Notes under the pieces: model-generated
What the model saw: only the letters and a program-made list of their open reading frames with translations
Database searches by the model: none
Told to the model about the DNA's origin: nothing
In this document: positions 1 through 64,000 of the stretch, one piece after another
Layout of the letters: every line of letters starts with the position of its first letter
How positions within the stretch are numbered: position 1 is the first letter of the stretch
Program-made: the position numbers and the translations under genes
NCBI RefSeq assembly: GCF_900215325.1
Contig: NZ_OCMS01000002.1
Location: forward strand, 868,001 to 932,000
Origin: Fibrobacter sp. UWB16
GTDB taxonomy: Bacteria; Fibrobacterota; Fibrobacteria; Fibrobacterales; Fibrobacteraceae
Reading direction: 5' to 3'
Length of the DNA: 64,000 bases

Positions 1-1
1 C

Positions 2-328
2 ACGACGCCACCAACGGATGCTACAGCAAACATTGAAAATGCCAAATGGTACGCCGTTGCGGATGATTCCACGCAGACAGATCCGGGGCATACAACGGGT
101 ATTGCTTCTAAGGTGCTGGCGCTACAGTTGAGTGATGTAAATGAAAACTTTGATGTGTTTGATTTGAATGGAAAACATCTCGGTTTTGCGAAAGTAACAC
201 CCTCTGAATGGAATGCGCTTGGCAACAAATCTTTACAAAAAACGCTTCGTGCATCAGGATTCAACGCTGGAATGTATATTGTTCGTGCAAAACGTTCGCA
301 TCGTATGATTCGTGTAAATGTGCGTTAA
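2..328 (+). CDS. 3' end of a secreted protein with a T9SS-like C-terminal sorting domain (partial)
   Basis: The reading frame is open from the window edge, so the start lies outside. The last ~75 residues show the pattern of the Por-secretion (type IX) C-terminal domain: a strand ending in FDVFDLNGKHLG, a spacer, then AGMYIVRAK and a short basic terminal strand (RMIRVNVR). In Bacteroidetes and Fibrobacter such domains target enzymes and adhesins to the surface through the T9SS. The catalytic or binding part is not in the window, so its job is unknown; the neighbouring acetyl-xylan esterase makes a carbohydrate-active enzyme plausible. A hairpin terminator follows. Confidence 0.65.
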   Translation, partial: TTPPTDATANIENAKWYAVADDSTQTDPGHTTGIASKVLALQLSDVNENFDVFDLNGKHLGFAKVTPSEWNALGNKSLQKTLRASGFNAGMYIVRAKRSHRMIRVNVR

Positions 329-395
329 ATGCTTGATATTGCATAGATTGAGTAAACACATTAAACCCTTGCAGTTTTGCAATAAAATAAAAATA

Positions 396-421
396 GGAAA
401 CCTCGAAACGGGGTTTCTTTT
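396..421 (+). terminator. Rho-independent terminator
   Basis: GAAACC (397-402) and GGTTTC (412-417) form a stem around an 8-9 nt loop and are followed by a T-rich run. It lies 70 bases after the stop of the partial secreted-protein gene. Confidence 0.7.
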
Positions 422-489
422 TTGTTATAATTAAAGATAAGGGTTGTATAACTTGTCACGTTAGTGACAGCTTTTTGTTTGGAGGACAA

Positions 490-1566
490 ATGCTAAAAAA
501 AATCCTTAAGTCCGTTGTTGTTACAAGTGCCGTACTCGGTGCGGCAAGTTTTGCACAGGATCCGAACTTGCATATTTATCTTGCTTACGGGCAGTCGAAC
601 ATGTCCGGGCAGGCTTCGATTACAGATTCGGACCGTCAAACGAATCCGCGTTTCTTGGTGTTACGTGCAGGGAATCATTCCAACCAGAAAGTTGGTGAAT
701 TTTATCCGGCGGCACCTCCCATGGGTCATAGCGGTTCCAAGGTCGGCATTGTTGACTTCTTTGGTCGCAAAATGATCAAGGAACTCCCGGACAGCATCAC
801 GGTGGCGGTCGCGAATGTGGCAATTGGCGGGCAGAGCATTGATCTATTCGATAAGGACCGTAATGCAGCTTATGTGCAGAATGCCAAGAACAAAAACGAT
901 ACATGGTGGATTCAGTATCTGAATGAATACGGTGGCGATGTGCACAAGCGCATTGTCGAAATGGGTAAAATTGCAAAGCAAAAGGGCGTCATCAAGGGTT
1001 TCCTTTTCCATCAGGGTGAAGCGGATTACCAGATGAAGGACTGGCCCGAACGCGTCAAGAAGGTTTATGACCAGTTCATTGAAGAACTGGAGCTGGATCC
1101 GGAAAAGACTCCGATTCTCATTGGAGAACTTGCTCCGACTGGCGATTTGGGCTGGCGCAATGAAGCGGTAAAACAAGCGGCTGACTTAATTCCGAATGGT
1201 CATCTGATTTCGGCTCAGGGTTGCCCTGCAATTAAGGAACCCAGCTATACGTTGCATTTCTCTCGCGAAGGCTACCAGACGTTTGGTGAACGCTATGCGG
1301 AAAAAATGCTTGAAATTCTTAAATCGCAGGAACCAGCTCCGGATTCCTCTAAAGCTGATTCCTCGAAGGTCGTGCCTTCTGATTCGACAGGGAGTGATTC
1401 TACATCATCGGATAGTACAAACGCTATTCACAGTTCGGCTGTTGCACGTGCTGTGGAATCGCATTTGCCGAGGCTGTTCTATGATGTTCGCGAACATAGT
1501 TTGTTTGTGTGTTTCAAGAAAAATGGAGTAGAACATCGCTACCGCTTGACCGGGCGGAAAAAATAG
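490..1566 (+). CDS. Carbohydrate esterase family 6-like acetyl-xylan esterase, secreted
   Basis: A 358-residue protein that probably removes acetyl groups from xylan. The signal peptide covers residues 1-22 with cleavage after AASFA. The SGNH/CE6 nucleophile block GQSNM is at residues 34-38, HQGEADY is near 175, and the late catalytic His is in LHFSREGY near 258. After the catalytic domain comes a Ser/Asp-rich linker (about 285-315) and a basic C-terminal segment of ~45 residues of the kind seen on Fibrobacter secreted enzymes. The ATG at 490 is chosen because GGAGG (481-485) lies just upstream; an in-frame TTG at 475 precedes that site and is unlikely. A hairpin terminator follows. The CE6 call rests on motifs; substrate specificity is inferred. 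Confidence 0.85.
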   Translation: MLKKILKSVVVTSAVLGAASFAQDPNLHIYLAYGQSNMSGQASITDSDRQTNPRFLVLRAGNHSNQKVGEFYPAAPPMGHSGSKVGIVDFFGRKMIKELPDSITVAVANVAIGGQSIDLFDKDRNAAYVQNAKNKNDTWWIQYLNEYGGDVHKRIVEMGKIAKQKGVIKGFLFHQGEADYQMKDWPERVKKVYDQFIEELELDPEKTPILIGELAPTGDLGWRNEAVKQAADLIPNGHLISAQGCPAIKEPSYTLHFSREGYQTFGERYAEKMLEILKSQEPAPDSSKADSSKVVPSDSTGSDSTSSDSTNAIHSSAVARAVESHLPRLFYDVREHSLFVCFKKNGVEHRYRLTGRKK

Positions 1567-1588
1567 AATTGACGTGATTGTAAAATGA

Positions 1589-1617
1589 AAAACGTCCAGC
1601 GAGTGCTGGGCGTTTTT
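1589..1617. terminator. Hairpin terminator between esterase gene and trpB
   Basis: AACG-T-CCAGC (1591-1600) pairs with GCTGG-G-CGTT (1605-1614) and runs into T5. It ends the esterase gene and lies beyond the 3' end of the convergent trpB gene. Confidence 0.8.
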
Positions 1618-1627
1618 GCTTAGAATC

Positions 1628-1680
1628 CTGGATCCTTCGCGGAGTTTACCCCGGACTTGTTCCGGGGCTCAGGATGACAA
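1628..1680 (-). repeat. Dispersed palindromic repeat with a second hairpin nested inside
   Basis: Read on the minus strand, it starts TCATCCTGAGC and ends GCGAAGGATCCAG, the same outer arms as the copies at 63878-63912 and inside hemC (12782-12826). Between the arms sits a separate hairpin, CCCCGGAAC-aa-GTCCGGGG, which belongs to the CCCGG..CCGGG repeat family seen at 17576-17605. Confidence 0.8.
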
Positions 1681-1687
1681 TTGCGGA

Positions 1688-3073
1688 TTAGCCTTCGACC
1701 TTCGGAAGCTGGGCGAGGCTCTTGGCGATGTCTTCATCCGTCGGGATGTAGTCGCTCATTTCGCCGTCGTTGAACTTCTGGTAAGCAACCATGTCGAAGT
1801 AACCCGTGCCGGTAAGACCGAACACGATGTTCTTTGCCTGACCGGATTCCTTGCACTTGAGAGCTTCGTCGATTGTTGCGCGAATGGCGTGGCTGGATTC
1901 CGGAGCCGGGAGGATACCTTCGGTCTGGGCGAAGAGCTTTGCGGCTTCGAAGACCTTAGTTTGTTCGACAGACGTTGCACGCATGAGACCCTGATCGTAA
2001 AGTTCAGAGAGGATACTGCTCATGCCGTGGTAGCGGAGGCCACCAGCGTGGTTTGCAGACGGGATGAAGCTAGAACCGAGCGTGTACATCTTGGCGAGCG
2101 GGCAGACCTTACCGGTGTCGCAGAAGTCGTAAGCGTACTTACCGCGAGTGAAGCTCGGACAGCTTGCCGGTTCCACAGCGAGAATATCGTAGTCGGCTTC
2201 GCCACGGAGCTTTTCACCAACGAACGGGCTAATAAGGCCACCGAGGTTAGAACCACCGCCAGCGCAACCAATGATGAGGTCGGCCTTCACGCCGATCTTG
2301 TCGAGTGCAGCCTTCGTTTCGAGACCGATGACGGACTGGTGGAGGAGCACCTGGTTCAGCACGGAACCGAGAACGTAGCGGTAACCCGGCTGCTTCACAG
2401 CGGCTTCCACAGCTTCAGAAATGGCGCAGCCAAGGCTACCCGTGGTGCCCGGAAATTCGGCGTTGATCTTGCGGCCGATGTCGGTCGTCATGGACGGGGA
2501 CGGGGTGACGGATGCACCGTAGGTGCGCATCACTTCGCGGCGGAACGGCTTCTGTTCGTAAGAAACTTTCACCATGTAAACCTGGCAGTCCAGTCCGAAG
2601 AAAGCGCTGGACATCGAAAGTGCGGTACCCCACTGGCCAGCACCCGTTTCGGTCGTCACGCCCTTGAGGCCCTGCTTCTTAGCGTAGTAGGCCTGAGCGA
2701 TAGCGGAGTTGAGCTTGTGAGAACCCGAAGTGTTGTTGCCTTCGAACTTGTAGTAGATGTGTGCCGGAGTGCCGAGCGCCTGTTCGAGGAAGTAAGCGCG
2801 AACGAGCGGAGACGGACGGTACATCTTATAGAACGTGCGGATGTCTTCCGGAATTTCGATGTAAGCGGTATCGTTATCGAGTTCCTGCTTGATGAGTTCA
2901 TCGCAGAAAACTGGCTGCAGGTCTTCGAAAGTCACCGGCTTGCCGGTACCCGGGTTCAGAAGCGGAGCGGGCTTCTTCTTCATATCGGCACGGACGTTGT
3001 ACCATGCCTTCGGGAGTTCATCTTCGTGGAGGTAAGTCTTGACCTGACCATCGATCTTGAGCGAGTTTCTCAT
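1688..3073 (-). CDS. trpB: Tryptophan synthase beta chain, TrpB2 type
   Basis: A 461-residue PLP enzyme that condenses indole with serine to tryptophan. The N-terminal region (MRNSLKIDGQ.., LHEDELPKAWYN) and the length mark it as the long TrpB2 subfamily found in archaea and some bacteria, not the 400-residue TrpB1 that pairs tightly with TrpA. The PLP lysine is in NTSGSHKLNSA and the phosphate-binding glycine loop is GCAGGGSNLGG. The ATG at 3073 follows AAAGGA on the minus strand; a longer start 30 bases upstream has no ribosome site. No other trp gene is nearby, so it stands alone and may salvage indole. Confidence 0.93.
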   Translation of the reverse strand: MRNSLKIDGQVKTYLHEDELPKAWYNVRADMKKKPAPLLNPGTGKPVTFEDLQPVFCDELIKQELDNDTAYIEIPEDIRTFYKMYRPSPLVRAYFLEQALGTPAHIYYKFEGNNTSGSHKLNSAIAQAYYAKKQGLKGVTTETGAGQWGTALSMSSAFFGLDCQVYMVKVSYEQKPFRREVMRTYGASVTPSPSMTTDIGRKINAEFPGTTGSLGCAISEAVEAAVKQPGYRYVLGSVLNQVLLHQSVIGLETKAALDKIGVKADLIIGCAGGGSNLGGLISPFVGEKLRGEADYDILAVEPASCPSFTRGKYAYDFCDTGKVCPLAKMYTLGSSFIPSANHAGGLRYHGMSSILSELYDQGLMRATSVEQTKVFEAAKLFAQTEGILPAPESSHAIRATIDEALKCKESGQAKNIVFGLTGTGYFDMVAYQKFNDGEMSDYIPTDEDIAKSLAQLPKVEG

Positions 3074-3256
3074 ATAGTATCCTTTAATTTTGTGTAACCG
3101 CATCCAATTATATTAAATCGAATTTGCGTTGACAACAGCACTTGTGCAAAATGACCAATGTATATGATTAACCTTGATTGGCGGTGGTGCTTTCTTGAAA
3201 TTTTAAAATTTTTTAATATATTGTTTTTATCACCATCATAAACATTAGGAGCTCCT

Positions 3257-4595
<1,339 letters not shown>

Positions 4596-4608
4596 AAGGG
4601 CGTAAAAA

Positions 4609-4637
4609 AGCACAAAACTTTAAAAAGCTTTGTGCGT
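4609..4637. terminator. Bidirectional hairpin terminator between tgt and the Rpn-type nuclease gene
   Basis: GCACAAAACTT (4610-4620) pairs with AAGCTTTGTGC (4625-4635) with one mismatch. It stands between the convergent ends of tgt (+) and the nuclease gene (-). Confidence 0.65.
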
Positions 4638-4683
4638 TCAACTATGAAATGCGATGAATTAGGTTGGGCTTGCAGTTATTTGC

Positions 4684-5487
4684 CTACAAGGCCTTGATTT
4701 CTTCGATAGTAAATCCGGTCTGCTTAGAGATAATGTCCAAAGAAACACCATCGTCGCGAAAACCCTTTGCCATCGCTTTTTTCTCTTCGAATGCCTTAGC
4801 CTCGGCTTCCTTTCTTCCTTCTTCCTTGCTTTCGTGAAGATCAAATTCGTAAGTCATATACTTATTCCTTATGAAAGTATCGGTCTTGTAAAAGGACACC
4901 TGGTTGTTGATGGTTTCGGTTTCGCGAGAGTCCACATTGTTTGTTGCAAAGTACTTCATGTATGCCTTGACGACAGGATCTGTGAATTCCTCGTATTTTC
5001 TAAATATATAATAATTCTTGAAGGTGAGGTCATTTAATGTAATGTTGAAATCCTCCTTTGCCCTGTTCTCAAAATGGTAAACAGGGAATCCTCCGCCAAA
5101 AATGTCTACGGGGCATAGAAAGATAATATATTGTTCTCTGAGACTTGTGTAAAAATCTCCTTTGGAGAGGGCTACACCGTCGCCGACACTTTGGTAATAC
5201 CGAGCCCTTTGCGGGAGTTCTTTGGTATCGACCATTTGCATCTCTAAATCAAAAGAACGGATGGCTTCTCCGTTTTCGTTTGTTTCGCGGGCAAAAACAT
5301 CGTAACGGACTCCCTTGTGTTCTGCGTCGTAACTTAGGACAGCTTCTGGGATTGGTGTTTCAAGATGGTCAATTTTGATGCCTAGTAAATGCTCGATGAA
5401 GGGCTGCGCGATATGTTTGTTACTAAACACGAGTCCGAACATGATTGGGTCAGTGATGTCAAGTTCGTCAAAAGATTTTATGCTCAT
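4684..5487 (-). CDS. Rpn-family PD-(D/E)XK nuclease/transposase-like protein
   Basis: A 267-residue member of the PD-(D/E)XK nuclease family (PDDEXK_2, recombination-promoting nuclease Rpn type). The catalytic core shows RYDVFARE and then SFDLEMQ (Asp..Glu-x-Gln), followed by the family block RARYYQSVGDGVALSKGD. The C-terminus has a Lys/Glu-rich helix and a helix-turn-helix-like end (DGVSLDIISKQTGFTIEEI) typical of these proteins. The ATG at 5487 follows AAAGGCG; frames further upstream lack a ribosome site. Rpn proteins are linked to RecA-independent recombination and, in some strains, to phage defence. It stands at the edge of an AT-richer island, which suggests transfer. Confidence 0.85.
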   Translation of the reverse strand: MSIKSFDELDITDPIMFGLVFSNKHIAQPFIEHLLGIKIDHLETPIPEAVLSYDAEHKGVRYDVFARETNENGEAIRSFDLEMQMVDTKELPQRARYYQSVGDGVALSKGDFYTSLREQYIIFLCPVDIFGGGFPVYHFENRAKEDFNITLNDLTFKNYYIFRKYEEFTDPVVKAYMKYFATNNVDSRETETINNQVSFYKTDTFIRNKYMTYEFDLHESKEEGRKEAEAKAFEEKKAMAKGFRDDGVSLDIISKQTGFTIEEIKAL

Positions 5488-5710
5488 AAATTCGCCTTTA
5501 ATTGTTTCGGGAGTCGTAATATATACGTGCAAATTTGGGAAAAGCTGTTTCCTGTAAATTTTGCAAACAACCGTTATCAAAATGCTTCATTTTGCCAACT
5601 GTTGATAGCAAATGTGTTTGTAACAAAGTATTGAAGATGTACTCTTGTTGTGGTGATCGTGTTGAATTGCGCCCTCTTAACGAGTTCACATGAAATAGGT
5701 TATAGTGTGT

Positions 5711-6004
5711 ATGAAGCATATTGAAACACTGACAATCGGGAAAATTCTTGACGAAGAATTCTTTACTCCCATGGGTTTGTCTGCGGATAAGGTTGCTAAG
5801 GCAATCAATGTTCCGGTTTCAATGATTCAGGATATCCTTCATGACCGTAGGAGAATTACGGTTGATACATCCTTAAAGCAAGCCAAGTTCTTTGGCGTTT
5901 CCGACAACTATTTTATTTCTTTGCAAGATGATATCGATATCCGTAATTTGAAAGTTGAATTGGCAGAAGAACTGGGTAAAATCATGGCGATTGTAGCTGC
6001 CTAG
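5711..6004 (+). CDS. HigA-like XRE-family antitoxin, no toxin partner seen
   Basis: A 97-residue protein with a helix-turn-helix (GLSADKVAKAINVPVSMIQDIL) followed by RRRITVDTSLKQAKFFGVSDNYF, the HigA addiction-module antidote pattern. HigA binds HigB and represses the higBA promoter. HigB normally lies immediately upstream, but the 223 bases before this gene hold no RelE/HigB-like frame, and the downstream gene is a GIY-YIG protein on the other strand. The ATG at 5711 is preferred over the GTG two codons earlier. It may be a solitary regulator, a remnant, or may neutralise a toxin elsewhere. Confidence 0.85.
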   Translation: MKHIETLTIGKILDEEFFTPMGLSADKVAKAINVPVSMIQDILHDRRRITVDTSLKQAKFFGVSDNYFISLQDDIDIRNLKVELAEELGKIMAIVAA

Positions 6005-6032
6005 ATGGGATATTGGGATGATATATCCTTTC

Positions 6033-7223
6033 CTAATCTAATGAGCGTAATTCGATGTTCTTGTGTTTTTTGAATTCTTTTATGACATCATTCCAAGATT
6101 CATGTGTGTGTTTAGGGCTGTAAATGACAAAACAGCGAATGTCGGGAAAAGTTTTGGCAAATAGAGAAATGTTTTCGTTCAAATGAAAGAGAATTTCTTG
6201 TATACTTGGAATTTTCTTCCGTAAAATTTCGAATTGTTTAAGAATAAAGCTTGGATTCCAAGTGAAAATATTGTTATATTGATCTTTGAAGAACATGCTA
6301 GTTTGATCTTTATCCCAAATCCAATACCAGTCAAAATCTATAATATCATTTGTTTTTTTAGTTAGACATAAATCTTTATCAGTGAGTTGATTCTCAAAAT
6401 TGGCTAGCCAATTTAGTTTATTAGCTACATCATTGATTTGAATGAAATTTGACTCATTAAGAATATATTTACAAAAGGGATCGTTTATGGCATTTTGCAT
6501 TCCATAGGCAAAAGATCCCATAGTGTGTTTTGCAAAATAATCAAATCCAGATAAATCGTTTAGATAAATTGGTTCCTTGCAAATAAATCGAGTTCCTTTT
6601 AACGAATAATCGGGTCCATGCATGGATTTGGTAAATGTTATTTCTTCTATTTGAGTGTATTCCCATAAAAAGAAGTCTTTTTTCTTGTGACCTTGCTGCT
6701 TTATTCCAACGATCAAATAAATCTTTTGGCCTTTCAATTTTAAACAATCTCTTTTTTGTGAGACTAGGGAATACGAATCTTCGTTGATATTGTAAAAAAA
6801 AGTATCTTCTCCGGGTAGATGGTTTAATGCGTTAAAATTATGGTATTGAACATAGCAACATTTTTCAGAAGAATTTTCTTTTCGAGGCCACATCCTGTCC
6901 GGACTTGGCGGACACATCATTCTATTGTATTCGGGTTGCAACTCGTCAATTTTTGCGTATTCGTTTTCTGTTAGGCTTTCTCTATCGCATTCTAGAAGAA
7001 CTTCAAATTTAAAATTCCCATAGGTTCCAGGTTGTGAAATCTGTTGGGTCAGACCGTATTTACAGAATGCTCTGCGGAGCGGATTTTCCTCATCAATATT
7101 TTTGATTTTATCAAGTGATTGTGTATGCTGCTTCCAACGGTTGGAAATATTGATAGACTGGCCAATGTAGCTTTTGCCATTAACCAAGTTTGTGATTTTA
7201 TAAATTCCGCAGATTGATTTCAT
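6033..7223 (-). CDS. GIY-YIG nuclease-domain protein with an unknown C-terminal region
   Basis: A 396-residue protein. Residues 1-105 form a GIY-YIG fold: CGIYKITN, then SYIGQSINISNRWKQH, and a later acidic residue in LTENEYAKIDELQPEYN. The remaining ~290 residues, rich in aromatic residues and lysine, match nothing I recognise; they contain FDWYWIWDKDQ and a late segment with CFVIYSPKH. No signal peptide or membrane helix is seen. The gene lies 18 bases downstream of a MORN-repeat gene on the same strand, so the pair is probably one operon. Base composition is clearly AT-richer than the flanks. A homing, defence or toxin-type nuclease are all possible. Confidence 0.75.
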   Translation of the reverse strand: MKSICGIYKITNLVNGKSYIGQSINISNRWKQHTQSLDKIKNIDEENPLRRAFCKYGLTQQISQPGTYGNFKFEVLLECDRESLTENEYAKIDELQPEYNRMMCPPSPDRMWPRKENSSEKCCYVQYHNFNALNHLPGEDTFFYNINEDSYSLVSQKRDCLKLKGQKIYLIVGIKQQGHKKKDFFLWEYTQIEEITFTKSMHGPDYSLKGTRFICKEPIYLNDLSGFDYFAKHTMGSFAYGMQNAINDPFCKYILNESNFIQINDVANKLNWLANFENQLTDKDLCLTKKTNDIIDFDWYWIWDKDQTSMFFKDQYNNIFTWNPSFILKQFEILRKKIPSIQEILFHLNENISLFAKTFPDIRCFVIYSPKHTHESWNDVIKEFKKHKNIELRSLD

Positions 7224-7241
7224 GGATTTCAAATTACATTT

Positions 7242-8171
7242 TTATTGAACAATTGAATTGTTTTGTATTTCTCCAAATACGTTTTCAAAGTTTTTTCTTG
7301 CAAAACGATATGATTCTACTGCTGTATGCAGCTTTTCTTTTACACTTTCCACTGTGATTAGCCCTAGTAAATCTAACGATTCTGCAATTTCGCATAAATC
7401 TTGCATGGCCATACAGTAATTATTGGCTACATCTTCGTTTTCAATATTATTTGCAAGTTCATAATTTTCGTCATCTTCATCGAAGTACATAGAAGGATCT
7501 TCTTTCATTAACTCCACTTCTTCTTTTGGAAAATTGACGTAATCGCATAGCTTAAGATAGGCTTCAAAATCAATTTCGTTTCCTTCGAGATCATAGTAAA
7601 TGTTTTTATATGTTGGTTTGTAAATTTTTGTCCAGCAGATACGGCCATTGGTATAAAAAGTATCTTCTTGAACAACACCTAATCCTTTTAGATATCTTTT
7701 GTATGAAGGAATGTTATTGTCTACGAGATAGTGAATTTCGTAAGAATCATCTTTGTCTAAACAAAAATTTCCGCTTGGATAGTATGATTTTTCATATTGA
7801 AAAATTCTTTTTCCGTTTATGTATTTTTTTTCAGCTTTCAATCGACCTGTATCAGGGTAGTATTCTAAAATGAGACCATCTTTTTTTCCGTTAGCATATG
7901 TAGTTTCTAAAATTTTGATGCCATTCTGGTATTCAATAACGATACCTTCTTTTTTTCCGTTGGCAAAAGGTGTATGTTTTGAAAGGATCCCTTTGTAATA
8001 CTCGTCTTCGATAACCTTTTTGCCGGATAAATACTGAATTCTTTTTACGTAGTTTCCGTTGACGTCGTATATAGTTTCCCAACCGTTTTTCTTGCCATTA
8101 AGCCATTCTGTTGATTTTACAACTTTACCGTTTAAATCTTTTTCCTCTATAAGTCCATTTTTCTGTGGCAT
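7242..8171 (-). CDS. MORN-variant repeat (YwqK-like) protein
   Basis: A 309-residue protein whose first ~190 residues are MORN_2-type repeats (NGKKNGWETIYDVNGN.., ANGKKEGIVIEYQNG, ANGKKDGLILEYY), the fold annotated as YwqK-family antitoxin. The C-terminal ~110 residues are helical and acidic (FPKEEVELMKEDPSMYFDEDDENYE). It is the upstream gene of a two-gene unit with the GIY-YIG protein. In Bacillus YwqK is encoded beside a polymorphic toxin, so an immunity or chaperone role for the GIY-YIG protein is an inference from gene order only. AT-rich like its partner. Confidence 0.75.
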   Translation of the reverse strand: MPQKNGLIEEKDLNGKVVKSTEWLNGKKNGWETIYDVNGNYVKRIQYLSGKKVIEDEYYKGILSKHTPFANGKKEGIVIEYQNGIKILETTYANGKKDGLILEYYPDTGRLKAEKKYINGKRIFQYEKSYYPSGNFCLDKDDSYEIHYLVDNNIPSYKRYLKGLGVVQEDTFYTNGRICWTKIYKPTYKNIYYDLEGNEIDFEAYLKLCDYVNFPKEEVELMKEDPSMYFDEDDENYELANNIENEDVANNYCMAMQDLCEIAESLDLLGLITVESVKEKLHTAVESYRFARKNFENVFGEIQNNSIVQ

Positions 8172-8290
8172 ACGGAACCTGTGTTTTTTAGTTGATGTCT
8201 TTAATATATATTCTGCTGTTTGTAAGTGAAAAATATGTCAAGTAGATTTTTTGATGTATTTAAAAATCTTGCATTTTTTTTGAAAGAATA

Positions 8291-8432
8291 ATTTCGCGTT
8301 AGGGATAGTGACCCCTTGGGGCGGAGACTTGCTTGCAAGGCTCCGTTTTAGGAGGCTGGTGGTGAGCGAAGTAAAACCAACAGTCCCTAAAATATAGCCC
8401 GCCCCGTGTATGCACGGGGAACGCCCAAAGCG
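8291..8432 (+). other. Palindromic structured element, possible non-coding RNA or dispersed repeat
   Basis: A GC-rich block in AT-rich DNA with nested complementarity. GCGTT (8296-8300) can pair with AACGC (8420-8424), and TTAGGGA (8299-8305) with TCCCTAA (8384-8390). CGGAG-a-CTTGC pairs with GCAAG-g-CTCCG (8322-8345) around two bases, and CCCCGTG pairs with CACGGGG (8402-8419). The outer stem, inner stem and two tight hairpins give a compact multi-helix fold. There is no open frame with a ribosome site. I recall similar blocks between genes in other bacterial genomes but cannot name a family. Confidence 0.55.
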
Positions 8433-8535
8433 GAAAAGAGAATATTTAAAAAGGTAAATCGTTTTTCCCACCTTATAACAATATTTTCAACTTAAAAACA
8501 GAAGTTCGGTTTTCTGTGAGGGTGCCGAAAATTTC

Positions 8536-8543
8536 TAGATTTG
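8536..8543 (+). promoter_or_regulatory. -7 promoter element TAGATTTG before ahbC
   Basis: It matches TAnnTTTG inside TTTCTAGATTTGG, the same string found before the ApeO gene. Five bases separate it from the ATG at 8549, which argues for that start over the in-frame GTG at 8516 upstream of the element. Confidence 0.55.
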
Positions 8544-8548
8544 GGCCC

Positions 8549-9721
8549 ATGATCAGTATCACTAAGCTTTTGATGGACACCCCGAATTTTGGGGATTCTC
8601 TTCGTTATCAACCTCATGCGCACAAGGCGACAAATGGTGTGGGCGCAGGACGTGGCCCGGTGGTGGTGTGGAACTGCACCAAGACTTGCAACCTGAAGTG
8701 TGTGCATTGCTATGCGCGTTCTGAGGCGATTAAGTACCAGAACGAACTTACGCACGAAGAGGGAATCAAGCTTATTGATCAGCTTGCGGATTTTCATGTG
8801 CCGGTGATTTTGTTCAGCGGTGGCGAACCGCTTTTGCGCCCAGACTTTTTTGAACTTGCGAACTACGCGGCAAGCAAGGGCATCCGCCCGACGATTTCGA
8901 CGAACGGCACCTGCATCACGCCGGATGTGGCTCAGAAGCTCAAGGCGATGGGCGTTGGCTATGTGGGCATCAGCTTGGATGGTTGCGAAGAAACTCACGA
9001 CAAGTTCCGCGGCAAGCAGGGCGCGTACCAGATGGCTTTGCACGGGATCCGCAATTGTGTGGCGACGGGCCAGAAGGTTGGGCTCCGCTTTACGATTACG
9101 AAGTACAACTATCAAGACTTGAACGCCATTTTCGATTTGCTCGAAGCGGAAAACATTGATAGAGTTTGTTTCTATCACCTTGTCTATAGCGGTCGCGGAA
9201 GTGCGATGGTCGATAACGACTTGAATCACGAAGAGAGCCGCAAGGTGATGGACTTGATTATTGACCGCACTTTGGACTTTAAGAAGCGCGGCGTGAACAA
9301 GGAAATTTTGACCGTCGATAACCATGCCGATGCCGTTTATCTGTACCAGCGCATGAAGCGCGAAGATCCGGAACGCGCCGAAAAGATTTTGGATTTGATT
9401 AAGATGAACGGTGGCAACCGCAGTGGCATGGCATTTGGCAATATCGATAGCATTGGCAATGTGCATCCGGACCAGTTTACGCAATATATCACGCTCGGAA
9501 ATGTTCGCGAACGCAGTTTTGGCGACATTTGGACAGACTTGTCAAATCCGATTATGGCTGGCCTCAAGAACCGCAAACCGCTTTTGAAGGGGCGTTGTCC
9601 GAAGTGTGCTTACTTGAATTTGTGCAACGGCAATTTCCGTACGCGTGCCGAAGCCGTTACTGGTGACTTCTGGGCCGAAGACCCCGCTTGCTATTTGACG
9701 GATGAAGAAATTGGGCTGTAA
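8549..9721 (+). CDS. ahbC: AhbC, Fe-S radical SAM 12,18-didecarboxysiroheme deacetylase
   Basis: A 390-residue radical SAM enzyme of the NirJ1/AhbC group that removes the two acetate side chains of 12,18-didecarboxysiroheme to give Fe-coproporphyrin III. The SAM cluster motif is CNLKCVHC near residue 50 and the SAM-binding GGE is in FSGGEPLLRPD. The family hallmark FYHLVYSGRG is present, and a C-terminal auxiliary cluster region carries CPKCAYLNLCNGN and a final Cys. It starts the heme gene block and overlaps the next gene by 20 bases. The start is fixed by the promoter element just upstream; no Shine-Dalgarno site is seen. Confidence 0.92.
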   Translation: MISITKLLMDTPNFGDSLRYQPHAHKATNGVGAGRGPVVVWNCTKTCNLKCVHCYARSEAIKYQNELTHEEGIKLIDQLADFHVPVILFSGGEPLLRPDFFELANYAASKGIRPTISTNGTCITPDVAQKLKAMGVGYVGISLDGCEETHDKFRGKQGAYQMALHGIRNCVATGQKVGLRFTITKYNYQDLNAIFDLLEAENIDRVCFYHLVYSGRGSAMVDNDLNHEESRKVMDLIIDRTLDFKKRGVNKEILTVDNHADAVYLYQRMKREDPERAEKILDLIKMNGGNRSGMAFGNIDSIGNVHPDQFTQYITLGNVRERSFGDIWTDLSNPIMAGLKNRKPLLKGRCPKCAYLNLCNGNFRTRAEAVTGDFWAEDPACYLTDEEIGL

Positions 9722-10730
9722 AGCCCCTCGCGAAGTGCCGCAAATGCTGAGCCAAAAACTTTTCGCGATTATTCAAGACGGCTTTCCGTTGGTGGAGCGC
9801 CCGTATAAGGCGCTTGCGGAAATGTTGAACGTTTCTGAACAAGAAGTTTTTGACGAAGTTGAGAAAATGCGCGCTTCTGGCGTAATTCGCCGTATCGGTG
9901 GCGTGTACGATTCCAAGAAACTCGGCTTTATTTCGAGACTTTGTGCAGGGAAGGTTCCGGCGTCGGAAAATGATTTTTCGGCAGAACATCATGCGCAAAC
10001 GCCGATGGAAAAGTTCGCTGCAGTCGTGATGAGCGAACCCGCGATTACGCACAATTACATCCGTAGTCACGAATACAATGTTTGGTTTACGGTCATTGCT
10101 GAAAATGAATCTGCAATCCAGGCTGTTGTGGACCGCATGTGTTTGCAAACGGATTTGCACGATGTCCATGTCCTCACCGCCACGAAAAAGTATAAAATCA
10201 ATACGGTGATGGGGAAGGGAACAAATCGTCATTCCGAGGACCGAAGGGCCGAAGAATCCAGTAAATTCCCCGGAACGCTCGATGATTCCGACAAGTCGCG
10301 CATCCACATCGCTTGTGATGACATCCCGCATACGCTCACTCCGTTTAAGGATTGGGGCGTTTCTTGCGATGAACTTCGCGAGGACCTTGCCGCCAAACGC
10401 ATGCGTCGCTTTGGAGCAATCCTCCGTCATCAAGATGCGGGTTTCCCATGCAATGCGATGGTGTGCTTCTCTCGTCATTCTGAGGACCGAAGGGACGAAG
10501 AATCCAGTAAAATTAAATCTCTTGCGAAAAAGCATTTTGTTTCGCATTGTTACGAGCGTCCGGTTTTTGAAAATTTTCCTTACAATTTGTATGCAATGAT
10601 GCATGCTCAGACGCCCGAAGAATTGAACAGCTATATCAAAGAATCCGTGGCTTTGCTTGATAATCCGGAATACGTCGTTCTCCATTCGCTCAAGGAACTC
10701 AAGAAAACGAGCTTTAGATTTTTTGCGTAG
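9702..10730 (+). CDS. AhbA-AhbB fusion siroheme decarboxylase carrying two in-frame repeat insertions
   Basis: A 342-residue protein joining two Lrp/AsnC-like siroheme decarboxylase halves. The first half (about 15-150) has a full helix-turn-helix and RRIGGVYDSKKLGF. The second (about 210-340) keeps RRFGAILRHQDAGFPCNAM and SHCYERPVFENFPYN but only the end of its helix-turn-helix. The heterodimeric AhbA/AhbB enzyme converts siroheme to 12,18-didecarboxysiroheme. Residues 176-187 and 258-269 (RHSEDRRxEESS) are translations of an intergenic repeat: one in the linker between halves, one in the loop before SHCYERP. Start at 9702 overlaps ahbC; ATG 9744 is an alternative. Confidence 0.88.
   Translation: MKKLGCKAPREVPQMLSQKLFAIIQDGFPLVERPYKALAEMLNVSEQEVFDEVEKMRASGVIRRIGGVYDSKKLGFISRLCAGKVPASENDFSAEHHAQTPMEKFAAVVMSEPAITHNYIRSHEYNVWFTVIAENESAIQAVVDRMCLQTDLHDVHVLTATKKYKINTVMGKGTNRHSEDRRAEESSKFPGTLDDSDKSRIHIACDDIPHTLTPFKDWGVSCDELREDLAAKRMRRFGAILRHQDAGFPCNAMVCFSRHSEDRRDEESSKIKSLAKKHFVSHCYERPVFENFPYNLYAMMHAQTPEELNSYIKESVALLDNPEYVVLHSLKELKKTSFRFFA
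10227..10262 (+). repeat. 36-bp CGTCATTC..GAATCCAGT repeat inside the ahbAB frame (copy 1)
   Basis: It is identical to copy 2 (10473-10508) except for two bases and shares arms with intergenic copies at 51022-51057 and 54050-54085. It is read as RHSEDRRAEESS. Confidence 0.9.
10473..10508 (+). repeat. 36-bp CGTCATTC..GAATCCAGT repeat inside the ahbAB frame (copy 2)
   Basis: Same repeat and same reading frame as copy 1, read as RHSEDRRDEESS. Both lie in one gene 246 bases apart. Confidence 0.9.
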
Positions 10731-10750
10731 TCCAATCTTTTCTATCTTTG
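10722..10750 (+). promoter_or_regulatory. Bacteroidetes-type promoter of hemA
   Basis: TTTG (10722-10725) and TATCTTTG (10743-10750) are separated by 17 bases, which matches the -33/-7 consensus TTTG-N17..23-TAnnTTTG. Four bases then lead to the hemA ATG at 10755, so the transcript is predicted to be leaderless. The -33 box lies inside the end of the ahbAB gene. Confidence 0.65.
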
Positions 10751-10754
10751 GACT

Positions 10755-12125
10755 ATGCGCAAAATTTACATGGCAGGCATGAGCCACAAGGTGGCTGAAA
10801 TCGCGATTCGCGAAAAGTTTTATATCCCGATGGATGTAAAGACCGAGGCGTTGACGCATTCTCCGTTTGATGAACTTTTGATTTTGGCAACGTGTAACCG
10901 CACGGAAGTCTATGTGGCGAGCGACCGTGAAATCACTGATGGTGAACTCGTTCGTTATGTGTGTGGACTTGCCCGTCAAGACTACGATGATTTTGCGAAG
11001 TTCTTTTATTTTAAGTCGGGTGATGATGTTGCGCACCATGTGATGAACGTGTGTGCGGGTCTTGATTCTGTAGCCATGGGCGAGGATCAGATTTTGCACC
11101 AGATTGGTCGTGCGTACGAAACGGCTCACCAGCTGAATGCGACGGGCAATACGCTGAACAAGCTTTTCCAGAGCGCAATCCATACGACAAAGCGTATCAA
11201 GACTGAGACGAATTTGAGCAAGCTCAGTTGCAATATTCCGTTCTTGGCGATGAAACAAGTGCAGAAGACTTTTGACGATCTTGAAAATCGTACTGTGTAC
11301 ATCGTGGGGCTTGGCGAAATGGGTTCGTTGATGCTCAAATATGTACAAGAGAATACGACCAAGATTTTTGCAAGTAGCAAGACTTTTGCGAATGCCGAAA
11401 AATTTGCAGATGTGCTTACTCCTGTGAAATTCGAAGACCGCTACGAAGTTCTTGGCAAGTGCGATGTCGTGATTCTTTGCAGCGCTTGTCAGGAACCGAT
11501 TGTGACGAAAGATGAATTTGTTAAGGCTCTTGCTTTATATCATCCTGTGTATCGCGAAGACAACTCAGAAGGCGAGCGTTGCAAAAATGAAAAAGATCAT
11601 TTTTATAACCGAGCCGAAGAGTTGGGGCTGCATGCAGCCCCATCCAGTGAAGGTTTGTCTGCTGTGACCACCCCTTCAAAGCGATTGATTATCGATCTCG
11701 GTAGCCCGCGCAATGCTGAAGCTTCTATTGGCGAACTTCCGGGTGTTGAATACGTCTGCGTTGATGACCTTGAAAAAATCGTCTCAGAAAACCGGCGTTT
11801 GCGCATGATTGAACTTGATGCGGCTCAGAAAATCTTGAAAGAAGGTCTCGACGAATTCTTGCATTGGAACCGCATGGACGAGGTTTCTAAGCAAATTCAT
11901 TTGCATGCCGAGAAAATGCTTACGACGGCAAATGAAGAATCTGAAAAGTTATTGCGCTCTATGCCGGAACTTTCGGAAGATGATCGCCACCGCATCCAGA
12001 TGATGTACGAACGATTTGCGAAGAAAATGGCAAATGACTTTCTGTATAAAGTCAAAGCCGAAAATTCTCCTGAAGATGTGCAGGTTTTCCTGAAGTGTTT
12101 GGATTCGAAATCTCCTAGAAATTAG
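10755..12125 (+). CDS. hemA: Glutamyl-tRNA reductase
   Basis: A 456-residue enzyme that reduces glutamyl-tRNA to glutamate-1-semialdehyde, the first committed step of tetrapyrrole synthesis. The catalytic Cys is in LATCNRTEVY (near 50), the substrate block is GLDSVAMGEDQILHQ, and the NADPH-binding loop is GLGEMGSLM. It is ~35 residues longer than usual; the extra part lies between DEFVKAL (about 265) and RLIIDLGSPRNAE (about 310). That insert contains a perfect 20-bp palindrome, so it probably derives from a repeat. A promoter element stands four bases upstream and there is no ribosome site. Confidence 0.95.
   Translation: MRKIYMAGMSHKVAEIAIREKFYIPMDVKTEALTHSPFDELLILATCNRTEVYVASDREITDGELVRYVCGLARQDYDDFAKFFYFKSGDDVAHHVMNVCAGLDSVAMGEDQILHQIGRAYETAHQLNATGNTLNKLFQSAIHTTKRIKTETNLSKLSCNIPFLAMKQVQKTFDDLENRTVYIVGLGEMGSLMLKYVQENTTKIFASSKTFANAEKFADVLTPVKFEDRYEVLGKCDVVILCSACQEPIVTKDEFVKALALYHPVYREDNSEGERCKNEKDHFYNRAEELGLHAAPSSEGLSAVTTPSKRLIIDLGSPRNAEASIGELPGVEYVCVDDLEKIVSENRRLRMIELDAAQKILKEGLDEFLHWNRMDEVSKQIHLHAEKMLTTANEESEKLLRSMPELSEDDRHRIQMMYERFAKKMANDFLYKVKAENSPEDVQVFLKCLDSKSPRN
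11623..11642 (+). repeat. Perfect 20-bp palindrome inside hemA
   Basis: The half-site TGGGGCTGCA is followed by its exact reverse complement. It lies in the ~35-residue stretch that ordinary glutamyl-tRNA reductases lack. Confidence 0.75.
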
Positions 12126-12137
12126 AGGAGGCTTGCT

Positions 12138-13193
12138 GTGAGTGACTTGAAATTACGTATTGCAACGCGCAAGAGCGCTTTGGCTTTGGCCCAGACGACG
12201 ATGGCGGCAGATGCTATTGTCGCTGCGAATGCGGCTGCAGAACCGTTGACTTATGAGCTAGTCTCTATGACAACCGAAGGCGATCGTCGTTTGGATAAGT
12301 CGTTGGCGAGCTTTGGCGGCAAGGGCGTGTTCATCAAGGAACTAGAAATTGCACTCCTCGAAGATCGTGCCGATATTGCGATTCACAGTTTGAAGGATAT
12401 GCCTGCCGAAGTGCTGCCGCAGTTCAAACTTGCTGCAGTCCTCAAACGTGAAGACCCGCGAGATGCGTTCCTTTCGCGTGGTGGTGCTGCTGGGGTCCGC
12501 TTTATGGATTTGCCGGCTGGCGCTTGCGTGGGTACGGGTAGTATTCGCCGTGTGGTACAGCTCAAAGCGCTCCGCCCGGATTTGGAATATGTGCCGATTC
12601 GCGGAAACATCCAGACTCGCATTGGCAAACTTGCGGAACTTGATGGTGTTGTGCTTGCGGCGGCAGGGCTTAAGCGTATGGGGCTTGCTGACCAGGTAAC
12701 GGAATATTTTAGCACCGAACAGATGCTCCCCGCAAGTGGTCAGGGAATCCTCGCGATTGAAACTCTTGCCGATTCTGACACTTGTCATCCTGAGCGAAGC
12801 ACTGTGTGCGAAGTCGAAGGATCGAGGGCGATTTGTAACGACCTTGCGCAGATTCTCGCTCGCGTGAACGATGTTGCGACATTCTGCATCGCTTCTGCTG
12901 AAATGGCGTATTTAAAGGCGCTCAATGCCGGTTGCCAATTCCCGGTGGCAAGTTTCGCGGAATTTATTTCCGATGATAGTGCTAAAAATCGCGGCACTTG
13001 TGGCGCACTCGAAGAGAATGCTAATAGAATTGCGCAGACTTTGAAAATCCGCGGTATTTACTGGGACGAAAAATCAGAAAAACTGCTCCGTGCAGAAAAC
13101 TCGGGCGCGCTTGATTTGAACTCTGCGGATTGCGTTCTGCATGCTAAGAACTTGGGCGTTGAACTTGCCCGCGAAATTCAAAAGCAATTATAA
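12138..13193 (+). CDS. hemC: Porphobilinogen deaminase (hydroxymethylbilane synthase) with an in-frame repeat
   Basis: A 351-residue enzyme that polymerises four porphobilinogens into hydroxymethylbilane. Visible blocks are RIATRKSALALAQ at the N-terminus, HSLKDMPAE, GTGSIRR.., RGNIQTRIGKL and, in domain 3, the dipyrromethane-cofactor Cys in NAGCQFPVASF (C266). Residues ~214-231 (TCHPERSTVCEVEGSRA) are a translated intergenic repeat placed between the strand ILAIETLA and the helix LAQILARVND, where ordinary enzymes have a short loop. The GTG start at 12138 follows AGGAGG just after the hemA stop, so the two are one operon. Confidence 0.94.
   Translation: MSDLKLRIATRKSALALAQTTMAADAIVAANAAAEPLTYELVSMTTEGDRRLDKSLASFGGKGVFIKELEIALLEDRADIAIHSLKDMPAEVLPQFKLAAVLKREDPRDAFLSRGGAAGVRFMDLPAGACVGTGSIRRVVQLKALRPDLEYVPIRGNIQTRIGKLAELDGVVLAAAGLKRMGLADQVTEYFSTEQMLPASGQGILAIETLADSDTCHPERSTVCEVEGSRAICNDLAQILARVNDVATFCIASAEMAYLKALNAGCQFPVASFAEFISDDSAKNRGTCGALEENANRIAQTLKIRGIYWDEKSEKLLRAENSGALDLNSADCVLHAKNLGVELAREIQKQL
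12782..12826 (+). repeat. TCATCCTGAGCGAAG..GAAGGATCGAG repeat inside hemC
   Basis: It shares its arms with the intergenic copies at 1628-1680 and 63878-63912. The insert keeps the hemC frame open. Confidence 0.85.
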
Positions 13194-13218
13194 ATAGCGC
13201 TGTCTTCCTGGCCTTTTT

Positions 13219-13314
13219 GTCACCCCGGATTTGTACAAGTACAAAGCCCTTCGGCTCAGCTATGAAAATGCAAGCATTTTCGCAGCGTTCGCCTTGGTTG
13301 CTTTTATTTCGGGG
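13219..13314 (+). repeat. 96-bp dispersed repeat, copy 1
   Basis: It is about 92% identical to the reverse complement of 53938-54033. It begins GTCACCCCGG and ends TTTCGGGG, so the ends are complementary. Internal hairpins are TTTGTAC-aa-GTACAAA and GAAAATGC-aa-GCATTTTC. It is followed by CGGAATCGCC, the outer arm of the TGTCAT repeat family. Confidence 0.9.
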
Positions 13315-13334
13315 CGGAATCGCCATCTTGTATC

Positions 13335-13368
13335 GCAAAAAAATCCCGCGCATTTTGGATGTGCGGGA
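13335..13368 (-). terminator. Terminator of the dCMP deaminase gene
   Basis: TCCCGCGCA (13344-13352) pairs with TGTGCGGGA (13360-13368). On the minus strand the stem is followed by seven T residues. Confidence 0.75.
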
Positions 13369-13392
13369 CTACTTTCTTTAGTCAAATCTTTT

Positions 13393-13429
13393 CGTTATTG
13401 CGAGTCGCAGAGCAACGTGGCAATTTATA
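13393..13429 (+). repeat. CGTTATTGCGAG..GGCAAT repeat (diverged copy)
   Basis: It resembles the copy at 54396-54430 (CGTCATTGCGAGC..GCGGCAATCC) in both arms; the centre differs. Confidence 0.55.
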
Positions 13430-13431
13430 CG

Positions 13432-13989
13432 TTACTTTTTTTCAGGCTTCGATACAACGGGCTTGATTCGTTTGCCGCAAAGCGTTACGATAATTCCAGC
13501 CTGTGCGAACATGTAATAAGCTGTATCTCGGCTGTTGTTCAGCGTGGACTTCGGATCGTAATCGTCCTTGGTCACGAATACTTCGGCAACGCCCGAAAGG
13601 CTAATGTCCAATGAGCAGCGTTCGCACGGAAATCCAATCACGTAGAGCTTGGAACCCGGAGGAACCTTACCGCGGGCATAGTGGAGCGCGTTGATTTCGG
13701 CATGGACCATGAACGGATACTTGTTCGCCTCGAATTCGTGGTGGCTCAAAAGCTCACCTGAGTCGGCGTCTAGCAAATCGTAAGCGAGGAGTTGCTTTTC
13801 GCGCGTGTACGGAACGGTCTCGTCGTCGAATCCGGCCGGAGCTCCATTGTAACCCGTGCTAATAACACGCCCGTCGGCGCTCACAAGAACGGCACCCATT
13901 TGGGTGTTTTGGTCTTTGGAAAGGCGTGCCTGGGCACACATCATCTGTGTATAGACTTCGTCGCGAAGCTTTGCTCTAGAACTATTCAT
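13432..13989 (-). CDS. dCMP/cytidine-type deaminase
   Basis: A 185-residue zinc deaminase of the ComEB/dCMP deaminase type. The zinc ligands and catalytic Glu are in HAEINALHYA and PCERCSL, and NTQMGAVLVSADGRVISTGYNGAP is the conserved N-terminal strand and loop. It probably converts dCMP to dUMP for dTTP synthesis. The ATG at 13989 faces the divergent cobA-hemD gene; the 54 bases between the two starts must hold both promoters. An in-frame start 18 bases further upstream is less likely. Confidence 0.85.
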   Translation of the reverse strand: MNSSRAKLRDEVYTQMMCAQARLSKDQNTQMGAVLVSADGRVISTGYNGAPAGFDDETVPYTREKQLLAYDLLDADSGELLSHHEFEANKYPFMVHAEINALHYARGKVPPGSKLYVIGFPCERCSLDISLSGVAEVFVTKDDYDPKSTLNNSRDTAYYMFAQAGIIVTLCGKRIKPVVSKPEKK

Positions 13990-14029
13990 GCTAAAAAATA
14001 TAGGCAAAATTTTAATGGCGAAGTTTTTC

Positions 14030-14037
14030 TAAATTTG
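14030..14037 (+). promoter_or_regulatory. -7 promoter element TAAATTTG before cobA-hemD
   Basis: It lies in TTTCTAAATTTGG, six bases before the ATG at 14044. No ribosome site is present, which suggests a leaderless transcript. Confidence 0.55.
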
Positions 14038-14043
14038 GTTTCG

Positions 14044-15627
14044 ATGGAAAATTCGAATCATTTTGGCAAAGTTTATTTGATTGGCGCGGGCCCTGGCGAT
14101 CCTGGGCTTTTAACCGTGCGCGGAAAGACGATTCTTGAAAAAGCCGATGTTGTGGTTTACGATCGTTTGGTTTCACCGGGTGTGCTCTCGTTATGTAATC
14201 CGAAAGCAAAGATGGTGGATGTGGGTAAAATGCCGACGCACCACAAGGTGAAACAGTCCGAAATTAATAAACTCCTGGTAAAATTTGCCGTTGAAATGCC
14301 GGGCGCGACCGTAGCTCGTTTGAAGGGCGGCGACCCGTTTGTGTTTGGGCGTGGTGGCGAGGAGGCTTTGGAACTTGTCGCTGCTGGAGTCGAATTTGAA
14401 GTTGTGCCTGGCGTGACCTCTGCCATCGCTGTGCCTGCCTATGCGGGCATTCCCGTGAGCCATCGTGGAATTGCAACAAGTTTCCATATCATCACAGGGC
14501 ATGAAAAAGCCGAGGCTGGTGATTCGCTTTCTTTAGACTTTGAAAATCTCGCGAAGTGCCAGGGGACGCTCATCTTTTTGATGGGCATTGCCAATATGGA
14601 CTTTATTGCACGTCGTTTAATCGAGTGTGGCAAAGACCCGAAGACTCCGCTTGCGTTTATCGAAAAAGGGACAACCCCGAACCAGCGTACCGTTATGGCA
14701 ACGCTTGAAACAGCGGGCGAGACCATTGTCCGTGAAAATGTGACTGCACCCGCAATTACGATTATGGGTGGTGTGGTTGAACTTGGCAAGACTCTTGCGT
14801 GGAAAAAGAATTTGCCGCTTTCGGGCAAGCGCTTGGTTGTAACGCGTGCCGCAAAACAATCTAGTGGGATTACTGCTCGACTGACAGCTCTCGGTGCCGA
14901 AGTTATCGAAACTCCGATGATTGAGACACGGGATGTTTTCCCTTGTTGTCATGCCGGACTCCGTTCCGGCATCTCCAATTCTTCTGAAAATATGGTTGCT
15001 GAGCCTGTCGAATTCGAAGACCTCAAAAATTTTGACATTCTCGCTTTCACAAGCACGAATGGTGTTGAATCTTTCTTTACGCAGTTGCTCGCTTCGGGTA
15101 ATGACATTCGCATTCTAGCTGGCAAGAAAATTGCAAGTGTCGGAAAAATCACCGAAAAGAAGTTGCTTGAATACGGCATCCGTTGCGATTACGTTCCTAA
15201 AGACCACACCGGCGAAGGACTAGGTTTGTTGTTGCGCGAAGTGGTTGACGACGAATCTCGTATTCTTCTTTTGCAAGGCAATCTTGCAGACGATACTTTG
15301 CTCAAACTCTTACCGAAAGCAACCCGCTGGACGGTTTACGAAACACTGCCGGTTGCTGAACTCCCTGAATGGAAATGTGAAGCTATTGCCTCAGCCGATG
15401 CAATCGTCTTCGCCAGTTCTAGCGCTGTCGAGAATTTTTGTGCTGTCATCCCCGCGAAGGCGGGGATCTCCTTTGACCATTGCCCACATACTTCATTCTG
15501 TATTGGTCGCATGACTGAAGCTTCCGCGAAAAAGCATGGCTTTGAAACGGTCACCTCTGATGAAACAACGATGGATTCGCTCGTCAAAAAAATCGTGAAG
15601 TATTACACGATGGGGGAGAATGCTTAA
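14044..15627 (+). CDS. Uroporphyrinogen-III C-methyltransferase/uroporphyrinogen-III synthase fusion with repeat insertions
   Basis: A 527-residue fusion of CobA/SUMT and HemD. The methyltransferase half (1-255) shows GAGPGDPGLLT, VVYDRLVSPG, RLKGGDPFVFGRGGEE and VPGVTSAIAVPAYAGIP. It methylates uroporphyrinogen III to precorrin-2. HemD (260-527) closes hydroxymethylbilane to uroporphyrinogen III and shows RLVVTRA, FTSTNGVESFF and CIGRMTEASAKKHGF. Two repeat-derived segments are read in frame in HemD (residues 302-311 CHAGLRSGIS, 467-476 VIPAKAGIS) and a third may be MVAEPVE (316-322). The start is the ATG at 14044 just behind the promoter box; an open frame upstream is antisense to the deaminase gene. 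Confidence 0.93.
   Translation: MENSNHFGKVYLIGAGPGDPGLLTVRGKTILEKADVVVYDRLVSPGVLSLCNPKAKMVDVGKMPTHHKVKQSEINKLLVKFAVEMPGATVARLKGGDPFVFGRGGEEALELVAAGVEFEVVPGVTSAIAVPAYAGIPVSHRGIATSFHIITGHEKAEAGDSLSLDFENLAKCQGTLIFLMGIANMDFIARRLIECGKDPKTPLAFIEKGTTPNQRTVMATLETAGETIVRENVTAPAITIMGGVVELGKTLAWKKNLPLSGKRLVVTRAAKQSSGITARLTALGAEVIETPMIETRDVFPCCHAGLRSGISNSSENMVAEPVEFEDLKNFDILAFTSTNGVESFFTQLLASGNDIRILAGKKIASVGKITEKKLLEYGIRCDYVPKDHTGEGLGLLLREVVDDESRILLLQGNLADDTLLKLLPKATRWTVYETLPVAELPEWKCEAIASADAIVFASSSAVENFCAVIPAKAGISFDHCPHTSFCIGRMTEASAKKHGFETVTSDETTMDSLVKKIVKYYTMGENA
14947..14976 (+). repeat. TGTCAT..ATCTCC palindromic repeat inside cobA-hemD (copy 1)
   Basis: 30 bp with stem TGCCGGA/TCCGGCA. It has the same ends and length as intergenic copies such as 60297-60326. 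It is read as CHAGLRSGIS. Confidence 0.88.
14994..15012 (+). repeat. Short GAGCCTGTCGAA repeat inside cobA-hemD
   Basis: GGTTG-c-TGAGCCTGTCGAA matches 24970-24988 in tadA with one difference. It follows the previous repeat by 17 bases. Confidence 0.5.
15444..15471 (+). repeat. TGTCAT..ATCTCC palindromic repeat inside cobA-hemD (copy 2)
   Basis: 28 bp with stem ATCCCCGC/GCGGGGAT around a short loop. It is read in a different frame from copy 1, as VIPAKAGIS. Confidence 0.85.
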
Positions 15628-16586
15628 TGAAAGCTATTCTTATCATCGCTCATCATTGCATTTTGCCGGGTGCGTACAAAGGATTCGAAGAAATTCTCGA
15701 CCGCTTGCATCATGACTTGCCGGGTACGCGCGTGGCGAGCACAAGTTTGTTAGATTTGGAAAACGACCTCCGCACGCTTTTGCGCGAAGACGTAGAATCG
15801 GTGACGCTTCTGCCGTATTTGCTGTTGAATGGCCAGCATACAAAGAATGATGTGCCGCGAGTGGTTGCAAAATTGCAGGCGGAATTTCCGCAAATTCCGA
15901 TTACGCTTTTGCCTTGCCTTGGCGATTGGAAAGAATTTTCGAGCATGGTTGTGTGCGGTATTCGCAATGCACAGAATGAAATTTCTCAAAGCGCCGCTGG
16001 TGTGACCTCGCTACTCAAAGCTCCACAGGAGCGCTCCCATAGCTCAAACCTCTTCTCCATCGAGCTGAATCTCGAAGGGCGTAACGTTCTCGTTGTGGGC
16101 GGTGGCCGCATTGCTCTGCGCAAGGTGAAAACGCTTATCCCGACCGGTGCTCATATTACTGTTGTCGCTCCGCAATTCGACCCCGAATTTAGTGCGCTTT
16201 GTCGTCATTCTGAACGAAGTGAAGAATCCAGTTGTTTCTCGAATTCAGCATCTGTAGAGCCCTCTTCTATCACATTAAAGCAGCGCCCTTACGAACCGCT
16301 TGATTTGCGTTGTGTTTTCATGGTTTTCATTTGTACCGACCAGCCTGCCGTCAATGCCCAAGTTTCTAACGATGCACGCGCTCGTCGCATTCTCGTGAAT
16401 AATGCTTGCGATTACCTCGATGGTGATTTCATTGTGCCTGCCCGCATGGATTTTGGCGAAAACATTGCCGTGACCGTCTCCACGCAGGGCCGTGCCCCTT
16501 CGCTCGCCAAGAAACTCAAGCAGAAAATCCAGACCGAATGGGCAGAAGACCTTGTGCAAATTGAAAAAGATTTCAAAAAGGAATAG
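15627..16586 (+). CDS. Sirohydrochlorin chelatase-like/precorrin-2 dehydrogenase fusion (SirB-SirC type) with an in-frame repeat
   Basis: A 319-residue protein. Residues 1-120 resemble a short CbiX/SirB chelatase domain (ILIIAHH at the start, LLPYLLLNGQHTKNDVP). Residues ~150-319 are the Met8p/CysG-N dehydrogenase: NVLVVGGGRIALRKVKTLI, TVVAPQFD, QRPYEPLDL, VSTQGRAPSLAKKLKQKI. Together they would turn precorrin-2 into siroheme. Residues 193-202 (RHSERSEESS) are a translated repeat in the loop after TVVAPQFD. The ATG overlaps the previous stop by one base. The chelatase part is short, and its second catalytic histidine is less certain. Confidence 0.87.
   Translation: MKAILIIAHHCILPGAYKGFEEILDRLHHDLPGTRVASTSLLDLENDLRTLLREDVESVTLLPYLLLNGQHTKNDVPRVVAKLQAEFPQIPITLLPCLGDWKEFSSMVVCGIRNAQNEISQSAAGVTSLLKAPQERSHSSNLFSIELNLEGRNVLVVGGGRIALRKVKTLIPTGAHITVVAPQFDPEFSALCRHSERSEESSCFSNSASVEPSSITLKQRPYEPLDLRCVFMVFICTDQPAVNAQVSNDARARRILVNNACDYLDGDFIVPARMDFGENIAVTVSTQGRAPSLAKKLKQKIQTEWAEDLVQIEKDFKKE
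16203..16232 (+). repeat. CGTCATTC..GAATCCAGT repeat inside the sirBC-like frame
   Basis: A 30-bp shortened member of the family seen twice in ahbAB and between genes at 51022 and 54050. It is read as RHSERSEESS. Confidence 0.85.
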
Positions 16587-16591
16587 TTATT

Positions 16592-17557
16592 ATGATTATT
16601 CGTCCTCGTCGTTTACGTAGAAATGAAGTTATCCGCAACATGGTTGCAGAAACTGCTGTAAATCCCGATGCCCTCGTTTACCCGATGTTCGTGGTTGAAG
16701 GAACGGGCGTCAAAGAAGAAATCCCGTCCATGCCGAACCAGTTCCGTTTCTCGATTGATGAAATCTTGAAGGAACTTGAAAGCTGTGTCGCGCTTGGCAT
16801 CAAGTCCATTTTGCTGTTCGGTATCCCGGATCACAAGGACGAAATGGCGACTTCGGCTTATGATAAGAATGGCATTGTGCAGCGGGCCGTGCGTGCTATC
16901 AAGGCAAAGTTTCCGAGCTTGTACGTGATTACGGACGTGTGCCTTTGCGAATACATGAGTCATGGCCATTGCGGCATCATCAAGGATGGCGATGTGGATA
17001 ACGATCCAACGCTTGAACTTTTGGCTAAGACCGCTGTTTCGCAGGTGGCTGCCGGTGCCGACATGGTGGCTCCGAGTGACATGATGGATGGCCACATCAC
17101 GGCTCTCCGCGAAGCTCTTGACAATGCAGGCTTTACAAATACGCCGATTATGGGTTACAGCGCGAAGTTCGCTAGCGCTTATTATGGTCCGTTCCGCGAT
17201 GCCGCTGATTCCGCTCCGCATTTCGGCAACCGCAAGAGCTATCAGATGGACGTGCGCAATGGTCGCGAAGCGCTCCATGAAGTGGAACTTGATCTTGAAG
17301 AAGGTGCAGATATCGTGATGGTAAAGCCTGGCCTCGCATTTCTCGATGTGCTTCGCCAGACGGCTGAAATCAGCAATGTGCCGGTCGCTGTGTATAACGT
17401 AAGTGGTGAATATTCGATGGTCAAGGCTGCTGCAAAAATGGGCTGGATTGACGAAAAATCGATTATCCGCGAAAACATGATTGCGTTCAAGCGTGCTGGT
17501 GCAGATATCATCATCACGTATCATGCCAAGGAAATTTTGGAAAATAAAATTCTGTAA
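16592..17557 (+). CDS. hemB: Porphobilinogen synthase (delta-aminolevulinate dehydratase)
   Basis: A 321-residue enzyme that joins two 5-aminolevulinates into porphobilinogen. The cysteine-rich zinc site DVCLCEYMSHGHC (from about residue 115) marks the zinc-dependent type. The two active-site lysines are in GYSAKFAS (near 191) and VMVKPGLAF (near 245). It starts 5 bases after the preceding gene in the same operon. Unlike its neighbours it carries no repeat insertion. Confidence 0.96.
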   Translation: MIIRPRRLRRNEVIRNMVAETAVNPDALVYPMFVVEGTGVKEEIPSMPNQFRFSIDEILKELESCVALGIKSILLFGIPDHKDEMATSAYDKNGIVQRAVRAIKAKFPSLYVITDVCLCEYMSHGHCGIIKDGDVDNDPTLELLAKTAVSQVAAGADMVAPSDMMDGHITALREALDNAGFTNTPIMGYSAKFASAYYGPFRDAADSAPHFGNRKSYQMDVRNGREALHEVELDLEEGADIVMVKPGLAFLDVLRQTAEISNVPVAVYNVSGEYSMVKAAAKMGWIDEKSIIRENMIAFKRAGADIIITYHAKEILENKIL

Positions 17558-17575
17558 AATAAGATTTTGTAAAAA

Positions 17576-17605
17576 GGCGATCCCGGAACAGAGTCCGGGA
17601 TGACA
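17576..17605 (-). repeat. TGTCAT..ATCgCC palindromic repeat, minus orientation
   Basis: A 30-bp member with stem ATCCCGG/CCGGGAT in the gap between hemB and the MscS gene. Confidence 0.85.
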
Positions 17606-17624
17606 ATTAAAAAGGGATGCTAAA

Positions 17625-18434
17625 ATGAAAGAATACGAAGCTTTCTTGAAAAATCTCGGTGTCACAAACGCTATTGCTCAGGACATCGTTGAAATTGCGA
17701 CAGTGCTTATTGTTATCGCCATTATCTTGGCGATTATAAAGTTTATTCTTAGTTTCGCGATTAGAAAGGGCGCAGATGAATCGGTAAAGCCGTTGCTTTA
17801 TTCGTTGTTCTCTTATGCGCTGTACATTGTCGGCTTGCTCATGATTCTGCATATTCTCGGTGTGAATACCGCTGGAATCGTGACTGTGATTGGTGCTGCT
17901 TCTCTTGCCATTGGCCTTGCTTTGAAGGATACGCTTGGTAACATTGCGTCGGGAATTCTTTTGCTGTTCCTCCATCCGTTCCGCGCTTCGGATTATATCG
18001 AATGTGGTTCTTTGAAGGGAAAAATTGTAGGCGTGGGGCTTTTCAACACGACGCTTATCTCGTTGGATGGTCTTTACGTTTCTGCTCCGAACAGCATGCT
18101 GTGGGGAGCTCCGATTGTCAACTTTAGCCGCAATCCGAGCCGCCGCCTTGATTTGGCTTTTGGCATTGATTATGCGGATTCTGCTGAAAAGGCGATGAAC
18201 GAAATGAAACAACTTGTGAATGCGGACCCGGAAGTCCTGAAAAATCCGGAACCGTCGTTCTTTGTTTCGTCGCTGGATGATAGCGCTGTTGCCGTGAACA
18301 TGAGAGTCTGGGTTAAGACCGCAAATTACTGGGATATGCGTTGCAAGTACATGAAGGCTGTGAAGGAACGCTTTGACGAAGTCGGTATTTCTATCCCGTT
18401 CCCGCAGCGCGTGGTACATATCGTTAAGGAGTAG
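17625..18434 (+). CDS. MscS-family mechanosensitive channel
   Basis: A 269-residue inner-membrane protein. Three hydrophobic helices fall at about 22-45, 60-82 and 88-112. The last carries the MscS pore pattern [26 protein letters not shown], followed by the beta domain ([26 protein letters not shown]) and [14 protein letters not shown]. Such channels release solutes on hypo-osmotic shock. It sits between hemB and hemL with short gaps, so it is co-transcribed with heme genes although no functional link is known. Length is typical of the small MscS class. Confidence 0.92.
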
Positions 18435-18438
18435 TTAT

Positions 18439-19725
18439 ATGAATCACTCTTTGAGCGAAAAGTTGTTTGCAGAAGCAAAGACGCTCATGCCGGGCGGCGT
18501 GAACAGTCCTGTGCGTGCGTTTAGCAATGTGGGGGCGACGCCTCCGTTTATCAAGCGTGCCAAGGGCAGCCACATTTACGATGTGGATGGCAACGATTAC
18601 ATTGATTACGTGGGCAGCTGGGGCCCGATGCTTTTGGGGCATGCGCACGATGCAGTGATTAAGGCTGTTGCCGATACGGCTCAGAATGGCCTCAGTTTTG
18701 GCGCCCCGTGCGGTCTTGAATCGGAACTTGCAAAGCTTGTGATGTCGCTTGTTCCGAGCGTCGAGATGATTCGCATGGTGAACAGCGGCACTGAAGCGAC
18801 GATGAGTGCGATTCGTGCGGCTCGCGGTTTTACCGGTCGCGATAAGATTGTGAAGTTCGAAGGCTGCTATCACGGCCATAGCGATAGCTTGCTCATCAAG
18901 GCGGGTTCTGGAATGCTCACGACGGGCAAGCCGAGCAGTAAGGGTGTGCCTGCGGATTTGGCAAAGTACACGCTCACGCTCCAGTACAACGATGTGGCTG
19001 GCGTTAAGGAACTTTTCGATAAGATTGGCGACGAAATCGCAGGCGTGATTGTTGAACCGGTGGCTGGCAACATGGGTGTTGTCCCTGCGAAGCCGGAGTT
19101 CTTGCAGACGCTTTCCGAAGAAACTAAAAAACATGGTGCTTTGCTCATTGTCGATGAAGTCATGACCGGTTTCCGTGTCGGGATTCATTGCGCACAAGGT
19201 CTCTATGGCATTAAGCCGGACCTTACGACGTTTGGCAAGATTATTGGCGGTGGCATGCCGGTGGGTGCTTATGGCGGCCGCTTGGACGTGATGCAACAAA
19301 TTGCTCCGCTCGGTGGAATTTACCAGGCGGGTACGCTTTCGGGGAACCCGGTCGCGATGGCGGCAGGGCTTGCAACGATGCGCGAACTTTCAACGCATCC
19401 TGAACATTACGTGCATGCCGAAGCCATGACGAAACGCTTGATTACTGGGCTTAAGACCGCTGCAACTGAAGCGGGGATTCCGCTTGCGACAAACCAAGTC
19501 GGTTCTATGGGCTGCATCTTCTTTACCGAAGGTCCGGTCACGTGTTTTGCCGACGTGCAAAAATCCGATTTGAAACTTTTCCGCAAGTATTTCCTCGGCA
19601 TGCTTGACGAAGGATTCTACTTTGCGCCGAGCCAGTTCGAAGCCATCTTCGTGAGCGCCGCTCACACCGAAGATGAAATCGACCGTACCATTGAAGCCGC
19701 GAAGCGCGTGTTCAAAAAATTATAG
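18439..19725 (+). CDS. hemL: Glutamate-1-semialdehyde 2,1-aminomutase
   Basis: A 428-residue PLP enzyme that forms 5-aminolevulinate from glutamate-1-semialdehyde. The PLP lysine is K267 in [18 protein letters not shown]. Other blocks are [26 protein letters not shown] and [16 protein letters not shown]. The ATG at 18439 follows AAGGAG overlapping the mscS stop; an upstream in-frame start lies inside mscS and is not used. It closes the heme operon and is followed by a bidirectional terminator. Confidence 0.96.
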
Positions 19726-19792
19726 CGGCGGCGCATTTTTTTGCGCATTCCCAGCGGTCCGCGCATCTTGTTAAAACGAACACATCTCGCAA

Positions 19793-19818
19793 AAAACGCA
19801 CCCCGAAGGGTGCGTTTT
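19793..19818. terminator. Bidirectional terminator after hemL
   Basis: AAAACGCACCC pairs with GGGTGCGTTTT around CGAA, with A-runs and T-runs on both sides. It separates the convergent hemL and acyl-CoA ligase genes. Confidence 0.88.
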
Positions 19819-19821
19819 TCA

Positions 19822-21549
19822 TTACTTTTCCTCAGACGTTTCGCTTGCGGCGTTTTCCGCATTCGCTTCGTCCGGCGCAGTCACATTCTCGGCGGTATCC
19901 TTGTCGCGGATGGTCGCTCGGCGAATCTTTCCGCTAATCGTCTTTGGCAGTTCCGTCACAAAGTCAATGATGCGCGGGCTCTTGTAGCTTGCGGCAATGT
20001 TCTTTGCAAAGAGCTGGATTTCCTTCGCAAGTTCCTTGGAGGCTTCGTAGCCCTTCTGCAAAACGACCGTTGCCTTGACCGCTTGACCGCGAGACTTATC
20101 TTCAACGCCTGTTACAGCGACTTCCAAAACGGCAGGGTGCTTGTGCAACACTTCTTCCACTTCGAAGGGGCTGATGCGGTAACCGGAGCTCTTGATCAAG
20201 TCATCGGTGCGGCCCACGAACCAGAAGAATCCGTCCTTGTCTCTGTAAGCCGTATCGCCTGTGTGGTACACGCCGCCTTCAAAGACTTTCTCGGTGCGTT
20301 CTGCATCGCGGTAGTAACCGCCGAACATGCCAAAAGGCTTGCCCTGGTCAATCTTGATGATAAGTTCACCGACTTCTTCGGCGGCACAGGGTTTACCTTC
20401 GGCATTGATGATTTCCATCTGGTAGCCTGGAGAGGGTTTGCCGATAGAACCCGGATGCGGTTCGCTAAAGCCAAAGTTACCCGTGGTAAGCGTAAGCTCG
20501 GTCTGTCCGTAGCCTTCCTGCATGCGGATGCCCGTCTGCTCATAGAACCTGTTGTAAATATCCAAGTTCAATGCTTCGCCTGCGGTGGTGCAGTATTGCA
20601 AACTCGAAAGATCGTACTTGCTGAGGCCATGCTGCAAAATGTAGCGGTATACGGTCGGCGGTGCGCAGAATGTCGTCACCTTGTATTCCGCCATCTTCTC
20701 GAGGAGTTTGCCCGGGATGAACGTGGTCATGTCGTAAGTGAATACGGCGCTTCCAGCAATCCACTGTCCGTAAATCTTGCCCCAGAGAGCCTTGGCCCAG
20801 CCTGTTTCGGCAACGGTCAAGTGACGGCCACCGTCCACAACGTGTTGCCAGTACTTGGCGGTTACAATGTGTCCGAGCGGGTAGGTGTACGTGTGTGCCA
20901 CCATCTTCGGATTTGAGCTCGTGCCGCTCGTGAAATAGACAATCATGATGTCGTCGTTATGCGTAGCTGCATCGCCAACGGGGCGTTCAAACGTCGATGG
21001 GAAAAGTTCATAGTCGTCGTAGAAGCTAATCCAGTTCTGGCGAGCGGTCTGGCCGACTGTCACGAGCTTTTCGACCGATTCACACTTGGATTTTGCCTTG
21101 TCCACTTCCTTTTGCAAGGCGGGGTCGTCGTATGTTACGACCATCTTGATTTCGGCGGCGTTGAATCGGTATTCCAAATCCTCGGCGGCGAGCATGTTCG
21201 TTGCCGGGATGGCGATTGCGCCAATGCGGTGCAGAGCGAGCAAGAAAAACCAGAATTCGTAGCGGCGGCGCAAAATGAGCATCACGCGGTCGCCCTTCTG
21301 GATACCTTGTTCTACAAGGAAATTCGCCGTGCGCTGGGAGGCAAGCGACAAGTCCTTGAACGTGTAAATGTGGCTTTCGTCGTTGTCGTCACACCACACG
21401 AGGGCTTCACGCTTCGGCTCCGTCTTGGCATATTCGTCAACAACGTCATAAGCGAAGTTAAAATCGTTCGGAATCGTTATCTTGAAATTTTTATACAAGT
21501 CTTCATAAGACTTGTAATCAATTTTAAATAGAAACTTATTTAAAATCAT
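19822..21549 (-). CDS. AMP-binding acyl-CoA ligase
   Basis: A 575-residue ANL-superfamily ligase that adenylates a carboxylic acid and transfers it to CoA. Motifs are YFTSGTSSNPKMV (A3), GYGQTE (A5), YHTGDTAYRDKDGFFWFVGRTDDLIKSSGYRISPFEVE (A7-A8) and the late catalytic Lys in PKTISGKIRR (A10). The sequence is closest in pattern to medium-chain or acetyl-type synthetases; the substrate cannot be read off. An Ala/Glu-rich tail of ~25 residues is added. It is the last gene of a minus-strand unit with a ketosynthase, a small membrane protein and a DUF2334 protein, which suggests lipid or fatty-acid handling. Confidence 0.88.
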   Translation of the reverse strand: MILNKFLFKIDYKSYEDLYKNFKITIPNDFNFAYDVVDEYAKTEPKREALVWCDDNDESHIYTFKDLSLASQRTANFLVEQGIQKGDRVMLILRRRYEFWFFLLALHRIGAIAIPATNMLAAEDLEYRFNAAEIKMVVTYDDPALQKEVDKAKSKCESVEKLVTVGQTARQNWISFYDDYELFPSTFERPVGDAATHNDDIMIVYFTSGTSSNPKMVAHTYTYPLGHIVTAKYWQHVVDGGRHLTVAETGWAKALWGKIYGQWIAGSAVFTYDMTTFIPGKLLEKMAEYKVTTFCAPPTVYRYILQHGLSKYDLSSLQYCTTAGEALNLDIYNRFYEQTGIRMQEGYGQTELTLTTGNFGFSEPHPGSIGKPSPGYQMEIINAEGKPCAAEEVGELIIKIDQGKPFGMFGGYYRDAERTEKVFEGGVYHTGDTAYRDKDGFFWFVGRTDDLIKSSGYRISPFEVEEVLHKHPAVLEVAVTGVEDKSRGQAVKATVVLQKGYEASKELAKEIQLFAKNIAASYKSPRIIDFVTELPKTISGKIRRATIRDKDTAENVTAPDEANAENAASETSEEK

Positions 21550-21567
21550 TTGTGCGAAGTCCTGAAA

Positions 21568-22338
21568 TTACAAGTCCTTGTACATGATTTTTTCGCGCAA
21601 GGTCGAAATGTAGCGCACCATGTTCAAAATGCGTTTTTCTCCAATCGTTCTGAAGTCTTTATCGTGGAACACCAGACGGTGGACTCCACCCGGCAAGAGC
21701 ATACGAAGGCAGGCGTAAGTCTGCGCGATACCGAGAATCGGGGTGGGCAAAATCGAGAAGCTAAGCGTTGCGGAATTCGTCTTCTTGATGTTGCCTTTGA
21801 CCTTTTGGTAAATGCCGTGGAAATCTTCGTAGTAGTCGAAAATTTCGAGAGCCTGTTCCTTGAGGTACTTGTTGCCAAACCAAATCGGCGGGATAAAGCC
21901 AGAGGGCTTGCCGTTGCCGTGAGCCTTCCACAGTGCAAGACTGCGCTTGAGGAGCGCCTGCGTGAAGCGTTCGTCGATGCCTGCAAATTCTGCTTCGTTG
22001 TTCGAAACGAGGAGCGCTAGCTTGCCTGCAATGCTACGGTTCAGCGAGAGGTCTGCGCGGTGGCGTGCACCGTGGAGCATGATCTCGTAGCCTTCCTTGA
22101 CAAACTTGTCGAGTTCTTCGCGGAACTGTTCGGCTTCGGATTCCGGGGCTGCACCAAAAGCGGGGATGACCGCAATGCTGATGGGGGAGCCTGCTGCTTC
22201 TGCAAGCTTTCTGATCTGGACGGACGCCTTCTTGAAGTTGTTCACGCTAAAGCTGTGGTAGCAAAGGATGAACTTCTTCTTCTTCTGGAAGGTCGCTTCG
22301 GCCGCTTGGATGTCGGCGATATCTTTATTCTGTTCCAT
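21568..22338 (-). CDS. DUF2334/polysaccharide deacetylase-like protein
   Basis: A 256-residue protein with the pattern of the NodB-like DUF2334 family: FILCYHSFSV near the N-terminus, SIAVIPAFG, EIMLHGARHRADLS, and IPPIWFGNKY. The His residues in LHGARHR are the likely metal ligands. No signal peptide is seen, so it should be cytoplasmic. Substrate is unknown; its place between a ketosynthase and an acyl-CoA ligase suggests a lipid or glycolipid. It starts 4 bases after the small membrane protein gene. Confidence 0.7.
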   Translation of the reverse strand: MEQNKDIADIQAAEATFQKKKKFILCYHSFSVNNFKKASVQIRKLAEAAGSPISIAVIPAFGAAPESEAEQFREELDKFVKEGYEIMLHGARHRADLSLNRSIAGKLALLVSNNEAEFAGIDERFTQALLKRSLALWKAHGNGKPSGFIPPIWFGNKYLKEQALEIFDYYEDFHGIYQKVKGNIKKTNSATLSFSILPTPILGIAQTYACLRMLLPGGVHRLVFHDKDFRTIGEKRILNMVRYISTLREKIMYKDL

Positions 22339-22341
22339 AAG

Positions 22342-22473
22342 CTACTCTTGTTCCTTAGTTTTAGTGGAAACTTCTTCTTCCAACTTCTGCGAAATGAAGA
22401 GGTGGTAGAAAAAGAACAGTATTGCGCTGCAAATGGTTGCTTTAATCCAGGATTTGAAAAGCCAATCAGACAT
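22342..22473 (-). CDS. Small single-span membrane protein (43 aa)
   Basis: The frame starts at ATG 22473 behind AAAGGAG on the minus strand, and ends 4 bases before the DUF2334 gene. It encodes MSDWLFKSW, a hydrophobic helix (AILFFFYHLFI) and a charged tail (EEEVSTKTKEQE). The first 14 bases downstream of the fabF stop separate it from fabF. Family unknown; the ribosome site and the tight operon spacing support it as a real gene. Confidence 0.7.
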   Translation of the reverse strand: MSDWLFKSWIKATICSAILFFFYHLFISQKLEEEVSTKTKEQE

Positions 22474-22486
22474 AGCGGCTCCTTTG

Positions 22487-23737
22487 TTAATCTTTAAATT
22501 TTTTGATGACGACGATACCGTTGTGACCGCCAAAGCCAAGCGATGCAGATACTGCAACATCGATGTTTCCTTCGATGCCTTTGTGCGGCACGTAGTCGAG
22601 GTCGCATTCTGCGTCCGGGTTGTCGAGGTTGATGGTGGCGGGGTAGAACGAATCGCGGATGGCAAGCGTGCTAATCATCGCTTCGATAACGCCTGCTGCA
22701 CCGACGCAGTGGCCGGTCATGCTCTTGGTGCTAGAGACCTTGATCTTGTAGGCGTGTTCGCCGAGTGCAATCTTGAGCATTTGCGTTTCGGTGAGGTCGT
22801 TCAAATGCGTCGAGGTACCGTGGGCATTGTAGTAGTCCACATCCGTCGGGGCGATACCCGCATCCTTCATAGCCTTGATCATTGCCTTGGCGCAAGTTTC
22901 TCCACCCGGGCGCGGGCTTGTGATGTGGTAAGCGTCAGCTGAAGAACCGTAACCGGCGACTTCGGCGTAAATCTTTGCACCGCGGGCCTTGGCGTGTTCG
23001 AGTTCTTCGAGCACGAGGATGGCTCCTGCTTCACCCATGACAAAACCGCTGCGGTCCTTGTCGAACGGGCGGGAAGCCTTTTCCGGGGCGTCGTTGAACT
23101 TGTCGGTGAGGGCGTGCATGCCTGCAAAGCTCTTGATGGAGTAGTCTGTGATGGCGCTTTCGGAACCGCCGGCGAGGCAGACGTCGAGTCGACCCGAGCG
23201 GACGGCGTCAAGGGCAACGCCGATGGCGTCCGTGCCGGAGGCACAGGCGGTGCAGACCGTCCAGGCAGAGCCTGTGATGCCAAGAGCGATGGATACGTTG
23301 GCGCATGCTTCGTTTGCAATCAGTTCGGGCATGGCGAGCGGCGAGACGCGACGGCGACCGCCTTCGAGGTACTTGCAATAAGTTTCTTCAACAACGTCCA
23401 TACCAGCAAGTCCGTTACCAGCGACAATACCAGTCGTGTCGGCGGCGATTTCTTCCTTCGTTAAGCTTGCGTCCTTGACTGCTTCGTTTGCGGCGGCGAC
23501 GAGGAATTGTGTGAAGCGTGCCATGCGGCGGGCTTCCTTCGGGTCAATTCCGTGTTCTTCAGGCTTAAAATCCTTGACTTCTGCCGCAATTTTCACTGGG
23601 CAGTTCGTGGCATCGAACAATGTGATCGGACCGATGCCGCATTTGCCTGCCTTAATGGCGTTCCAAAGTTCGGGGGCGGACTTGCCTACGGGGGTCACCG
23701 CACCCATACCAGTAATAACAACTCTTCTTCTATTCAT
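22487..23737 (-). CDS. fabF: Beta-ketoacyl-ACP synthase II
   Basis: A 416-residue condensing enzyme that elongates acyl-ACP with malonyl-ACP. The catalytic triad is complete: Cys in CTACASGTDAIG (near 165), His in NAHGTSTHLND and His in KSMTGHCVGAAG. PRPGG and SLGFGGHNG are also typical of FabF. It heads a four-gene minus-strand unit and faces ahbD across a 190-base gap. The two ketosynthases of the pigment cluster are more divergent, so this is the likely housekeeping FabF. Confidence 0.93.
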   Translation of the reverse strand: MNRRRVVITGMGAVTPVGKSAPELWNAIKAGKCGIGPITLFDATNCPVKIAAEVKDFKPEEHGIDPKEARRMARFTQFLVAAANEAVKDASLTKEEIAADTTGIVAGNGLAGMDVVEETYCKYLEGGRRRVSPLAMPELIANEACANVSIALGITGSAWTVCTACASGTDAIGVALDAVRSGRLDVCLAGGSESAITDYSIKSFAGMHALTDKFNDAPEKASRPFDKDRSGFVMGEAGAILVLEELEHAKARGAKIYAEVAGYGSSADAYHITSPRPGGETCAKAMIKAMKDAGIAPTDVDYYNAHGTSTHLNDLTETQMLKIALGEHAYKIKVSSTKSMTGHCVGAAGVIEAMISTLAIRDSFYPATINLDNPDAECDLDYVPHKGIEGNIDVAVSASLGFGGHNGIVVIKKFKD

Positions 23738-23768
23738 AAAAATCTACAGTGTAATTTCTAATCCTGCA

Positions 23769-23798
23769 TTGTCATTCCCGCCACTGAGCGGGAATCTC
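23769..23798 (+). repeat. TGTCAT..ATCTCC palindromic repeat
   Basis: A 30-bp intergenic copy with stem ATTCCCGC/GCGGGAAT, between the divergent fabF and ahbD genes. Confidence 0.88.
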
Positions 23799-23927
23799 CT
23801 TTTCGGATCATTCTATTTTAAGATAGTATTTTTGCTATAGTAAATGTAATTATATAGTGGTATAATAGGATATATTTGCTTTTTCTATATTTATTTGTGG
23901 AAAAACATTTTGAATGAGGTCTATGGC

Positions 23928-24920
23928 ATGATCGTCTCTTGGATGACAACGAATAAGTGTAACTTGACGTGCAAACACTGCTATCAGGACGCAGGCGAAA
24001 ACAAGTCTGCCGAACTCACGACATCAGAAGCGCTCAAGCTCATTGACGAAATTGCAAAGGCCGGATTCAAGATCATGATTTTCAGCGGTGGCGAACCGAT
24101 GACGCGCCCGGATATCGTGGAACTTGTGGCTCATGCCCGCGAACGTGGACTCCGCCCGGTGTTCGGTACCAACGGAACGCTCATCACGCACGATTTGGCG
24201 TTCAAGCTCAAGGAAGCGGGTGCTATGGCCATGGGTATAAGCGTTGATAGCATTGATCCCAAGCGTCATAACGATTTCCGTGGTCTTCCGAACGCCTTTG
24301 AACTCACGTTGATGGGCATTGAAAACTGCAAGGCGGCTGGCCTCCCATTTCAGATCCACACAACAATTATGGACTGGAACCAGAACGAAATCTTCGACAT
24401 CATGGACTGGGTCAAGGAAATCGGTGCCGTGAACCATCAGATCTTCTTCCTCATCCCGGTGGGTCGAGGCAAGGAAATCGAAGGCCATGCGCTCCGCGTT
24501 GCCGAATACGAAGGCCTCCTCCGCAAGATTATGGAAAAGAGCCGCACGCTCGGAATCCCGGTCAAGCCGACTTGCGCCCCGCAGTTCCTGCGCATTGCAG
24601 ACCAACTCGACATCAAGACGCGTTACAGCCGTGGTTGCCTTGCGGGCCTTGACTACTGCATCGTAAGCCCGATTGGCAAGGTGCGTCCCTGCGCTTACAT
24701 GATGGAAGAAGCGGGCGATGTTCACGATACGCCGTTTGACGAAATCTGGGCAAATGCCGAAATCTTCAAGCAGTTGCGTACAAAGGCATACAAGGGCGCT
24801 TGCAGTAAGTGCAAATTCAACGACCGCTGTGGCGGTTGCCGCGCCCGTGCCGCTTACTACCACGATGGCGACTACATGCAAGAAGACTCCTACTGCGCCT
24901 ACGGAAGAGGGTTGAAGTAG
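23928..24920 (+). CDS. ahbD: AhbD, radical SAM heme synthase (Fe-coproporphyrin III decarboxylase)
   Basis: A 330-residue radical SAM enzyme of the NirJ2/AhbD group that oxidatively decarboxylates two propionates of Fe-coproporphyrin III to give protoheme. The SAM cluster motif is CNLTCKHC near residue 11, followed by FSGGEPMTRPD. The C-terminal auxiliary cluster Cys residues are in RGCLAGLDYC, VRPCAYM and CSKCKFNDRCGGC. It is the last step of the pathway whose other genes lie at 8.5-19.7 kb. The ATG at 23928 follows GAGGT; an upstream TTG is not preferred. It is followed 2 bases later by tadA. Confidence 0.92.
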   Translation: MIVSWMTTNKCNLTCKHCYQDAGENKSAELTTSEALKLIDEIAKAGFKIMIFSGGEPMTRPDIVELVAHARERGLRPVFGTNGTLITHDLAFKLKEAGAMAMGISVDSIDPKRHNDFRGLPNAFELTLMGIENCKAAGLPFQIHTTIMDWNQNEIFDIMDWVKEIGAVNHQIFFLIPVGRGKEIEGHALRVAEYEGLLRKIMEKSRTLGIPVKPTCAPQFLRIADQLDIKTRYSRGCLAGLDYCIVSPIGKVRPCAYMMEEAGDVHDTPFDEIWANAEIFKQLRTKAYKGACSKCKFNDRCGGCRARAAYYHDGDYMQEDSYCAYGRGLK

Positions 24921-24922
24921 GT

Positions 24923-25486
24923 ATGAATAACGTAACCGATAGCAACGCCAATCTCTCGTCACTCGCCAAGGTTGGTGAGCCTGTCGAACCACGTCTTTCG
25001 TCTGATGATGAACGTTTCATGCGTATGGCGCTTCGTCAGGCGCAGATTGCTTTTGACATGAAGGAAATCCCCATCGGTTGCGTGATTGTAAAAGACGGAG
25101 TCGTGATAGGGAAGGGCTACAATCAAGTCGAACAGCTTAAGGACGCGACCGCCCATGCCGAAATCATTGCCATTGGCACTGCCGCAAGCACGCTTGACAA
25201 CTGGCGCTTGGATGGTTGCACGCTTTACGTGACGCTCGAACCATGCCCTATGTGCGCAGGAGCCATTCTCAATAGCCGTGTTTCCCGCATTGTTTACGGT
25301 TCTCCGGATTCCCGTTTCGGCGGCTGCGGCACCACCATCGACGTCATTACCGGCAATGCTCTCAAGCGCGCGGTTGAAGTCACGGGTGGCGTTCTCGCAG
25401 ACGAATGCCTTGGCCTTCTGAAAGGCTTTTTCCAGCAGATGCGCCTTGAAAAAGGCGATACTGGCGCAAAACCACCTACTCCGTGA
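24923..25486 (+). CDS. tadA: tRNA-specific adenosine deaminase
   Basis: A 187-residue zinc deaminase that makes inosine-34 in tRNA-Arg(ACG). The zinc ligands and catalytic Glu are in AHAEIIAIG and EPCPMCAGA, and FGGCGT is typical of TadA. About 28 extra residues precede DDERFMRMALRQA; they include AKVGEPVEP, encoded by a short GAGCCTGTCGAA repeat also found in cobA-hemD. Translation could instead begin later, but the ATG at 24923 is placed right behind the ahbD stop. The last ~10 residues (GDTGAKPPTP) are also extra. Confidence 0.93.
   Translation: MNNVTDSNANLSSLAKVGEPVEPRLSSDDERFMRMALRQAQIAFDMKEIPIGCVIVKDGVVIGKGYNQVEQLKDATAHAEIIAIGTAASTLDNWRLDGCTLYVTLEPCPMCAGAILNSRVSRIVYGSPDSRFGGCGTTIDVITGNALKRAVEVTGGVLADECLGLLKGFFQQMRLEKGDTGAKPPTP
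24970..24988 (+). repeat. Short GAGCCTGTCGAA repeat near the start of tadA
   Basis: It matches 14994-15012 in cobA-hemD with one difference and falls in an N-terminal extension absent from ordinary TadA. Confidence 0.5.
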
Positions 25487-25509
25487 TATTTTTTACTTAA
25501 ATTTAATGC

Positions 25510-26358
25510 ATGAATTTTACCAAGTTTAGCGCATTCTCCGCGCTCTCAACACTCTCTATTGCGCTATTGACACTTTGTTCCTGCGAACGGAACGAAATCC
25601 ATCTTTCTTTTAACACGCAAACCGTTTCCCCGCAGACGTTCGTTCTCGAATCGACGCTGAATGCAAGCATTCCTGGCGATTCCATCAACGAACCTGAATC
25701 CATGCGAACCCACGTGAATGTTCGCAGCACGATGAGCCTCCTCATGTCGTATGACGATGGCTCGGGCCGCTTCGAGATGAAAATCGATTCCGTCGATTAC
25801 ACCAGCGACAAGCGCTCTGTCGATGAATTCCGCAATATTGAAAAGTATTTATCCATTCAGAATTTCCAGTTCAAGCTCGATCACGATGGCATCATCACCG
25901 ATCCGACTATCGAAAATGCGCTTGATATGCCTTCCGAAGACGAACTGAATCTGATTCCGCTTTTCCTCAAGGCTCAGCCGCTTCTCCCCGAAAAGCCGGT
26001 CAAGCTTGGTGAATCCTGGGAACGCCAGATGCCGATTTTCGGCAAGGGTAATAGTTCCACGACCGTTTATAAGACATTCACGCTGCAAGACGTTTTCCTT
26101 CAGGATGGCGTTCGCATGGCTAAAATCCATATGGGTGTGAAATACCTCGAACTCCCGGACACGACTTCGAATTTACAGCTGAAGAGTAGCGACTATGTCG
26201 TTGGCGATGGCATGGTTCTCTTTGATGTCACTCATGGAATCATCTCGTCTGCCGAAATGAATCTCGTGGCAGTTATTGATGTTCGCGACCTTGTCGCTGG
26301 TGATACGCTTCCGAGCATGAACGTCAATCAGAAAATCACCTTGAGGAACGTTCAATGA
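25510..26358 (+). CDS. Putative lipoprotein of unknown function
   Basis: A 282-residue exported protein. The hydrophobic leader (about 5-24) ends in LTLCSC, where the second Cys can serve as the lipidation site, though the lipobox is not ideal. The rest is predicted beta-rich with IQNFQFKLDHDGIITDP and PEKPVKLGESWERQMPIF, a pattern of outer-membrane-associated lipoproteins with repeated strands. It is the first gene of a six-gene operon; its TGA overlaps the next ATG by four bases. No function is recognised. Confidence 0.75.
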   Translation: MNFTKFSAFSALSTLSIALLTLCSCERNEIHLSFNTQTVSPQTFVLESTLNASIPGDSINEPESMRTHVNVRSTMSLLMSYDDGSGRFEMKIDSVDYTSDKRSVDEFRNIEKYLSIQNFQFKLDHDGIITDPTIENALDMPSEDELNLIPLFLKAQPLLPEKPVKLGESWERQMPIFGKGNSSTTVYKTFTLQDVFLQDGVRMAKIHMGVKYLELPDTTSNLQLKSSDYVVGDGMVLFDVTHGIISSAEMNLVAVIDVRDLVAGDTLPSMNVNQKITLRNVQ

Positions 26359-27071
26359 AAAATTTAATCTGTTCCTCTCTCGTGGCTGTGGCGACAATTG
26401 CTAGTGTGGCTTTCGCTTCGGGTATGCCGTTCCCGGTGGCCGAAAACAACAAGGTCTTTTTGCAAGAAAAGGATAGCCCTTACGTGCTCGAACAGAGCGT
26501 GGTTGTCGGCGCTACGGATACGCTAGTCATTGAACCGGGTGTGACTGTGTTGATGGGCGAGTTTGCAAAGCTCATGATTCAGGGCTCGGTGAAAATTGCG
26601 GGTACAAACGATAAACCCGTTGTCTTTAGCGGAGCGGATTCCGTGGCTAACTGGAATGGTTTCCACATCATGTCTAGCGCGGGGGCTTTTGAAATTAAGA
26701 ACTTGACTGTCGAGAATGCATTCCGCAATACGATTTTCCGTTCTAGCGGTACTCTCGAGAACGTCAATTTCTTCAATAACTATTATGGCCTCTGGGTCGA
26801 TGAAAGCCCCAATGTGACGCTTGCCCGTTGCACGTTTGCTCATAACCGTTATGCCTTGTCTGTGAGGGCCGGTCGTGTCGTTTCGAACGGTACAAGCATC
26901 TCCGAAAACGTCTATGGTCTTTATCTCGAAACCGAAGGCAAGCTCGATGGCGATACGGACTTGATCCGCAATAATCAGGAATCCGATATCCGCAGTGAAG
27001 CTGCTGATTTGAAGACGAGTAAAAAGCGCGTCCGCCGCAACGTGTGGCACAACATCGAAGCGCGTTTCTAA
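26355..27071 (+). CDS. Secreted right-handed beta-helix protein
   Basis: A 238-residue protein with a signal peptide (cleavage after SVAFA near residue 21). It then has short repeated strands typical of parallel beta-helices: LVIEPGVTVLMG, LMIQGSVKIAGTNDKPVVFSG, NVTLARCTFAHNRYAL, GTSISENVYGLYLE. No pectate-lyase catalytic residues are evident, so it may be a structural or carbohydrate-binding protein. It overlaps the upstream lipoprotein gene by four bases (ATGA), so the two are translationally coupled. The next gene follows by nine bases. Confidence 0.8.
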   Translation: MKNLICSSLVAVATIASVAFASGMPFPVAENNKVFLQEKDSPYVLEQSVVVGATDTLVIEPGVTVLMGEFAKLMIQGSVKIAGTNDKPVVFSGADSVANWNGFHIMSSAGAFEIKNLTVENAFRNTIFRSSGTLENVNFFNNYYGLWVDESPNVTLARCTFAHNRYALSVRAGRVVSNGTSISENVYGLYLETEGKLDGDTDLIRNNQESDIRSEAADLKTSKKRVRRNVWHNIEARF

Positions 27072-27080
27072 GAGGTAGTC

Positions 27081-27998
27081 GTGGAAGAAGCTTTCCGTAG
27101 AGCCATACGTAAGATGACAGGGGCAAGCGTACGCTTGGCCGTGCGTCCGAATCGCTCGGCTATTGTCGCGACGCTTTCTCAGTCCATGATGGTCACGTGG
27201 TCGATTGCGCTCTTTGAACATCTCGACGCCATGCTCAACAATCCGGATGCAAATGTCGGCAGTTCCGAACTTATCTCATACAGCGAGTCTGCCTGGAAAC
27301 TTTGCGAATCGGGCTTCCCGCAGATTTTCAAGGATTGCGAAAAACTTTATAGCGAGTTCCGCGCCAAGTGGATCCAGCGCTTCTCGACAGATGAAGTCTT
27401 GCGACTCTTGCTTGAAGGCGGTGATTTCTTGGTCCATGATGAAGAAAAGGGCTGGGCTCTTACGGTCAAGAACAACAAGCAGGACATCAACAATTTTTAT
27501 TCGGCGACGATTCACTTGCTTGTGAGCGATGCCGAACCGTTGTTTGTGCGTATGCACGGCCGTGTGATGCAGTTGCAAGAAAAACTTTGCAAGTATTGGC
27601 TTTCTGAAAGTGCGGTGGACCCGGTGTCGAAGCTTTTGCCGTGCCTTGAAGCTTCGCTTCGCGAAAAAGAAAACGCCATGGTTGTCTCGCTCCGTACGTC
27701 CTTGAACTCGCTTGCGAAAAAACGTTTTGCGGCGGCGTTTGCCTCTAAAGGTCCGGTCCGTTACTATTCGTCCGCGATGTCTTGTGCCCGCAATGTGGGC
27801 CGCTACTGGAACCCGCATTACGCATACGAAAACTGCTTCCTTGCATTTACGGATGATTTTTGTGATTACGCCCAAGGGCTTACGACTCAGGTTATCGAAT
27901 GGTACCAGAGCAAGTGGTCTCTTTTCCTTCGCGGGTTCTCTCGCGGTCAGTTGAACTTGTTTGAAACAGTCGCTCCTTATCAAGCGCAGAATGTGTAG
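27081..27998 (+). CDS. Conserved-looking protein of unknown function in the motor operon
   Basis: A 305-residue, apparently cytoplasmic, helical protein with no signal peptide or membrane segment. It begins MEEAFRRAIRKMTGASVRLAV and ends near FLRGFSRGQLNLFETVAPYQAQ. I recognise no family. The GTG start at 27081 has AGAGG 6 bases upstream. It stops eight bases before the MotA/TolQ-like gene, so it is probably a partner of that complex. Comparison with ZorC (EH-signature) and TolQ-associated proteins by profile search would be the way to place it. Confidence 0.7.
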   Translation: MEEAFRRAIRKMTGASVRLAVRPNRSAIVATLSQSMMVTWSIALFEHLDAMLNNPDANVGSSELISYSESAWKLCESGFPQIFKDCEKLYSEFRAKWIQRFSTDEVLRLLLEGGDFLVHDEEKGWALTVKNNKQDINNFYSATIHLLVSDAEPLFVRMHGRVMQLQEKLCKYWLSESAVDPVSKLLPCLEASLREKENAMVVSLRTSLNSLAKKRFAAAFASKGPVRYYSSAMSCARNVGRYWNPHYAYENCFLAFTDDFCDYAQGLTTQVIEWYQSKWSLFLRGFSRGQLNLFETVAPYQAQNV

Positions 27999-28005
27999 GT
28001 AAAAA

Positions 28006-29904
28006 ATGAAAAATGCATTCAATACGATTCTTATTTTGACGGTGGTGGGTTTTATAGCCCTTATCGCAGGCGCTCTTTACTTTGGCGCCCCGGCATTTGG
28101 TTGGATCATCATGATCGCCATCATGGCTGTTTACTTGGTGGAGCAATTTTCTGCCATCCGCAAGATGAAGCAGATTATCGCCGAAGACGAAGTTATCGAT
28201 TCTTGCGAAAAAGGGAACGCTTATCCGGAGCCGGGAACGGGCGTTGTCGCGAAGAGAATTGAACTTGCAAAGCGTTTGTTGCAAAAGAACATCCGCCTGG
28301 ATTCCCCGATTGCGTTTGACGTGCTTTCGTCGGGTTCTTCGATTCCGCTCAACCGCAGCGTGGGTTCGACGGTCATTCTCCTTGGCCTTATGGGTACGTT
28401 CTTCGGCCTTATGCAGTCTGTGGCAACCGCTGGTGGTGCAATTGACAATTCCACGACGCAGGGCACGCTCGATACGATTCAGGTGCTCTTCCAGAACATG
28501 AAGGGCATTTTCGGTACTAGCCTTTGTGGTTTGTTTGCCGCTTTGATTTTGAGCGCTAGCCGCACGGTACTCAGCTCCAAGCGCGATGAATTCATGGCGC
28601 ACCTCGATACATTCACGCTAGACATGCAAGAAGACGAAAGCGCAGAAGGCGTGATTGAAGAAGACAAGAACGAACTCGAACGCCTCTTTGAATCTGTCGA
28701 AAAGAATTTGTCCGTGATTGCATCTTCCGTGAAGGAAGGCTTGGCTGGTGTTGTTTCGATGGTGGGCGAGGAACTCTCTGCCATGACTTCGAAGCTGAAC
28801 CAAGATGTCGTTGATTCTGTCCAGAAGGTTTCTACTGAAATGACCTCTTCTATTAAGACGGTCAACGATTCTCTCGCTGGTGCTGTGGCGAATATGAATG
28901 AATCGACGCAGAAGTTTGGCGAACTCGTTGGCGCTTCTGTGACGAACGCCTTTAGCCCGATTAACGAAAATATCGGTGCGCTCTCCAAGTCCGTTGAGGC
29001 AATCCCGTCGAAGCTCGACGATAAGCTTAATGGCATTTCTGCTGCCTTGAACGCAAGCCTCGATGGTCTTTCTTCAGGCGTTAAGTCTTCGCTTGATGGA
29101 GTTTCTGGCAATGTGGAAACCGCACTTTCTAAGGTCGCCTCTGAAGTTAAAGCAGGCCTCGACGGCGTTGCTGCTGATGTTAAGGCTGGCCTTCAGGATG
29201 TGGCGAAGGGCACGATGGATGTGGCATACCTTACTAAGGATGCTATGGACGAAGCTTCTAAGAGCATCGGTGATTCCGTTGCCGAACAGGTCAAGCAGTC
29301 TAGCGAACAGTGGGCCGACTTTATGCAGCGTCTCGAAGACAAGACGACTGCCAACGTGGATTCTCAGCGCGAAGGTCTCGAAACGCTCAAGAACGTGGCT
29401 CTCCAGGTTGCCGAAAAGGCTCAGGCGGGTTCTGCAGAACTTTCGCAGAATGTCTCCGAAAAGCTCGGCGCCCTTTCCTCCGACATTCTCGGCGCTTTCC
29501 AGAAACTTTCCGAAACGTCAAGCGTGCTTCTCGAAGCTCAAAAAGCTCTCACCGAAAGCATCGACAACCGCGTGGTCAAGGAAAAAGAAGCCACGGACGC
29601 TCTTGGCGGAAATATTGTGGAAACCGCAGAACTTATGCGCGTGAACCAGTCCGAACTCAGCGCCAATCTCGAAATGTTGCGTAGCGGCCTTGAAACGATT
29701 CTCGAAAAGCTCTCCGGCGATACCGCAGAACACGAAGAAGAAGACAACTTTGTTGAACACCTCAACCAGTCTCTTGAAGCCTTCCACGAACGCGCAAGCG
29801 AAGTGCTCATGGAAAATGCGGTCAAGACTCAGGAAATCTTGCTCGAAGTGCTCGAACAGACACAGCGTTCTGCAATCCCTGCTCAACCTAAAGCTGAAGG
29901 TTAA
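28006..29904 (+). CDS. MotA/TolQ/ExbB-family proton channel with a long helical tail (ZorA-like)
   Basis: A 632-residue protein. Two hydrophobic helices lie near 5-45 and the MotA/TolQ core spans about 115-195: VILLGLMGTFFGLMQSV, then FQNMKGIFGTSLCGLFAALILSASR. Residues ~215-600 form a long, Ser/Ala-rich amphipathic helical tail with recurring KAGLDGVAADVKAGL-like units. This is the architecture of ZorA, the stator of the Zorya anti-phage motor, which also pairs a MotA core with a long intracellular tail. It is followed two bases later by a MotB/OmpA-like partner, as in ZorAB. Whether it drives defence, envelope work or motility is not shown by the sequence. Confidence 0.85.
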   Translation: MKNAFNTILILTVVGFIALIAGALYFGAPAFGWIIMIAIMAVYLVEQFSAIRKMKQIIAEDEVIDSCEKGNAYPEPGTGVVAKRIELAKRLLQKNIRLDSPIAFDVLSSGSSIPLNRSVGSTVILLGLMGTFFGLMQSVATAGGAIDNSTTQGTLDTIQVLFQNMKGIFGTSLCGLFAALILSASRTVLSSKRDEFMAHLDTFTLDMQEDESAEGVIEEDKNELERLFESVEKNLSVIASSVKEGLAGVVSMVGEELSAMTSKLNQDVVDSVQKVSTEMTSSIKTVNDSLAGAVANMNESTQKFGELVGASVTNAFSPINENIGALSKSVEAIPSKLDDKLNGISAALNASLDGLSSGVKSSLDGVSGNVETALSKVASEVKAGLDGVAADVKAGLQDVAKGTMDVAYLTKDAMDEASKSIGDSVAEQVKQSSEQWADFMQRLEDKTTANVDSQREGLETLKNVALQVAEKAQAGSAELSQNVSEKLGALSSDILGAFQKLSETSSVLLEAQKALTESIDNRVVKEKEATDALGGNIVETAELMRVNQSELSANLEMLRSGLETILEKLSGDTAEHEEEDNFVEHLNQSLEAFHERASEVLMENAVKTQEILLEVLEQTQRSAIPAQPKAEG

Positions 29905-29906
29905 TC

Positions 29907-30557
29907 ATGCGTCGCAATAGAGACGAAAATAGCAATCCATGGATGGCGTACACGGACTTGGGCGTGGCCCTCGTTTCGCTCTTTATCCTTGCGTTTGTGG
30001 CGATGGCGACCCTCAAGGAACAAAAAGCGGAAGACCTCACGCGTACCGAAGAAGAAGTGCTCAGCTGCCAGGAACAGATGCGTAAGATTGCGGCAGAACG
30101 CAATGCGCTTTTGTCCAAGAGCTTGCAGACCTCCATCGAAGCAGGCCTTATCGCGCTCGAAGATGGCAAAATCCAGATCCAGGCGAGTTTCCTTTTCCCG
30201 ATTAACGGCGCAAACCTCACCAAGGAAGGCGAGGGCGTGATTCGCGGCATCAGCAAGGGGCTTTTGGAAGCGCTTGATTCTACGGACGTGATCATGGTGA
30301 GTGGCTTTACGGACGATATTCCGTTTAGCGGTTCGACATCCTATACGAACTGGAATCTTTCTACAGAACGTGCCGTGAACGTGGTCAAGATGCTCGTGAA
30401 AATGGGCTTCCCGCCCGATAGACTCTTTGCAGCAGGCTTTGGCGAACACCGCCCGAAATACCCGAACGACAGCGAAGAACATCGCCGTTTGAACCGTCGC
30501 GTGGAAATCGGTGTGACCCCGCTCCAGTCCAACAAAACAGCTGAGGTGACGCCCTAA
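29907..30557 (+). CDS. MotB/OmpA-family protein (ZorB-like partner)
   Basis: A 216-residue inner-membrane protein. A single N-terminal helix starts at NPWMAYTDLGVALVSLFILAF with the likely proton-carrying Asp at residue 17. A helical linker follows, then an OmpA/MotB domain (about 75-205) with FPINGANLTKEG, VSGFTDDIPFSG, NWNLSTERAVNVVKML and RRLNRRVEI that should bind peptidoglycan. The start with little cytoplasmic lead is like ZorB. It sits two bases after its MotA-like partner and overlaps the next gene by one base. Confidence 0.88.
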   Translation: MRRNRDENSNPWMAYTDLGVALVSLFILAFVAMATLKEQKAEDLTRTEEEVLSCQEQMRKIAAERNALLSKSLQTSIEAGLIALEDGKIQIQASFLFPINGANLTKEGEGVIRGISKGLLEALDSTDVIMVSGFTDDIPFSGSTSYTNWNLSTERAVNVVKMLVKMGFPPDRLFAAGFGEHRPKYPNDSEEHRRLNRRVEIGVTPLQSNKTAEVTP

Positions 30558-31222
30558 TGGAAGAGCTCACCGAAAAACTGTCCGAAATCAAGGTTAGTAT
30601 TGATGCCATTCGCAAGACTGGCAAGCTTTCGCATTGGCGGATGTTTTATGCGGATACGCTTTACACGCGTGCCCAGGAATATGTGGCGGTGGATCGTTAC
30701 CCCGAGGCAAAACTTGTGGCGCAGAAGCTGGATCGCTGGATTCAAGCCCACAAGCTCGCTCTCGAGACGAACAAGGGCGATGCGCGCCCGCCGATGATTT
30801 TCTGGAATGCTGACTTGTTGAACAACATTGTTAAACGCATCCGTTCGACACTCGAAACGAAAAAAATGCTCGTGCCGTCTACGGAACGTGATTCCATCAA
30901 TCGCCGTTTGAACATTGTCGATGGCTGGATCCAGAAAGGCGAATACCTTGTCGCGCACGATGAACTCTTAGCGCTCCGCAGCGCCTTGATTGCGCGTCTC
31001 CGCCGCAGTTACCGCGCTCGCATTGTCGCATCGTTTGCGTACAGTGGCGGATACGTTCAGCCGGCCGGTTCGACCGTGGGTCTTTACAACTCCCTCCACA
31101 CGCTCGAAGAAACGTTCCACATCGTTGGTGAACACGATCCGATTTGGATTGAAGACTTCCTCGAAATTTACAACGATTTGTTCAGAATCGTGGATCGATT
31201 AGTCCCGCAAGACAAAAAGTAA
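30557..31222 (+). CDS. Protein of unknown function, last gene of the motor operon
   Basis: A 221-residue, soluble, mostly helical protein that begins MEELTEKLSEIKVSIDAIRKTGKL. It contains the central segment RRSYRARIVASFAYSGGYVQP and is rich in Arg and Leu. I do not recognise it. The ATG overlaps the stop of the MotB-like gene (TAATG), so expression is tightly coupled to the motor pair. It does not resemble ZorC, ZorD, ZorE, ZorF or ZorG as far as I can judge by eye. It may be a cytoplasmic output of the motor. Confidence 0.7.
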   Translation: MEELTEKLSEIKVSIDAIRKTGKLSHWRMFYADTLYTRAQEYVAVDRYPEAKLVAQKLDRWIQAHKLALETNKGDARPPMIFWNADLLNNIVKRIRSTLETKKMLVPSTERDSINRRLNIVDGWIQKGEYLVAHDELLALRSALIARLRRSYRARIVASFAYSGGYVQPAGSTVGLYNSLHTLEETFHIVGEHDPIWIEDFLEIYNDLFRIVDRLVPQDKK

Positions 31223-31235
31223 AGTCTGTATAAAA

Positions 31236-31259
31236 AATGCCGCGCACTTATGCGCGGCA
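31236..31259 (-). terminator. Terminator of argH
   Basis: TGCCGCGCA (31238-31246) pairs with TGCGCGGCA (31251-31259) around CTTA. On the minus strand it is followed by a T6 run. It lies between the convergent motor operon and argH. Confidence 0.8.
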
Positions 31260-31273
31260 GTTTCACTTTGCAA

Positions 31274-31303
31274 TGTCATGCCCGCCATTGAGCGGGCATC
31301 TCC
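31274..31303 (+). repeat. TGTCAT..ATCTCC palindromic repeat
   Basis: A 30-bp intergenic copy with stem ATGCCCGC/GCGGGCAT, next to the argH 3' end. Confidence 0.88.
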
Positions 31304-31315
31304 ATCTCTGTCCAG

Positions 31316-32719
31316 TTATTTCTTGAGCTTCTTGAGAAGAGCTGCAGCCTTCGTGAACTGCTGCTTCACGGACTTCGGACCCGTACCGCCTTCAATGTTG
31401 CGCTTGCTGACGCTGTATTCGAACGTAAGCGTCTTCTTCATCTTGGCGACGTCCGGGACGCCAGCGGCGGCCCAAGCCTCGTCAGAAAGTTCCGTAAACT
31501 GCTTGCCCTGGCGTGCTGCATCGCCGACGAGGCTTCCCACGACGTGGTGGGCGTCGCGGAACGGAACACCAGCTTCCACGAGCAAATCTGCAAGATCGGT
31601 TGCAAGGAGTGCCGGAAGCATCTTGGCGTGCATTGTCTCGAAGTTGAAACGAGCCGTTTCCAAAGCTTCCTTCATCACGCGGAGAATCACCTTCACGTTG
31701 TGGACGCTATCGAATACCGGTTCCTTGTCTTCTTGCAAGTCGCGGCTGTAGCTGAGCGGAGCGCCCTTCACGAGCGTGTAAAGTGCGGTGAAGTTTCCGA
31801 GCATACGGCCAGACTTTCCGCGGATCAGTTCCATGGAGTCTGGATTCTTCTTCTGCGGCATCATCGAAGAACCGCTGGAGAATGCATCGTGCAATGTAAG
31901 GAAGCCAAATTCGCAAGAGCTCCAGTTTACAAAGTCTTCGGCGTAGCGGCTCATTGTGTTCGCGATGATGGCGAGGTCCGCCTCGAATTCGAGCATCATG
32001 TCGCGATGGCTCACGGCATCAATGCTGTTTGGGCTCACGTCCTTGAAACCGAGTGCTTCAGCAACGAGTGCGCGGTGGTACGGGAATGCCGAACCGGCCA
32101 TAGCGCCACTGCCAAGCGGGAGTTGGCTATGCAATTCCAAGAAGTTGTCAAGACGCTTCACGTCACGGCTCACGGCAAAGAACATGCTCATGAGGTAATG
32201 GCTAAAGTAAATCGGCTGTGCCTGCTGCAAGTGTGTGTAGCCCGGCATCATCTTGCCAAAGTACTTCTTGGAAAGGTCCAAAACCGTTTCCATAAGTTCA
32301 ATTTCGAGGGCGCGGATTTCTGCAGCGCGATGACGCATGTAAAGCTTGAAGTCCGTGCAGACCTGGTCATTGCGGCTACGGCCCGTGTGAATCTTCTTGC
32401 CGAGTGCGCCGATGCGTTCCGTGAGCACGCGTTCCACAGCCATGTGGATGTCTTCGTCGCTATCGCACCAGAGGTTCTTGCCGGCGTGGTAGTCGTCGAG
32501 GATGCTCTTGAGGCCATCGCAAATCTTCTTGTAGTCAGCTTTAGAAAGAACTCCAGATTCAACAAGACCCTTGCCATGTCCGATGCTTCCTTCGATATCT
32601 TCTTCGATGAGTTCCGCATCAAACTGCAAGCTGAAACTTAAATCGACCATGCTCTGAGCCATGCCACTAGCAAAGCGGCCCGTCCACATGTTAGTCTGGG
32701 TATCTTTCTTCTTAGCCAT
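31316..32719 (-). CDS. argH: Argininosuccinate lyase
   Basis: A 467-residue enzyme of the fumarase/aspartase superfamily that splits argininosuccinate into arginine and fumarate. The signature loop is SSGSSMMPQKKNPD. Other blocks are MWTGRF, HTGRSRNDQ, GYTHLQQAQP and DRDLQEDK-like SYSRDLQEDKEP. The ATG at 32719 follows GAGG on the minus strand; a start four codons upstream is less likely. No other arg gene is adjacent. Confidence 0.96.
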   Translation of the reverse strand: MAKKKDTQTNMWTGRFASGMAQSMVDLSFSLQFDAELIEEDIEGSIGHGKGLVESGVLSKADYKKICDGLKSILDDYHAGKNLWCDSDEDIHMAVERVLTERIGALGKKIHTGRSRNDQVCTDFKLYMRHRAAEIRALEIELMETVLDLSKKYFGKMMPGYTHLQQAQPIYFSHYLMSMFFAVSRDVKRLDNFLELHSQLPLGSGAMAGSAFPYHRALVAEALGFKDVSPNSIDAVSHRDMMLEFEADLAIIANTMSRYAEDFVNWSSCEFGFLTLHDAFSSGSSMMPQKKNPDSMELIRGKSGRMLGNFTALYTLVKGAPLSYSRDLQEDKEPVFDSVHNVKVILRVMKEALETARFNFETMHAKMLPALLATDLADLLVEAGVPFRDAHHVVGSLVGDAARQGKQFTELSDEAWAAAGVPDVAKMKKTLTFEYSVSKRNIEGGTGPKSVKQQFTKAAALLKKLKK

Positions 32720-32737
32720 TGTAAACCTCAAATAAAA

Positions 32738-32755
32738 AAGCCGTGAAATCGGCTA
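32738..32755 (-). terminator. Terminator after the minus-strand lipoprotein gene
   Basis: AGCCG (32739-32743) pairs with CGGCT (32750-32754). On the minus strand it is followed by T6. It lies between the lipoprotein gene and argH. Confidence 0.65.
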
Positions 32756-32795
32756 TGATTTCTCGGCTAAAGATAAAAATTTTTAGAGTATTTTG

Positions 32796-33362
32796 TTAGT
32801 CCCAAACGCTACTCTTTTTAGGTGCAGCGGGTTCTTCGTAAGCATTTTCCGAATCTCCATTTCGTACAGCTGTTGGGGCTGCATCTTCAACAGATTCTTC
32901 GGGTGCTGAAACTTTCTTTGTTTTCTTTTGAATGTTTACTGGACGGTCCCAAACGCTTCCTCCATTGTCGAAATCACTGCTATTGCTGCCACCTCTTAAC
33001 AAGTATGTGTCAATAGGAATTTCGATTTCATCAGGATAGGCTTGATAAAGCCAAATCGAGGAGAGGTAAGTAAACGGAGCCCACAGAATCGAAGCAAAAG
33101 AAATGCTGCGGTGAATGTTTATCGAACCAACTCTTTGTCCATCAAGATAGGCTTCGAGGTGACCACCAGCTCTTGTACCACGAGTCTGGAAGGAGCAGTC
33201 ATCATCACTTGCCATCTTACAGACTTGTCTACCGTTGAGATAAATGTCGTAAGGTTTGGATGCGTATTGGCTTGCTACAACGCTTGATCGCCCAGCAAAA
33301 CATCCGGTCATGCTGAGTGACACGGATGCAATCAAGGAAAGGGTAAGAATCTTACGCATCAT
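32796..33362 (-). CDS. Lipoprotein of unknown function
   Basis: A 188-residue lipoprotein. The leader MMRKILTLSLIASVSLSMTGC has a clean lipobox (MTGC). The mature part has a PEGA-like segment (DIYLNGRQVCKMASDD.., LEAYLDGQRVGSINIHR), one hydrophobic stretch (ILWAPFTYLSSIWLYQAY) and a low-complexity acidic C-terminus with two SVWD repeats. It begins 2 bases after the stop of an outer-membrane protein gene, so the two are probably expressed together. No function is recognised. Confidence 0.8.
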   Translation of the reverse strand: MMRKILTLSLIASVSLSMTGCFAGRSSVVASQYASKPYDIYLNGRQVCKMASDDDCSFQTRGTRAGGHLEAYLDGQRVGSINIHRSISFASILWAPFTYLSSIWLYQAYPDEIEIPIDTYLLRGGSNSSDFDNGGSVWDRPVNIQKKTKKVSAPEESVEDAAPTAVRNGDSENAYEEPAAPKKSSVWD

Positions 33363-33364
33363 TT

Positions 33365-34381
33365 TTAGAATCCGATGGCGAGGCCCAAACCGAACTTAAA
33401 GCCGTTCATGTAATGTTCCTTCTTGGCAATTTGAAGTGTCTTGCCATTTTCAGATTCTTTAATAAACGGAGTTTCGAAGAAGTCAATAAAGTAGTTCGCT
33501 TGCAAGATGAACATGACGCGGCTTGCACGGTTGAAAATGACACCGCCACCGAGCTGCAAGGAAAGACCGTTTGCTTCAAATTCTTCGTCTTCATCGTATC
33601 CGTATCTATAAACACTGTAGTAGGTATAGCGCCAGCTATAAGAAAGACCGCCACCGACAAACGGAGAAATATTGGAGCTTGTGAACGGGTAGAAGGCGGA
33701 AAGAGTCAAGTCGATAAGTGTCGGCTTGTCGTTGCTTTCACCAAGGTTGCTCATCGTCCAGTCAAAGCCGAAAAGGAGGTCTCTAGCATCGTACAAAACA
33801 AAGAGGCCAAGTCCTGCGTCCATTTTTGCGTCAGACGGGTTGAGCGGGAGGGATCCCACAATCTTGCCACCCCAGTAAGAGGTCACGCCTTTCTTTCTCG
33901 GCTTCTTGGTTTCCTGTTCGGTGACTGTATAGATGTCGTCATCGTTGGTGGCCTTGTTCTTTGTGCCGATATTGCGGGCAACGCGCTGGATAATCGGGTC
34001 GAAGTCGTCCGGGTTCTTAGCCTTGAGACGGTCGCTCCAGACGACGTTTTCGTTGTTGATGTCGTAGAGCTTAAAGGAGGTAATGACGTTTTCACCAAGA
34101 CGGGTGAATTCAGCCATGATGAACTTGGTGCAGTTCTTTTCGATAGCTTTCTGATTGATAGATTCGCGGTTGCCAACTTTGACGGAATCGTCTTCGGAAT
34201 AGTTGACCAAAACATAACGACCGTTATCATCGATGTAGGCATTCATGAGCTTTTCGGCAGCAATGCCGAAATCTTCATTTAAACCGACCATGCTGAATGG
34301 AGCCAAATAGACGCGTTCTGTAGCGTAAATTGAAGCTGCAAGAGCAAGCGTTGCTGCAAAAAACTTCTTGATACAATTCAT
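33365..34381 (-). CDS. Exported protein with N-terminal TolB/CsgG-like domain and C-terminal beta-barrel-like domain
   Basis: A 338-residue protein. The signal peptide MNCIKKFFAATLALAASIYA cleaves near residue 20. Residues 22-135 (VYLAPFSMVG.., KFIMAEFTRLGENVITSFKLYDINNENVVWSDR) look like the alpha/beta domain of CsgG/LpoB/TolB-N proteins. Residues ~170-338 have alternating hydrophobic strands and glycines (GLGLFVLYDARDLLFGFDW, FVGGGLSYSWRYTYYSVYRY, a final FGLGLAIGF), consistent with an 8-strand outer-membrane barrel. The ATG at 34381 follows AAAGGAG; the longer frame upstream has no ribosome site. Function unknown. Confidence 0.75.
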   Translation of the reverse strand: MNCIKKFFAATLALAASIYATERVYLAPFSMVGLNEDFGIAAEKLMNAYIDDNGRYVLVNYSEDDSVKVGNRESINQKAIEKNCTKFIMAEFTRLGENVITSFKLYDINNENVVWSDRLKAKNPDDFDPIIQRVARNIGTKNKATNDDDIYTVTEQETKKPRKKGVTSYWGGKIVGSLPLNPSDAKMDAGLGLFVLYDARDLLFGFDWTMSNLGESNDKPTLIDLTLSAFYPFTSSNISPFVGGGLSYSWRYTYYSVYRYGYDEDEEFEANGLSLQLGGGVIFNRASRVMFILQANYFIDFFETPFIKESENGKTLQIAKKEHYMNGFKFGLGLAIGF

Positions 34382-34515
34382 AGTGATATCTCCTTTAGGG
34401 ATTAATTTAGTAATTATAAGGTAAAAAGAAAAGCATTTTTTTTGCATAAACGTCCATTTGATTGATAAATGGAATAAAAATTGCAATAAAATGCATGTTT
34501 TTAACGATGAAATAG

Positions 34516-35286
34516 CTAAATCGATTGTTCTTTTTCGAGAATTTCTTTCATTTTGTGTGTCAACTTGGTGGCACTTTTTGTGAGAGGCATGTTCTCGTAT
34601 TCTTTTATAGGGATTGTTGGGAGAACTTTTAAATTGTATAAATAGCGTTCTGTTGGATGAAATTGCAATAATTTATCGTTTTTGCGCAGCCCGATTTTTT
34701 CATTTCCGCCAAAGAAAATGGGGATGACATCGTTTTGTGCATAAAGTGCAAAACGGGCGGCTCCTTTCTTGAATTCCCAAGGTTCTCCGGGCTTGCTACG
34801 GGTTCCTTCGGGGAATATGATAAGGTTGTTCCCTTCGTCCATTGAAGTCTTTGCCATTTCAAGTTGGTCTTCAAATGGAATGTTGTTTGGAATGTACAAG
34901 TTCTTGATGATAATCGAAATAAACTTGTTTTGAATGAGCTCGCCTTTTACAATGCAATTAGCATTGGGGATAAGCGAAAAAAGAATGACAACATCGAATA
35001 ATGAGGGGTGGTTCGCGATGACGACTTTGGAACGGATATTCTTGAGCGATTCTTTGTTTTCGACTGTAAGTCGAATGGCTCCTGAAATTTCGGCGATTTT
35101 GACGAAAATTTTAAAATACTGGTGGTTGAACTTGCGGACAAAAATCTTGAATTTTCTTTCGTTAAATCCCGTAATGATGTGGATAATGGGGAAAAGAAGC
35201 ATTGTGAGAATTAGGCTACAAATGCCGAAAAAAGCAAAGCAGAAAAGCTTTGCGAAAACGCGACGGATGTAGCGGATTTTTGCCAT
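34516..35286 (-). CDS. 1-acylglycerol-3-phosphate acyltransferase-like enzyme of the APE cluster (ApeD counterpart)
   Basis: A 256-residue PlsC-family acyltransferase. It has an N-terminal membrane helix (about 11-38), the HX4D motif in ANHPSLFDV, and the FPEGTRSKPG motif. It lies 3 bases downstream of the chain-length-factor gene, in the same order as apeD in enterobacterial aryl-polyene clusters. There it is thought to help attach the polyene to its lipid anchor. It is the last gene of the minus arm; the substrate is inferred from context. Confidence 0.85.
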   Translation of the reverse strand: MAKIRYIRRVFAKLFCFAFFGICSLILTMLLFPIIHIITGFNERKFKIFVRKFNHQYFKIFVKIAEISGAIRLTVENKESLKNIRSKVVIANHPSLFDVVILFSLIPNANCIVKGELIQNKFISIIIKNLYIPNNIPFEDQLEMAKTSMDEGNNLIIFPEGTRSKPGEPWEFKKGAARFALYAQNDVIPIFFGGNEKIGLRKNDKLLQFHPTERYLYNLKVLPTIPIKEYENMPLTKSATKLTHKMKEILEKEQSI

Positions 35287-35289
35287 CTG

Positions 35290-35964
35290 TTAAGCCTTTT
35301 GCATGTCGATGGCGCAGAGAAAAGCAATGGCTTGTTCTGCAGCGGTGTCGAAGTTGTTGCGCAACATCTTGAGCTGCGCTAGTTGGCTTGCGATATCGAC
35401 GTTTTTAAATGTCGGGTCTGCCTTGGATTCGTCGGTCGTGAGGCGGAGTGCAATGGCGCAGACGGCGTTCGGGTAAGGGACGCCTGCGACGGGAGCATAA
35501 GTTTCGGGGATGAGCTCGTCTGCAAAAATGAACGTGCGCGTGTCTGCGCTTTCGCTTTCGAGGGCGGCGATGCAATCCGTGAGGCCTGTGGTAAAGGCGT
35601 CCTTCCCGGAGAATACGGCGGAATAGCCTGCGGTGTTCGTTTCGAGAATCGATGCATTTGCAATGGAGGCGTTAAAGACCGAAAGGCTAAAATGCGCGGG
35701 CGAGACCATGCCCGTGTCGAGAAGCGTCTGCGAAATTTTCAGCTGCTGGCTGATTTCCCCGAACTGCGATGCGAATGTCACCTTGCAGGGAGTGAGCTTG
35801 TTGCCATCTTTGTCGCGAGAAACTTGATCGCTTACGAGAACTACCATGCGCGAAATGTAGCTCAGACGGCGGCGCGTCAGCATGGGAACGAATGATACGT
35901 CCGGCTTGGGGCGTGCTTCTGTCGGCACAAAGCTTGCTAATCTTTCGATGAAAATTTTTTGCAT
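35290..35964 (-). CDS. Ketosynthase-like chain-length factor of the APE cluster (ApeC counterpart)
   Basis: A 224-residue truncated ketosynthase fold of the beta-ketoacyl synthase chain-length-factor group. It matches the N-terminal half of a thiolase fold: FVPMLTRRRLSYISRM, VTFASQFGEISQQLK, SPAHFSLSVFNASIANASI and YSAVFSGKDAF. It has no Cys-His-His triad. In characterised APE systems ApeC pairs with the active ketosynthase ApeO and sets chain length. Gene order methyltransferase, CLF, acyltransferase matches apeB-apeC-apeD. Gap to the next gene is 3 bases. Confidence 0.85.
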   Translation of the reverse strand: MQKIFIERLASFVPTEARPKPDVSFVPMLTRRRLSYISRMVVLVSDQVSRDKDGNKLTPCKVTFASQFGEISQQLKISQTLLDTGMVSPAHFSLSVFNASIANASILETNTAGYSAVFSGKDAFTTGLTDCIAALESESADTRTFIFADELIPETYAPVAGVPYPNAVCAIALRLTTDESKADPTFKNVDIASQLAQLKMLRNNFDTAAEQAIAFLCAIDMQKA

Positions 35965-35977
35965 GATTTACGCCGGT

Positions 35978-37081
35978 TTATTTTTTGCGGAAGCGGAGAA
36001 GTGAATAGGCGTTCGGGCCTACGCTGTGGTGCGCTTCCTTGAGCTCGAAACCTGCGATTTCGATGGCCTTTTTAAGCTCTTCGTAACGGTACATTTTGCT
36101 GTTGCCGTTGGCGATGCAGGTAAAGTAAAGCGATGTGGCCTGGAGCGAGTATGCTGCGGCTTCAAAACGCTGCTTGTCCCAAAGCGGCTCGAGAACGTAG
36201 ACGTCTGTTTCTGGAGTTGCGGCTTTGTGGATTTTTGTCAAGATTTTTGTGATTTGCTTGAGCGAAAAGCAATCTAGGAATTGGCTCATCCAGACGGCGT
36301 TTGCGCCCTGCGGAAATTCGGTCGTGTCATCGAGAACATTGCAGGCGATTGTATCGATACGGTCTTTAAAGCCAGCTTGTGCGGCGTTCTTTTCGGCGAC
36401 CGCGGTTTGCCCCGGGAGGTCGATGATGGAAACTTGCACGTCTGCATTGTATTTGCAGCAAGTGATGGCCCATTTTGCGGTGTTTCCGCCAATATCAAAA
36501 AGTCTTGGCTGCTTTAGTTCTGCAAGCTTTTCGAATACGATCGGGAGAGCTTCGGGGAATGCCAAGTCGGAGTAGAAATGGTCAAATCCGAACCAGCTCT
36601 TTTTCTGCTGGTCGGTAAGCTGGGAGAGGCCTTCGTAGACGGTTTTCCACGGACCGAGGTAGGGGAGTCCTGAGGGCTTCCCTTCGCGGATGGACTGCTC
36701 GAGATCTTCGGCACCGCGGTAGCAGATGTCCTGCGAAAAGTCCATGTTCACTTGCGTCATTTCGTCGTTTAAAAGGAAAAATCCGATTTTTCCAAGTGTG
36801 AGGCGCAGGTCATCTTCGCTGGAATCCTTGTGGAGCTTGATGGCTCCCATGCCAAGTCCCATCTCTACAAGAACACCCACGCCGTAAAGTGAAATGTTCA
36901 ACTTTTGGGCGATTTCTGAAATGGTAATGCCTTTTTTGCGCGATTTGCTGATTTCTTCTAAAATACCCATGTCCCTGAGGGCGCGGGCCGCTTGAAAACT
37001 GAGAGGGGCAAATGCAATTTTTTGAGCTTCAAACTTGGCGTTTACAGCGTCGATGGAATCGTTTTTATAAAAATCGAACAT
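35978..37081 (-). CDS. SAM-dependent methyltransferase of the APE cluster (ApeB counterpart)
   Basis: A 367-residue class I methyltransferase of the Methyltransf_2 kind. A winged-helix dimerisation domain (GITISEIAQKLNISLYGVGVLVEMG) precedes the SAM-binding fold (LFDIGGNTAKWAI, VSIIDLPGQTAVAEK, NVLDDTTEFPQGANAVWMSQFLDCF). In aryl polyenes it would methylate the aromatic head group, ring or hydroxyl. It is the first gene of the minus arm and faces the ACP genes across a 95-base divergent promoter region. Confidence 0.87.
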   Translation of the reverse strand: MFDFYKNDSIDAVNAKFEAQKIAFAPLSFQAARALRDMGILEEISKSRKKGITISEIAQKLNISLYGVGVLVEMGLGMGAIKLHKDSSEDDLRLTLGKIGFFLLNDEMTQVNMDFSQDICYRGAEDLEQSIREGKPSGLPYLGPWKTVYEGLSQLTDQQKKSWFGFDHFYSDLAFPEALPIVFEKLAELKQPRLFDIGGNTAKWAITCCKYNADVQVSIIDLPGQTAVAEKNAAQAGFKDRIDTIACNVLDDTTEFPQGANAVWMSQFLDCFSLKQITKILTKIHKAATPETDVYVLEPLWDKQRFEAAAYSLQATSLYFTCIANGNSKMYRYEELKKAIEIAGFELKEAHHSVGPNAYSLLRFRKK

Positions 37082-37125
37082 GGTGTCTCTAAAAATAAGG
37101 TTCCCTTAATATAAAATTATTTTTC

Positions 37126-37132
37126 TATATTG
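37126..37132 (+). promoter_or_regulatory. Possible -7 element TATATTG of the APE plus arm
   Basis: It lies in TTTTTCTATATTGCC, a one-base-shorter variant of the TTTCTAnnTTTGG string, 44 bases before the first ACP gene. Unlike tgt or hemA this unit has a leader and a ribosome site. Confidence 0.35.
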
Positions 37133-37176
37133 CCTATCCAAGAAAATGTAAACCTTGATTGAGGTCGCTAAAATAT

Positions 37177-37452
37177 ATGTCTGATTTGAATACCCGTATT
37201 AAAGAAGTCATGATTGAGTCCTTGGAACTGGAAGATATTACCCCAGCCGATATTGTGGATTCTGCTCCGATTTTTGGTAAGAATGCTGCCGGCGAAGGGC
37301 TTGGTCTGGATTCGATTGACGCTTTGGAATTGGGCATTGCTATCAAGGAAAATTTTGGTGTATCTTTCTCGACGGTTAAGGAAGAAACCAAACAGCATTT
37401 TGCATCGGTGGATGCGCTTGCCGCTTACATTTCTGCAAATTCTAAGGGCTAA
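37177..37452 (+). CDS. Acyl carrier protein 1 of the APE cluster (ApeE counterpart)
   Basis: A 91-residue acyl carrier protein. The phosphopantetheine Ser is in GLGLDSIDALELG (near 46). It carries the growing aryl-polyene chain. A frame opening 18 bases upstream is possible, but the ATG at 37177 gives a normal ACP start and has GAGG at 37161. It is followed three bases later by a second ACP gene, as in known APE clusters. Confidence 0.92.
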   Translation: MSDLNTRIKEVMIESLELEDITPADIVDSAPIFGKNAAGEGLGLDSIDALELGIAIKENFGVSFSTVKEETKQHFASVDALAAYISANSKG

Positions 37453-37455
37453 TCC

Positions 37456-37713
37456 ATGGACAAACAGGTCATTTTCGAAAAGATTAAGGCTGCCCTTATT
37501 GAAGATTTCGACTTGGAAGAAAATCGAATTGTTCCTGAAGCTCGCCTTTACGAAGACTTGGAATTGGATAGCATTGATGCTGTGGACTTGATCGTGAAGC
37601 TCAAGTCATTTTTGCCGAGAAACATCGACCCGGAAGCATTCAAAAAAATGCGTACTCTTGAGAACGTGGTCGATGGTATCTATAATCTTGTTCAAAATTC
37701 GGAATCTAAGTAA
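37456..37713 (+). CDS. Acyl carrier protein 2 of the APE cluster (ApeF counterpart)
   Basis: An 85-residue acyl carrier protein with the phosphopantetheine Ser in LELDSIDAVDLIV (near 37). Its stop codon overlaps the start of the next gene by one base. Two ACPs with different partner enzymes are a standing feature of aryl-polyene clusters. Confidence 0.92.
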   Translation: MDKQVIFEKIKAALIEDFDLEENRIVPEARLYEDLELDSIDAVDLIVKLKSFLPRNIDPEAFKKMRTLENVVDGIYNLVQNSESK

Positions 37714-40079
37714 TGAAACAGGTTGCGGGAAAGATTTTCTTTACCGCGATTTCTGTTTTGTATCCGGTCCTTGTCTATTGCGGAATTAGGTACTGGGGAC
37801 TTTCTCCACGGCGCATGAGCTTGATGCTTTTGGCGCTAGGCTTTTACCATTTCTTGAATTTTACGCGTAGCAAGTCAAAGGCGGATCGTGGGCGTACGGG
37901 GGCTCTCGTTGCGCTGATTTTGGTGTGCGCACTTGTCGCATTCTTTGCAAATAACATTTTATTTGTCAAGTTTTATCCAGTGCTTGTGAACTTGAGTTTG
38001 CTTGCGTTTTTCGGATTTACGCTATGGCGACCGCCGAGCTTTGCGTTCCGAATGGCATGCCTGGGGAACAAGTCTTTGAATACATCGCCTTCGTTTAAGG
38101 CGGTGGAGCGTTATTGCAATAAGGTGACTTTTGCATGGTGCATCTTTTTTGTCGTGAACGGATTGGTTTCTGCGCTTACTGTTTTTGTGGGTTCCGATAA
38201 GATTTGGTCGTTGTACAATGGACTTATTTCTTACATTTTAATTGGTTTATTTTTCATTGTGGAATATTTGGTTCGAAAAATGGTGCAGAGTAAAATGCAG
38301 TCGTATGTTCCTGTCTGTGATTTGGAACGTGATTCTCGCCCGGATGGTGCGCTTGTCGCCGAAGGCAAGACTTGGGGCGATTTTGTAAACGATGTTTCCA
38401 AGGTGCGTTATTACCTGGAAGCTCGTGAAAATGTGCCGTGGATTTTGCATTGCGAAGATTCGTATTACTTTACGGTTTCTTTGCTAGCGATGCTCCAGAG
38501 CGGGCGCAAGGCGCTTGTGACTGCGAATCGCCAAGAAGCGTTTATCAAGGAAATCAAGAAGCCGGAATACGGATTTTTGACAGATGAACCGTTTGCTGGT
38601 AGTGTTGCTGGCGCGAACGAAATGCCGGCGACTTTGATCCAGGATGTGCTTGGTAATGAAAATGCGCATTGTTCGGATGGTGACAAAGCTCGCGAAATCA
38701 AGTTCGGCAAGTTCGACAAGTCCAAAGCCGAGATGGTGATGTACACGTCGGGTACGACGGGTGAACCGAAGGCTGTGTACAAGCGCTTTTTGCAATTTGA
38801 AAATGAACTTTTCGAACTTGTGAAAGTCTTTGGAAATGATTGGGTAAACCGCAAGGTTTATAGCACGGTCAATCACCACCATATTTACGGCTTGTTGTTT
38901 ACGGCGCTTTTGCCGATTGCGACTGGGCTTCCGTTCCGCAGGCACCGTATTGATTTTCCGACAGAACTTGCAAATATTGCAGGGGAAGCAGCCGTGATTG
39001 CATCGAGTCCTGCGTTCTTGAAACGTTTATCTGCAGAAACGGATAAGCCGATTGACTTTAAATGCACTCCGATTATTTATTCGTCCGGCGGCCCGTTGCC
39101 TGAAGAGGTTGCTCGCAAGGCCTGTGAACTGACGGGATTTTGGACGATGGAAATTTACGGCAGTACCGAGACGGGTGGCATTGCGTATAGGCAATCCAAG
39201 AATGGACCGGTGTGGACTCCGTTTGAAGTTTGCAAGATGGGTGTTGCCGAAAATGGTTGCCTGAACATCAAGTCGAGTTATATTCTAGAACCCGAAGGCT
39301 TTACAACAGGTGACTTGGTGGACCTTTATGATGATGGAAGATTCTTGCTCAAGGGCCGTTCGGATTCAATTGTAAAGATTGAAGAAAAACGCATCTCGCT
39401 CCCGGAAGTGGAAATGCGTTTGAAGCAGACGGGCTTGGTGCAAGATGTGCGTGTGGTGCCGATGGTGGGTAAACGTCAGTATTTGGCGGCCGCGATTGTG
39501 CTGAACGAAGATGGACGCACAAAGTTTGCGGGCTCGCCCAAACTTGCGATCAATAATTATTTCCACGATTACTTGCTCAAGTTTATCGAGAATACGGTTT
39601 CACCGAAGAAGTGGCGCTATCTTGAAGAACTGCCGCAGAATACGGAAGGCAAGATTCGCATGCGCGATATTCAGGCGCTATTTGGCCTTGCCGAAAGTCC
39701 GAATTTCAAGATTCTCAAGTTCCGCCGTGAACCGGGCGCTTTGACCGCGAAGCTTTTGTTCCCGGCGACGAGTGATTACTACGATGGTCATTTCCCGGAA
39801 TTTAAGCTGCTGCCTGCAGTGGTACAGGTGGATATGGTTTTGCGTTTGGCGCGGAACTTTTTGGAAGTGCCTAAGGAACTTTCCAAGATGAACCGTACGC
39901 GTTTTGCAAATCCCATTTTGCCGGATGTTCCTGTAATGGTGAAAATCACGTACGATGCGGATGCGGGTAAGGTAACGTTTGCGTACACGAGCGAAGATGG
40001 TGAAACTTCGTATTCAAATGGTTCGTTGATGATGAACACTTCAACAGGTGATGCTGGCGAGGGCGAAAATCGTGGATAA
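37713..40079 (+). CDS. Membrane domain/acyl-ACP ligase/dehydratase triple fusion of the APE cluster (ApeG-ApeH-ApeI type)
   Basis: A 788-residue protein. Residues 1-200 hold about six hydrophobic helices like COG4648-type membrane proteins. Residues ~210-645 form an ANL ligase: VMYTSGTTGEPKAVYKRF (near 343), YSSGGPLPEEVA, IYGSTETGGIAYRQ, FTTGDLVDLY and the late Lys in LPQNTEGKIR (near 640). Residues ~660-780 are a hotdog dehydratase with YDGHFPEFKLLPAVVQVDM. In gamma-proteobacterial clusters these are separate genes (ApeG, ApeH, ApeI). The ligase would load an aromatic acid onto an ACP and the dehydratase would form double bonds together with ApeP. Confidence 0.88.
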   Translation: MKQVAGKIFFTAISVLYPVLVYCGIRYWGLSPRRMSLMLLALGFYHFLNFTRSKSKADRGRTGALVALILVCALVAFFANNILFVKFYPVLVNLSLLAFFGFTLWRPPSFAFRMACLGNKSLNTSPSFKAVERYCNKVTFAWCIFFVVNGLVSALTVFVGSDKIWSLYNGLISYILIGLFFIVEYLVRKMVQSKMQSYVPVCDLERDSRPDGALVAEGKTWGDFVNDVSKVRYYLEARENVPWILHCEDSYYFTVSLLAMLQSGRKALVTANRQEAFIKEIKKPEYGFLTDEPFAGSVAGANEMPATLIQDVLGNENAHCSDGDKAREIKFGKFDKSKAEMVMYTSGTTGEPKAVYKRFLQFENELFELVKVFGNDWVNRKVYSTVNHHHIYGLLFTALLPIATGLPFRRHRIDFPTELANIAGEAAVIASSPAFLKRLSAETDKPIDFKCTPIIYSSGGPLPEEVARKACELTGFWTMEIYGSTETGGIAYRQSKNGPVWTPFEVCKMGVAENGCLNIKSSYILEPEGFTTGDLVDLYDDGRFLLKGRSDSIVKIEEKRISLPEVEMRLKQTGLVQDVRVVPMVGKRQYLAAAIVLNEDGRTKFAGSPKLAINNYFHDYLLKFIENTVSPKKWRYLEELPQNTEGKIRMRDIQALFGLAESPNFKILKFRREPGALTAKLLFPATSDYYDGHFPEFKLLPAVVQVDMVLRLARNFLEVPKELSKMNRTRFANPILPDVPVMVKITYDADAGKVTFAYTSEDGETSYSNGSLMMNTSTGDAGEGENRG

Positions 40080-40821
40080 TGCGGTAAAAGTTTGCGCCAT
40101 TGTGCCTGTTTATCGCCACGAAAATGCATCGCGCTATGTCGTGAAATCGCTTGTCGATTTGAACATTCCTGTGATTCTCATTGACGATGGAAATGCTCCT
40201 GAAGGTCATGAAATTCTAGCACAGATTGCAAAAGAATTTGCGAATGTCGAACTTGTGACGCATAAATGCAATCTCGGCAAAGGCGCTGCAATGTGTTCTG
40301 GTATGGATGCTGCTGTTGTGGCGGGTTTCACGCACGCTTTGCAAGTCGATGCCGACGGCCAGCACGATATGAAGTCGATTCCGTTTTTTATAAACGAGAC
40401 GAAGGAACACCCCGAAGACTTGATTTGCGGTTATCCGGAATACGATGAATCTGTGCCCAAGGCTCGTGAACATGGCCGTAAGATTACAAATTTCTGGGTG
40501 GCGATTGAAACGCTTTCGCTAAAGATTCCCGATGCCATGTGCGGCTTTAGAATTTATCCGCTCAAGACATCTTGGCCGGTGATGAAACGTTTGCACAACA
40601 AGCGCATGGGCGTCGATATCGAAATTATTGTTCGTCTTGCGTGGGCAGGCGTGCAGATGCGCTTTTTTCCAGTGAAGGTGAATTACCCGAAAGATGGCGT
40701 TTCGAACTTTAGAATGTTCCATGACAATGTCGTGATTTCGATGACGCATACGATGCTTTGCATAGGCATGTTCTTTAGGCTTCCTTTGCTTTTATCTCGC
40801 CGCCTGTTTAAAAAGAAATAG
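40072..40821 (+). CDS. Family 2 glycosyltransferase of the APE cluster
   Basis: A 249-residue GT-A glycosyltransferase. Nucleotide-binding strand VCAIVPVYRHENASRYV, the first Asp in LIDDGNAPEG, and the metal-binding VDADGQHD are present, with ending FFPVKVNYPKDGVSNFRM as in dolichyl-phosphate-sugar-like enzymes. The GTG at 40072 has GAGGGCG upstream and overlaps the previous stop by 8 bases; starts at 40048 and 40051 are possible. In other APE clusters this domain is fused to the acyltransferase that follows (ApeJ); here the two are separate genes. Confidence 0.85.
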   Translation: MDNAVKVCAIVPVYRHENASRYVVKSLVDLNIPVILIDDGNAPEGHEILAQIAKEFANVELVTHKCNLGKGAAMCSGMDAAVVAGFTHALQVDADGQHDMKSIPFFINETKEHPEDLICGYPEYDESVPKAREHGRKITNFWVAIETLSLKIPDAMCGFRIYPLKTSWPVMKRLHNKRMGVDIEIIVRLAWAGVQMRFFPVKVNYPKDGVSNFRMFHDNVVISMTHTMLCIGMFFRLPLLLSRRLFKKK

Positions 40822-40823
40822 TT

Positions 40824-41777
40824 ATGAGCAAGCATTGGTCCGAAATTGAAGAAGTTGGCGGAAGTGTTTGGCATTTCCGTTTTATGCTTTGGATCGTGTG
40901 CCATTTGCCTCTGTTTCTTGTCGAATTGTGTACGGCTGTAATATGCTTCTTTTTCTGGCTTGGGGCAGCACCTGTTCGTGCGCGTTCGAAAATTTATTTG
41001 GAACACTTGCGTAAATTGGGCGTACGCGTGGGTGCGTTTGGAACGTATAAGCACATCCTTTCGTTTGCGCTTTCGATGGTCGAAAAGTTACGAGGCTGGA
41101 AGGGCGCTATCAAGCTCAATCAGATTGAATCGCAAAATGACGATTTGCAAATGCTTGTTTCTCAAATGAATCAAGGGCAGGGCGCGTTTCTGCTTTGTTC
41201 GCATCTGGGCAATATGGAAATGCTCCGCTCGCTTACGGAATATGGTGAGTTCCATACATCGCGAAAGTTTCAGGTTTTTCCTGTCGTCGATTTGTTGGGC
41301 TCAAAAAAGTTCAATGCGCTTTTGCGTGAACTGAATCCGGAATTGATGGAAAATGTGATTGATGCTAATTCCATTGATGTGGATTCTGCCATTTGGATGA
41401 AAGAGAAAATAGCAGATGGAAATCTTGTGGTGATTGCGGGAGATCGTACATCTGCTCATACGCGAAATCGTGTACTCGAAACAACGTTCTTGGGTGAGAC
41501 TGCGAATTTCCCGGAAGGCGCTTTTTCACTGGCGGGCATTTTGAACGCTCCCGTTTACTTTGTATTTGCGATTCGCAAACATGACTTTAATATCCGTTCG
41601 CCTTACGAAATGCATGTGGTGCGTGCTAAGACGAATCTTGACTCTTCGCGCAAGGAACGCCCTGTGCGCTTGAAAATGCTTTTGCAGGAATACACTGTGC
41701 TGTTGGAAAGACTGTGTAAAGAACATCCTTATCAGTGGTACAATTTCTACAATTTTTGGGACAGGTTAGAAAAATAG
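40824..41777 (+). CDS. LpxL/HtrB-like acyltransferase of the APE cluster
   Basis: A 317-residue membrane-associated acyltransferase. The N-terminal helix spans about 20-50, the HX4E motif is in LLCSHLGNMEML, and VVIAGDRTSAH, FPEGAFSLAGI and the late LCKEHPYQWYNFYNFW block are typical of LpxL-like enzymes. It probably transfers the polyene acyl group or a fatty acid to the glycolipid anchor. It lies two bases after the glycosyltransferase gene and corresponds to the other half of ApeJ. Confidence 0.85.
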   Translation: MSKHWSEIEEVGGSVWHFRFMLWIVCHLPLFLVELCTAVICFFFWLGAAPVRARSKIYLEHLRKLGVRVGAFGTYKHILSFALSMVEKLRGWKGAIKLNQIESQNDDLQMLVSQMNQGQGAFLLCSHLGNMEMLRSLTEYGEFHTSRKFQVFPVVDLLGSKKFNALLRELNPELMENVIDANSIDVDSAIWMKEKIADGNLVVIAGDRTSAHTRNRVLETTFLGETANFPEGAFSLAGILNAPVYFVFAIRKHDFNIRSPYEMHVVRAKTNLDSSRKERPVRLKMLLQEYTVLLERLCKEHPYQWYNFYNFWDRLEK

Positions 41778-41791
41778 TGGAGAACAATTAA

Positions 41792-43318
41792 ATGAAAACC
41801 GTCGTTATTGGAAGCGGTAAGCTCTCGATTGAAGATGTTGTTGCGATTGCGAAAAAGCAAGTCGCGGTGGAACTTGACAGTTCTGCGGAATTCCAGAGAA
41901 AGATTGATTCTGGTGCAGAATTCTTGGACGAAGCGCTTGCAGAACATGGTGGCATTTATGGCGTGACAACAGGATATGGTGATTCCTGCACGCAGGTGTT
42001 GCCGCCGGAACATTACAGCCAGCTCCCGATCAACTTGACGCGTTTTCATGGATGCGGTCTCGGCGATTATTTTGATGCAGAGACAACCCGTGCAATTATG
42101 GCGGTGCGTTTGAATACGCTTGCGCAAGGTTTCTCGGGCGTGAGCTATGCGCTTTTGAAAATCATTACGCAGTTTTTGCAGAACGATATTTTGCCGCTTA
42201 TTCCGCAGGAAGGTTCCGTGGGCGCAAGTGGCGACTTGACTCCGCTTTCGTATTTAGCAGGTGCTGTGATTGGTGAACGTAATGTGATGTACAAGGGCGA
42301 ACGCCGTTCTTCTCTGGACGTGATGAAGGAACTGGGAATTACCCCGCACAAGTTCCGCCCGAAAGAAGCTATTGCCATCATGAACGGTACTGCGGCGATG
42401 AACGCAGTTGCTTGCATGGCTTATTCCCGTGCGGAATACCTTTCTGACCTTGCTTGCCGAATTACAGCGATGATTACGGTTGCAATGAAGGGCAATGCGT
42501 ATCACTATTATGAACGCTTGTTCGAAGCAAAACCGCATCCGGGACTTGGCTTTGCGGCAAAGAAAATTCGTGAAGCCTTGAATCTCGATGTGGCGAAGAA
42601 TGTGGTTCCCGAGAAAATCCAGGATCCGTATTCTCTGCGTTGCGCTCCGCATGTGATTGGACTTTTCTATGATTCTAGCGCGTTCTTGCGCCAATTGATT
42701 GAAATTGAACTCAACAGCGCTAATGACAATCCGATTGTCGATCCGTTCACAAAGAATATTTTCCACGGTGGGCATTTCTATGGCGGGCACATTTGTCTTG
42801 CGATGGATACGCTCAAGAACATGGTTGCAAACATTGCTGACCTTTTGGATCGCCAACTGGCGATGATTGTCGATATCAAGTTTAACCGTAACTTGCCGCC
42901 GAATCTTGCAGGGAGCAAGGGCGATTACGATATCAATCACGGTTTTAAGGCGGTGCAGATTGGTGTTTCTGCATGGACGGCTGAAGCTTTGCATTTGACA
43001 ATGCCGATGAGCGTGTTCAGCCGTTCGACAGAATGCCACAACCAAGACAAGGTCAGCATGGGGACGATTGCGGCCCGCGACTGCATCCGCGTTTTGGAAC
43101 TTTCGGAACAGGTGGCAGCGGCAACGCTTCTGGCTTCGGCTCAGGCACTTCGCATACGTTTGGAACGAGGTGAAATTTCGGAAGACCGCCTTAAGAATCT
43201 TCAAGAGACTTACAATCAGGTGTTCTCGAAGTTTGCTCCGCTTGAATGTGACCGTCAATTGGAACAGGATTTGCGCAATACGCTGGAGCTGATTCGCCAG
43301 AAATTTTACGCTGTATAA
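41792..43318 (+). CDS. Aromatic amino acid ammonia-lyase (HAL/PAL/TAL family) of the APE cluster
   Basis: A 508-residue member of the MIO ammonia-lyase family. The MIO-forming Ala-Ser-Gly is at residues ~144-146 in GSVGASGDLTPLSY, and GVTTGYG, NPIVDP and KFNRNLPPNLAG are conserved. The substrate-selectivity pair is Phe85-His86 (LTRFHGCG) rather than Ser-His as in histidase, His-Leu as in tyrosine or Phe-Leu as in phenylalanine lyases. In a pigment cluster it most likely makes cinnamate or coumarate as the starter acid, as proposed for flexirubins. It is followed by a thioesterase gene. Confidence 0.9.
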   Translation: MKTVVIGSGKLSIEDVVAIAKKQVAVELDSSAEFQRKIDSGAEFLDEALAEHGGIYGVTTGYGDSCTQVLPPEHYSQLPINLTRFHGCGLGDYFDAETTRAIMAVRLNTLAQGFSGVSYALLKIITQFLQNDILPLIPQEGSVGASGDLTPLSYLAGAVIGERNVMYKGERRSSLDVMKELGITPHKFRPKEAIAIMNGTAAMNAVACMAYSRAEYLSDLACRITAMITVAMKGNAYHYYERLFEAKPHPGLGFAAKKIREALNLDVAKNVVPEKIQDPYSLRCAPHVIGLFYDSSAFLRQLIEIELNSANDNPIVDPFTKNIFHGGHFYGGHICLAMDTLKNMVANIADLLDRQLAMIVDIKFNRNLPPNLAGSKGDYDINHGFKAVQIGVSAWTAEALHLTMPMSVFSRSTECHNQDKVSMGTIAARDCIRVLELSEQVAAATLLASAQALRIRLERGEISEDRLKNLQETYNQVFSKFAPLECDRQLEQDLRNTLELIRQKFYAV

Positions 43319-43334
43319 AAGGACCTAAATTCGC

Positions 43335-43772
43335 ATGGCAGTTAAAAAAATTAAGGAAACGATCGAATTCCAAGTTGAATTTTACGATGTCGATTCTATG
43401 CAAGTCGCATGGCATGGCAATTATGTAAAATACATGGAAGTTGCGCGTTGTGCACTTTTACGTAAAATTGGGTATGATTACAACGAAATGACGCGTAGCG
43501 GTTACATCTGGCCCGTCGTAGATTTGCATATTAAATATATCCGTCCGATGATTTTTATGCAGAGGATTCGTGCCGAGGTGACACTTGTGGAATACGAAGT
43601 CTGCATGAAACTGTCGTACAAGTTTATGGATGCCGAAACGGGTGCGGTGCTCACGAAAGCTGAAAGTACCCAAATGGCGGTGGATATGAAAACGAAAGAT
43701 TCGCTTTGGGCTTGCCCGACTTGCTTTGTGGACAAGGTCAGAGCGTTCTTGGCAAACGATAAGGTGGTGTAA
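43335..43772 (+). CDS. 4HBT-family acyl thioesterase of the APE cluster (ApeK counterpart)
   Basis: A 145-residue hotdog thioesterase of the YbgC/4-hydroxybenzoyl-CoA type. The active-site Asp and strand are in FYDVDSMQVAWHGNYVKYMEVAR, and YIRPMIFMQRIRAEV is conserved. It may release or edit acyl chains on the ACPs. It starts 16 bases after the ammonia-lyase gene and ends one base before the LolA-like gene. Confidence 0.87.
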   Translation: MAVKKIKETIEFQVEFYDVDSMQVAWHGNYVKYMEVARCALLRKIGYDYNEMTRSGYIWPVVDLHIKYIRPMIFMQRIRAEVTLVEYEVCMKLSYKFMDAETGAVLTKAESTQMAVDMKTKDSLWACPTCFVDKVRAFLANDKVV

Positions 43773-43773
43773 A

Positions 43774-44394
43774 ATGCGTATGTCCTGTCGAAATATTGGC
43801 GTTTTGCTTTTGACAGTTTTGCTTGGCATTGGTTCATCAATGGCGGATGTCTTTGAACGCCCGTTGAGTGCTAAAAACAGGCCGGAACTTGAAAAATCCT
43901 TGGCAAAAGTTATGGATTATCAGGTGGCTACGGGCGATTTTAAGCAAACCAAGTCCATTCAAAAGCTCAATCGCGAATTTGTTTCGACGGGTACGTTCCG
44001 CATTTCTAAAAAGGCGGGAATCATTTGGAAAACGCAAAAGCCTGTATTCTCTGAACTTGCTATCCATAACGCGGGTATTGTCGAACGCGATACTAATGGA
44101 CAAATTCGCACATTGTTGCCAAAGGAAAATCCTATCTTTGCAGAAGTCTCGAATAATATCCAATCGCTTTTTTCTGGAAAAGTCACGGAATTGGAGAAAA
44201 ACTTCAAAGTCTTTTACGAAAAAAAGTCTTGTGGTTTTAGAATCGGACTGATTCCGCGTGAGGCGATGGTTCGCATGCTCGTGGATAACGTCGTGATGGA
44301 TGCCTGCAAAAACGTGGATAGGATTGTTATTACGGATGGCGAAAAAATTCCAACGACTTTGGATTTTCTGAATTATAAGGTCTCGAAAAAATGA
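43774..44394 (+). CDS. LolA-like outer-membrane carrier of the APE cluster (ApeL counterpart)
   Basis: A 206-residue exported protein with a signal peptide (cleavage after GSSMA near residue 24) and a LolA-type strand pattern: GDFKQTKSIQKLNREFVSTGTFRISKKAGIIWKTQKP. It should carry the aryl-polyene lipid across the periplasm. The ATG at 43774 is right behind the thioesterase stop; an earlier frame overlaps that gene and lacks a signal peptide. Its stop overlaps the exporter start by four bases (ATGA). Confidence 0.85.
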   Translation: MRMSCRNIGVLLLTVLLGIGSSMADVFERPLSAKNRPELEKSLAKVMDYQVATGDFKQTKSIQKLNREFVSTGTFRISKKAGIIWKTQKPVFSELAIHNAGIVERDTNGQIRTLLPKENPIFAEVSNNIQSLFSGKVTELEKNFKVFYEKKSCGFRIGLIPREAMVRMLVDNVVMDACKNVDRIVITDGEKIPTTLDFLNYKVSKK

Positions 44395-46760
44395 AAAATG
44401 TTGGAGGGAAGAATTTGAACGCAAAATTGGGAATTATCCTGTGGGTGGTGATTCACGCCATCTTGATTATTCTCGGCATTTCTGTGCCGTGGAAGATGGA
44501 TTCCGACTTGTATTCGATTCTGCCGGATTCCAACGAAATCAAGAATGTGAGCGCTGCTGAAAAAACGCTTAGCTCACGTTCTATGCGCAACATAACGGTA
44601 CTAGTTGGGCATGAAAATTTTGAAGTGGCTCGTCAAGTTGCCGCCTCTCTCGATAGCATTTTCAAGGGCGACTCCTCCATTGAGGAATCCCGACTTTATG
44701 TTGACGAAAAGACGCTGAATGAAACTCGCGAATTTCTATTCGAACATCGTTATACGATTCAAGGGGAAGATGTTCGTGAAGCGTTCTTTAATTTGAATCA
44801 TAAATTTTTGGAACTTGCAGCATTGCAAAAAATCTATGGTTCGTTTTCTATGGCGAATTTAAATCGCCTGGATGAAGACCCGTATTTGCTTGGCGAAGCC
44901 TCCTTTGATAATTTCATGAAAAAAACGCTAACATCGTCTACGCATTTTAGTTTGCGCGATGGTGTCCTTGCGGCGCAAGATTCTGGCATGACGTACGTGA
45001 TGTGGAACGCGGTGCTTTCTGAAAATGTATCATCTCTTGCAACAGATGATCATGTAATCGGCCGTTTGAATCATGTGCTCGATTCTTTAGAAAATGCGAA
45101 TTTAGGATTGCGTATTTCTGCTTCGGGCGTGCCGTTCCACAGTTATGAAAGCTCGAGTGAGGCTAAGCGCGAAGTGGCTTGGATCTCGGGAGTGTCCATT
45201 GTATTGATTTTGCTGTTGCTGCTTTACGTGTTCCGTTCGGCGGTTCCGATTTTGGCAACACTTTCGACGATTGCTGTTGCCATTTTTACGGCACTTACAT
45301 TTACATGGTTCGTGTTTGGCAATGTTCATGTATTTACGTTTGTCTTTGGCACGAGCGTCATAGGCGTGAGTATCGATTATGCGGTACATTTCTTTACGAA
45401 TTGGAAGTCTGGGTTGCGTAATGTCCGTTCCAAAATTTTCAAGGGATTGTTGCTTGGGTTCTTGACGACAGAAGTAAGCTATGTGTCGCTTACCTTTGCC
45501 GATTTTACTTTGCTGCGCCAGATGGCTGTGTTCTCAATCGTCGGGCTTTTGAGCTCGTTCTTGACGATAACACTTTTGTTCCATGCTGCATTTGAAAAAA
45601 CGAGAAATGTTAGAACGAAAAATGAAGCTGTTGCTGTAAAGAATCTTCCTTTATCTGTTCCTAAAAATTTCATAAAGTGCTATTCGAATTTACCCACATG
45701 GGTTATCGTTCTTTTCTTTGTTTTTTTTGCAATTGCGTTGTTACCTGGGCTTCGTGCACTCAACATCCATACGGATTTGGGTAGCCTTTATTCGATGAGT
45801 GACAAGCTTAAGGCGGGGGAGACTCTGAACAGAAAATTGAATGATATTGGAATCTCGTCAAACTATTTTATTGTAGATGGAGCAACTGAACAGGATGTTT
45901 TAGAACAGGAAGAATTGCTCACGGAACGCCTCTTGCAAGCCGAAAAGAAAAATTTGTTAAAGTCTCATTTAGCGGTATCGAGCTTTATACCATCGCAAAT
46001 GACGCAGAGAAAAACTTTTGAAAATGCCCAAAAGTTGCTCAATGATGATGTGACGAAAGAATATCTGACGAGCATTGGCGTGCAGAACGATTCTTTGCTT
46101 GATGCAAGTTTAAAAGAAGCGCCGAAATATGTAGGACTCGAGGACTTGAATCAATTCCCATCTTCAATTCGTTCAATGGTTGAAATGCTTTGGGTTGGTG
46201 CTGTTGAAAATTCGCAAGGAAAAAAGTTTTATAGCGCTGTTTTCCCGCTGCATGCAACGGATGCTTTTGATGCAAAACAATTGGCCAAAAATATGCCTCA
46301 TGTTTACGTCGTGAACAAAATGCAAAATATCAATGAATCGTTTACGAAAATATCCCGAGTTTCGCTGACACTTGTCGGTTTGGCTTATATTGTGATGTTC
46401 ATTATTCTTGTGTTTGTGTACAAATTTACAGGTGCTTTGAAAATTTTGCGAGCCCCGATTTTGGCGAGCCTCTTTGCGGCTTCAGTCTTTGGTTACGCTG
46501 GAATTGAATTCAATTTCTTTGCCATTGTCGGTGTCATTTTAACGCTCGGCATAGGTATTGACTACGCTCTGTTCTTTAGGGAAGGCGGTCGACAAAAATC
46601 GGTTACCGCTCTTGCGGTGATGCTTTCTGCAGCAACAACGCTCATCTCGTTCGGGGGCCTTGTGTACAGTGGTTTTACTCCGGTTTGGACGTTTGGCTTA
46701 GCCGTATTGCTTGGCATTTCTTGCTGTTTCCTGTTATCTCCGCTCAGTGCCAAACGTTAA
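44391..46760 (+). CDS. MMPL/RND-family lipid exporter of the APE cluster (ApeM counterpart)
   Basis: A 789-residue inner-membrane exporter with two halves, each with a large periplasmic loop and six helices. The transport motifs GVSIDYAVHFFTN (near 330) and GIGIDYALFFREGG (near 722) carry the paired acidic residues of RND/MMPL transporters. It would move the finished polyene glycolipid out of the inner membrane for the LolA-like carrier encoded just upstream. It is translationally coupled to that gene. Confidence 0.9.
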   Translation: MKNVGGKNLNAKLGIILWVVIHAILIILGISVPWKMDSDLYSILPDSNEIKNVSAAEKTLSSRSMRNITVLVGHENFEVARQVAASLDSIFKGDSSIEESRLYVDEKTLNETREFLFEHRYTIQGEDVREAFFNLNHKFLELAALQKIYGSFSMANLNRLDEDPYLLGEASFDNFMKKTLTSSTHFSLRDGVLAAQDSGMTYVMWNAVLSENVSSLATDDHVIGRLNHVLDSLENANLGLRISASGVPFHSYESSSEAKREVAWISGVSIVLILLLLLYVFRSAVPILATLSTIAVAIFTALTFTWFVFGNVHVFTFVFGTSVIGVSIDYAVHFFTNWKSGLRNVRSKIFKGLLLGFLTTEVSYVSLTFADFTLLRQMAVFSIVGLLSSFLTITLLFHAAFEKTRNVRTKNEAVAVKNLPLSVPKNFIKCYSNLPTWVIVLFFVFFAIALLPGLRALNIHTDLGSLYSMSDKLKAGETLNRKLNDIGISSNYFIVDGATEQDVLEQEELLTERLLQAEKKNLLKSHLAVSSFIPSQMTQRKTFENAQKLLNDDVTKEYLTSIGVQNDSLLDASLKEAPKYVGLEDLNQFPSSIRSMVEMLWVGAVENSQGKKFYSAVFPLHATDAFDAKQLAKNMPHVYVVNKMQNINESFTKISRVSLTLVGLAYIVMFIILVFVYKFTGALKILRAPILASLFAASVFGYAGIEFNFFAIVGVILTLGIGIDYALFFREGGRQKSVTALAVMLSAATTLISFGGLVYSGFTPVWTFGLAVLLGISCCFLLSPLSAKR

Positions 46761-46765
46761 ATTTC

Positions 46766-46773
46766 TAGATTTG
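46766..46773 (+). promoter_or_regulatory. -7 promoter element TAGATTTG before the ApeO gene
   Basis: It lies in the same TTTCTAGATTTGG string that precedes ahbC, here 13 bases before the ATG at 46787. The last four genes of the cluster may therefore be transcribed separately. Confidence 0.5.
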
Positions 46774-46786
46774 GTTTCATTGACCG

Positions 46787-47995
46787 ATGAAACGACCTGT
46801 GTACATTAACGATTTTAGCCTTCGTTGCATTTTAGGTAGCGATGAGGCTCTAGTTCTTGATTCGCTCACGAATGGCAAACGTGGGACTTTTACCATGTAC
46901 GATGTAGCCGGTGTCATGCGCCCAGCGGCGACGATTGACCCTGCTACGCTTGCTCCTGTCCCTGAACAAAAGTTTGATAACCGCGTGAACCGCTTGTCGC
47001 AAGCAGCGTTCTCAGCGATTGAAAATACGATTCGCAAAGCGGTTGAAAAGTTCGGTGCTGATCGTGTGGGCATTTTCTTGGGTTCATGCGATAATGGTTC
47101 CGAAGCTTCAATGGCGGCGCTTAAGTGTTTTAAAGAAACTGGAGCATTCCCTGAAGGTTACATTCTCGATTACCAGCGGGCTGATTTCCCAGCGCAGTTT
47201 ATTGCGCAACGCTTTGGAATCACGGGGATGCTTTCGGTACATTCGACGGCTTGTGCATCTAGCGCAAGTGCGTTTGTCTCGGCGCGCAATAATCTTTACG
47301 CAGGCAACTGCGATGTCGCGATTGTGGGCGGTATCGATATTGCTTCGCTTTCGGTGATTCTCGGTTTTGCTTCGCTCGAAGCCATGAGCGATAAGCCGAC
47401 AAATCCTTTTAGTGCAAATCGTTCGGGCCTTACACTTGGCGATGCCGCGGTGTTCTTTGTCGTTACAAAAGAACCTAGTGCGGATCTTTGCACAGCAAAA
47501 TGCGAAGGCCTAAAGGTTGTTGGTTTTGGCGAAAGTGCCGATGCCGACCACATTACGGCCCCGCGTGCTGATGGGGAAGGCGCTTATCAGGCGATGAAGG
47601 CGGCTCTTAACGATGCCGGCCTTGATGCCTCTCAAATCGGTTACGTGAATTTGCATGGAACAGGAACAGAACTGAACGATGCCATGGAATCGCGTGCCAT
47701 CAACCGTCTTTTCGGTGAAGCGAATCACGCAGATGTTCCTGTTAGTTCGACGAAGGCTCTCACGGGGCATACGCTTGGTGCGGCTGGCGCATTGGAACTT
47801 GCTTTCTGTTGCATGGCTCTAAAAAATGATGTTCTCCCAGCGCATCTTTTTGATGGCGTCGTCGATCCGAAACTCCCACCAGTTCATTTGGTAAAGCCTG
47901 GCGAGACAGCAAAAGACCTCAAATATTGCATGAGCAATTCTTTTGCGTTCGGTGGCTGTAATGTGTCTTTGATTGTTGAAAATGGTTTGGCATGA
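46787..47995 (+). CDS. Beta-ketoacyl synthase of the APE cluster (ApeO counterpart)
   Basis: A 402-residue condensing enzyme. The catalytic triad is intact: Cys in VHSTACASSASA (near 156), His in LHGTGTELND and His in KALTGHTLGAAGA. SFAFGGCNV closes the fold. Its partner is likely the chain-length factor encoded on the minus arm. No ribosome site is seen; a -7 promoter box lies 13 bases upstream. Its stop overlaps the dehydratase start by four bases. Confidence 0.9.
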   Translation: MKRPVYINDFSLRCILGSDEALVLDSLTNGKRGTFTMYDVAGVMRPAATIDPATLAPVPEQKFDNRVNRLSQAAFSAIENTIRKAVEKFGADRVGIFLGSCDNGSEASMAALKCFKETGAFPEGYILDYQRADFPAQFIAQRFGITGMLSVHSTACASSASAFVSARNNLYAGNCDVAIVGGIDIASLSVILGFASLEAMSDKPTNPFSANRSGLTLGDAAVFFVVTKEPSADLCTAKCEGLKVVGFGESADADHITAPRADGEGAYQAMKAALNDAGLDASQIGYVNLHGTGTELNDAMESRAINRLFGEANHADVPVSSTKALTGHTLGAAGALELAFCCMALKNDVLPAHLFDGVVDPKLPPVHLVKPGETAKDLKYCMSNSFAFGGCNVSLIVENGLA

Positions 47996-48462
47996 CAGAA
48001 GTTTTTGATACAAAAGATTTAGTCAGTGAACTTGTGCCGCACAAGGGCAAAATGCTTTTGCTCGACCGCGTACGCGATTACGATTTGAAAGAAAATTCTA
48101 TCACGACTGAAATTGATATCGCTCGCGATAACATGTTCTATGAAGACGAGCTTGGCGGCGTACCCGTGTGGGTTGCTTTTGAATATATGGCTCAAAGCGT
48201 TTCTGCGTTGTCTGGAATTTGTGGCAGAGCCAAAGGCGAAAAGCCAAAAACTGGATTTATTATGAGCGTGAGTGGCTTCAAGGCTGATGTCCCTGTTTTT
48301 AAGGAGGGCGAAACCGTTGTGATCAACGTTCTTGAAAATATCCGCATGGACAAGGCGGTGACTTTTGAAGGTTCTGCAACGGTCAATGGAACACTTGCGG
48401 TAACGGCGAAACTCAATACGGTCGAAGTCGATGACCCTAAAAGTTCGTTAAATTTAAATTGA
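47992..48462 (+). CDS. Hotdog 3-hydroxyacyl-ACP dehydratase of the APE cluster (ApeP counterpart)
   Basis: A 156-residue single-hotdog protein: LVPHKGKMLLLDRV, GGVPVWVAFEYMAQSVSALSG and a late strand series. In APE systems ApeP forms a heterodimer with ApeI, which here is the C-terminal domain of the 788-residue fusion. It dehydrates the 3-hydroxyacyl chain in each elongation round. It overlaps the upstream ketosynthase gene (ATGA). Confidence 0.87.
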   Translation: MTEVFDTKDLVSELVPHKGKMLLLDRVRDYDLKENSITTEIDIARDNMFYEDELGGVPVWVAFEYMAQSVSALSGICGRAKGEKPKTGFIMSVSGFKADVPVFKEGETVVINVLENIRMDKAVTFEGSATVNGTLAVTAKLNTVEVDDPKSSLNLN

Positions 48463-48476
48463 TGCAGAGGTATGGA

Positions 48477-49205
48477 ATGGAAAATGAAAAGTCTGTTTTG
48501 ATTACGGGTGCAAGTGGCGGAATTGGTCTTGCCATTGCCGAAGCTGTCGCAAAAGAAGGCTACACTGTTGTCGCCCATTACAATAGAAACTCCGCACCGA
48601 TTGATGAACTTGCCGAACGCATCCGAGCCAATGGCGGTAAAATTCGCACCTTGCAGTTCAATATTTGCGACCGTGAACAGTGCAAAGAAGTTATTGAAAA
48701 AGACATTGCCGAAAATGGCGTGTACTATGGCGTTGTGACAAATGCTGGCGTCTGTGCTGATGCCGCATTCCCGGCGATGACCGACGAATTTTGGGACAAA
48801 GTCCTGAATACAAACTTGAACGGTTTTTATAACGTTGTCCATCCGATTGTGTTGCCGATGTGCCGTAAGCGCAAAGGCCGCATTATTACGATTTCGTCTG
48901 TTTCTGGCGTGATTGGAAACCGTGGCCAGGTCAACTACAGCGCTTCAAAGGCGGGCCTCATTGGGGCTACGAAAGCGCTTGCAACTGAACTTGCGAGCCG
49001 CAATATCACCGTGAATAGCGTTGCTCCGGGCGTCATCGAAACTGAAATGATTAAGGATGCTCCGCTCGATATGATTCTTCCGACAATCCCGATGAAGCGT
49101 GTGGGCAAACCCGAAGAAGTCGCGGCTACTGTTGTATTCCTGCTTTCTGAAGGTGCTGCGTACATTACGCGCCAGGTCATCTCGGTCAATGGAGGCTTGG
49201 CGTGA
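48477..49205 (+). CDS. 3-oxoacyl-ACP reductase (FabG-like) of the APE cluster (ApeQ counterpart)
   Basis: A 242-residue short-chain dehydrogenase. The NADPH loop is TGASGGIG, the catalytic Ser is in ITISSVSGV and the Tyr-x3-Lys in VNYSASKAG; VNGGLA ends the protein. It reduces the 3-keto group after each condensation. The ATG at 48477 has AGAGG 6-7 bases upstream; an ATG five codons earlier overlaps the dehydratase stop. Its stop overlaps the next GTG. Confidence 0.92.
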   Translation: MENEKSVLITGASGGIGLAIAEAVAKEGYTVVAHYNRNSAPIDELAERIRANGGKIRTLQFNICDREQCKEVIEKDIAENGVYYGVVTNAGVCADAAFPAMTDEFWDKVLNTNLNGFYNVVHPIVLPMCRKRKGRIITISSVSGVIGNRGQVNYSASKAGLIGATKALATELASRNITVNSVAPGVIETEMIKDAPLDMILPTIPMKRVGKPEEVAATVVFLLSEGAAYITRQVISVNGGLA

Positions 49206-50431
49206 GTCGTCGAGTTGTCGTTACCGGAGGCAGTTGCGTTACATCTTTAGGGATGGAATTGGATGAAATTTTTTCGGAACTCAAGTCTCTGAAAAATCAC
49301 ATCGTCCGTATGGATGATTGGGACAAGTATGCGCAAATGAATACGCGCTTGGCGGGCCCGATTCTCTATGATTTGCCGGAATTCCCACGCAAAAAAATCC
49401 GTGGTGCAGGTCGTGTGGGCGTGCTGGCGATTACATCTGCGGATAAGGCAATGCAAATGGCGGGCCTTGCGGGTGAAAAAGAACTTCTCAAGTCTGGCCG
49501 TGTGGGCGTTGCCTACGGTTCTTCGATGGGGAGCGTGCGTCCGCTTTTGGATTTTGTCTCCATGCAGAATCCGCCGTACAACTGCGCTAATGTTTCTGTG
49601 ACGACGTATATCCAGTCCATGCCGCAGACTTGCGCTGTGAACGTAAGCCTTTTCTTTGGCCTTACGGGGCGACTCATCACGACGAATACCGCTTGCACGA
49701 GTGGTAGCCTTTCCATCGGTTACGCTTATGAAGCCATCAAGTACGGTATGCAAGATGTGATGATTGCAGGCGGTGCCGAAGAGCTTGCCGCTACAGAAAC
49801 GGCTGTGTTCGACACGCTTTTTGCAACGAGCGTCAAAAATTCAACGCCCGAACTCACGCCTGCGCCGTACGATCGCGACCGAGACGGCCTTGTTATCGGC
49901 GAGGGCGCGGGAACGCTTGTGCTCGAAGAATATGAGCATGCCAAAGCTCGTGGCGCACACATTTATGCAGAACTCGTCGGCTTTGGGCATAATACGGATG
50001 GCGAACACATCACGCAGCCCAAGAAGGATACGATGCAACATGCGCTGGAATTGGCTTTAAAAGATGCCGAAATTTCAACGGATGCGATTGGCTATGTGAA
50101 TGGCCATGGAACCGCAACGCATCATGGCGATATTGCTGAAAGCTGGGCGACATACAACGCTTTTAAGCAACGTGCCGTGGCAATTTCTAGCCTCAAAAGC
50201 TATATGGGCCATACGCTTGGCGCATGCGGCGGTATCGAGGCCTGGCTTGGCATCAACATGATGAATCGCGGATGGTTTAGCCCGAATTTGAACTTGAAAA
50301 ATGTGGACCCGGAATGCGCTCCGCTGGATTACATCACGGGTTCCGGGCGTGAAATTGATACGGAATATTTTATGTCGAACAACTTTGCGTTCGGCGGCAT
50401 AAATACTTCGCTTATCTTCAAGCGTGTTTAA
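49202..50431 (+). CDS. Beta-ketoacyl synthase of the APE cluster (ApeR counterpart)
   Basis: A 409-residue condensing enzyme with an intact triad: Cys in NTACTSGSLSIG (near 164), His in NGHGTATHHGD and His in KSYMGHTLGACGG. In characterised clusters ApeR is a homodimeric ketosynthase that may start or extend the chain. The GTG at 49202 overlaps the reductase stop (GTGA). It is the last gene of the plus arm; the KS-DH-KR-KS order equals apeO-P-Q-R. Confidence 0.9.
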   Translation: MSRRVVVTGGSCVTSLGMELDEIFSELKSLKNHIVRMDDWDKYAQMNTRLAGPILYDLPEFPRKKIRGAGRVGVLAITSADKAMQMAGLAGEKELLKSGRVGVAYGSSMGSVRPLLDFVSMQNPPYNCANVSVTTYIQSMPQTCAVNVSLFFGLTGRLITTNTACTSGSLSIGYAYEAIKYGMQDVMIAGGAEELAATETAVFDTLFATSVKNSTPELTPAPYDRDRDGLVIGEGAGTLVLEEYEHAKARGAHIYAELVGFGHNTDGEHITQPKKDTMQHALELALKDAEISTDAIGYVNGHGTATHHGDIAESWATYNAFKQRAVAISSLKSYMGHTLGACGGIEAWLGINMMNRGWFSPNLNLKNVDPECAPLDYITGSGREIDTEYFMSNNFAFGGINTSLIFKRV

Positions 50432-50438
50432 TCACCAT

Positions 50439-50468
50439 TGTCATTCCGGCCTCCGAGCCGGAATCACC
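50439..50468 (+). repeat. TGTCAT..ATCaCC palindromic repeat
   Basis: A 30-bp intergenic copy with stem ATTCCGG/CCGGAAT between the convergent ApeR and apt genes. Confidence 0.85.
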
Positions 50469-50481
50469 ATTATCATTTGCT

Positions 50482-50997
50482 TTAAAACTTCGTCAGTGAT
50501 TCCACGCGGTAGCCATCAAGGACTTCGCGACCTTTAAGATCCGCAAGCTCAATAACAAAAGCAAAACATTCAACTTTACCGCCCATTTTCTCTACGAGAT
50601 GGGCGGCTGCTTTTGCAGTGCCACCGGTAGCGAGTAGGTCGTCGACGATTACCACGCGTTGCCCAGGCTTTATCGCATCTTTATGGACTTCCATACAGGC
50701 GGTCCCGTATTCGAGATTGTAAGTGATTTCTACAGTCTCGCGGGGGAGTTTCCCTTTTTTGCGTTCAGGAACAAACGGCTTGTGGAAATGCTCTGCAATC
50801 GGAACACCAAATAGGAATCCGCGTGCTTCTAGCCCGACAACGACATCGAAATCAACATTTTCAAGCGTTTTATAGAATGCATCAAGCGTGAGCTTCAATC
50901 CATCAGGGTCACTCAAAATTCCCGTAATATCACGGAACAAAACACCCGGTTTAGGAAAATCCGGAACAGCAATAATGTAGTCTTCAATACGTTTCAT
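50482..50997 (-). CDS. apt: Adenine phosphoribosyltransferase
   Basis: A 171-residue purine salvage enzyme that makes AMP from adenine and PRPP. The PRPP-binding loop is VVIVDDLLATGGTAKA (near 120-135). FPKPGVLFRDI, GLEARGFLFG and PERKKGKLPRE are typical of Apt. Length is normal. It faces the end of the pigment cluster and is preceded by a repeat-rich gap. Confidence 0.96.
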   Translation of the reverse strand: MKRIEDYIIAVPDFPKPGVLFRDITGILSDPDGLKLTLDAFYKTLENVDFDVVVGLEARGFLFGVPIAEHFHKPFVPERKKGKLPRETVEITYNLEYGTACMEVHKDAIKPGQRVVIVDDLLATGGTAKAAAHLVEKMGGKVECFAFVIELADLKGREVLDGYRVESLTKF

Positions 50998-51021
50998 TTT
51001 CCCCTCTCTTTTTTACGTCTT

Positions 51022-51057
51022 CGTCATTCTGAGCGATGAAATCGCGAAGAATCCAGT
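51022..51057 (+). repeat. CGTCATTC..GAATCCAGT repeat
   Basis: A 36-bp intergenic member with central stem GCGAT/ATCGC. It has the same length and arms as the two copies inside ahbAB. Confidence 0.88.
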
Positions 51058-51078
51058 TATTTCTTGCTCAGGCGTCTT

Positions 51079-51161
51079 TGTCATTCCGGCCTCCGAGCTC
51101 TTTGACCACTTGCGCTTTAGCGCTTATGTGGTCATGATCCGCGAATGGGGACGGAATCGCC
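51079..51161 (+). repeat. TGTCAT repeat interrupted by a nested hairpin
   Basis: The outer arms TGTCATTCCGGCCTCCGAG and CGGAATCGCC are those of the 30-bp repeat family. Between them is a ~54-base insert containing GACCAC..GCGCT-tt-AGCGC..GTGGTC, a separate hairpin. Confidence 0.8.
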
Positions 51162-51173
51162 ATCTCGTTATTG

Positions 51174-52058
51174 CTAATGACTATCCAACAACTTCTCGAC
51201 TGTTGCTATAATCTTGTCGCGTTCCCCGCACCAGTTCGGCGCAATCAAAAGCTCGCTTGGGCTTTCGCCACTGAAACGTTCAATTGCAATATCCTTGCCG
51301 ATAATCTTGATCATTTCGGCAACCGCTTCGCAGTATTCCTCGAACGAAAGCAGTTTGACTTCGCCGTTGGCGAAATCTTGTGCCATGACCGTGCCCACGA
51401 CAATGTGCAGCGGGTGAATCTTGACTGCCGCAAGTTTCAAATCGTGAACGACTTGTGCCGTGTGCTTAAAGTCTTCCATCTTTTCGCCGGGAAGCCCAAC
51501 AATCACATGCGTCGTGACGGTGAGGCCTGCGGCTTGACAGCGTTTTACGGCATCTTCAAATTCCGCAAGCGTGTGCCTGCGATTGATGCCTGCAAGCGTC
51601 AAGTCATTTGCCGTTTGGAGCCCGATTTCAACGATAATCGGCTTTTTGCGGTTGATTTCCGCAAGGTATTCAATCTTTTCGTCTTCAAGGCAATCCGGGC
51701 GCGTTCCAATGGCTAGCCCTGCAATTTCCTTGTGCTTAATAATCGGATCGATGATTTCGCGCAAATGCTCTAGCGGTGCGTGCGTATTTGTGTACGGCTG
51801 CAAGTAGGCGAGGATACCTGCATTCGGGTACTTGTCGCGAAGTTTCGGAACGTACTTTTCGAGTTGTTCCTGAATCGAAACCTTTGCCTCATCAAAAACT
51901 GGGCTAAAGCTGCGGTTGTTGCAGTAGCTGCAACCCGAAAATCCCTTGGTGCCGTCGAGGTTTGGGCAGCTCATGCCGCCGTTGAGCGGGAGTTTGCGCA
52001 CCTTGAGGTAGTTGGGGAAAAGCTCCAAAAGTAAATCGCGATAAGGTTTGTAATGCAT
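51174..52058 (-). CDS. Radical SAM protein of the TIGR01212/YhcC family
   Basis: A 294-residue radical SAM protein. The cluster-binding cysteines are spaced as in CPNLDGTKGFSGCSYC, the pattern of the YhcC group rather than CX3CX2C. LQPYTNTHAPLEHL, GTRPDCLEDEKIEYL and EIGLQTAND follow. The reaction is not established for this family. It is monocistronic and starts at ATG 52058. Confidence 0.87.
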   Translation of the reverse strand: MHYKPYRDLLLELFPNYLKVRKLPLNGGMSCPNLDGTKGFSGCSYCNNRSFSPVFDEAKVSIQEQLEKYVPKLRDKYPNAGILAYLQPYTNTHAPLEHLREIIDPIIKHKEIAGLAIGTRPDCLEDEKIEYLAEINRKKPIIVEIGLQTANDLTLAGINRRHTLAEFEDAVKRCQAAGLTVTTHVIVGLPGEKMEDFKHTAQVVHDLKLAAVKIHPLHIVVGTVMAQDFANGEVKLLSFEEYCEAVAEMIKIIGKDIAIERFSGESPSELLIAPNWCGERDKIIATVEKLLDSH

Positions 52059-52277
52059 GGCTATAAAATAGTTAAAAGTTCTTTGTTACTAGATATACAT
52101 TTATTTCTGCTAGAATGAACATTGATTATTGCTTATAAAATCGCTTGCCTTCCTTTGATACACTTGTTACACTTTTTCGCTTGTTTGTGTTTTAGTCTGC
52201 TTAAAATATGCCCTAAATCGCCCGAAAAACGCACTTCGAGTATATATTTAACCTGTAAACATAACCGAGGTGTCCTC

Positions 52278-53927
52278 ATGAATTTTAAAAAGAATAAAGC
52301 TCTTGCGATTGCGGCGACCGTTGCCATGGCGCTTTCTGTGCCGTCTTTTGCACAGTTGAATAATGGTGATATGGAGTATGGTGACGGCGGCTGGTATCTG
52401 TGGAACAATCCTGATGGTCCAGCTGTAGCCGAATCGCAAATTGCTGTGCAGGGGCTCGGTGTCGATGGTTCCCAGGGCGCTAAGGTCGTCGTGAAGGAAC
52501 TTCCGAATCCGTGGTGGGGCTTGCAGCTCCAGCCGCCTAAATTCTTGGCAGACTCTGGTTTTTATAAGCTCTCGTTCAAGGCTAAGGGCAACATGCCCAT
52601 CAATTCTGTGGTGCAGGGCGGCCCTCCAGACTACCGCCAAAAAGAAAGCGCTTCGTTTGACTTGACGGACAAGTGGCAGACTTATGAAATGATTTTCCTT
52701 GCCGACCAGAAGGGTTACGGCCTCAACAACATTACGTTCCAGATTGGGCTTAAGAAGGGCTGGATCCAGCTCGACGATGTCGAAGTCGAAAAGATGGACG
52801 AAATGTCTGATCCGTCTTGGTATAACAATGCCGATGCCCGTATCGATAGCCTCCGCAAGGTGGATTTCACGGTCAAGGCAAATCCGGGCGAAAAAGTCCA
52901 CGTGAAGCTGTTGCGCCATTCGTTCCCGTTCGGTACGGCACTCGCTCTTTACGACACCAAGGATAGCACTGAAAATTGGTACCGCAATGCTGCCAAGAAG
53001 TACTTCTGGCACGGCGTCTCTGAAAATCAGTTCAAGTGGCCGGAATATGAACCGAAAGAGGGCAAAATCAAGCGTGATGAAATGAAGGAATACACGGACT
53101 TCACAGCTCAAAATCACTGGAAACTCCGCGGTCACGCGCTCATGTGGAGCCATCAGGGCTACGGCTTCGACAAGCACTACAGCAACAAGGGTAGTTGCGA
53201 AGAAATGGCTGAAAAGCTCAAAGCCCGTATCTACCGCGACCTCAAGGAATACAAGGGCAAGATTACGGAATACGACGTGTGGAATGAACCGATTCACGAA
53301 TCTTGGACGTTCAACAAGTGCGGCTGGGAAATTCTCGACAGTGCCTTCATTTGGGCACACAAGGCTGACCCAAGCGCATTCCTTTACATCAACGATTACA
53401 ACGTCGTGGCAGCTGGCGAAACGGACCGCTATTACGGTTTGATCAAGGGGATGCTTGACCGCAAGGTGCCTGTAATGGGTATTGGCGTTCAGTGCCACTT
53501 CGGGCTTCGTCCTGTGATTCCGGGACTCATCAAGACTCGTCTCGATAAGCTTGCTTCTCTTGGCCTCCCGATCAAGGTCACGGAATTTGACGTGGGCGAT
53601 TGGCAGGTCGGTATGAACGACTCCGAAGAAGTCCAGGCCGAAAAGTTCGAAACGTTTATCCGTACTGCATTTAGCCACCCGGCAGTGAACGGCATTGTGC
53701 TTTGGGGCTTCTGGGACAACCGCCACTGGGTCAAAAACGGCGGCATGATTGCTTCGGACGGTCGCGAAAAGCCTGCTGCAAAGCGTGTTTACGACTTGTG
53801 GCACAAGGTCTGGACAACCGATCTCTACGCCACTGCCGACGAAAATGGCGAAGCCAAGTTCCGCGGTTTCAAGGGCTACTACCAGGTCAACGCTGGCGAC
53901 AAGAAGTTCCAGATTACCGTGAAGTAA
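52278..53927 (+). CDS. Secreted GH10 endo-1,4-beta-xylanase with an N-terminal CBM4_9-like module
   Basis: A 549-residue secreted enzyme that hydrolyses internal xylan bonds. The signal peptide (cleavage after VPSFA near residue 24) is followed by a carbohydrate-binding module (about 28-170, NGDMEYGDGGWYLW.. to IQLDDVEVEKM). The GH10 barrel (about 190-520) has the acid/base Glu in YDVWNEPIHES (near 336), the nucleophile Glu in IKVTEFDVGDW (near 436), and HALMWSHQGY and WGFWDNRHW. A short C-terminal beta segment follows (FRGFKGYYQVN). The ATG at 52278 has GAGGTG upstream; an earlier frame extending upstream is not needed. Confidence 0.94.
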   Translation: MNFKKNKALAIAATVAMALSVPSFAQLNNGDMEYGDGGWYLWNNPDGPAVAESQIAVQGLGVDGSQGAKVVVKELPNPWWGLQLQPPKFLADSGFYKLSFKAKGNMPINSVVQGGPPDYRQKESASFDLTDKWQTYEMIFLADQKGYGLNNITFQIGLKKGWIQLDDVEVEKMDEMSDPSWYNNADARIDSLRKVDFTVKANPGEKVHVKLLRHSFPFGTALALYDTKDSTENWYRNAAKKYFWHGVSENQFKWPEYEPKEGKIKRDEMKEYTDFTAQNHWKLRGHALMWSHQGYGFDKHYSNKGSCEEMAEKLKARIYRDLKEYKGKITEYDVWNEPIHESWTFNKCGWEILDSAFIWAHKADPSAFLYINDYNVVAAGETDRYYGLIKGMLDRKVPVMGIGVQCHFGLRPVIPGLIKTRLDKLASLGLPIKVTEFDVGDWQVGMNDSEEVQAEKFETFIRTAFSHPAVNGIVLWGFWDNRHWVKNGGMIASDGREKPAAKRVYDLWHKVWTTDLYATADENGEAKFRGFKGYYQVNAGDKKFQITVK

Positions 53928-53937
53928 TAAAAGTCGA

Positions 53938-54033
53938 CCCCGGAACAAATGCAGCCGAGGTGAACGCTGCGAAAATGCTTGCATTTTCATAGCTGAGCCG
54001 AAGGGCATTGTACTTGTACAAATCCGGGGTGAC
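53938..54033 (-). repeat. 96-bp dispersed repeat, copy 2 (inverted)
   Basis: On the minus strand it matches 13219-13314 with about 8 differences in 96 bases. It carries the same internal hairpins. It lies between the xylanase and a small membrane protein gene. Confidence 0.9.
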
Positions 54034-54049
54034 AGGCTTCGCCTGCATT

Positions 54050-54085
54050 CGTCATTCCGAGCCCTTTACGGGCGAGGAATCCAGT
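54050..54085 (+). repeat. CGTCATTC..GAATCCAGT repeat
   Basis: A 36-bp intergenic member with a central GCCC/GGGC stem. It begins 17 bases after the 96-bp repeat. Confidence 0.88.
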
Positions 54086-54093
54086 CAAGTTTT

Positions 54094-54117
54094 AAAGCCG
54101 CGTTATGCGGCTTTTTT
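54094..54117 (+). terminator. Terminator after the xylanase gene
   Basis: AAAGCCGC pairs with GCGGCTTT around GTTAT and runs into T6. It also precedes a -7-like element for the next gene. Confidence 0.88.
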
Positions 54118-54119
54118 AC

Positions 54120-54126
54120 TATCTTG
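54120..54126 (+). promoter_or_regulatory. Possible -7 element TATCTTG before a small membrane protein gene
   Basis: A one-base-shorter variant of TAnnTTTG, six bases before the ATG at 54133. Geometry is the same as at tgt, ahbC and hemA. Confidence 0.35.
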
Positions 54127-54132
54127 CTTTTC

Positions 54133-54312
54133 ATGAAACAGAAAATCCCCGGAATCCTCTTTTTACTCGCCATGCCTCTTTCCGTCCTCCTTTACATCAA
54201 GGTGGAGGCGCTCTCTGGCTCGGAGATTCTCGGGCTTTTTTCAGCTGTGGCGCTCTACGTCGTCGTTGCGCTTGTCATCGCGCTCTTCTTTAATAGCAAG
54301 GACAGAACTTAG
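54133..54312 (+). CDS. Small two-helix membrane protein (59 aa)
   Basis: A 59-residue protein with two hydrophobic helices (about 6-23 and 33-53) joined by KVEALSGSE and a short charged end (NSKDRT). No family is recognised. There is no ribosome site, but a promoter-like TATCTTG lies six bases upstream, so a leaderless message is possible. An in-frame TTG three codons earlier is inside that element. Confidence 0.6.
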   Translation: MKQKIPGILFLLAMPLSVLLYIKVEALSGSEILGLFSAVALYVVVALVIALFFNSKDRT

Positions 54313-54320
54313 AAAAGAAA

Positions 54321-54390
54321 CGTCATTCCTCTTCGAGGCTTGACGGCTGCGGTTATCCAATACGAACGCAAGCGTTCGTGCTGTCAAACC
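54321..54390 (+). repeat. Composite hairpin repeat
   Basis: It begins CGTCATTCCTCTTCGAGG and contains a perfect palindrome ACGAACGC-aa-GCGTTCGT (54362-54379). TTGACGGC and GCTGTCAA form an outer imperfect stem. Confidence 0.6.
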
Positions 54391-54395
54391 TTGCA

Positions 54396-54430
54396 CGTCA
54401 TTGCGAGCGAAGCGCGGCAATCCATCTAAG
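54396..54430 (+). repeat. CGTCATTGCGAGC..GCGGCAATCC repeat
   Basis: It is a palindromic intergenic unit (TTGCGAGC / GCGCGGCAA). A diverged copy is at 13393-13429. Confidence 0.75.
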
Positions 54431-54438
54431 TCCAGCGC

Positions 54439-56571
54439 TTATTCTTCCTTGATTGTATAAGGCAGCAGTCTTATTCCTACAGGGTTCAACTTGGCATGTC
54501 CACGGACGTTTGCTGGCAACTGTAGCCCAAAACCTGTTGCTTTAAGGCGATCTTCCTTGATGCCTTTATTCACAAGGTACTCGTAAACAACTGTTGCGCG
54601 CGCTTCCGAAAGGGATTGCGGAATCATCGCTTCACCTGGCTTTACGCTGCACTGAATTTCAATGGCGATTTTCTTGTTGTGCCGCATGATAGAAACCACA
54701 TCGCTTAAAGCCGTGTAAGATGAATTAATCGGCTTGTCTGTGCTCTTGTGGAATTGAATTCGCCTTGCGATTTTGTCGAGGTTCTGCTTTTCTCGAATCG
54801 GGCAGCCGTTTGCATCGACTTCGGTTTGTTCAAGCGTGTTCGGACAGTTGTCGAGGTAATCGAAAATGCCATCTTTATCAGAATCCAAAGGGCAACCGAT
54901 GCTATCGACTGGCGCATTTTCAGGCGTATCAGGGCATTTGTCATCTTCGTCAAATACACCATCAAGGTCATGGTCTAGCCGGCATCCGACGCTATCGACT
55001 TTTACTCCTGAAGGAGTCTTTTCACATTTGTCCATAAAGTCCGGGATGCCGTCTTCGTCAGAGTCAATGGGGCAGCCGTACATATTGACAATCTCGTTCG
55101 GCATGCTGTTTTGGCACTTGTCCCATTCGTCTGGGACGCCGTCCTTGTCCATGTCCAAGAAGCATCCGTATTTGTTCACGGTGAGTCCTGCAGGCGTATT
55201 CGGGCAGGAGTCGAGTACGTTCGGAATGCCATCTTCGTCTGTATCGAGGATACAGCCTTTCTCGTTGACTTCTTCACCGGGTTCGGAATTGGGGCATTTG
55301 TCTAGTTCGTTCGGAATGCCGTCGTTATCGTTGTCTCGGATACATCCAAATTCATCGACTGGGTAGCCTTCCTTGGTGTTGGGGCACTTGTCTAGGTGGT
55401 CTGGAACGCCATCGCTATCGTGGTCAAACGGGCATCCGTTCTCGTCAATAAGCACTTCTGCGGGCGTGTCAGGGCATCGGTCTAGGTCGTTTGCAATACC
55501 GTCGTTATCGTCGTCGGGCGCACAGCGGTACTTGTTTTCTTTGAACGAAAGGCCTGACTTGGGGCATGCGTCCATCTTCTTTTTAAAGTCTTCGATCCTT
55601 CCACTGAGGTCAAATGTACGGCTAAACTTGATGGATACGGCCATGGTTGGACTGCCAGGGACAGTGTAAGAATACTTGTGGTCCTTGTTCTTGACAGTGA
55701 TGGCGTGGCCACGGTGGATCTTTTGCTTTCTGAAAAGGTCCATACCGAGATCGGCATTGATGGAAAGCGTTGTGAATTTCGGAAGTCTTACTTTCAAACC
55801 CGGTGAAAATCTCAGCTGGTCATTCAAAAATTCGTGCCATACGTTTTTAGTGCGAATGTGCGTTTCACCGGAGGTCTCGAGTACAAGAGAAACCCATTCA
55901 TAGGGGAATAGATTTAAGCCTGAACCCCAGATAAAAATGTTCTCTCCGTTTCCAAATGTTCTGAGATAACCTGCATAGTTGTTCCAGTTGAGGTTCCTAT
56001 GGATGTTTATCGTCATGTACAATGTTGCGGCGGCGACGAAATCAGATGCAGAATAGGGGTTGGACAATTCGTCTTCGTGAATGTACCAAAGGTGCCTTGG
56101 GCGTAACCCCTTTTCATTTGTTCCGGTAGGGATGAAAACTTCAAGTGCTGCAGCAAAGTTGAACAGATCTCTCAAGGACTGGTTGGGAAGTTGGACCTTG
56201 GCTAATAGTCCTATATCTCCAAATCCAAGCCCCTTGAGCTTGGTGTTACCAGCATTTCCGTCATAGTGGACGTTCAGGTTCAATCCGATTTCAAGGTAGT
56301 CCAAAATACCATAGCCTACATAACCGAGGACGGAGTTTGATGGGGAATCCTTGGTAAGCTCGTATTTTTTACCGTTTTCATCCGTCAGGAATCCTTCGAT
56401 ACTGGCGGGCTTACTGCTATTCGCCATTTCGAATCCGCCCATGACGAACAAGTCTCCCGGACTGAGAGTTCGTGCTCCAGGAACATGGATTCCGCTGCTG
56501 TTGATGGAAAATCCGGACTGCGCAAACAGAAAAACTGCGCTAAAGAGAAGTGTTGATAGAAATTGTTTCAT
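54439..56571 (-). CDS. OmpA-family outer-membrane protein with eight thrombospondin type 3 repeats
   Basis: A 710-residue protein. The signal peptide cleaves near residue 18-20 (FLFAQSGFS). Residues ~25-330 form a beta-barrel-like N-terminal domain (GDLFVMGGFEMAN.., FGDIGLLAKVQLPNQ). Eight TSP3 calcium-binding repeats then follow (DxDxDGxxDxxDxCPxTP, about 355-580, each closed by a GC pair). The OmpA-like C-terminal domain (about 600-705) keeps SLSEARATVVYEYLVNKGI and RLKATGFGLQLPA but lacks the GHTD peptidoglycan-binding signature. Fibrobacter has several TSP3-OmpA proteins implicated in outer-membrane and cellulose contact; that role is inferred here. Confidence 0.88.
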   Translation of the reverse strand: MKQFLSTLLFSAVFLFAQSGFSINSSGIHVPGARTLSPGDLFVMGGFEMANSSKPASIEGFLTDENGKKYELTKDSPSNSVLGYVGYGILDYLEIGLNLNVHYDGNAGNTKLKGLGFGDIGLLAKVQLPNQSLRDLFNFAAALEVFIPTGTNEKGLRPRHLWYIHEDELSNPYSASDFVAAATLYMTINIHRNLNWNNYAGYLRTFGNGENIFIWGSGLNLFPYEWVSLVLETSGETHIRTKNVWHEFLNDQLRFSPGLKVRLPKFTTLSINADLGMDLFRKQKIHRGHAITVKNKDHKYSYTVPGSPTMAVSIKFSRTFDLSGRIEDFKKKMDACPKSGLSFKENKYRCAPDDDNDGIANDLDRCPDTPAEVLIDENGCPFDHDSDGVPDHLDKCPNTKEGYPVDEFGCIRDNDNDGIPNELDKCPNSEPGEEVNEKGCILDTDEDGIPNVLDSCPNTPAGLTVNKYGCFLDMDKDGVPDEWDKCQNSMPNEIVNMYGCPIDSDEDGIPDFMDKCEKTPSGVKVDSVGCRLDHDLDGVFDEDDKCPDTPENAPVDSIGCPLDSDKDGIFDYLDNCPNTLEQTEVDANGCPIREKQNLDKIARRIQFHKSTDKPINSSYTALSDVVSIMRHNKKIAIEIQCSVKPGEAMIPQSLSEARATVVYEYLVNKGIKEDRLKATGFGLQLPANVRGHAKLNPVGIRLLPYTIKEE

Positions 56572-56658
56572 TTTTCATAAAGAATTTAGACATTTTTTTA
56601 TGATTATCTATTTGCATTTTAAAATTTATGTATATATTTCACTTCCGAAGTGAGAAAC

Positions 56659-56805
56659 ATGAACTCCGCAAATAAATTGCCCCCATGGCATAGAAAGTCG
56701 CAAAAGGCGTACAAGATTAACAGGGTGATCATCATCTTGCAAATTGTGACTGCACTTGCGATGTGCGGTGTTATCCTGTATGGTATGAACAGATTGATGC
56801 AATAA
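56659..56805 (+). CDS. Small single-span membrane protein (48 aa)
   Basis: The frame codes for a 48-residue protein with a basic N-terminal half (WHRKSQKAYKINR) and one hydrophobic helix (VIIILQIVTALAMCGVILYG). It begins 88 bases upstream of the OmpA gene on the other strand and ends 17 bases before the acidic protein gene. No strong ribosome site is visible (GTGAGAAAC). It is probably the first gene of the lytic transglycosylase operon. Confidence 0.5.
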   Translation: MNSANKLPPWHRKSQKAYKINRVIIILQIVTALAMCGVILYGMNRLMQ

Positions 56806-56822
56806 ACTGGAGGAAAGCTTAT

Positions 56823-57038
56823 ATGAGTAAGGCTTACTATTGTGGTCGTCGTCCTAAGAGTGATGCGTTCGATGATGCTCCCGATCCGTCTTATTTGGGC
56901 GAAGAAGATGATCTGATCAAAGAAGAAGAAGAACCGCAGGAAGAAGAAGTTGACGAAGAAGTCGATTTTGACAAGCCGTCCTTTGGCCGTAACCCAATTT
57001 GGTCTGACTACGGCGAGGATATGGATTTCGACCAGTGA
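56823..57038 (+). CDS. Small acidic protein coupled to a lytic transglycosylase gene
   Basis: A 71-residue, very acidic protein with an EDDLIKEEEEPQEEEVDEEVDFD stretch split by single residues and no membrane segment. The ATG at 56823 has GGAGGAAAG upstream; a longer frame upstream overlaps the previous small gene. Its TGA overlaps the GTG start of the lytic transglycosylase gene, so the two are translationally coupled. No family is recognised. Confidence 0.72.
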   Translation: MSKAYYCGRRPKSDAFDDAPDPSYLGEEDDLIKEEEEPQEEEVDEEVDFDKPSFGRNPIWSDYGEDMDFDQ

Positions 57039-59425
57039 TATGGTCGAATAAATTACTCAGACTCGGCTTCGCTCTTGCTCTTTTAATACTGACCGCCTGC
57101 GCTTCCAAGCAGGCGAAGCTTGCCGCGTCATCTCAGGGGAAACCTATCCAAGCGGAGAAGGTCTCTATTGATGTACCTACTGGAGTAAATCCAGGTAAGG
57201 AAATAGTTGGGGATTCGACAAGGCCCTCTTGGGTCTATTATCAGTATGGCCTTCAGGCTATTGATAATAATCAATGGGCTGTTTCCAAGCATTATCTCGA
57301 AGAATCGCTCCGTTTGCTTGTAACCGAGAAGTACGATTCTACAAAGAGTAAGCTTACACGTTCTGAAGATTCTATCTACAAAATGCAGATGCCTGTGCGT
57401 ATCGTGCAAGCATTAGAAGATGTTTATCCGAACCTTGCAGAGCAAGAGGGGAATGATTCGGCTTCTGTAGATAGCTTAACTATTGATGGTGTTGATGCTT
57501 ACGACGAAAATGCAGCCGATAGCGCTTCAATTCGTGTTATCGAAAATTTCTTAGATACAGTAGATGCCGGGCGTTTCTCGCTCCCGATTCGCTTTAACGA
57601 ACGCGTCATGCAAGAAATTTACTACATGACGACTACGGCTCGCGGATTTATTACAAGGTCGCTTACCCGCAAGACGGCTTATGATTCCTTGATCAATGCA
57701 AAGCTTGCACAACGGCGTATGCCTCGTGACTTGATTTATTTGGCTTTGGTGGAATCCGGCTTTAACGTGAAAGCGTACAGCCGAGCAAAGGCTGCCGGCA
57801 TGTGGCAGTTTATTCCTGAAACGGGTGCCCGCTATGGTCTTGAACAGGACTTCTGGGTGGATATGCGTCGCAATCCAGAACTTGCGACCGATGCCGCTTT
57901 GACTTACCTTTCTCGTCTTCACGATGAATTTAACGACTGGCTTTTGTCTATGGCGGCGTACAACTGCGGTGAAGGCCGAATTCGTCGTTTGATTAAGGAA
58001 AAACAGGCTGATTCTACATGGGGCAATCGCCCGGTGACGTATTGGGACTTGCAACTCCCGCAAGAGACAATGCATTATGTGCCGAGAATCCTTGCTGCAA
58101 TGGTGATTGGGCATTATCCGGGACATTACGATGTGCAAATTACTAAGCGCCAGTTGCCTGCTTATGATACCGTTACTGTTTATGATTCGTTCTCGTTCGA
58201 TGAAATTGCAAAGTTCCTGAAAGTCACGGAAGATACGCTTCGTACTTTGAATATGGAACTCACCATGTGGTGTACTCCGCCAAACCGTGACGCCTATTTG
58301 TTGCGCTTGCCTTATGGCACTCGTGCTGCGTTTGTGCAGAATTATGACCGCATGGAAAAGAATGGATTTTCGAGCTGGAAACAGCACAAGGTCCGTAAAG
58401 GGGAATCGATTGGCGTAATTGCACAACAGTATGGCGTCCGTGTGGCCGAAATTCAACGTGCCAACGACATGAAAAAGACGAAGCTCAAGCCGGGCCGTAC
58501 GCTTCTCATCCCGATAAAAGTCGCTCCGCGCAGGTCTACAGGCAAAAAGCCAACGAAAGTCCGTACATATGTGGTGCAACTTGGTGATAATTTGGCTTCC
58601 ATTTCTCGCCGTTTTGGCGTTTCTCAGGAATCGCTTCGCGTCTGGAACAATATCGAGGCGGGTTATAACGTCAAGAAGGGCGATACTATTTACGTTTCAA
58701 AGCCTGATCTCAAGCCGACGAGCTTTATTCAGCAACGTGTTGCGCTCAAAAAAGGTGAAAAATACGTGGTCAAGGCTGGGGATACCTATGCTGAAATTGC
58801 AAAGAAGTACAAAGTCCCTGTTTTCCTCTTGTTGCAGGCCAATAGCGGGTTTACCAAGCGCCTTACGATTGGTGATTCTTTAGCGATCCCGGCTTATGTT
58901 CGTCCGCTGCGTCGGATGTCGGGTGCCGTGGATGAAGGTACTCCAGATGTGGAACCGACCAAGACAAACGATGCTGTTGCAGATTCTAAGAAGTCTAGCA
59001 AGACCACTAAAAAGACGGAAAAGACAACCGAAAAGACTACTGAATCGACATCGAAATCTTCAAAGAAGACTCCCGCCAATACGACGATCATCTATACGGT
59101 CGAAGCTGGGGATAATCTGTTTGCAATTTCCAAGAAGTTTTCGACGACGGTTGCAGCCATTCGCGAAATGAACGATATGGGCAATTCCTCGAACATCAAG
59201 GTTGGTCAAAAGCTCAAGATTCCAGGATCTGCGGCTCCGGCGCCGAGCACCCCGAAGGTCGAAGAAATTACTCACGTGGTCAAGAAGGGCGAGGGCCTTT
59301 GGGATATTTCCCGCCAATACGGTGTGACAATTGAAGATATTGTGAAGTGGAACGGCCTTAAAGACACGAAAATCAAGATTAATGAGAAGTTAAAAATCAA
59401 AACGACCAAGAAAAACAAGAAATAA
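57035..59425 (+). CDS. MltD-like lytic transglycosylase lipoprotein with five LysM domains
   Basis: A 796-residue lipoprotein. The leader ends in a lipobox (LTAC near residue 21). The SLT catalytic domain lies at about 225-345: catalytic Glu in YLALVESGFNVKAYS (near 240), AAGMWQFIPETGARYGL and SMAAYNCGEGR. Five LysM peptidoglycan-binding domains follow, beginning near 450 (HKVRKGESIGVIAQQYGV), 510 (YVVQLGDNLASISRRF), 575 (YVVKAGDTYAEIAKKY), 685 (YTVEAGDNLFAISKKF) and 750 (HVVKKGEGLWDISRQY), with a Thr/Lys-rich linker before the fourth. It cleaves murein with 1,6-anhydro ends. The GTG start overlaps the upstream stop. Confidence 0.93.
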   Translation: MIWSNKLLRLGFALALLILTACASKQAKLAASSQGKPIQAEKVSIDVPTGVNPGKEIVGDSTRPSWVYYQYGLQAIDNNQWAVSKHYLEESLRLLVTEKYDSTKSKLTRSEDSIYKMQMPVRIVQALEDVYPNLAEQEGNDSASVDSLTIDGVDAYDENAADSASIRVIENFLDTVDAGRFSLPIRFNERVMQEIYYMTTTARGFITRSLTRKTAYDSLINAKLAQRRMPRDLIYLALVESGFNVKAYSRAKAAGMWQFIPETGARYGLEQDFWVDMRRNPELATDAALTYLSRLHDEFNDWLLSMAAYNCGEGRIRRLIKEKQADSTWGNRPVTYWDLQLPQETMHYVPRILAAMVIGHYPGHYDVQITKRQLPAYDTVTVYDSFSFDEIAKFLKVTEDTLRTLNMELTMWCTPPNRDAYLLRLPYGTRAAFVQNYDRMEKNGFSSWKQHKVRKGESIGVIAQQYGVRVAEIQRANDMKKTKLKPGRTLLIPIKVAPRRSTGKKPTKVRTYVVQLGDNLASISRRFGVSQESLRVWNNIEAGYNVKKGDTIYVSKPDLKPTSFIQQRVALKKGEKYVVKAGDTYAEIAKKYKVPVFLLLQANSGFTKRLTIGDSLAIPAYVRPLRRMSGAVDEGTPDVEPTKTNDAVADSKKSSKTTKKTEKTTEKTTESTSKSSKKTPANTTIIYTVEAGDNLFAISKKFSTTVAAIREMNDMGNSSNIKVGQKLKIPGSAAPAPSTPKVEEITHVVKKGEGLWDISRQYGVTIEDIVKWNGLKDTKIKINEKLKIKTTKKNKK

Positions 59426-59532
59426 TCGTTTGTTTTTGAAAAAAAATGTGTAAATTCGTGTTTTTTATGGAATAAATTGGAAAAAATAGTGTAGTTTTAA
59501 CTTGAAAAATCAAAAATTCATTGGAGTATAAT

Positions 59533-60273
59533 ATGAAGAAGAAAATCTTGGCTCTCTGTGCTGCTGGTCTTATTTTTTCCTTGACTGGTTGTGAAGAAAC
59601 CATGGACCCGAACGACCCGCAGTCTGTTCGTAGATATTTGACGAAGAAGCAGATTGGCTTTACGCCGAACCAGTTCGTCTCTTATGCGGTCAATAGCGAT
59701 ACCGCCAAGATGACTTTGTTCCTCCAGGCTTCCTTTGAAATTGACCAGCCGGCTGATAACGGCAACAACGCCGTCGCTATCGCAGCAAATAAGGGCAACA
59801 TGATGGTGCTCAACTACTTGTTCGATCACGGCGCAAAGGCTAACGTCAACAACGGCAACGGTGAACCGGTTATCGATAACGCAGTCATGATGGGCAACAA
59901 GGAAGTTGTCGTCCGCATCTTGGATCAGCTCAAGAAGGAAGGCGTTGAACCGCAGAACCTCGCTACCGCAGTTCTTATCGCCGCAAAGACTGGCAAGGCC
60001 GACATGCTCGAAGTGCTTGCAAACGCTGGCGCTCCGCTTGAAAACCGCAGCCCGGATGGCTATATGCCGATTCATTGGGCAGTCAAGTCTGGTAACTACG
60101 ACGCTATGATGTTCCTCATCAACAAGGGTGTCGATGTGAACGCCAAGTGCGGTCAGGGTTACTCAGTGCTCGACTGGGCTACGAACGAAGGCTATACTCG
60201 CCTCATCAAGGCTTTGAAGAAGAAGGGTGCCAAGAATACTGCAAAGTATAAGATTGACTCTCGTGGCAAATAA
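59533..60273 (+). CDS. Ankyrin-repeat lipoprotein
   Basis: A 246-residue lipoprotein. The leader MKKKILALCAAGLIFSLTGC has a clean lipobox. About five ankyrin repeats follow (NGNNAVAIAANKGNMMVLNYLFDHGAKANVNN, PDGYMPIHWAVKSGNYDAMMFLINKGVDVNAKC, QGYSVLDWATNEGYTRLIKAL). It is likely a periplasmic or outer-membrane protein that binds a partner. The ATG at 59533 is preceded by GGAG. It lies downstream of the lytic transglycosylase but 107 bases away, so it may have its own promoter. Confidence 0.9.
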   Translation: MKKKILALCAAGLIFSLTGCEETMDPNDPQSVRRYLTKKQIGFTPNQFVSYAVNSDTAKMTLFLQASFEIDQPADNGNNAVAIAANKGNMMVLNYLFDHGAKANVNNGNGEPVIDNAVMMGNKEVVVRILDQLKKEGVEPQNLATAVLIAAKTGKADMLEVLANAGAPLENRSPDGYMPIHWAVKSGNYDAMMFLINKGVDVNAKCGQGYSVLDWATNEGYTRLIKALKKKGAKNTAKYKIDSRGK

Positions 60274-60296
60274 GCTAATCTTTTTTGCTTAAAATT

Positions 60297-60326
60297 TGTC
60301 ATGCCCGCCTCCGAGCGGGCATCTCC
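60297..60326 (+). repeat. TGTCAT..ATCTCC palindromic repeat (first of three)
   Basis: It is identical over 30 bases to 60425-60454. Stem ATGCCCGC/GCGGGCAT. Confidence 0.9.
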
Positions 60327-60359
60327 TTTTTATAATCAGTCATACCAGTCTTTTTTGCA

Positions 60360-60413
60360 TGTCATCCCGGCTGGAGCCTGTGCTGAGCGCAGTCGAAGCA
60401 TGCCGGGACCACC
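60360..60413 (+). repeat. TGTCATCCCGG..CCGGGACCACC repeat with inserted sequence (second of three)
   Basis: The arms CCCGG and CCGGG belong to the same family. The 26-base centre contains GAGCCTGTG-CTGAGC-GCAGTCGAAGC, related to other repeat units. Confidence 0.75.
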
Positions 60414-60424
60414 TTTTTATAACC

Positions 60425-60454
60425 TGTCATGCCCGCCTCCGAGCGGGCATCTCC
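60425..60454 (+). repeat. TGTCAT..ATCTCC palindromic repeat (third of three)
   Basis: It is an exact copy of 60297-60326, 128 bases downstream. Confidence 0.9.
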
Positions 60455-60475
60455 CTTTTTTTATGTGTAAATTTC

Positions 60476-60482
60476 TATCTTG
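60476..60482 (+). promoter_or_regulatory. Possible -7 element TATCTTG before dapB
   Basis: It lies in AATTTCTATCTTG, a variant of the TTTCTAnnTTTGG string, 27 bases upstream of the dapB ATG, which has its own AGGAG site. Confidence 0.35.
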
Positions 60483-60509
60483 TCAAACGGAAAAACAACA
60501 GGAGATTTT

Positions 60510-61340
60510 ATGTCCGTTCAAGTGATGGTTAATGGTATTCCGGGTAACATGGGCCGCATCGTGGCCGAAACTTGTGTTGCTCGCGGTTTGGAACTTGTCC
60601 CGTATTCTTTGACGGGTGAAATTATCGTCGAAAACGAAGCCGAAGTTGCAGGCAAGACGATTCAGCTCTTGAAGCCCTCCAACCGCGAAGCCCGCATTGG
60701 TGAAGTGCTTGCCAAGTATCCGAACATGATTTGCATTGACTACACGCACCCGACGGCTGTGAACGACAACGCCGCTTTCTACGTGAATCACAAGATTCCG
60801 TTCGTGATGGGCACGACCGGTGGTGACCGCGAAGCTCTTACAAAGCTTGTTGCTGATGCTAACCATCCGAGCGTCATCGCACCGAACATGGCAAAGCAGA
60901 TTGTCGCTTTCCAGACGATGATTGAATTCTTGGCCAAGGAATTCCCGACGGCATTCAGCGGCTACAAGCTCTCCGTTGTCGAAAGCCACCAGAAGACGAA
61001 GGCCGATACGAGCGGTACCGCCAAGGCTGTGGTCGGCGACTTCCAGAAGATGGGTTTTGACTTCACCGTCGATGACATCGAAAAGGTGCGCAACGAGAAG
61101 GAACAGATGGAACGCATGCACGTGCCCGAAGAATATCTCGGCGGTCACGCTTTCCATACTTACAGCCTCGATAGCGCTGACGGTACGGTTCACTTTGAAT
61201 TCCAGCACAATGTTTGCGGCCGCAAGATTTACGCCGAAGGCACTGTTGATGCCGTGAACTTCCTCGCTGACCAGATTGCTGCAGGCACCGCAAAGCCGTT
61301 CAACATGATGGACGTCTTGCGCTCTGGAAAAATGAGATAA
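60510..61340 (+). CDS. dapB: 4-hydroxy-tetrahydrodipicolinate reductase, plant-like subtype
   Basis: A 276-residue reductase of lysine and diaminopimelate synthesis. The dinucleotide loop reads VNGIPGNMGRIVAE, MGTTGGDRE precedes the active site, and the substrate motif is ESHQKTKADTSGTAKAV. The last follows the plant-type family (SHQ..KxDTSGTA) rather than the usual bacterial EIHH..KxDAPSGTA. The ATG at 60510 has AGGAG. Its stop is followed directly by the permease ATG with no gap. Confidence 0.93.
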   Translation: MSVQVMVNGIPGNMGRIVAETCVARGLELVPYSLTGEIIVENEAEVAGKTIQLLKPSNREARIGEVLAKYPNMICIDYTHPTAVNDNAAFYVNHKIPFVMGTTGGDREALTKLVADANHPSVIAPNMAKQIVAFQTMIEFLAKEFPTAFSGYKLSVVESHQKTKADTSGTAKAVVGDFQKMGFDFTVDDIEKVRNEKEQMERMHVPEEYLGGHAFHTYSLDSADGTVHFEFQHNVCGRKIYAEGTVDAVNFLADQIAAGTAKPFNMMDVLRSGKMR

Positions 61341-62357
61341 ATGCGATCCTATATCCTTCGTCGTTTGCTGCTGATGATCCCGACATTAATCGGGATTTCA
61401 TTGGTGTGCTTTATCTTGATTCAGCTCTTGCCGGGTGGACCTGTCGAAGAGCTGATTTCTCGTGCGCAACAGGCGGCTTCGATGAAGGGTGGCGTGGATG
61501 CGTCCAAGGCGCTCTCGCCGGACCAGATTGCGCAAATTCAGGCGTACTTTGGTTTTGACCAGCCTGCGTGGAAACGTTACCTCACGTGGCTTTGGAATGT
61601 TTTGCATTTGAATCTTGGGGAAAGCTACACGTACGGACTCCCAGTCTGGGACGTGATTGTAAGCCGTTTCCCGATTTCTTTGTTCTTTGGCGTGACCTCG
61701 TTCTTCTTGAGCTACCTTATCTGCATTCCGCTTGGGCTCTGGAAGGCGGTGCATCACGGAAGCAAGCTTGATTCTTTTACGAGTGGTCTTATTTTCTCGG
61801 GCTACGTGATGCCGGGTTATGCGCTTGGCATTTTGCTCATCATCTTCTTGGCGGGCGGTTCGTACTTGGACATTTTCCCGCTGGGTGGGCTCACGAGCGA
61901 TGACTTCGAGGATTTTACGTTCTTCGGGAAAGTGTTTGATTTGGCACAGCATTTGGCGCTCCCGATTTTCTGCTACATGATTAGCGAATTTGCGTTCCTC
62001 ACGTTCCTCATGAAAAACTCAGCACTCGAGGAATTGGGCCGCGATTACATGCGTACGGCTTTGGCTAAGGGCTTGAGCTTTAAGCAGGCTCTTGTGCGCC
62101 ACGCTCTCCGCAATGCGCTTATCCCGATTGCAACCCGCCTTTCGGAAATTTGCACGCTGATGTTTGCGGGCGCTCTCCTCATCGAGAAGGTCTTTGATAT
62201 CGATGGCATGGGGCTTTTGTATTATAATTCGATGGTCAATCGCGATTACAACGTGGTGATGGGGATTATCTTTCTCAGTAGCCTTATGGCGATGGTGGGT
62301 CGCCTTTTCAGCGATATCCTTTATACGCTCGTTGACCCGAGAATTAAGTTCTCGTAA
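61341..62357 (+). CDS. ABC transporter permease, DppB/OppB/YejB family
   Basis: A 338-residue inner-membrane permease of peptide-type ABC importers. It starts with RRLLLMIPTLIGISLVCFILIQLLPGGPVEE and has six hydrophobic helices. The cytoplasmic EAA loop is RTALAKGLSFKQALVRHALRNALIPI. Binding protein, second permease and ATPase genes are absent around it, which is unusual because these subunits are normally clustered. It directly follows dapB, so the two are co-transcribed. Confidence 0.92.
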   Translation: MRSYILRRLLLMIPTLIGISLVCFILIQLLPGGPVEELISRAQQAASMKGGVDASKALSPDQIAQIQAYFGFDQPAWKRYLTWLWNVLHLNLGESYTYGLPVWDVIVSRFPISLFFGVTSFFLSYLICIPLGLWKAVHHGSKLDSFTSGLIFSGYVMPGYALGILLIIFLAGGSYLDIFPLGGLTSDDFEDFTFFGKVFDLAQHLALPIFCYMISEFAFLTFLMKNSALEELGRDYMRTALAKGLSFKQALVRHALRNALIPIATRLSEICTLMFAGALLIEKVFDIDGMGLLYYNSMVNRDYNVVMGIIFLSSLMAMVGRLFSDILYTLVDPRIKFS

Positions 62358-62426
62358 TTAGATTATATACCCCTAAAACCTACATTTTCTTTGTCATTTT
62401 CCTCTTTCTTATTGTATATTAAAAGT

Positions 62427-63449
62427 ATGCAAAACGATATTATTAAAATTTCTCCGAGTATTCATGAGTTTCTCTTGACTCATGGTTATACTGAAAACTT
62501 TACTGTGACTCCCATTGCTGGTGCAGGCTCTGGAAGGCGTTATTTCCGTATCGCTAGCGATGAACGTAAAAGCGTCTTGCAGGTGAGTGCCGAAGTGAAT
62601 GAAGATTTCAAGCACTTTGTCGAGTATTCCAAGACGTTTAGGGAATACGGCTTGCCGGTTCCGCGCGTTTATTGCGTTGACGAAGATGCTTGCCAGGTGT
62701 TGCAAGAAGACTTGGGCAAACGCAGCCTTTTGGACGAAGTTTTCCCGAATGATTCGAAAGTGCTCTCTGGCAGCGCTCGTATTCTGTACCCGGAAGTGAT
62801 TGACGCACTTATCCAGTGGCAGAATGCAAGCCATCAGCTCTTCAGCCATCACACCGAAATTTGGCTCCGCCGCTTTGACTTTGCCGCCCTCAAGTGGGAA
62901 TCCGATTACTTTACCGAGAATTACCTCAAGCTCCACAAGGGCATTACGGAAATACCGGAATCGGTTCGCAATTTCTATTCGCTCGTGGCGGTCTCCGTCG
63001 AAGCTCAGACGAAGGTCTTGATGCATCGCGATTTCCAGAGCCAGAACATCATGGTCCGCCCGAATTCCGAAGTCGCATTTGTCGATTTCCAGGGCGCTCG
63101 TCGCGGTTCCATGTTCTATGATATCGCATCGCTCTTGTGGGATCCGTACGTGAGTCTCCCGCTTCCGATGATCAAGGACTTCTTTGAATATTGGCGCAGC
63201 CAGTACCGCGGTACAAGAATTTATACGAAGGACGATGCATGGGAAGGCTTTGTGCATGCTAGCTTGCAGCGCTTGATGCAGGCTCTCGGCGCTTATTGCT
63301 TCCTCTCCAAGGTGAAAAAGATTGAAAAGTTCGAACAGTACATTGAACCGGGCAAGGCTCAGCTCCGTGTACTGTTTGGCGAATTCAAGCAGATTGCCAA
63401 GGCTACAGATCCTGAAGTGTTCAAGTTCATGGATTGGGCGCTTCAGTAA
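62427..63449 (+). CDS. Aminoglycoside phosphotransferase-fold kinase (AmgK-like)
   Basis: A 340-residue kinase of the APH/choline-kinase fold. The catalytic loop is VLMHRDFQSQNIMV (near 205), the metal-binding motif FVDFQGARRG (near 225), and the nucleotide loop GAGSGRRYFRI near 35. The DFQ variant is typical of AmgK, which phosphorylates N-acetylmuramate or N-acetylglucosamine for cell-wall recycling; that substrate is an inference. The ATG at 62427 is preferred over an earlier frame with no ribosome site. Its stop overlaps the next gene's ATG. Confidence 0.8.
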   Translation: MQNDIIKISPSIHEFLLTHGYTENFTVTPIAGAGSGRRYFRIASDERKSVLQVSAEVNEDFKHFVEYSKTFREYGLPVPRVYCVDEDACQVLQEDLGKRSLLDEVFPNDSKVLSGSARILYPEVIDALIQWQNASHQLFSHHTEIWLRRFDFAALKWESDYFTENYLKLHKGITEIPESVRNFYSLVAVSVEAQTKVLMHRDFQSQNIMVRPNSEVAFVDFQGARRGSMFYDIASLLWDPYVSLPLPMIKDFFEYWRSQYRGTRIYTKDDAWEGFVHASLQRLMQALGAYCFLSKVKKIEKFEQYIEPGKAQLRVLFGEFKQIAKATDPEVFKFMDWALQ

Positions 63450-63871
63450 TGGCTCTCATCTATACGCGTATTTACGCGCAGCCAGTGGAGTTCAATCGTG
63501 CTTTGGGTTACGCTTATGACGCGCTTGTGAAAGGTCCTTATCCGTTCGACGCGATGTCGACATGGAAAGGGCTTTCGGAGCGTGTGGTTCAGGGCATTTA
63601 TATGGGGCAGGGGCTCTTGCTCCCGCATACGCGCGTTTCTGGCTTGCAGGAACCGTTGATGGCTTTTGTCGTCGCTCGTGAAGGCATTACGGGGATTAAA
63701 ACTCGTAATGACGAGAAGGCGCAATTTATGTGCGTGCTTCTCTCTCCGGCGGAATCGGCGATGGCGCATACGGTTACGATTGCGAATGTGGCAAAGCGCT
63801 TGCTCGACCCTGAATGGAAAGAAAAAGTCCTCGCCGTCACCGACGAGGAAGAACTAAAGAAAATGTTCTAA
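63449..63871 (+). CDS. PTS EIIA-type (PtsN-like) domain protein
   Basis: A 140-residue protein with the EIIA fructose/nitrogen-regulatory fold. The phosphorylatable His is in GLLLPHTRVSGLQEPLMAFVV (near 58). The strand and helix pattern LLSPAESAMAHTVTIANVAKRLLD matches PtsN. No EIIB or EIIC is near, so a regulatory role is likelier than sugar transport. It overlaps the kinase gene by one base (TAATG), which suggests the two act together. Confidence 0.82.
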   Translation: MALIYTRIYAQPVEFNRALGYAYDALVKGPYPFDAMSTWKGLSERVVQGIYMGQGLLLPHTRVSGLQEPLMAFVVAREGITGIKTRNDEKAQFMCVLLSPAESAMAHTVTIANVAKRLLDPEWKEKVLAVTDEEELKKMF

Positions 63872-63877
63872 AGTGTT

Positions 63878-63912
63878 ACTGGATCCTTCGTGGCTGCGCC
63901 ACTCAGGATGAC
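63878..63912 (-). repeat. TCATCCTGAG..GAAGGATCCAGT repeat
   Basis: A minus-strand copy of the family found inside hemC and at 1628-1680, with a central TGGC/GCCA stem. It lies between the convergent PtsN-like gene and the partial gene at the right edge. Confidence 0.85.
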
Positions 63913-63921
63913 GAAGTGCAT

Positions 63922-64000
63922 TTACCATTGTACGCTACCGACGGCATAAGCGCGGTAGCCTTTAAAGTCTCCGAAGAATCTTGTGTAGCTTGTTCTAAAG
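63922..64000 (-). CDS. 3' end of a minus-strand gene (partial)
   Basis: The frame runs in from the right edge on the minus strand for 25 codons and stops at TAA 63922-63924. The visible end is RFFGDFKGYRAYAVGSVQW. It has the aromatic pattern of a last beta strand of an outer-membrane or exported protein, but nothing specific can be said. Confidence 0.55.
   Translation of the reverse strand, partial: FRTSYTRFFGDFKGYRAYAVGSVQW

Follow-up and report, generated by a model that had tools for sequence, protein, structure and literature searches.

A conserved multi-hairpin repeat at the distal end of accessory gene cassettes in the Fibrobacteraceae

In integrons, the attC site is a structured, variable and covarying sequence that comes immediately after the stop codon of small accessory genes (for toxin-antitoxin pairs, restriction or unknown functions), and genes are exchanged at this site within gene-site-gene-site arrays. 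The dif modules of Acinetobacter (pdif, XerC/XerD) similarly hold accessory genes, often toxin-antitoxin pairs, between short sites, and according to two reports they are shuffled by exchange between these sites without a recombinase encoded by the module (PMC6449649, PMC13141974). The element analysed here resembles attC in both of these respects, and with the dif modules, as described in those reports, it shares the arrangement of small accessory genes that are bounded by sites and shuffled.

The element lies in a window of 64,000 nucleotides, the whole stretch of DNA that was analysed, from Fibrobacter sp. UWB16. We lean slightly towards the reading that it is a copy of a Fibrobacteraceae-specific repeat, located at the 3' (distal) end of acquired accessory cassettes and acting as a joint for their gain, loss and exchange.

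Fold and boundaries of the element

The repeat to which the window element belongs is about 115-200 nt long, has fixed ends, and folds into four hairpins closed by the pairing of GCGTT with AACGC (Table 1). In the window copy, GCGTT starts at 8296, AACGC extends to 8424, and the conserved tail CCCA continues to about 8428. A folding test of positions 8280-8445 gave an energy of -60.9 kcal/mol (z = -4.1), which none of 200 dinucleotide shuffles equalled, and the match of the covariance model at this site is its sole match in the window. Overlapping the 5' arm of the closing helix P1 is a TAG at 8300-8302, which is usable in other copies as the stop codon of the upstream gene. Two stretches of the multi-hairpin fold, TATAGCCCG and AGGGATAGTGA, are conserved and single-stranded. 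The CCC at 8398-8400 can pair with the GGG at 8302-8304, and this pairing is 99.3% intact, yet its positions show almost no variation and hence lie outside the reach of covariation.

Table 1. Coordinates of the element, its parts and the neighbouring genes in the window.
Feature	Position	Strand	Basis
Structured element (cassette-end element)	8296..8429	+	Covariance model match 8296-8427, 145.5 bits
P1 5' arm GCGTT	8296..8300	+	97.4% of cells paired, 101 copies; mostly invariant
Conserved 5' box GCGTTAGGGATAGTGACCCCTTGGGG, 26 nt, including small hairpin H0 (8312-8314 with 8319-8321)	8296..8321	+	Near-invariant in alignment A1
Hairpin H1 CGGAGACTTGCTTGCAAGGCTCCG	8322..8345	+	Double changes in 8/9 pairs, 101 copies
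Hairpin H2 TTTTAGGAGG..TCCCTAAAA	8346..8392	+	Double changes in 10/12 pairs; 96.7% paired
Conserved TATAGCCCG	8393..8401	+	Invariant or nearly so in A1
Hairpin H3 CCCGTGTATGCACGGG	8403..8418	+	Double changes in 5/6 pairs
P1 3' arm AACGC, then conserved tail CCCAAA	8420..8424	+	Pairing in 101 copies; flank counts
Rpn-family nuclease/putative transposase	4684..5580	-	TIGR01784, 61 bits, cut-off 52.1
HigA-family antitoxin	5705..6004	+	TIGR02607, 69.7 bits, cut-off 47.7
Accessory gene with GIY-YIG domain	6033..7232	-	PF01541, E 1.4e-7
Accessory gene adjoining element, 309 aa, repeated YwqK-like motifs	7242..8171	-	Weak NCBIfam match NF033566
Promoter-like TAGATTTG of host operon	8536..8543	+	Read from sequence; 3' of element
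NirJ1/AhbC-like radical SAM protein, first gene of heme/siroheme operon	8549..9721	+	TIGR04054, 694 bits, cut-off 650

The structure was taken from an alignment of 28 copies made with MAFFT only (alignment A1), tested, and then built into the covariance model. A second alignment of 101 copies was fitted to this model, and A1 serves as its model-free counterpart. Across the 101 copies, 96.4% of the pair cells are paired and double changes occur at 24 of the 38 pairs. The double-change cells number 590, compared with 172 in shuffles, and the covariation score of 0.399 exceeds those of shuffles (0.117) and of slid partners (at most 0.066). Alignment A1 agrees, with a score of 0.320 versus at most 0.072. 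Covariation among homologous copies, whose absence the preliminary description had named, along with that of a transcript, as refuting its proposal, is found.

If double-stranded DNA alone were involved, G-T and A-C oppositions would be expected at equal frequencies in the stems. On the + strand, however, there are 106 of the former and 30 of the latter overall, and 56 and 28, respectively, in well-paired columns. While the relatedness of the copies and the tolerance of the model for G-U mean that this figure is no clean probability, its direction is clear, and the excess of G-T implies that the folded strand is the + strand, as either an RNA or a + single strand. An earlier suggestion that the block may be an RNA is thus compatible with the excess, as is a single strand of + sense. 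Together, the comparisons show that the fold is conserved and that the + strand is the one that folds.

The multi-hairpin block recognized in the preliminary description is accordingly real by both folding z-score and covariance, although one of its four helices was mis-assigned. Its GCGTT/AACGC pairing is retained in the relatives as the mostly invariant P1, while the hairpin CGGAG..CTTGC and the pairing CCCCGTG/CACGGGG reappear as H1 and H3, both with strong covariation. In place of TTAGGGA/TCCCTAA, however, the relatives pair CCCTAAAA with TTTTAGG to form H2 (8346-8392, where 10 of 12 pairs covary), and the GGG of TTAGGGA can instead pair with the CCC of TATAGCCC. The block had further been described as GC-rich in AT-rich surroundings. 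Its GC content is 0.56, compared with 0.30 in the 300 nt to the left and 0.46 in those to the right, so that the contrast holds mainly against the island side.

Distribution, position and exchange

A genome-wide search for copies, as proposed at the outset, yielded three in the UWB16 genome (G000): the window copy, C2:260064-259928(-) and C1:1189196-1189332(+). In a first search, covering 61 genomes, 34 of the 37 Fibrobacter genomes carried copies and none of the 24 others did. With the covariance model applied to 168 genomes of the phylum, copies turned up in 75 of the 80 that belong to Fibrobacter and in a further 14 from sister genera within the Fibrobacteraceae, at about 1-19 copies per carrier. 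Outside the family, the model gave no more than two matches, both of them marginal (E 1e-4 and 9e-4). The element is therefore specific to the Fibrobacteraceae and essentially absent elsewhere. Some carriers outside Fibrobacter are likely to be misbinned: a number of short MAG contigs from the rumen contain core-gene or cassette DNA of Fibrobacter at about 89-98% identity. Six contigs from MAGs assigned to Treponema, Bacteroidales, archaeon or Elusimicrobia (L082, L088, L108, L118, L124 and L127) carry Fibrobacter-like DNA of these kinds and look misbinned; in L092, L100 and L152, little matched Fibrobacter beyond the element.

At the gathering threshold, no Rfam family matched in the window, and sau-6072, the best candidate below threshold (E 0.28), was rejected as a chance match. 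No similar DNA was found in phages and plasmids; a 17-mer of the element occurs at six loci in viral contigs, none of which holds the full element by pattern. The literature search covered open-access papers, with subscription papers outside it, and found no description of such an element. The element thus appears to be new with respect to Rfam and the open-access literature.

The position of the element relative to its neighbours is markedly polar. Of 152 copies, 103 have their nearest upstream ORF in the same orientation (p = 1.4e-5). In 82 of these, the gene stops somewhere from -7 to about 60 nt relative to the start of the element, and eight of the 103 genes use the element's own TAG as their stop codon. 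In about a third of the copies, including that of the window, the gene before the element is on the other strand. The 300-nt flanks have a GC content of 0.384 on the left and 0.507 on the right, with the left being lower in 119 of 130 copies (p = 4e-21), and the 5' flank reads WTTY in most copies. The genes just upstream encode restriction enzymes (LlaJI, Eco47II), toxins (ParE, YafQ, PIN, HepT), PD-(D/E)XK nucleases (PDDEXK_4), DpdF, Fib_succ_major lipoproteins and glycosyltransferases, and the element is rarely attached to core genes. Taken together, the position of the upstream genes, the polarity in flank GC and the accessory cargo imply that acquired DNA ends, on its distal side, at the element.

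The window element had initially been assigned to the edge of an accessory island. This assignment holds: the genes at 4684-8171 are accessory and the siroheme/heme operon begins at 8549. The accessory stretch, 3.7 kb from about 4600 to 8429, encodes an Rpn nuclease, a HigA antitoxin, a GIY-YIG protein and a repeat protein. Unlike in the majority of copies, the adjoining cargo gene is on the opposite strand and runs away from the element. This 309-aa gene is missing at the same site in the relatives G004 and G027, in which the GIY-YIG gene abuts the element; the two relatives share the right flank and H3 with UWB16, whereas H2 is different.

Some features of the heme operon itself may be recorded here. 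The ORF at 9702-10730 encodes AhbA-like and then AhbB-like siroheme decarboxylase subunits, apparently fused. In this protein and in those encoded at 12138-13193, 13792-15627 and 15627-16586, segments such as RHSEDRRAEESS, CHPERSTVCEVEGSRA and CRHSERSEESS are read in frame and resemble translated interspersed repeats (compare the Rickettsia palindromic elements).

Comparisons between loci place exchange at the element. In pairs of loci that have a common cassette and different right flanks, homology is lost either at +19 to +53, which is in or just after the 5' box, or just behind the element; within the conserved 26-nt box, breakpoints are not resolvable. One and the same cassette can precede element bodies and right flanks that differ between loci, and pairs with a common right flank but different cargo are also present. 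At a second locus (in G070, G000, G004, G014 and G149), near-identical elements occur with three different right flanks and with several left ones; the order in G070 is element-gene-element, and in G004 a single element joins the outer flanks. Arrays of the form element-promoter-gene-element occur as well. It is thus well supported that the element stands, throughout the family, at the distal end of accessory cassettes and that exchange takes place there. Furthermore, the hairpin modules H1, H2 and H3 are mosaic and recombine among themselves, for which a single site-specific crossover is an insufficient explanation. Repeats of 137 bp with 96-97% identity could recombine by RecA alone.

At several loci, a core-gene remnant, truncated to its 3' part, directly follows the element, and a full copy of the gene lies upstream of the cargo. 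Such displaced parts, named by reading their translations, derive from carB (L223), thrS (L219, L220), nifJ (L227, L228, L230) and frdB (L237), and the displaced copies are decayed. Terminator-like hairpins lie behind the fragment in L230 and L228, as does a tRNA-like gene in L230, an order that is expected if the incoming unit renewed the 3' end of the gene and the old end was pushed aside. A same-strand duplicate was found upstream in 15 of the 86 copies with enough DNA, an inverted duplicate in none. The reverse control gave 0 of 52; random windows, however, gave 6 of 82, some of them possibly lying within fragments, and the duplicate signal alone is therefore modest.

Other repeated features were noted around these loci. 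CarB-like ORFs occur in 17 element loci (among L073-L188 and L219-L238), carB being, with thrS and others, a recurrent integration neighbourhood. A second interspersed repeat, about 95 nt long and reading TGTGAGCC..GACTCGTC..GACGAGTC..GCGAACGGTCATCATAG, is found in L228 (11163-11260 and 11741-11843), L230 (8664-8762) and L227 (about 11400-11475); it is located inside displaced core-gene fragments and also in the H0 loop of some elements (for example, L222 EL2, L083 and L139). A third repeat, palindromic and about 50 nt in length, reads AAGGCGAGAG..GCG[variable hairpin]CATTGCCGAGCC; it is present in L220 and in the downstream flanks of L008, L013 and L182, and recurs in core-gene fragments. An inverted repeat, GGGCGTTCCC, terminating the cargo on either side was considered as a general feature and rejected, having been seen once (L230) but not as a rule.

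Proposed role and alternative readings

On the reading that we favour slightly, copies of the element would mark the distal end of mobile defence and toxin cassettes, with cargo lying 5' and host DNA 3' of each copy, and the element would itself be a substrate for recombination. The folded + strand might be recognized by a putative recombinase, as attC is by IntI, perhaps a housekeeping enzyme; alternatively, the copies may offer portable homology for general exchange of the RecA type. An incoming unit would renew the 3' end of a core gene and displace the old one, and in the window the element would join the heme operon, on its upstream side, to the 3.7-kb accessory stretch. A more far-reaching proposal, which we put forward only tentatively, is that this constitutes an integron-independent cassette system, in which the Fibrobacteraceae take up defence and toxin genes, stack them and exchange them at folded sense-strand sites adjacent to essential genes, through a putative and perhaps housekeeping recombination enzyme, with the 3' end of the core gene being renewed at each insertion.

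The islands examined and their surroundings yielded no recombinase, and no recombinase family recurs in the islands. The families that do recur are Fib_succ_major proteins, PIN toxins and methyltransferases, together with the target genes carB, thrS and valS (names assigned by reading the sequences). An attachment site, as contemplated in the preliminary description, comes close to the role suggested by the polarity over 130 copies and the exchange of flanks. A classical integrase att site does not fit, as no recombinase recurs and the element is a family-wide repeat that ends many cassettes, rather than a short core at both ends of one island.

The principal alternative, which appears rather unlikely, is that the element is an RNA element of the 3' UTR of cassette mRNAs, functioning in stability, termination or processing, and that recombination is a by-product of its being a repeat. 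Folding on the sense strand, placement immediately after stop codons in the same orientation, and a complex fold with the conserved single-stranded TATAGCCCG and AGGGATAGTGA would all be accounted for in this manner. Yet about a third of the copies, that of the window among them, stand behind a gene on the opposite strand, and attachment to core genes is rare; nor would a mere mRNA tag predict displaced core-gene fragments right behind the element. As no T-run follows H3, the element is not an intrinsic terminator.

It is less probable still that the element is a non-autonomous mobile or mosaic repeat of the BIME or MITE type, inserting behind stop codons in T-rich DNA, and that the cassettes merely collect its insertions. 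The dispersed copies with fixed ends, the WTTY in the 5' flank of most of them, the mosaic hairpins, and the other interspersed repeats inserted in and near the element are what such a repeat would display. The element has 5-bp inverted ends, GCGTT/AACGC. In the loci compared, however, there is neither a target-site duplication nor a clean empty site with both flanks and no element, and the flank polarity in 119 of 130 copies and the swaps of cargo exactly at the element would be unexpected from random insertion. A Y1 transposase (PF01797) of the RAYT type is absent from the UWB16 genome and from many carriers, so that a REP element mobilised by RAYT was rejected as a general explanation. Similarly, a retroelement with its own reverse transcriptase was rejected: PF00078 is absent from the UWB16 genome and from most carriers.

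Finally, a leader or riboswitch of the heme operon starting at 8549, although the element is structured, lies 120 nt upstream on the same strand and precedes an operon that makes a cofactor, can be dismissed as exceedingly improbable, being ruled out by distribution, with the element present in just 3 of about 30 orthologous upstream regions and its other copies beside unrelated genes, and by the position of the promoter-like TAnnTTTG box, which lies between the element and the ATG, and thus downstream of what would be the leader, and which recurs just 5' of the orthologous ATG in most species, whether the element is present or absent.

Should the preferred reading of a cassette-end joint be correct, a family of gut fibre degraders would possess its own route to acquire and shuffle defence, restriction and toxin-antitoxin genes. 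The tag, being searchable with a covariance model, would provide a ready catalogue of accessory cassettes, as well as a direct test of whether integron-like cassette systems arose more than once. Even as an RNA tag of accessory mRNAs, the element would be a strongly covarying structure present in nearly every Fibrobacter genome and absent from Rfam and the open-access literature searched.

Comparison with known systems

Despite its likeness to attC, the element differs from it in several respects. The ends of the element are GCGTTAGGG..GGAACGCCC, whereas the attC ends RYYYAAC..GTTRRRY were found in none of 142 copies on either strand. The element has four hairpins as opposed to one, and its folded strand is the sense strand, compared with the bottom strand in attC. 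Furthermore, cassettes of the element often have promoters, and displaced core-gene ends follow the last site, unlike in integrons. In 25 Fibrobacter genomes, no IntI match (TIGR02249) exceeded the cut-off and only generic tyrosine recombinases were found; true TIGR02249 matches are confined to other families of the class. With the R boxes and IntI, two defining features, both lacking in the copies and genomes searched, the element is not an attC site, but rather attC-like in role.

The pdif sites are 28-bp Xer sites that lack a long multi-hairpin fold, and the element is not known to resemble dif. Unlike pdif sites, it stands at one end of each cassette and in one orientation. With BIME/REP and ERIC sequences it shares an intergenic position behind genes, a mosaic of hairpin modules and a genus-level distribution, yet it is set apart from them by its few copies (about 1-19 per genome), its strict polarity between acquired and host DNA, its accessory cassettes, and the lack of a RAYT in many carriers. 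Islands that integrate at the 3' ends of genes likewise leave a full core gene with a new 3' part upstream and the old 3' part downstream. At the element loci, however, several hundred base pairs are restored instead of a short att core, many core genes are involved (carB, thrS, nifJ and frdB), and the units have no integrase.

Follow-up and report, generated by a model that had tools for sequence, protein, structure and literature searches.

Introduction

Elements of the IS200/IS605 family insert cleanly, without target duplication. Passages of PMC6006769 and PMC2817692 describe hairpin-based recognition and a lagging-strand preference for these elements and for TnpAREP/RAYT. REPs are themselves specific insertion targets of IS3, IS110, IS4, IS256 and IS5 family elements, as set out in part of Tobes and Pareja (2006; PMC1525189). 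The CGTC-tagged REPs of Di Nocera et al. (2013) include neisserial dRS3 and the Rickettsia repeats RPE-4 and RPE-6 and, in the sections of that paper drawn on here (PMC3733652), are described as allowing TGTC, with stems of 8–9 bp that start with AT, a loop of 4–5 nucleotides and a CCA tail, apparently without a dedicated transposase. The same sections mention REPs that lie inside palindromes (H. neapolitanus, A. variabilis and T. roseum), and excerpts of PMC2800124 concern mobile gene-less hairpin elements in sponge and fungal mitochondria. The word Fibrobacter is absent from the text of PMC3733652 and from that of RepRanger (PMC12306157), and the elements treated here were absent from the papers listed in the open-access literature on palindromic repeats, double hairpins, REP/MITE, nested and loop insertions, dRS3 and IS1397.

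The window (i.e., the whole stretch of 64,000 nucleotides that was analysed) comes from the genome of Fibrobacter sp. UWB16 (3.56 Mb, 9 contigs) and contains a REP-like hairpin, P0, split by a 53-nt element, A. A itself is no CGTC REP; it consists of two hairpins and interrupts such a REP. It resembles the REP-targeting IS elements in the part of PMC1525189 cited above in having repeat hairpins as specific targets, and differs from those transposase-bearing inserts in being 53 nt long, gene-less, structured and itself a target. With IS200/IS605 and TnpAREP/RAYT it shares hairpins, strand preference and clean insertion, whereas A and P0 lack a GT[AG]G guide tag, the tetranucleotide on the 5' side of the target varies and the genome has no Y1 gene. 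It is also like the cases in the cited passages of PMC3733652 and PMC2800124, which comprise hairpin repeats inside palindromes or mobile hairpins without genes, although the fixed-bond rule, the comparison with empty sites and the three-level nesting are, relative to those passages, found in Fibrobacter only. In its way of working, A would appear closest to a single-strand-DNA hairpin element. Within the scope of the searches, the novel features are an element without genes that is specific for REP hairpins, insertion at a single bond, the occurrence of empty and filled alleles, and nesting on three levels.

Results

Structure of the composite

A sequence-only reading of the window had described one hairpin nested in the loop of another palindromic repeat. 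The nesting was borne out, with bounds at 51080–51161 and the right boundary about where it had been placed. Read directly, the composite consists of GTCATTCCGGCCTCCGAGC, a 53-nt insert and CGGAATCGCC, the P0 arms GTCATTCCGGCCTCCGAGC and CGGAATC being split by A at 51099–51151. The inner GACCAC..GTGGTC hairpin noted in the same reading was confirmed as TGACCAC (51103–51109) paired with GTGGTCA (51128–51134) around an inner stem of GCGC (51112–51115) with GCGC (51120–51123), and the same insert was found in 28 genome copies. The composite sits between a minus-strand gene at 50482–50997, which from its translation we take to resemble adenine phosphoribosyltransferase (apt), and a gene at 51174–52058, the translation of which presumably represents a radical SAM protein. 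The features of this region are as follows.

50440–50468, plus strand: uninterrupted P0 with the same arms (hairpin 50440–50465), across the apt-like gene from the composite
51022–51057, plus strand: P1 repeat hairpin CGTCATTCTGAGCGATGAAATCGCGAAGAATCCAGT, adjoining the composite and also present in relative G018
51080–51098, plus strand: 5' half of the P0 outer hairpin, the same as in the uninterrupted copy at 50440 and in the empty sites L241 and L242; it holds the 5' arm ATTCCGGC, the loop CTCCGA and the first two bases of the 3' arm, with the tag TGTC at 51079–51082
51099–51151, plus strand: element A, the 53-nt insert TCTTTGACCACTTGCGCTTTAGCGCTTATGTGGTCATGATCCGCGAATGGGGA, every base of which is missing from the orthologous loci of G018 and G022
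51103–51134, plus strand: A hairpin 1, outer stem TGACCAC/GTGGTCA and inner stem GCGC/GCGC, with covariation among 51 distinct copies
51116–51119, plus strand: A inner loop TTTA, empty here and the site of element B in 8 of 28 genome copies
51138–51151, plus strand: A 3'-terminal module TCC GCGAAT GGGGA, an imperfect hairpin 2 that ends at the junction
51152–51161, plus strand: remainder of the P0 3' arm, CGGAATC, with tail GCC

When 51079–51168 was folded as single-strand DNA, a z of -2.37 was obtained and 5 of 200 shuffles were equally stable; the minimum-energy fold retained the inner hairpins and was without the outer stem.

Resemblance of P0 to CGTC REPs

At least 206 perfect copies of P0 were found in the UWB16 genome and none with a reversed-pattern control. 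Among 53 plain copies, the base preceding GTC was T in 48 and C in 4, and the stem was 8 bp in 43, starting with A followed by T or C, with a loop of 6 in 26 of the 43. The tail after the arm and C was TCC in 31 copies, GCC in 10, ACC in 7, CAG in 4 and ACT in 1. P0 is like CGTC REPs in its TGTC or CGTC tag and high copy number, and broadly so in its 8-bp stem, short loop and unpaired tail; it is unlike them in a loop that is mostly 6 rather than 4–5 and in a tail of CTCC, CGCC or CACC rather than CCA. On these sequence features its tag, stem and copy number appear to place it in the CGTC superfamily, with loop and tail fitting less well. An assignment of P0 to the RAYT/GTAG REPs was rejected given this tag and the result with the RAYT model reported below.

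Empty and filled orthologous sites

Insertion of A was evident from the orthologous intergenic locus of two relatives, G018 (L241) and G022 (L242), each of which holds an intact P0, GTCATTCCGGCCTCCGAGCCGGAATCGCCATCTCGT, from which exactly the 53 nt of A are missing. The P0 arms flanking A are identical to those of both empty sites; A at this locus is a precise insertion, without target duplication or base loss. Identity at the locus was 92.5% between G018 and UWB16 and 89.2% between G018 and G022. Since G018 is nearer to UWB16 than to G022 here, gain of A in the UWB16 lineage is the simplest history. Two further orthologous pairs consisted of P0 with A and B versus plain P0 (L160 and L053) and of A with a 79-nt B (133 nt) versus plain A (54 nt; L074 and L193), and L122 (plain A) versus L016 and L155 (A with B) is probably another, with an untidy alignment.

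Copies and structure of element A

A search with the 3'-end pattern of A gave 28 copies in the UWB16 genome, 24 exact and 4 with one mismatch; four further matches at 2–3 mismatches were chance-like and the reversed control gave one match. By reading of the loci, 27 of the 28 lie in P0-like hairpins, two of which (L026 and L047) have an altered tag, the exception being L048. Counts across the genus ranged from 0 to 37 per genome (at most 2 mismatches), and the pattern was matched in 41 of 111 family genomes, some of the matches outside the genus being due to chance. An exact 17-mer of A also turns up by chance in unrelated coding DNA.

All fetched loci together gave 125 A copies after flank deduplication, or 124 minus one zero-length record; because orthologues may persist across species (e.g., L005 and L113), counts from the 125 are not fully independent events. 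Lengths of the 124 were 52–54 nt for 101 copies and 131–142 nt for 22 with B inside, and one of 63 nt reflects a wrongly set left end. With duplicate loci counted, left and right halves of A were 27–29 or 106–111 nt apart in 155 of 159 pairs, the four longer pairs being read as unrelated matches, and one unpaired match was due to chance. No autonomous A, with a gene between its ends, was found in 269 loci and the window.

The termini were near-constant in the alignment, with TCTTTG at the start and ATGATCCGCG[AT]ATGGGGA at the end, and the 3'-terminal module, TCCCCGAATGGGGA in relatives, was (nearly) invariant. Hairpin 1 is conserved and covarying, and hairpin 2 is imperfect. Statistics for plain A were based on the 51 distinct sequences among 101 copies, in which 32 distinct forms of the inner hairpin occurred. 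An inner stem of at least 4 bp was noted in 44 of the 51, compared with a mean of 6.8 and a maximum of 14 for shuffled halves, and Watson-Crick pairs filled 337 of 357 cells of the outer stem, compared with a shuffle mean of 304.5 and a maximum of 318. This covariation is selection on the folded strand, DNA or RNA.

A subfamily, A2 (GGACAGCAC...GTGCGCATGGTCCCCGAATGGGGA), was seen in L072, L073, L076, L078, L080 and L202, and those relatives seen in L072, L073 and L078 appear to enter REPs closer to the foot. Position +1036 of L202 holds a nest of P0, an A2-like element and B. A further repeat family of the genus (AGACGAAAGAACG...; L187, L097, L243, L246 and L264) hosts A in L187 and B in L097.

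Position of the insertion site

Insertion points of A were not random: the flanks, once joined, gave a stem of 6 bp or longer in 98 of 125 insertions, whereas 3000 random positions drawn from these loci did so 271 times. Hosts of the 124 copies comprised 105 of GTCA type (at most 1 mismatch), 5 with a P1 right flank and 14 others. In 101 of the 105 GTCA-type copies, the junction (offset 0) fell precisely where the sequence complementary to the initial six bases of the 5' arm sets in. A enters the 3' arm at a single bond that lies six bases up from the hairpin foot, and both position and orientation are fixed. When measured from the loop edge, the offset was 0, -1, -2 and -3 for stems of 6, 7, 8 and 9 bp (12, 4, 57 and 6 copies, respectively), and another 15 copies, with stems of 7 bp, were at -2. 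Stem length varies and the distance from the foot is mostly constant, so that the foot rather than the loop sets the site. The proposal of the sequence-only reading that hairpin loops are preferred targets was thus correct as to hairpins and, for A, incorrect as to single-stranded loops.

The 14 other hosts were mostly P0-looking with an altered tag or arm; A lies within a further inner hairpin in L156 and L194, and no clear hairpin was seen in L077. The 5' flanks included 24 different 4-mers (GTTC 38, GAGC 21, GTGC 9, GATC 8 and others, of 125), and the right flank was GAAGGAT (P1) in 6 of 125. By reading of loci, whole P0 hairpins were also found inserted in P0 in five cases (L017, two in L118, L126 and L159). 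These insertions abut the same bond as A; the last bases of the inserted REP are GGGA, and those of A are GGGGA.

Strand preference

GC skew in sampled 10-kb stretches was negative in 19 of 20 from contig C1 and positive in 17 of 20 from C2, 10 of 11 from C3 and 5 of 5 from C5. By this contig-level sign, 24 of the 28 UWB16 copies of A lie on the G-rich strand (p 0.0002), i.e., 14 of 14, 7 of 10, 2 of 2 and 1 of 2 for C1, C2, C3 and C5. For other genomes, 70 copies in genome-contig loci of at least 5 kb were scored by local skew, of which 48 were on the G-rich strand (p 0.0025; 39 of 60 where absolute skew exceeded 0.03) and only 39 on the strand richer in long-ORF sequence. Part of the bias in UWB16 may be inherited since P0 is also strand-biased in that genome (61 of 83 on the G-rich strand of C1 among the copies listed); the bias of A was mildly above that of P0 (p 0.04 against an assumed 0.69). 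Plain P0 in the other-genome loci, with 16 of 37 copies on the G-rich strand, showed no strand bias. Where the top strand corresponds to the leading strand, it serves as template for the lagging strand, and it is there that IS200/IS605 elements, which target the lagging strand according to passages of PMC6006769, act. For the mechanism that recognises loops or cruciforms envisaged in the sequence-only reading, the bias of A leans toward single-stranded DNA at the replication fork rather than a cruciform in double-stranded DNA.

Elements B and C

Element B (about 79 nt) was found by a strict pattern in 21 UWB16 copies, 8 of which are inside A, always in its inner loop. Of the 13 copies outside A, the 12 other than L347 were noted in P0 loops after GGATTT (L337, L340 and L346), in apparent reversed P1 (L334, L341, L343, L344 and L345), beside P0 and flanked by two copies of AAGGAGAT (L333), or without a clear host (L335, L348 and L349). 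Entry into loops, proposed for such hairpins in general, fits B, which follows TTT in the inner loop of A and also occupies P0 loops. Similar nesting had been reported at three other positions in the window; nesting was seen at each, with inserts that differ from A. These sites, and one more that carries B, are listed below.

1628–1680, minus strand: P1 repeat that encloses a second hairpin, CCCCGGA..TCCGGGG
13219–13324, plus strand: P0 with B directly in the loop
53930–54033 (approximate bounds), minus strand: second P0 with B in the loop
60360–60413, plus strand: P0 with element C (GGAGCCTGTGCTGAGCGCAGTCGAAG) in the loop

A and B have an outline in common, TTTGAC-hairpin-GTCA followed by a spacer and a second hairpin, which suggests that they may share a way of moving.

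Candidate enzymes

Y1_Tnp was absent from the UWB16 genome and present in 27 of 80 genus genomes. Its presence did not track A number, as 8 of 21 genomes with at least 4 A copies and 19 of 59 with fewer were positive, and no A, B or P1 motifs were found in the flanks of 30 fetched Y1 loci. The RAYT model gave no match above the curated cut-off in any of the 80 genomes. Longer frames (310–324 aa) with weak RAYT matches, unlike the short IS200-like Y1, were noted in G031 (C16:27287-27691), G065 (C135:735-1085) and G082 (C169:2216-2530).

IS110 genes were present in 6 of the 80 genomes, UWB16 not among them, and all six belong to the 21 with at least 4 A copies. In L272 (~1240–2530) and L273 (~1240–2560), from G035 and G071, IS110 elements apparently lie in B-type hairpins (GGCTCGG/TC ... 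/TCATACCC, the slash marking the junction), a placement that resembles that of REP-targeting IS110 elsewhere. In G075 (L270, 2544–2596), an A element in a P1-like hairpin follows the matched IS110 domain, approximately 0.6 kb further downstream.

Discussion

The reading that we prefer, with a probability of roughly 55%, is that A is a gene-less single-strand-DNA hairpin element that enters CGTC-type REP hairpins via a putative nicking and joining enzyme. P0, a CGTC-type REP hairpin, was present before A arrived; most likely its strand, when exposed in the lagging-strand template as the DNA replicates, would be single-stranded and fold. A putative enzyme with an HUH-like mode of action would recognise the foot of the hairpin and nick the bond six bases above it in the 3' arm. 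A, which would have left its donor site as a single folded strand with the 3' end TCC...GGGGA, would be joined there. The inner hairpin of A could then provide the loop for B. As no Y1, RAYT or IS110 protein was detected in the UWB16 genome, such an enzyme could be a protein that escapes recognition, could work from elsewhere, or could since have disappeared.

Because defining features failed, A was not filed under IS200/IS605, RAYT, IS110 or DDE MITEs. Thus, a DDE-type MITE was rejected on the lack of target duplication at the empty and filled pairs and on ends (TCTTTG and TGGGGA) that are not inverted repeats, and an IS110 element on the lack of a junction base common to both ends and of IS110 genes in the UWB16 genome.

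Several other explanations were weighed against the movement of A as a folded single strand. It is unlikely that A is a conventional REP-type element served by an extinct or trans-acting RAYT/IS200 transposase, Y1 having been lost from the lineage. Hairpins, strand bias and insertion without target duplication would agree with such an origin, as would the patchy occurrence of Y1 genes in the genus, but these genes are short IS200-like ORFs with fetched flanks devoid of A, B and P1 motifs, no RAYT passed the curated cut-off and a GT[AG]G tag is lacking. Homologous recombination or gene conversion as the means of spread, with one P0 that bears A as template for another and the arms as homology, is distinctly improbable. 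The arms and flanks of P0 at the window locus match the empty site and show no converted tract, the homology would span just ~18 + 7 bases, and A is also found in hairpins with other arms (P1, AGGCATC in L160 and GAAGGGCG in L187); this is despite a ready account of fixed position, fixed orientation and absent target duplication, and despite the plentiful P0 partners.

Given that IS110 is known to target REPs, A could also be a miniature bridge-RNA-guided element of that family, and the confinement of IS110 genes to A-rich genomes, together with the apparent insertion of two of four IS110 loci examined (L272 and L273) in B-like hairpins, is in keeping with this. The UWB16 genome has no IS110 gene, however, no core dinucleotide is common to the junctions (GAGC/TCTTTG...GGGGA/CGG), and no sequence in common was seen between A and the IS110 ends examined, all of which makes this origin very improbable. 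The least credible proposal, which we consider extremely improbable, is that A is part of a structural RNA or terminator and that the seemingly empty loci are precise deletions. Covariation in A suits RNA equally well as single-stranded DNA, and T-runs follow many P0 copies; against this, the two nearest relatives are both empty at the window locus, A copy number varies between genomes from none to 37, and the window matches no Rfam family at gathering thresholds.

Returning to the single-stranded route, a wider version of it is possible, if rather doubtful, namely that a non-Y1 enzyme nicks the CGTC REP, folded within the lagging-strand template, at the bond six bases up from its foot, that the same cut admits REPs, A-type elements and composites, and that REP hairpins would thereby serve as docking sites of layered gene-less single-strand-DNA elements. 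The genus offers dozens of polymorphic, precise, single-bond insertions in REPs, which occur as empty and filled alleles and show both structural covariation and a strand bias, and these supply defined DNA substrates for seeking the enzyme of CGTC REPs. The nested insertions of A and B are a handle on the movement of gene-free repeats and suggest that mobile DNA devoid of genes can become nested through its structure and not just through its sequence.

Other observations in the window

Eight 44-nt repeats at 90-nt spacing were noted in coding-like sequence at 54842–55515; read on the minus strand, they may be calcium-binding repeats of a thrombospondin type 3-like kind. In addition, G+C content falls to 0.378 within 4001–8000, compared with 0.45–0.52 in the surroundings, and this stretch is perhaps acquired DNA.
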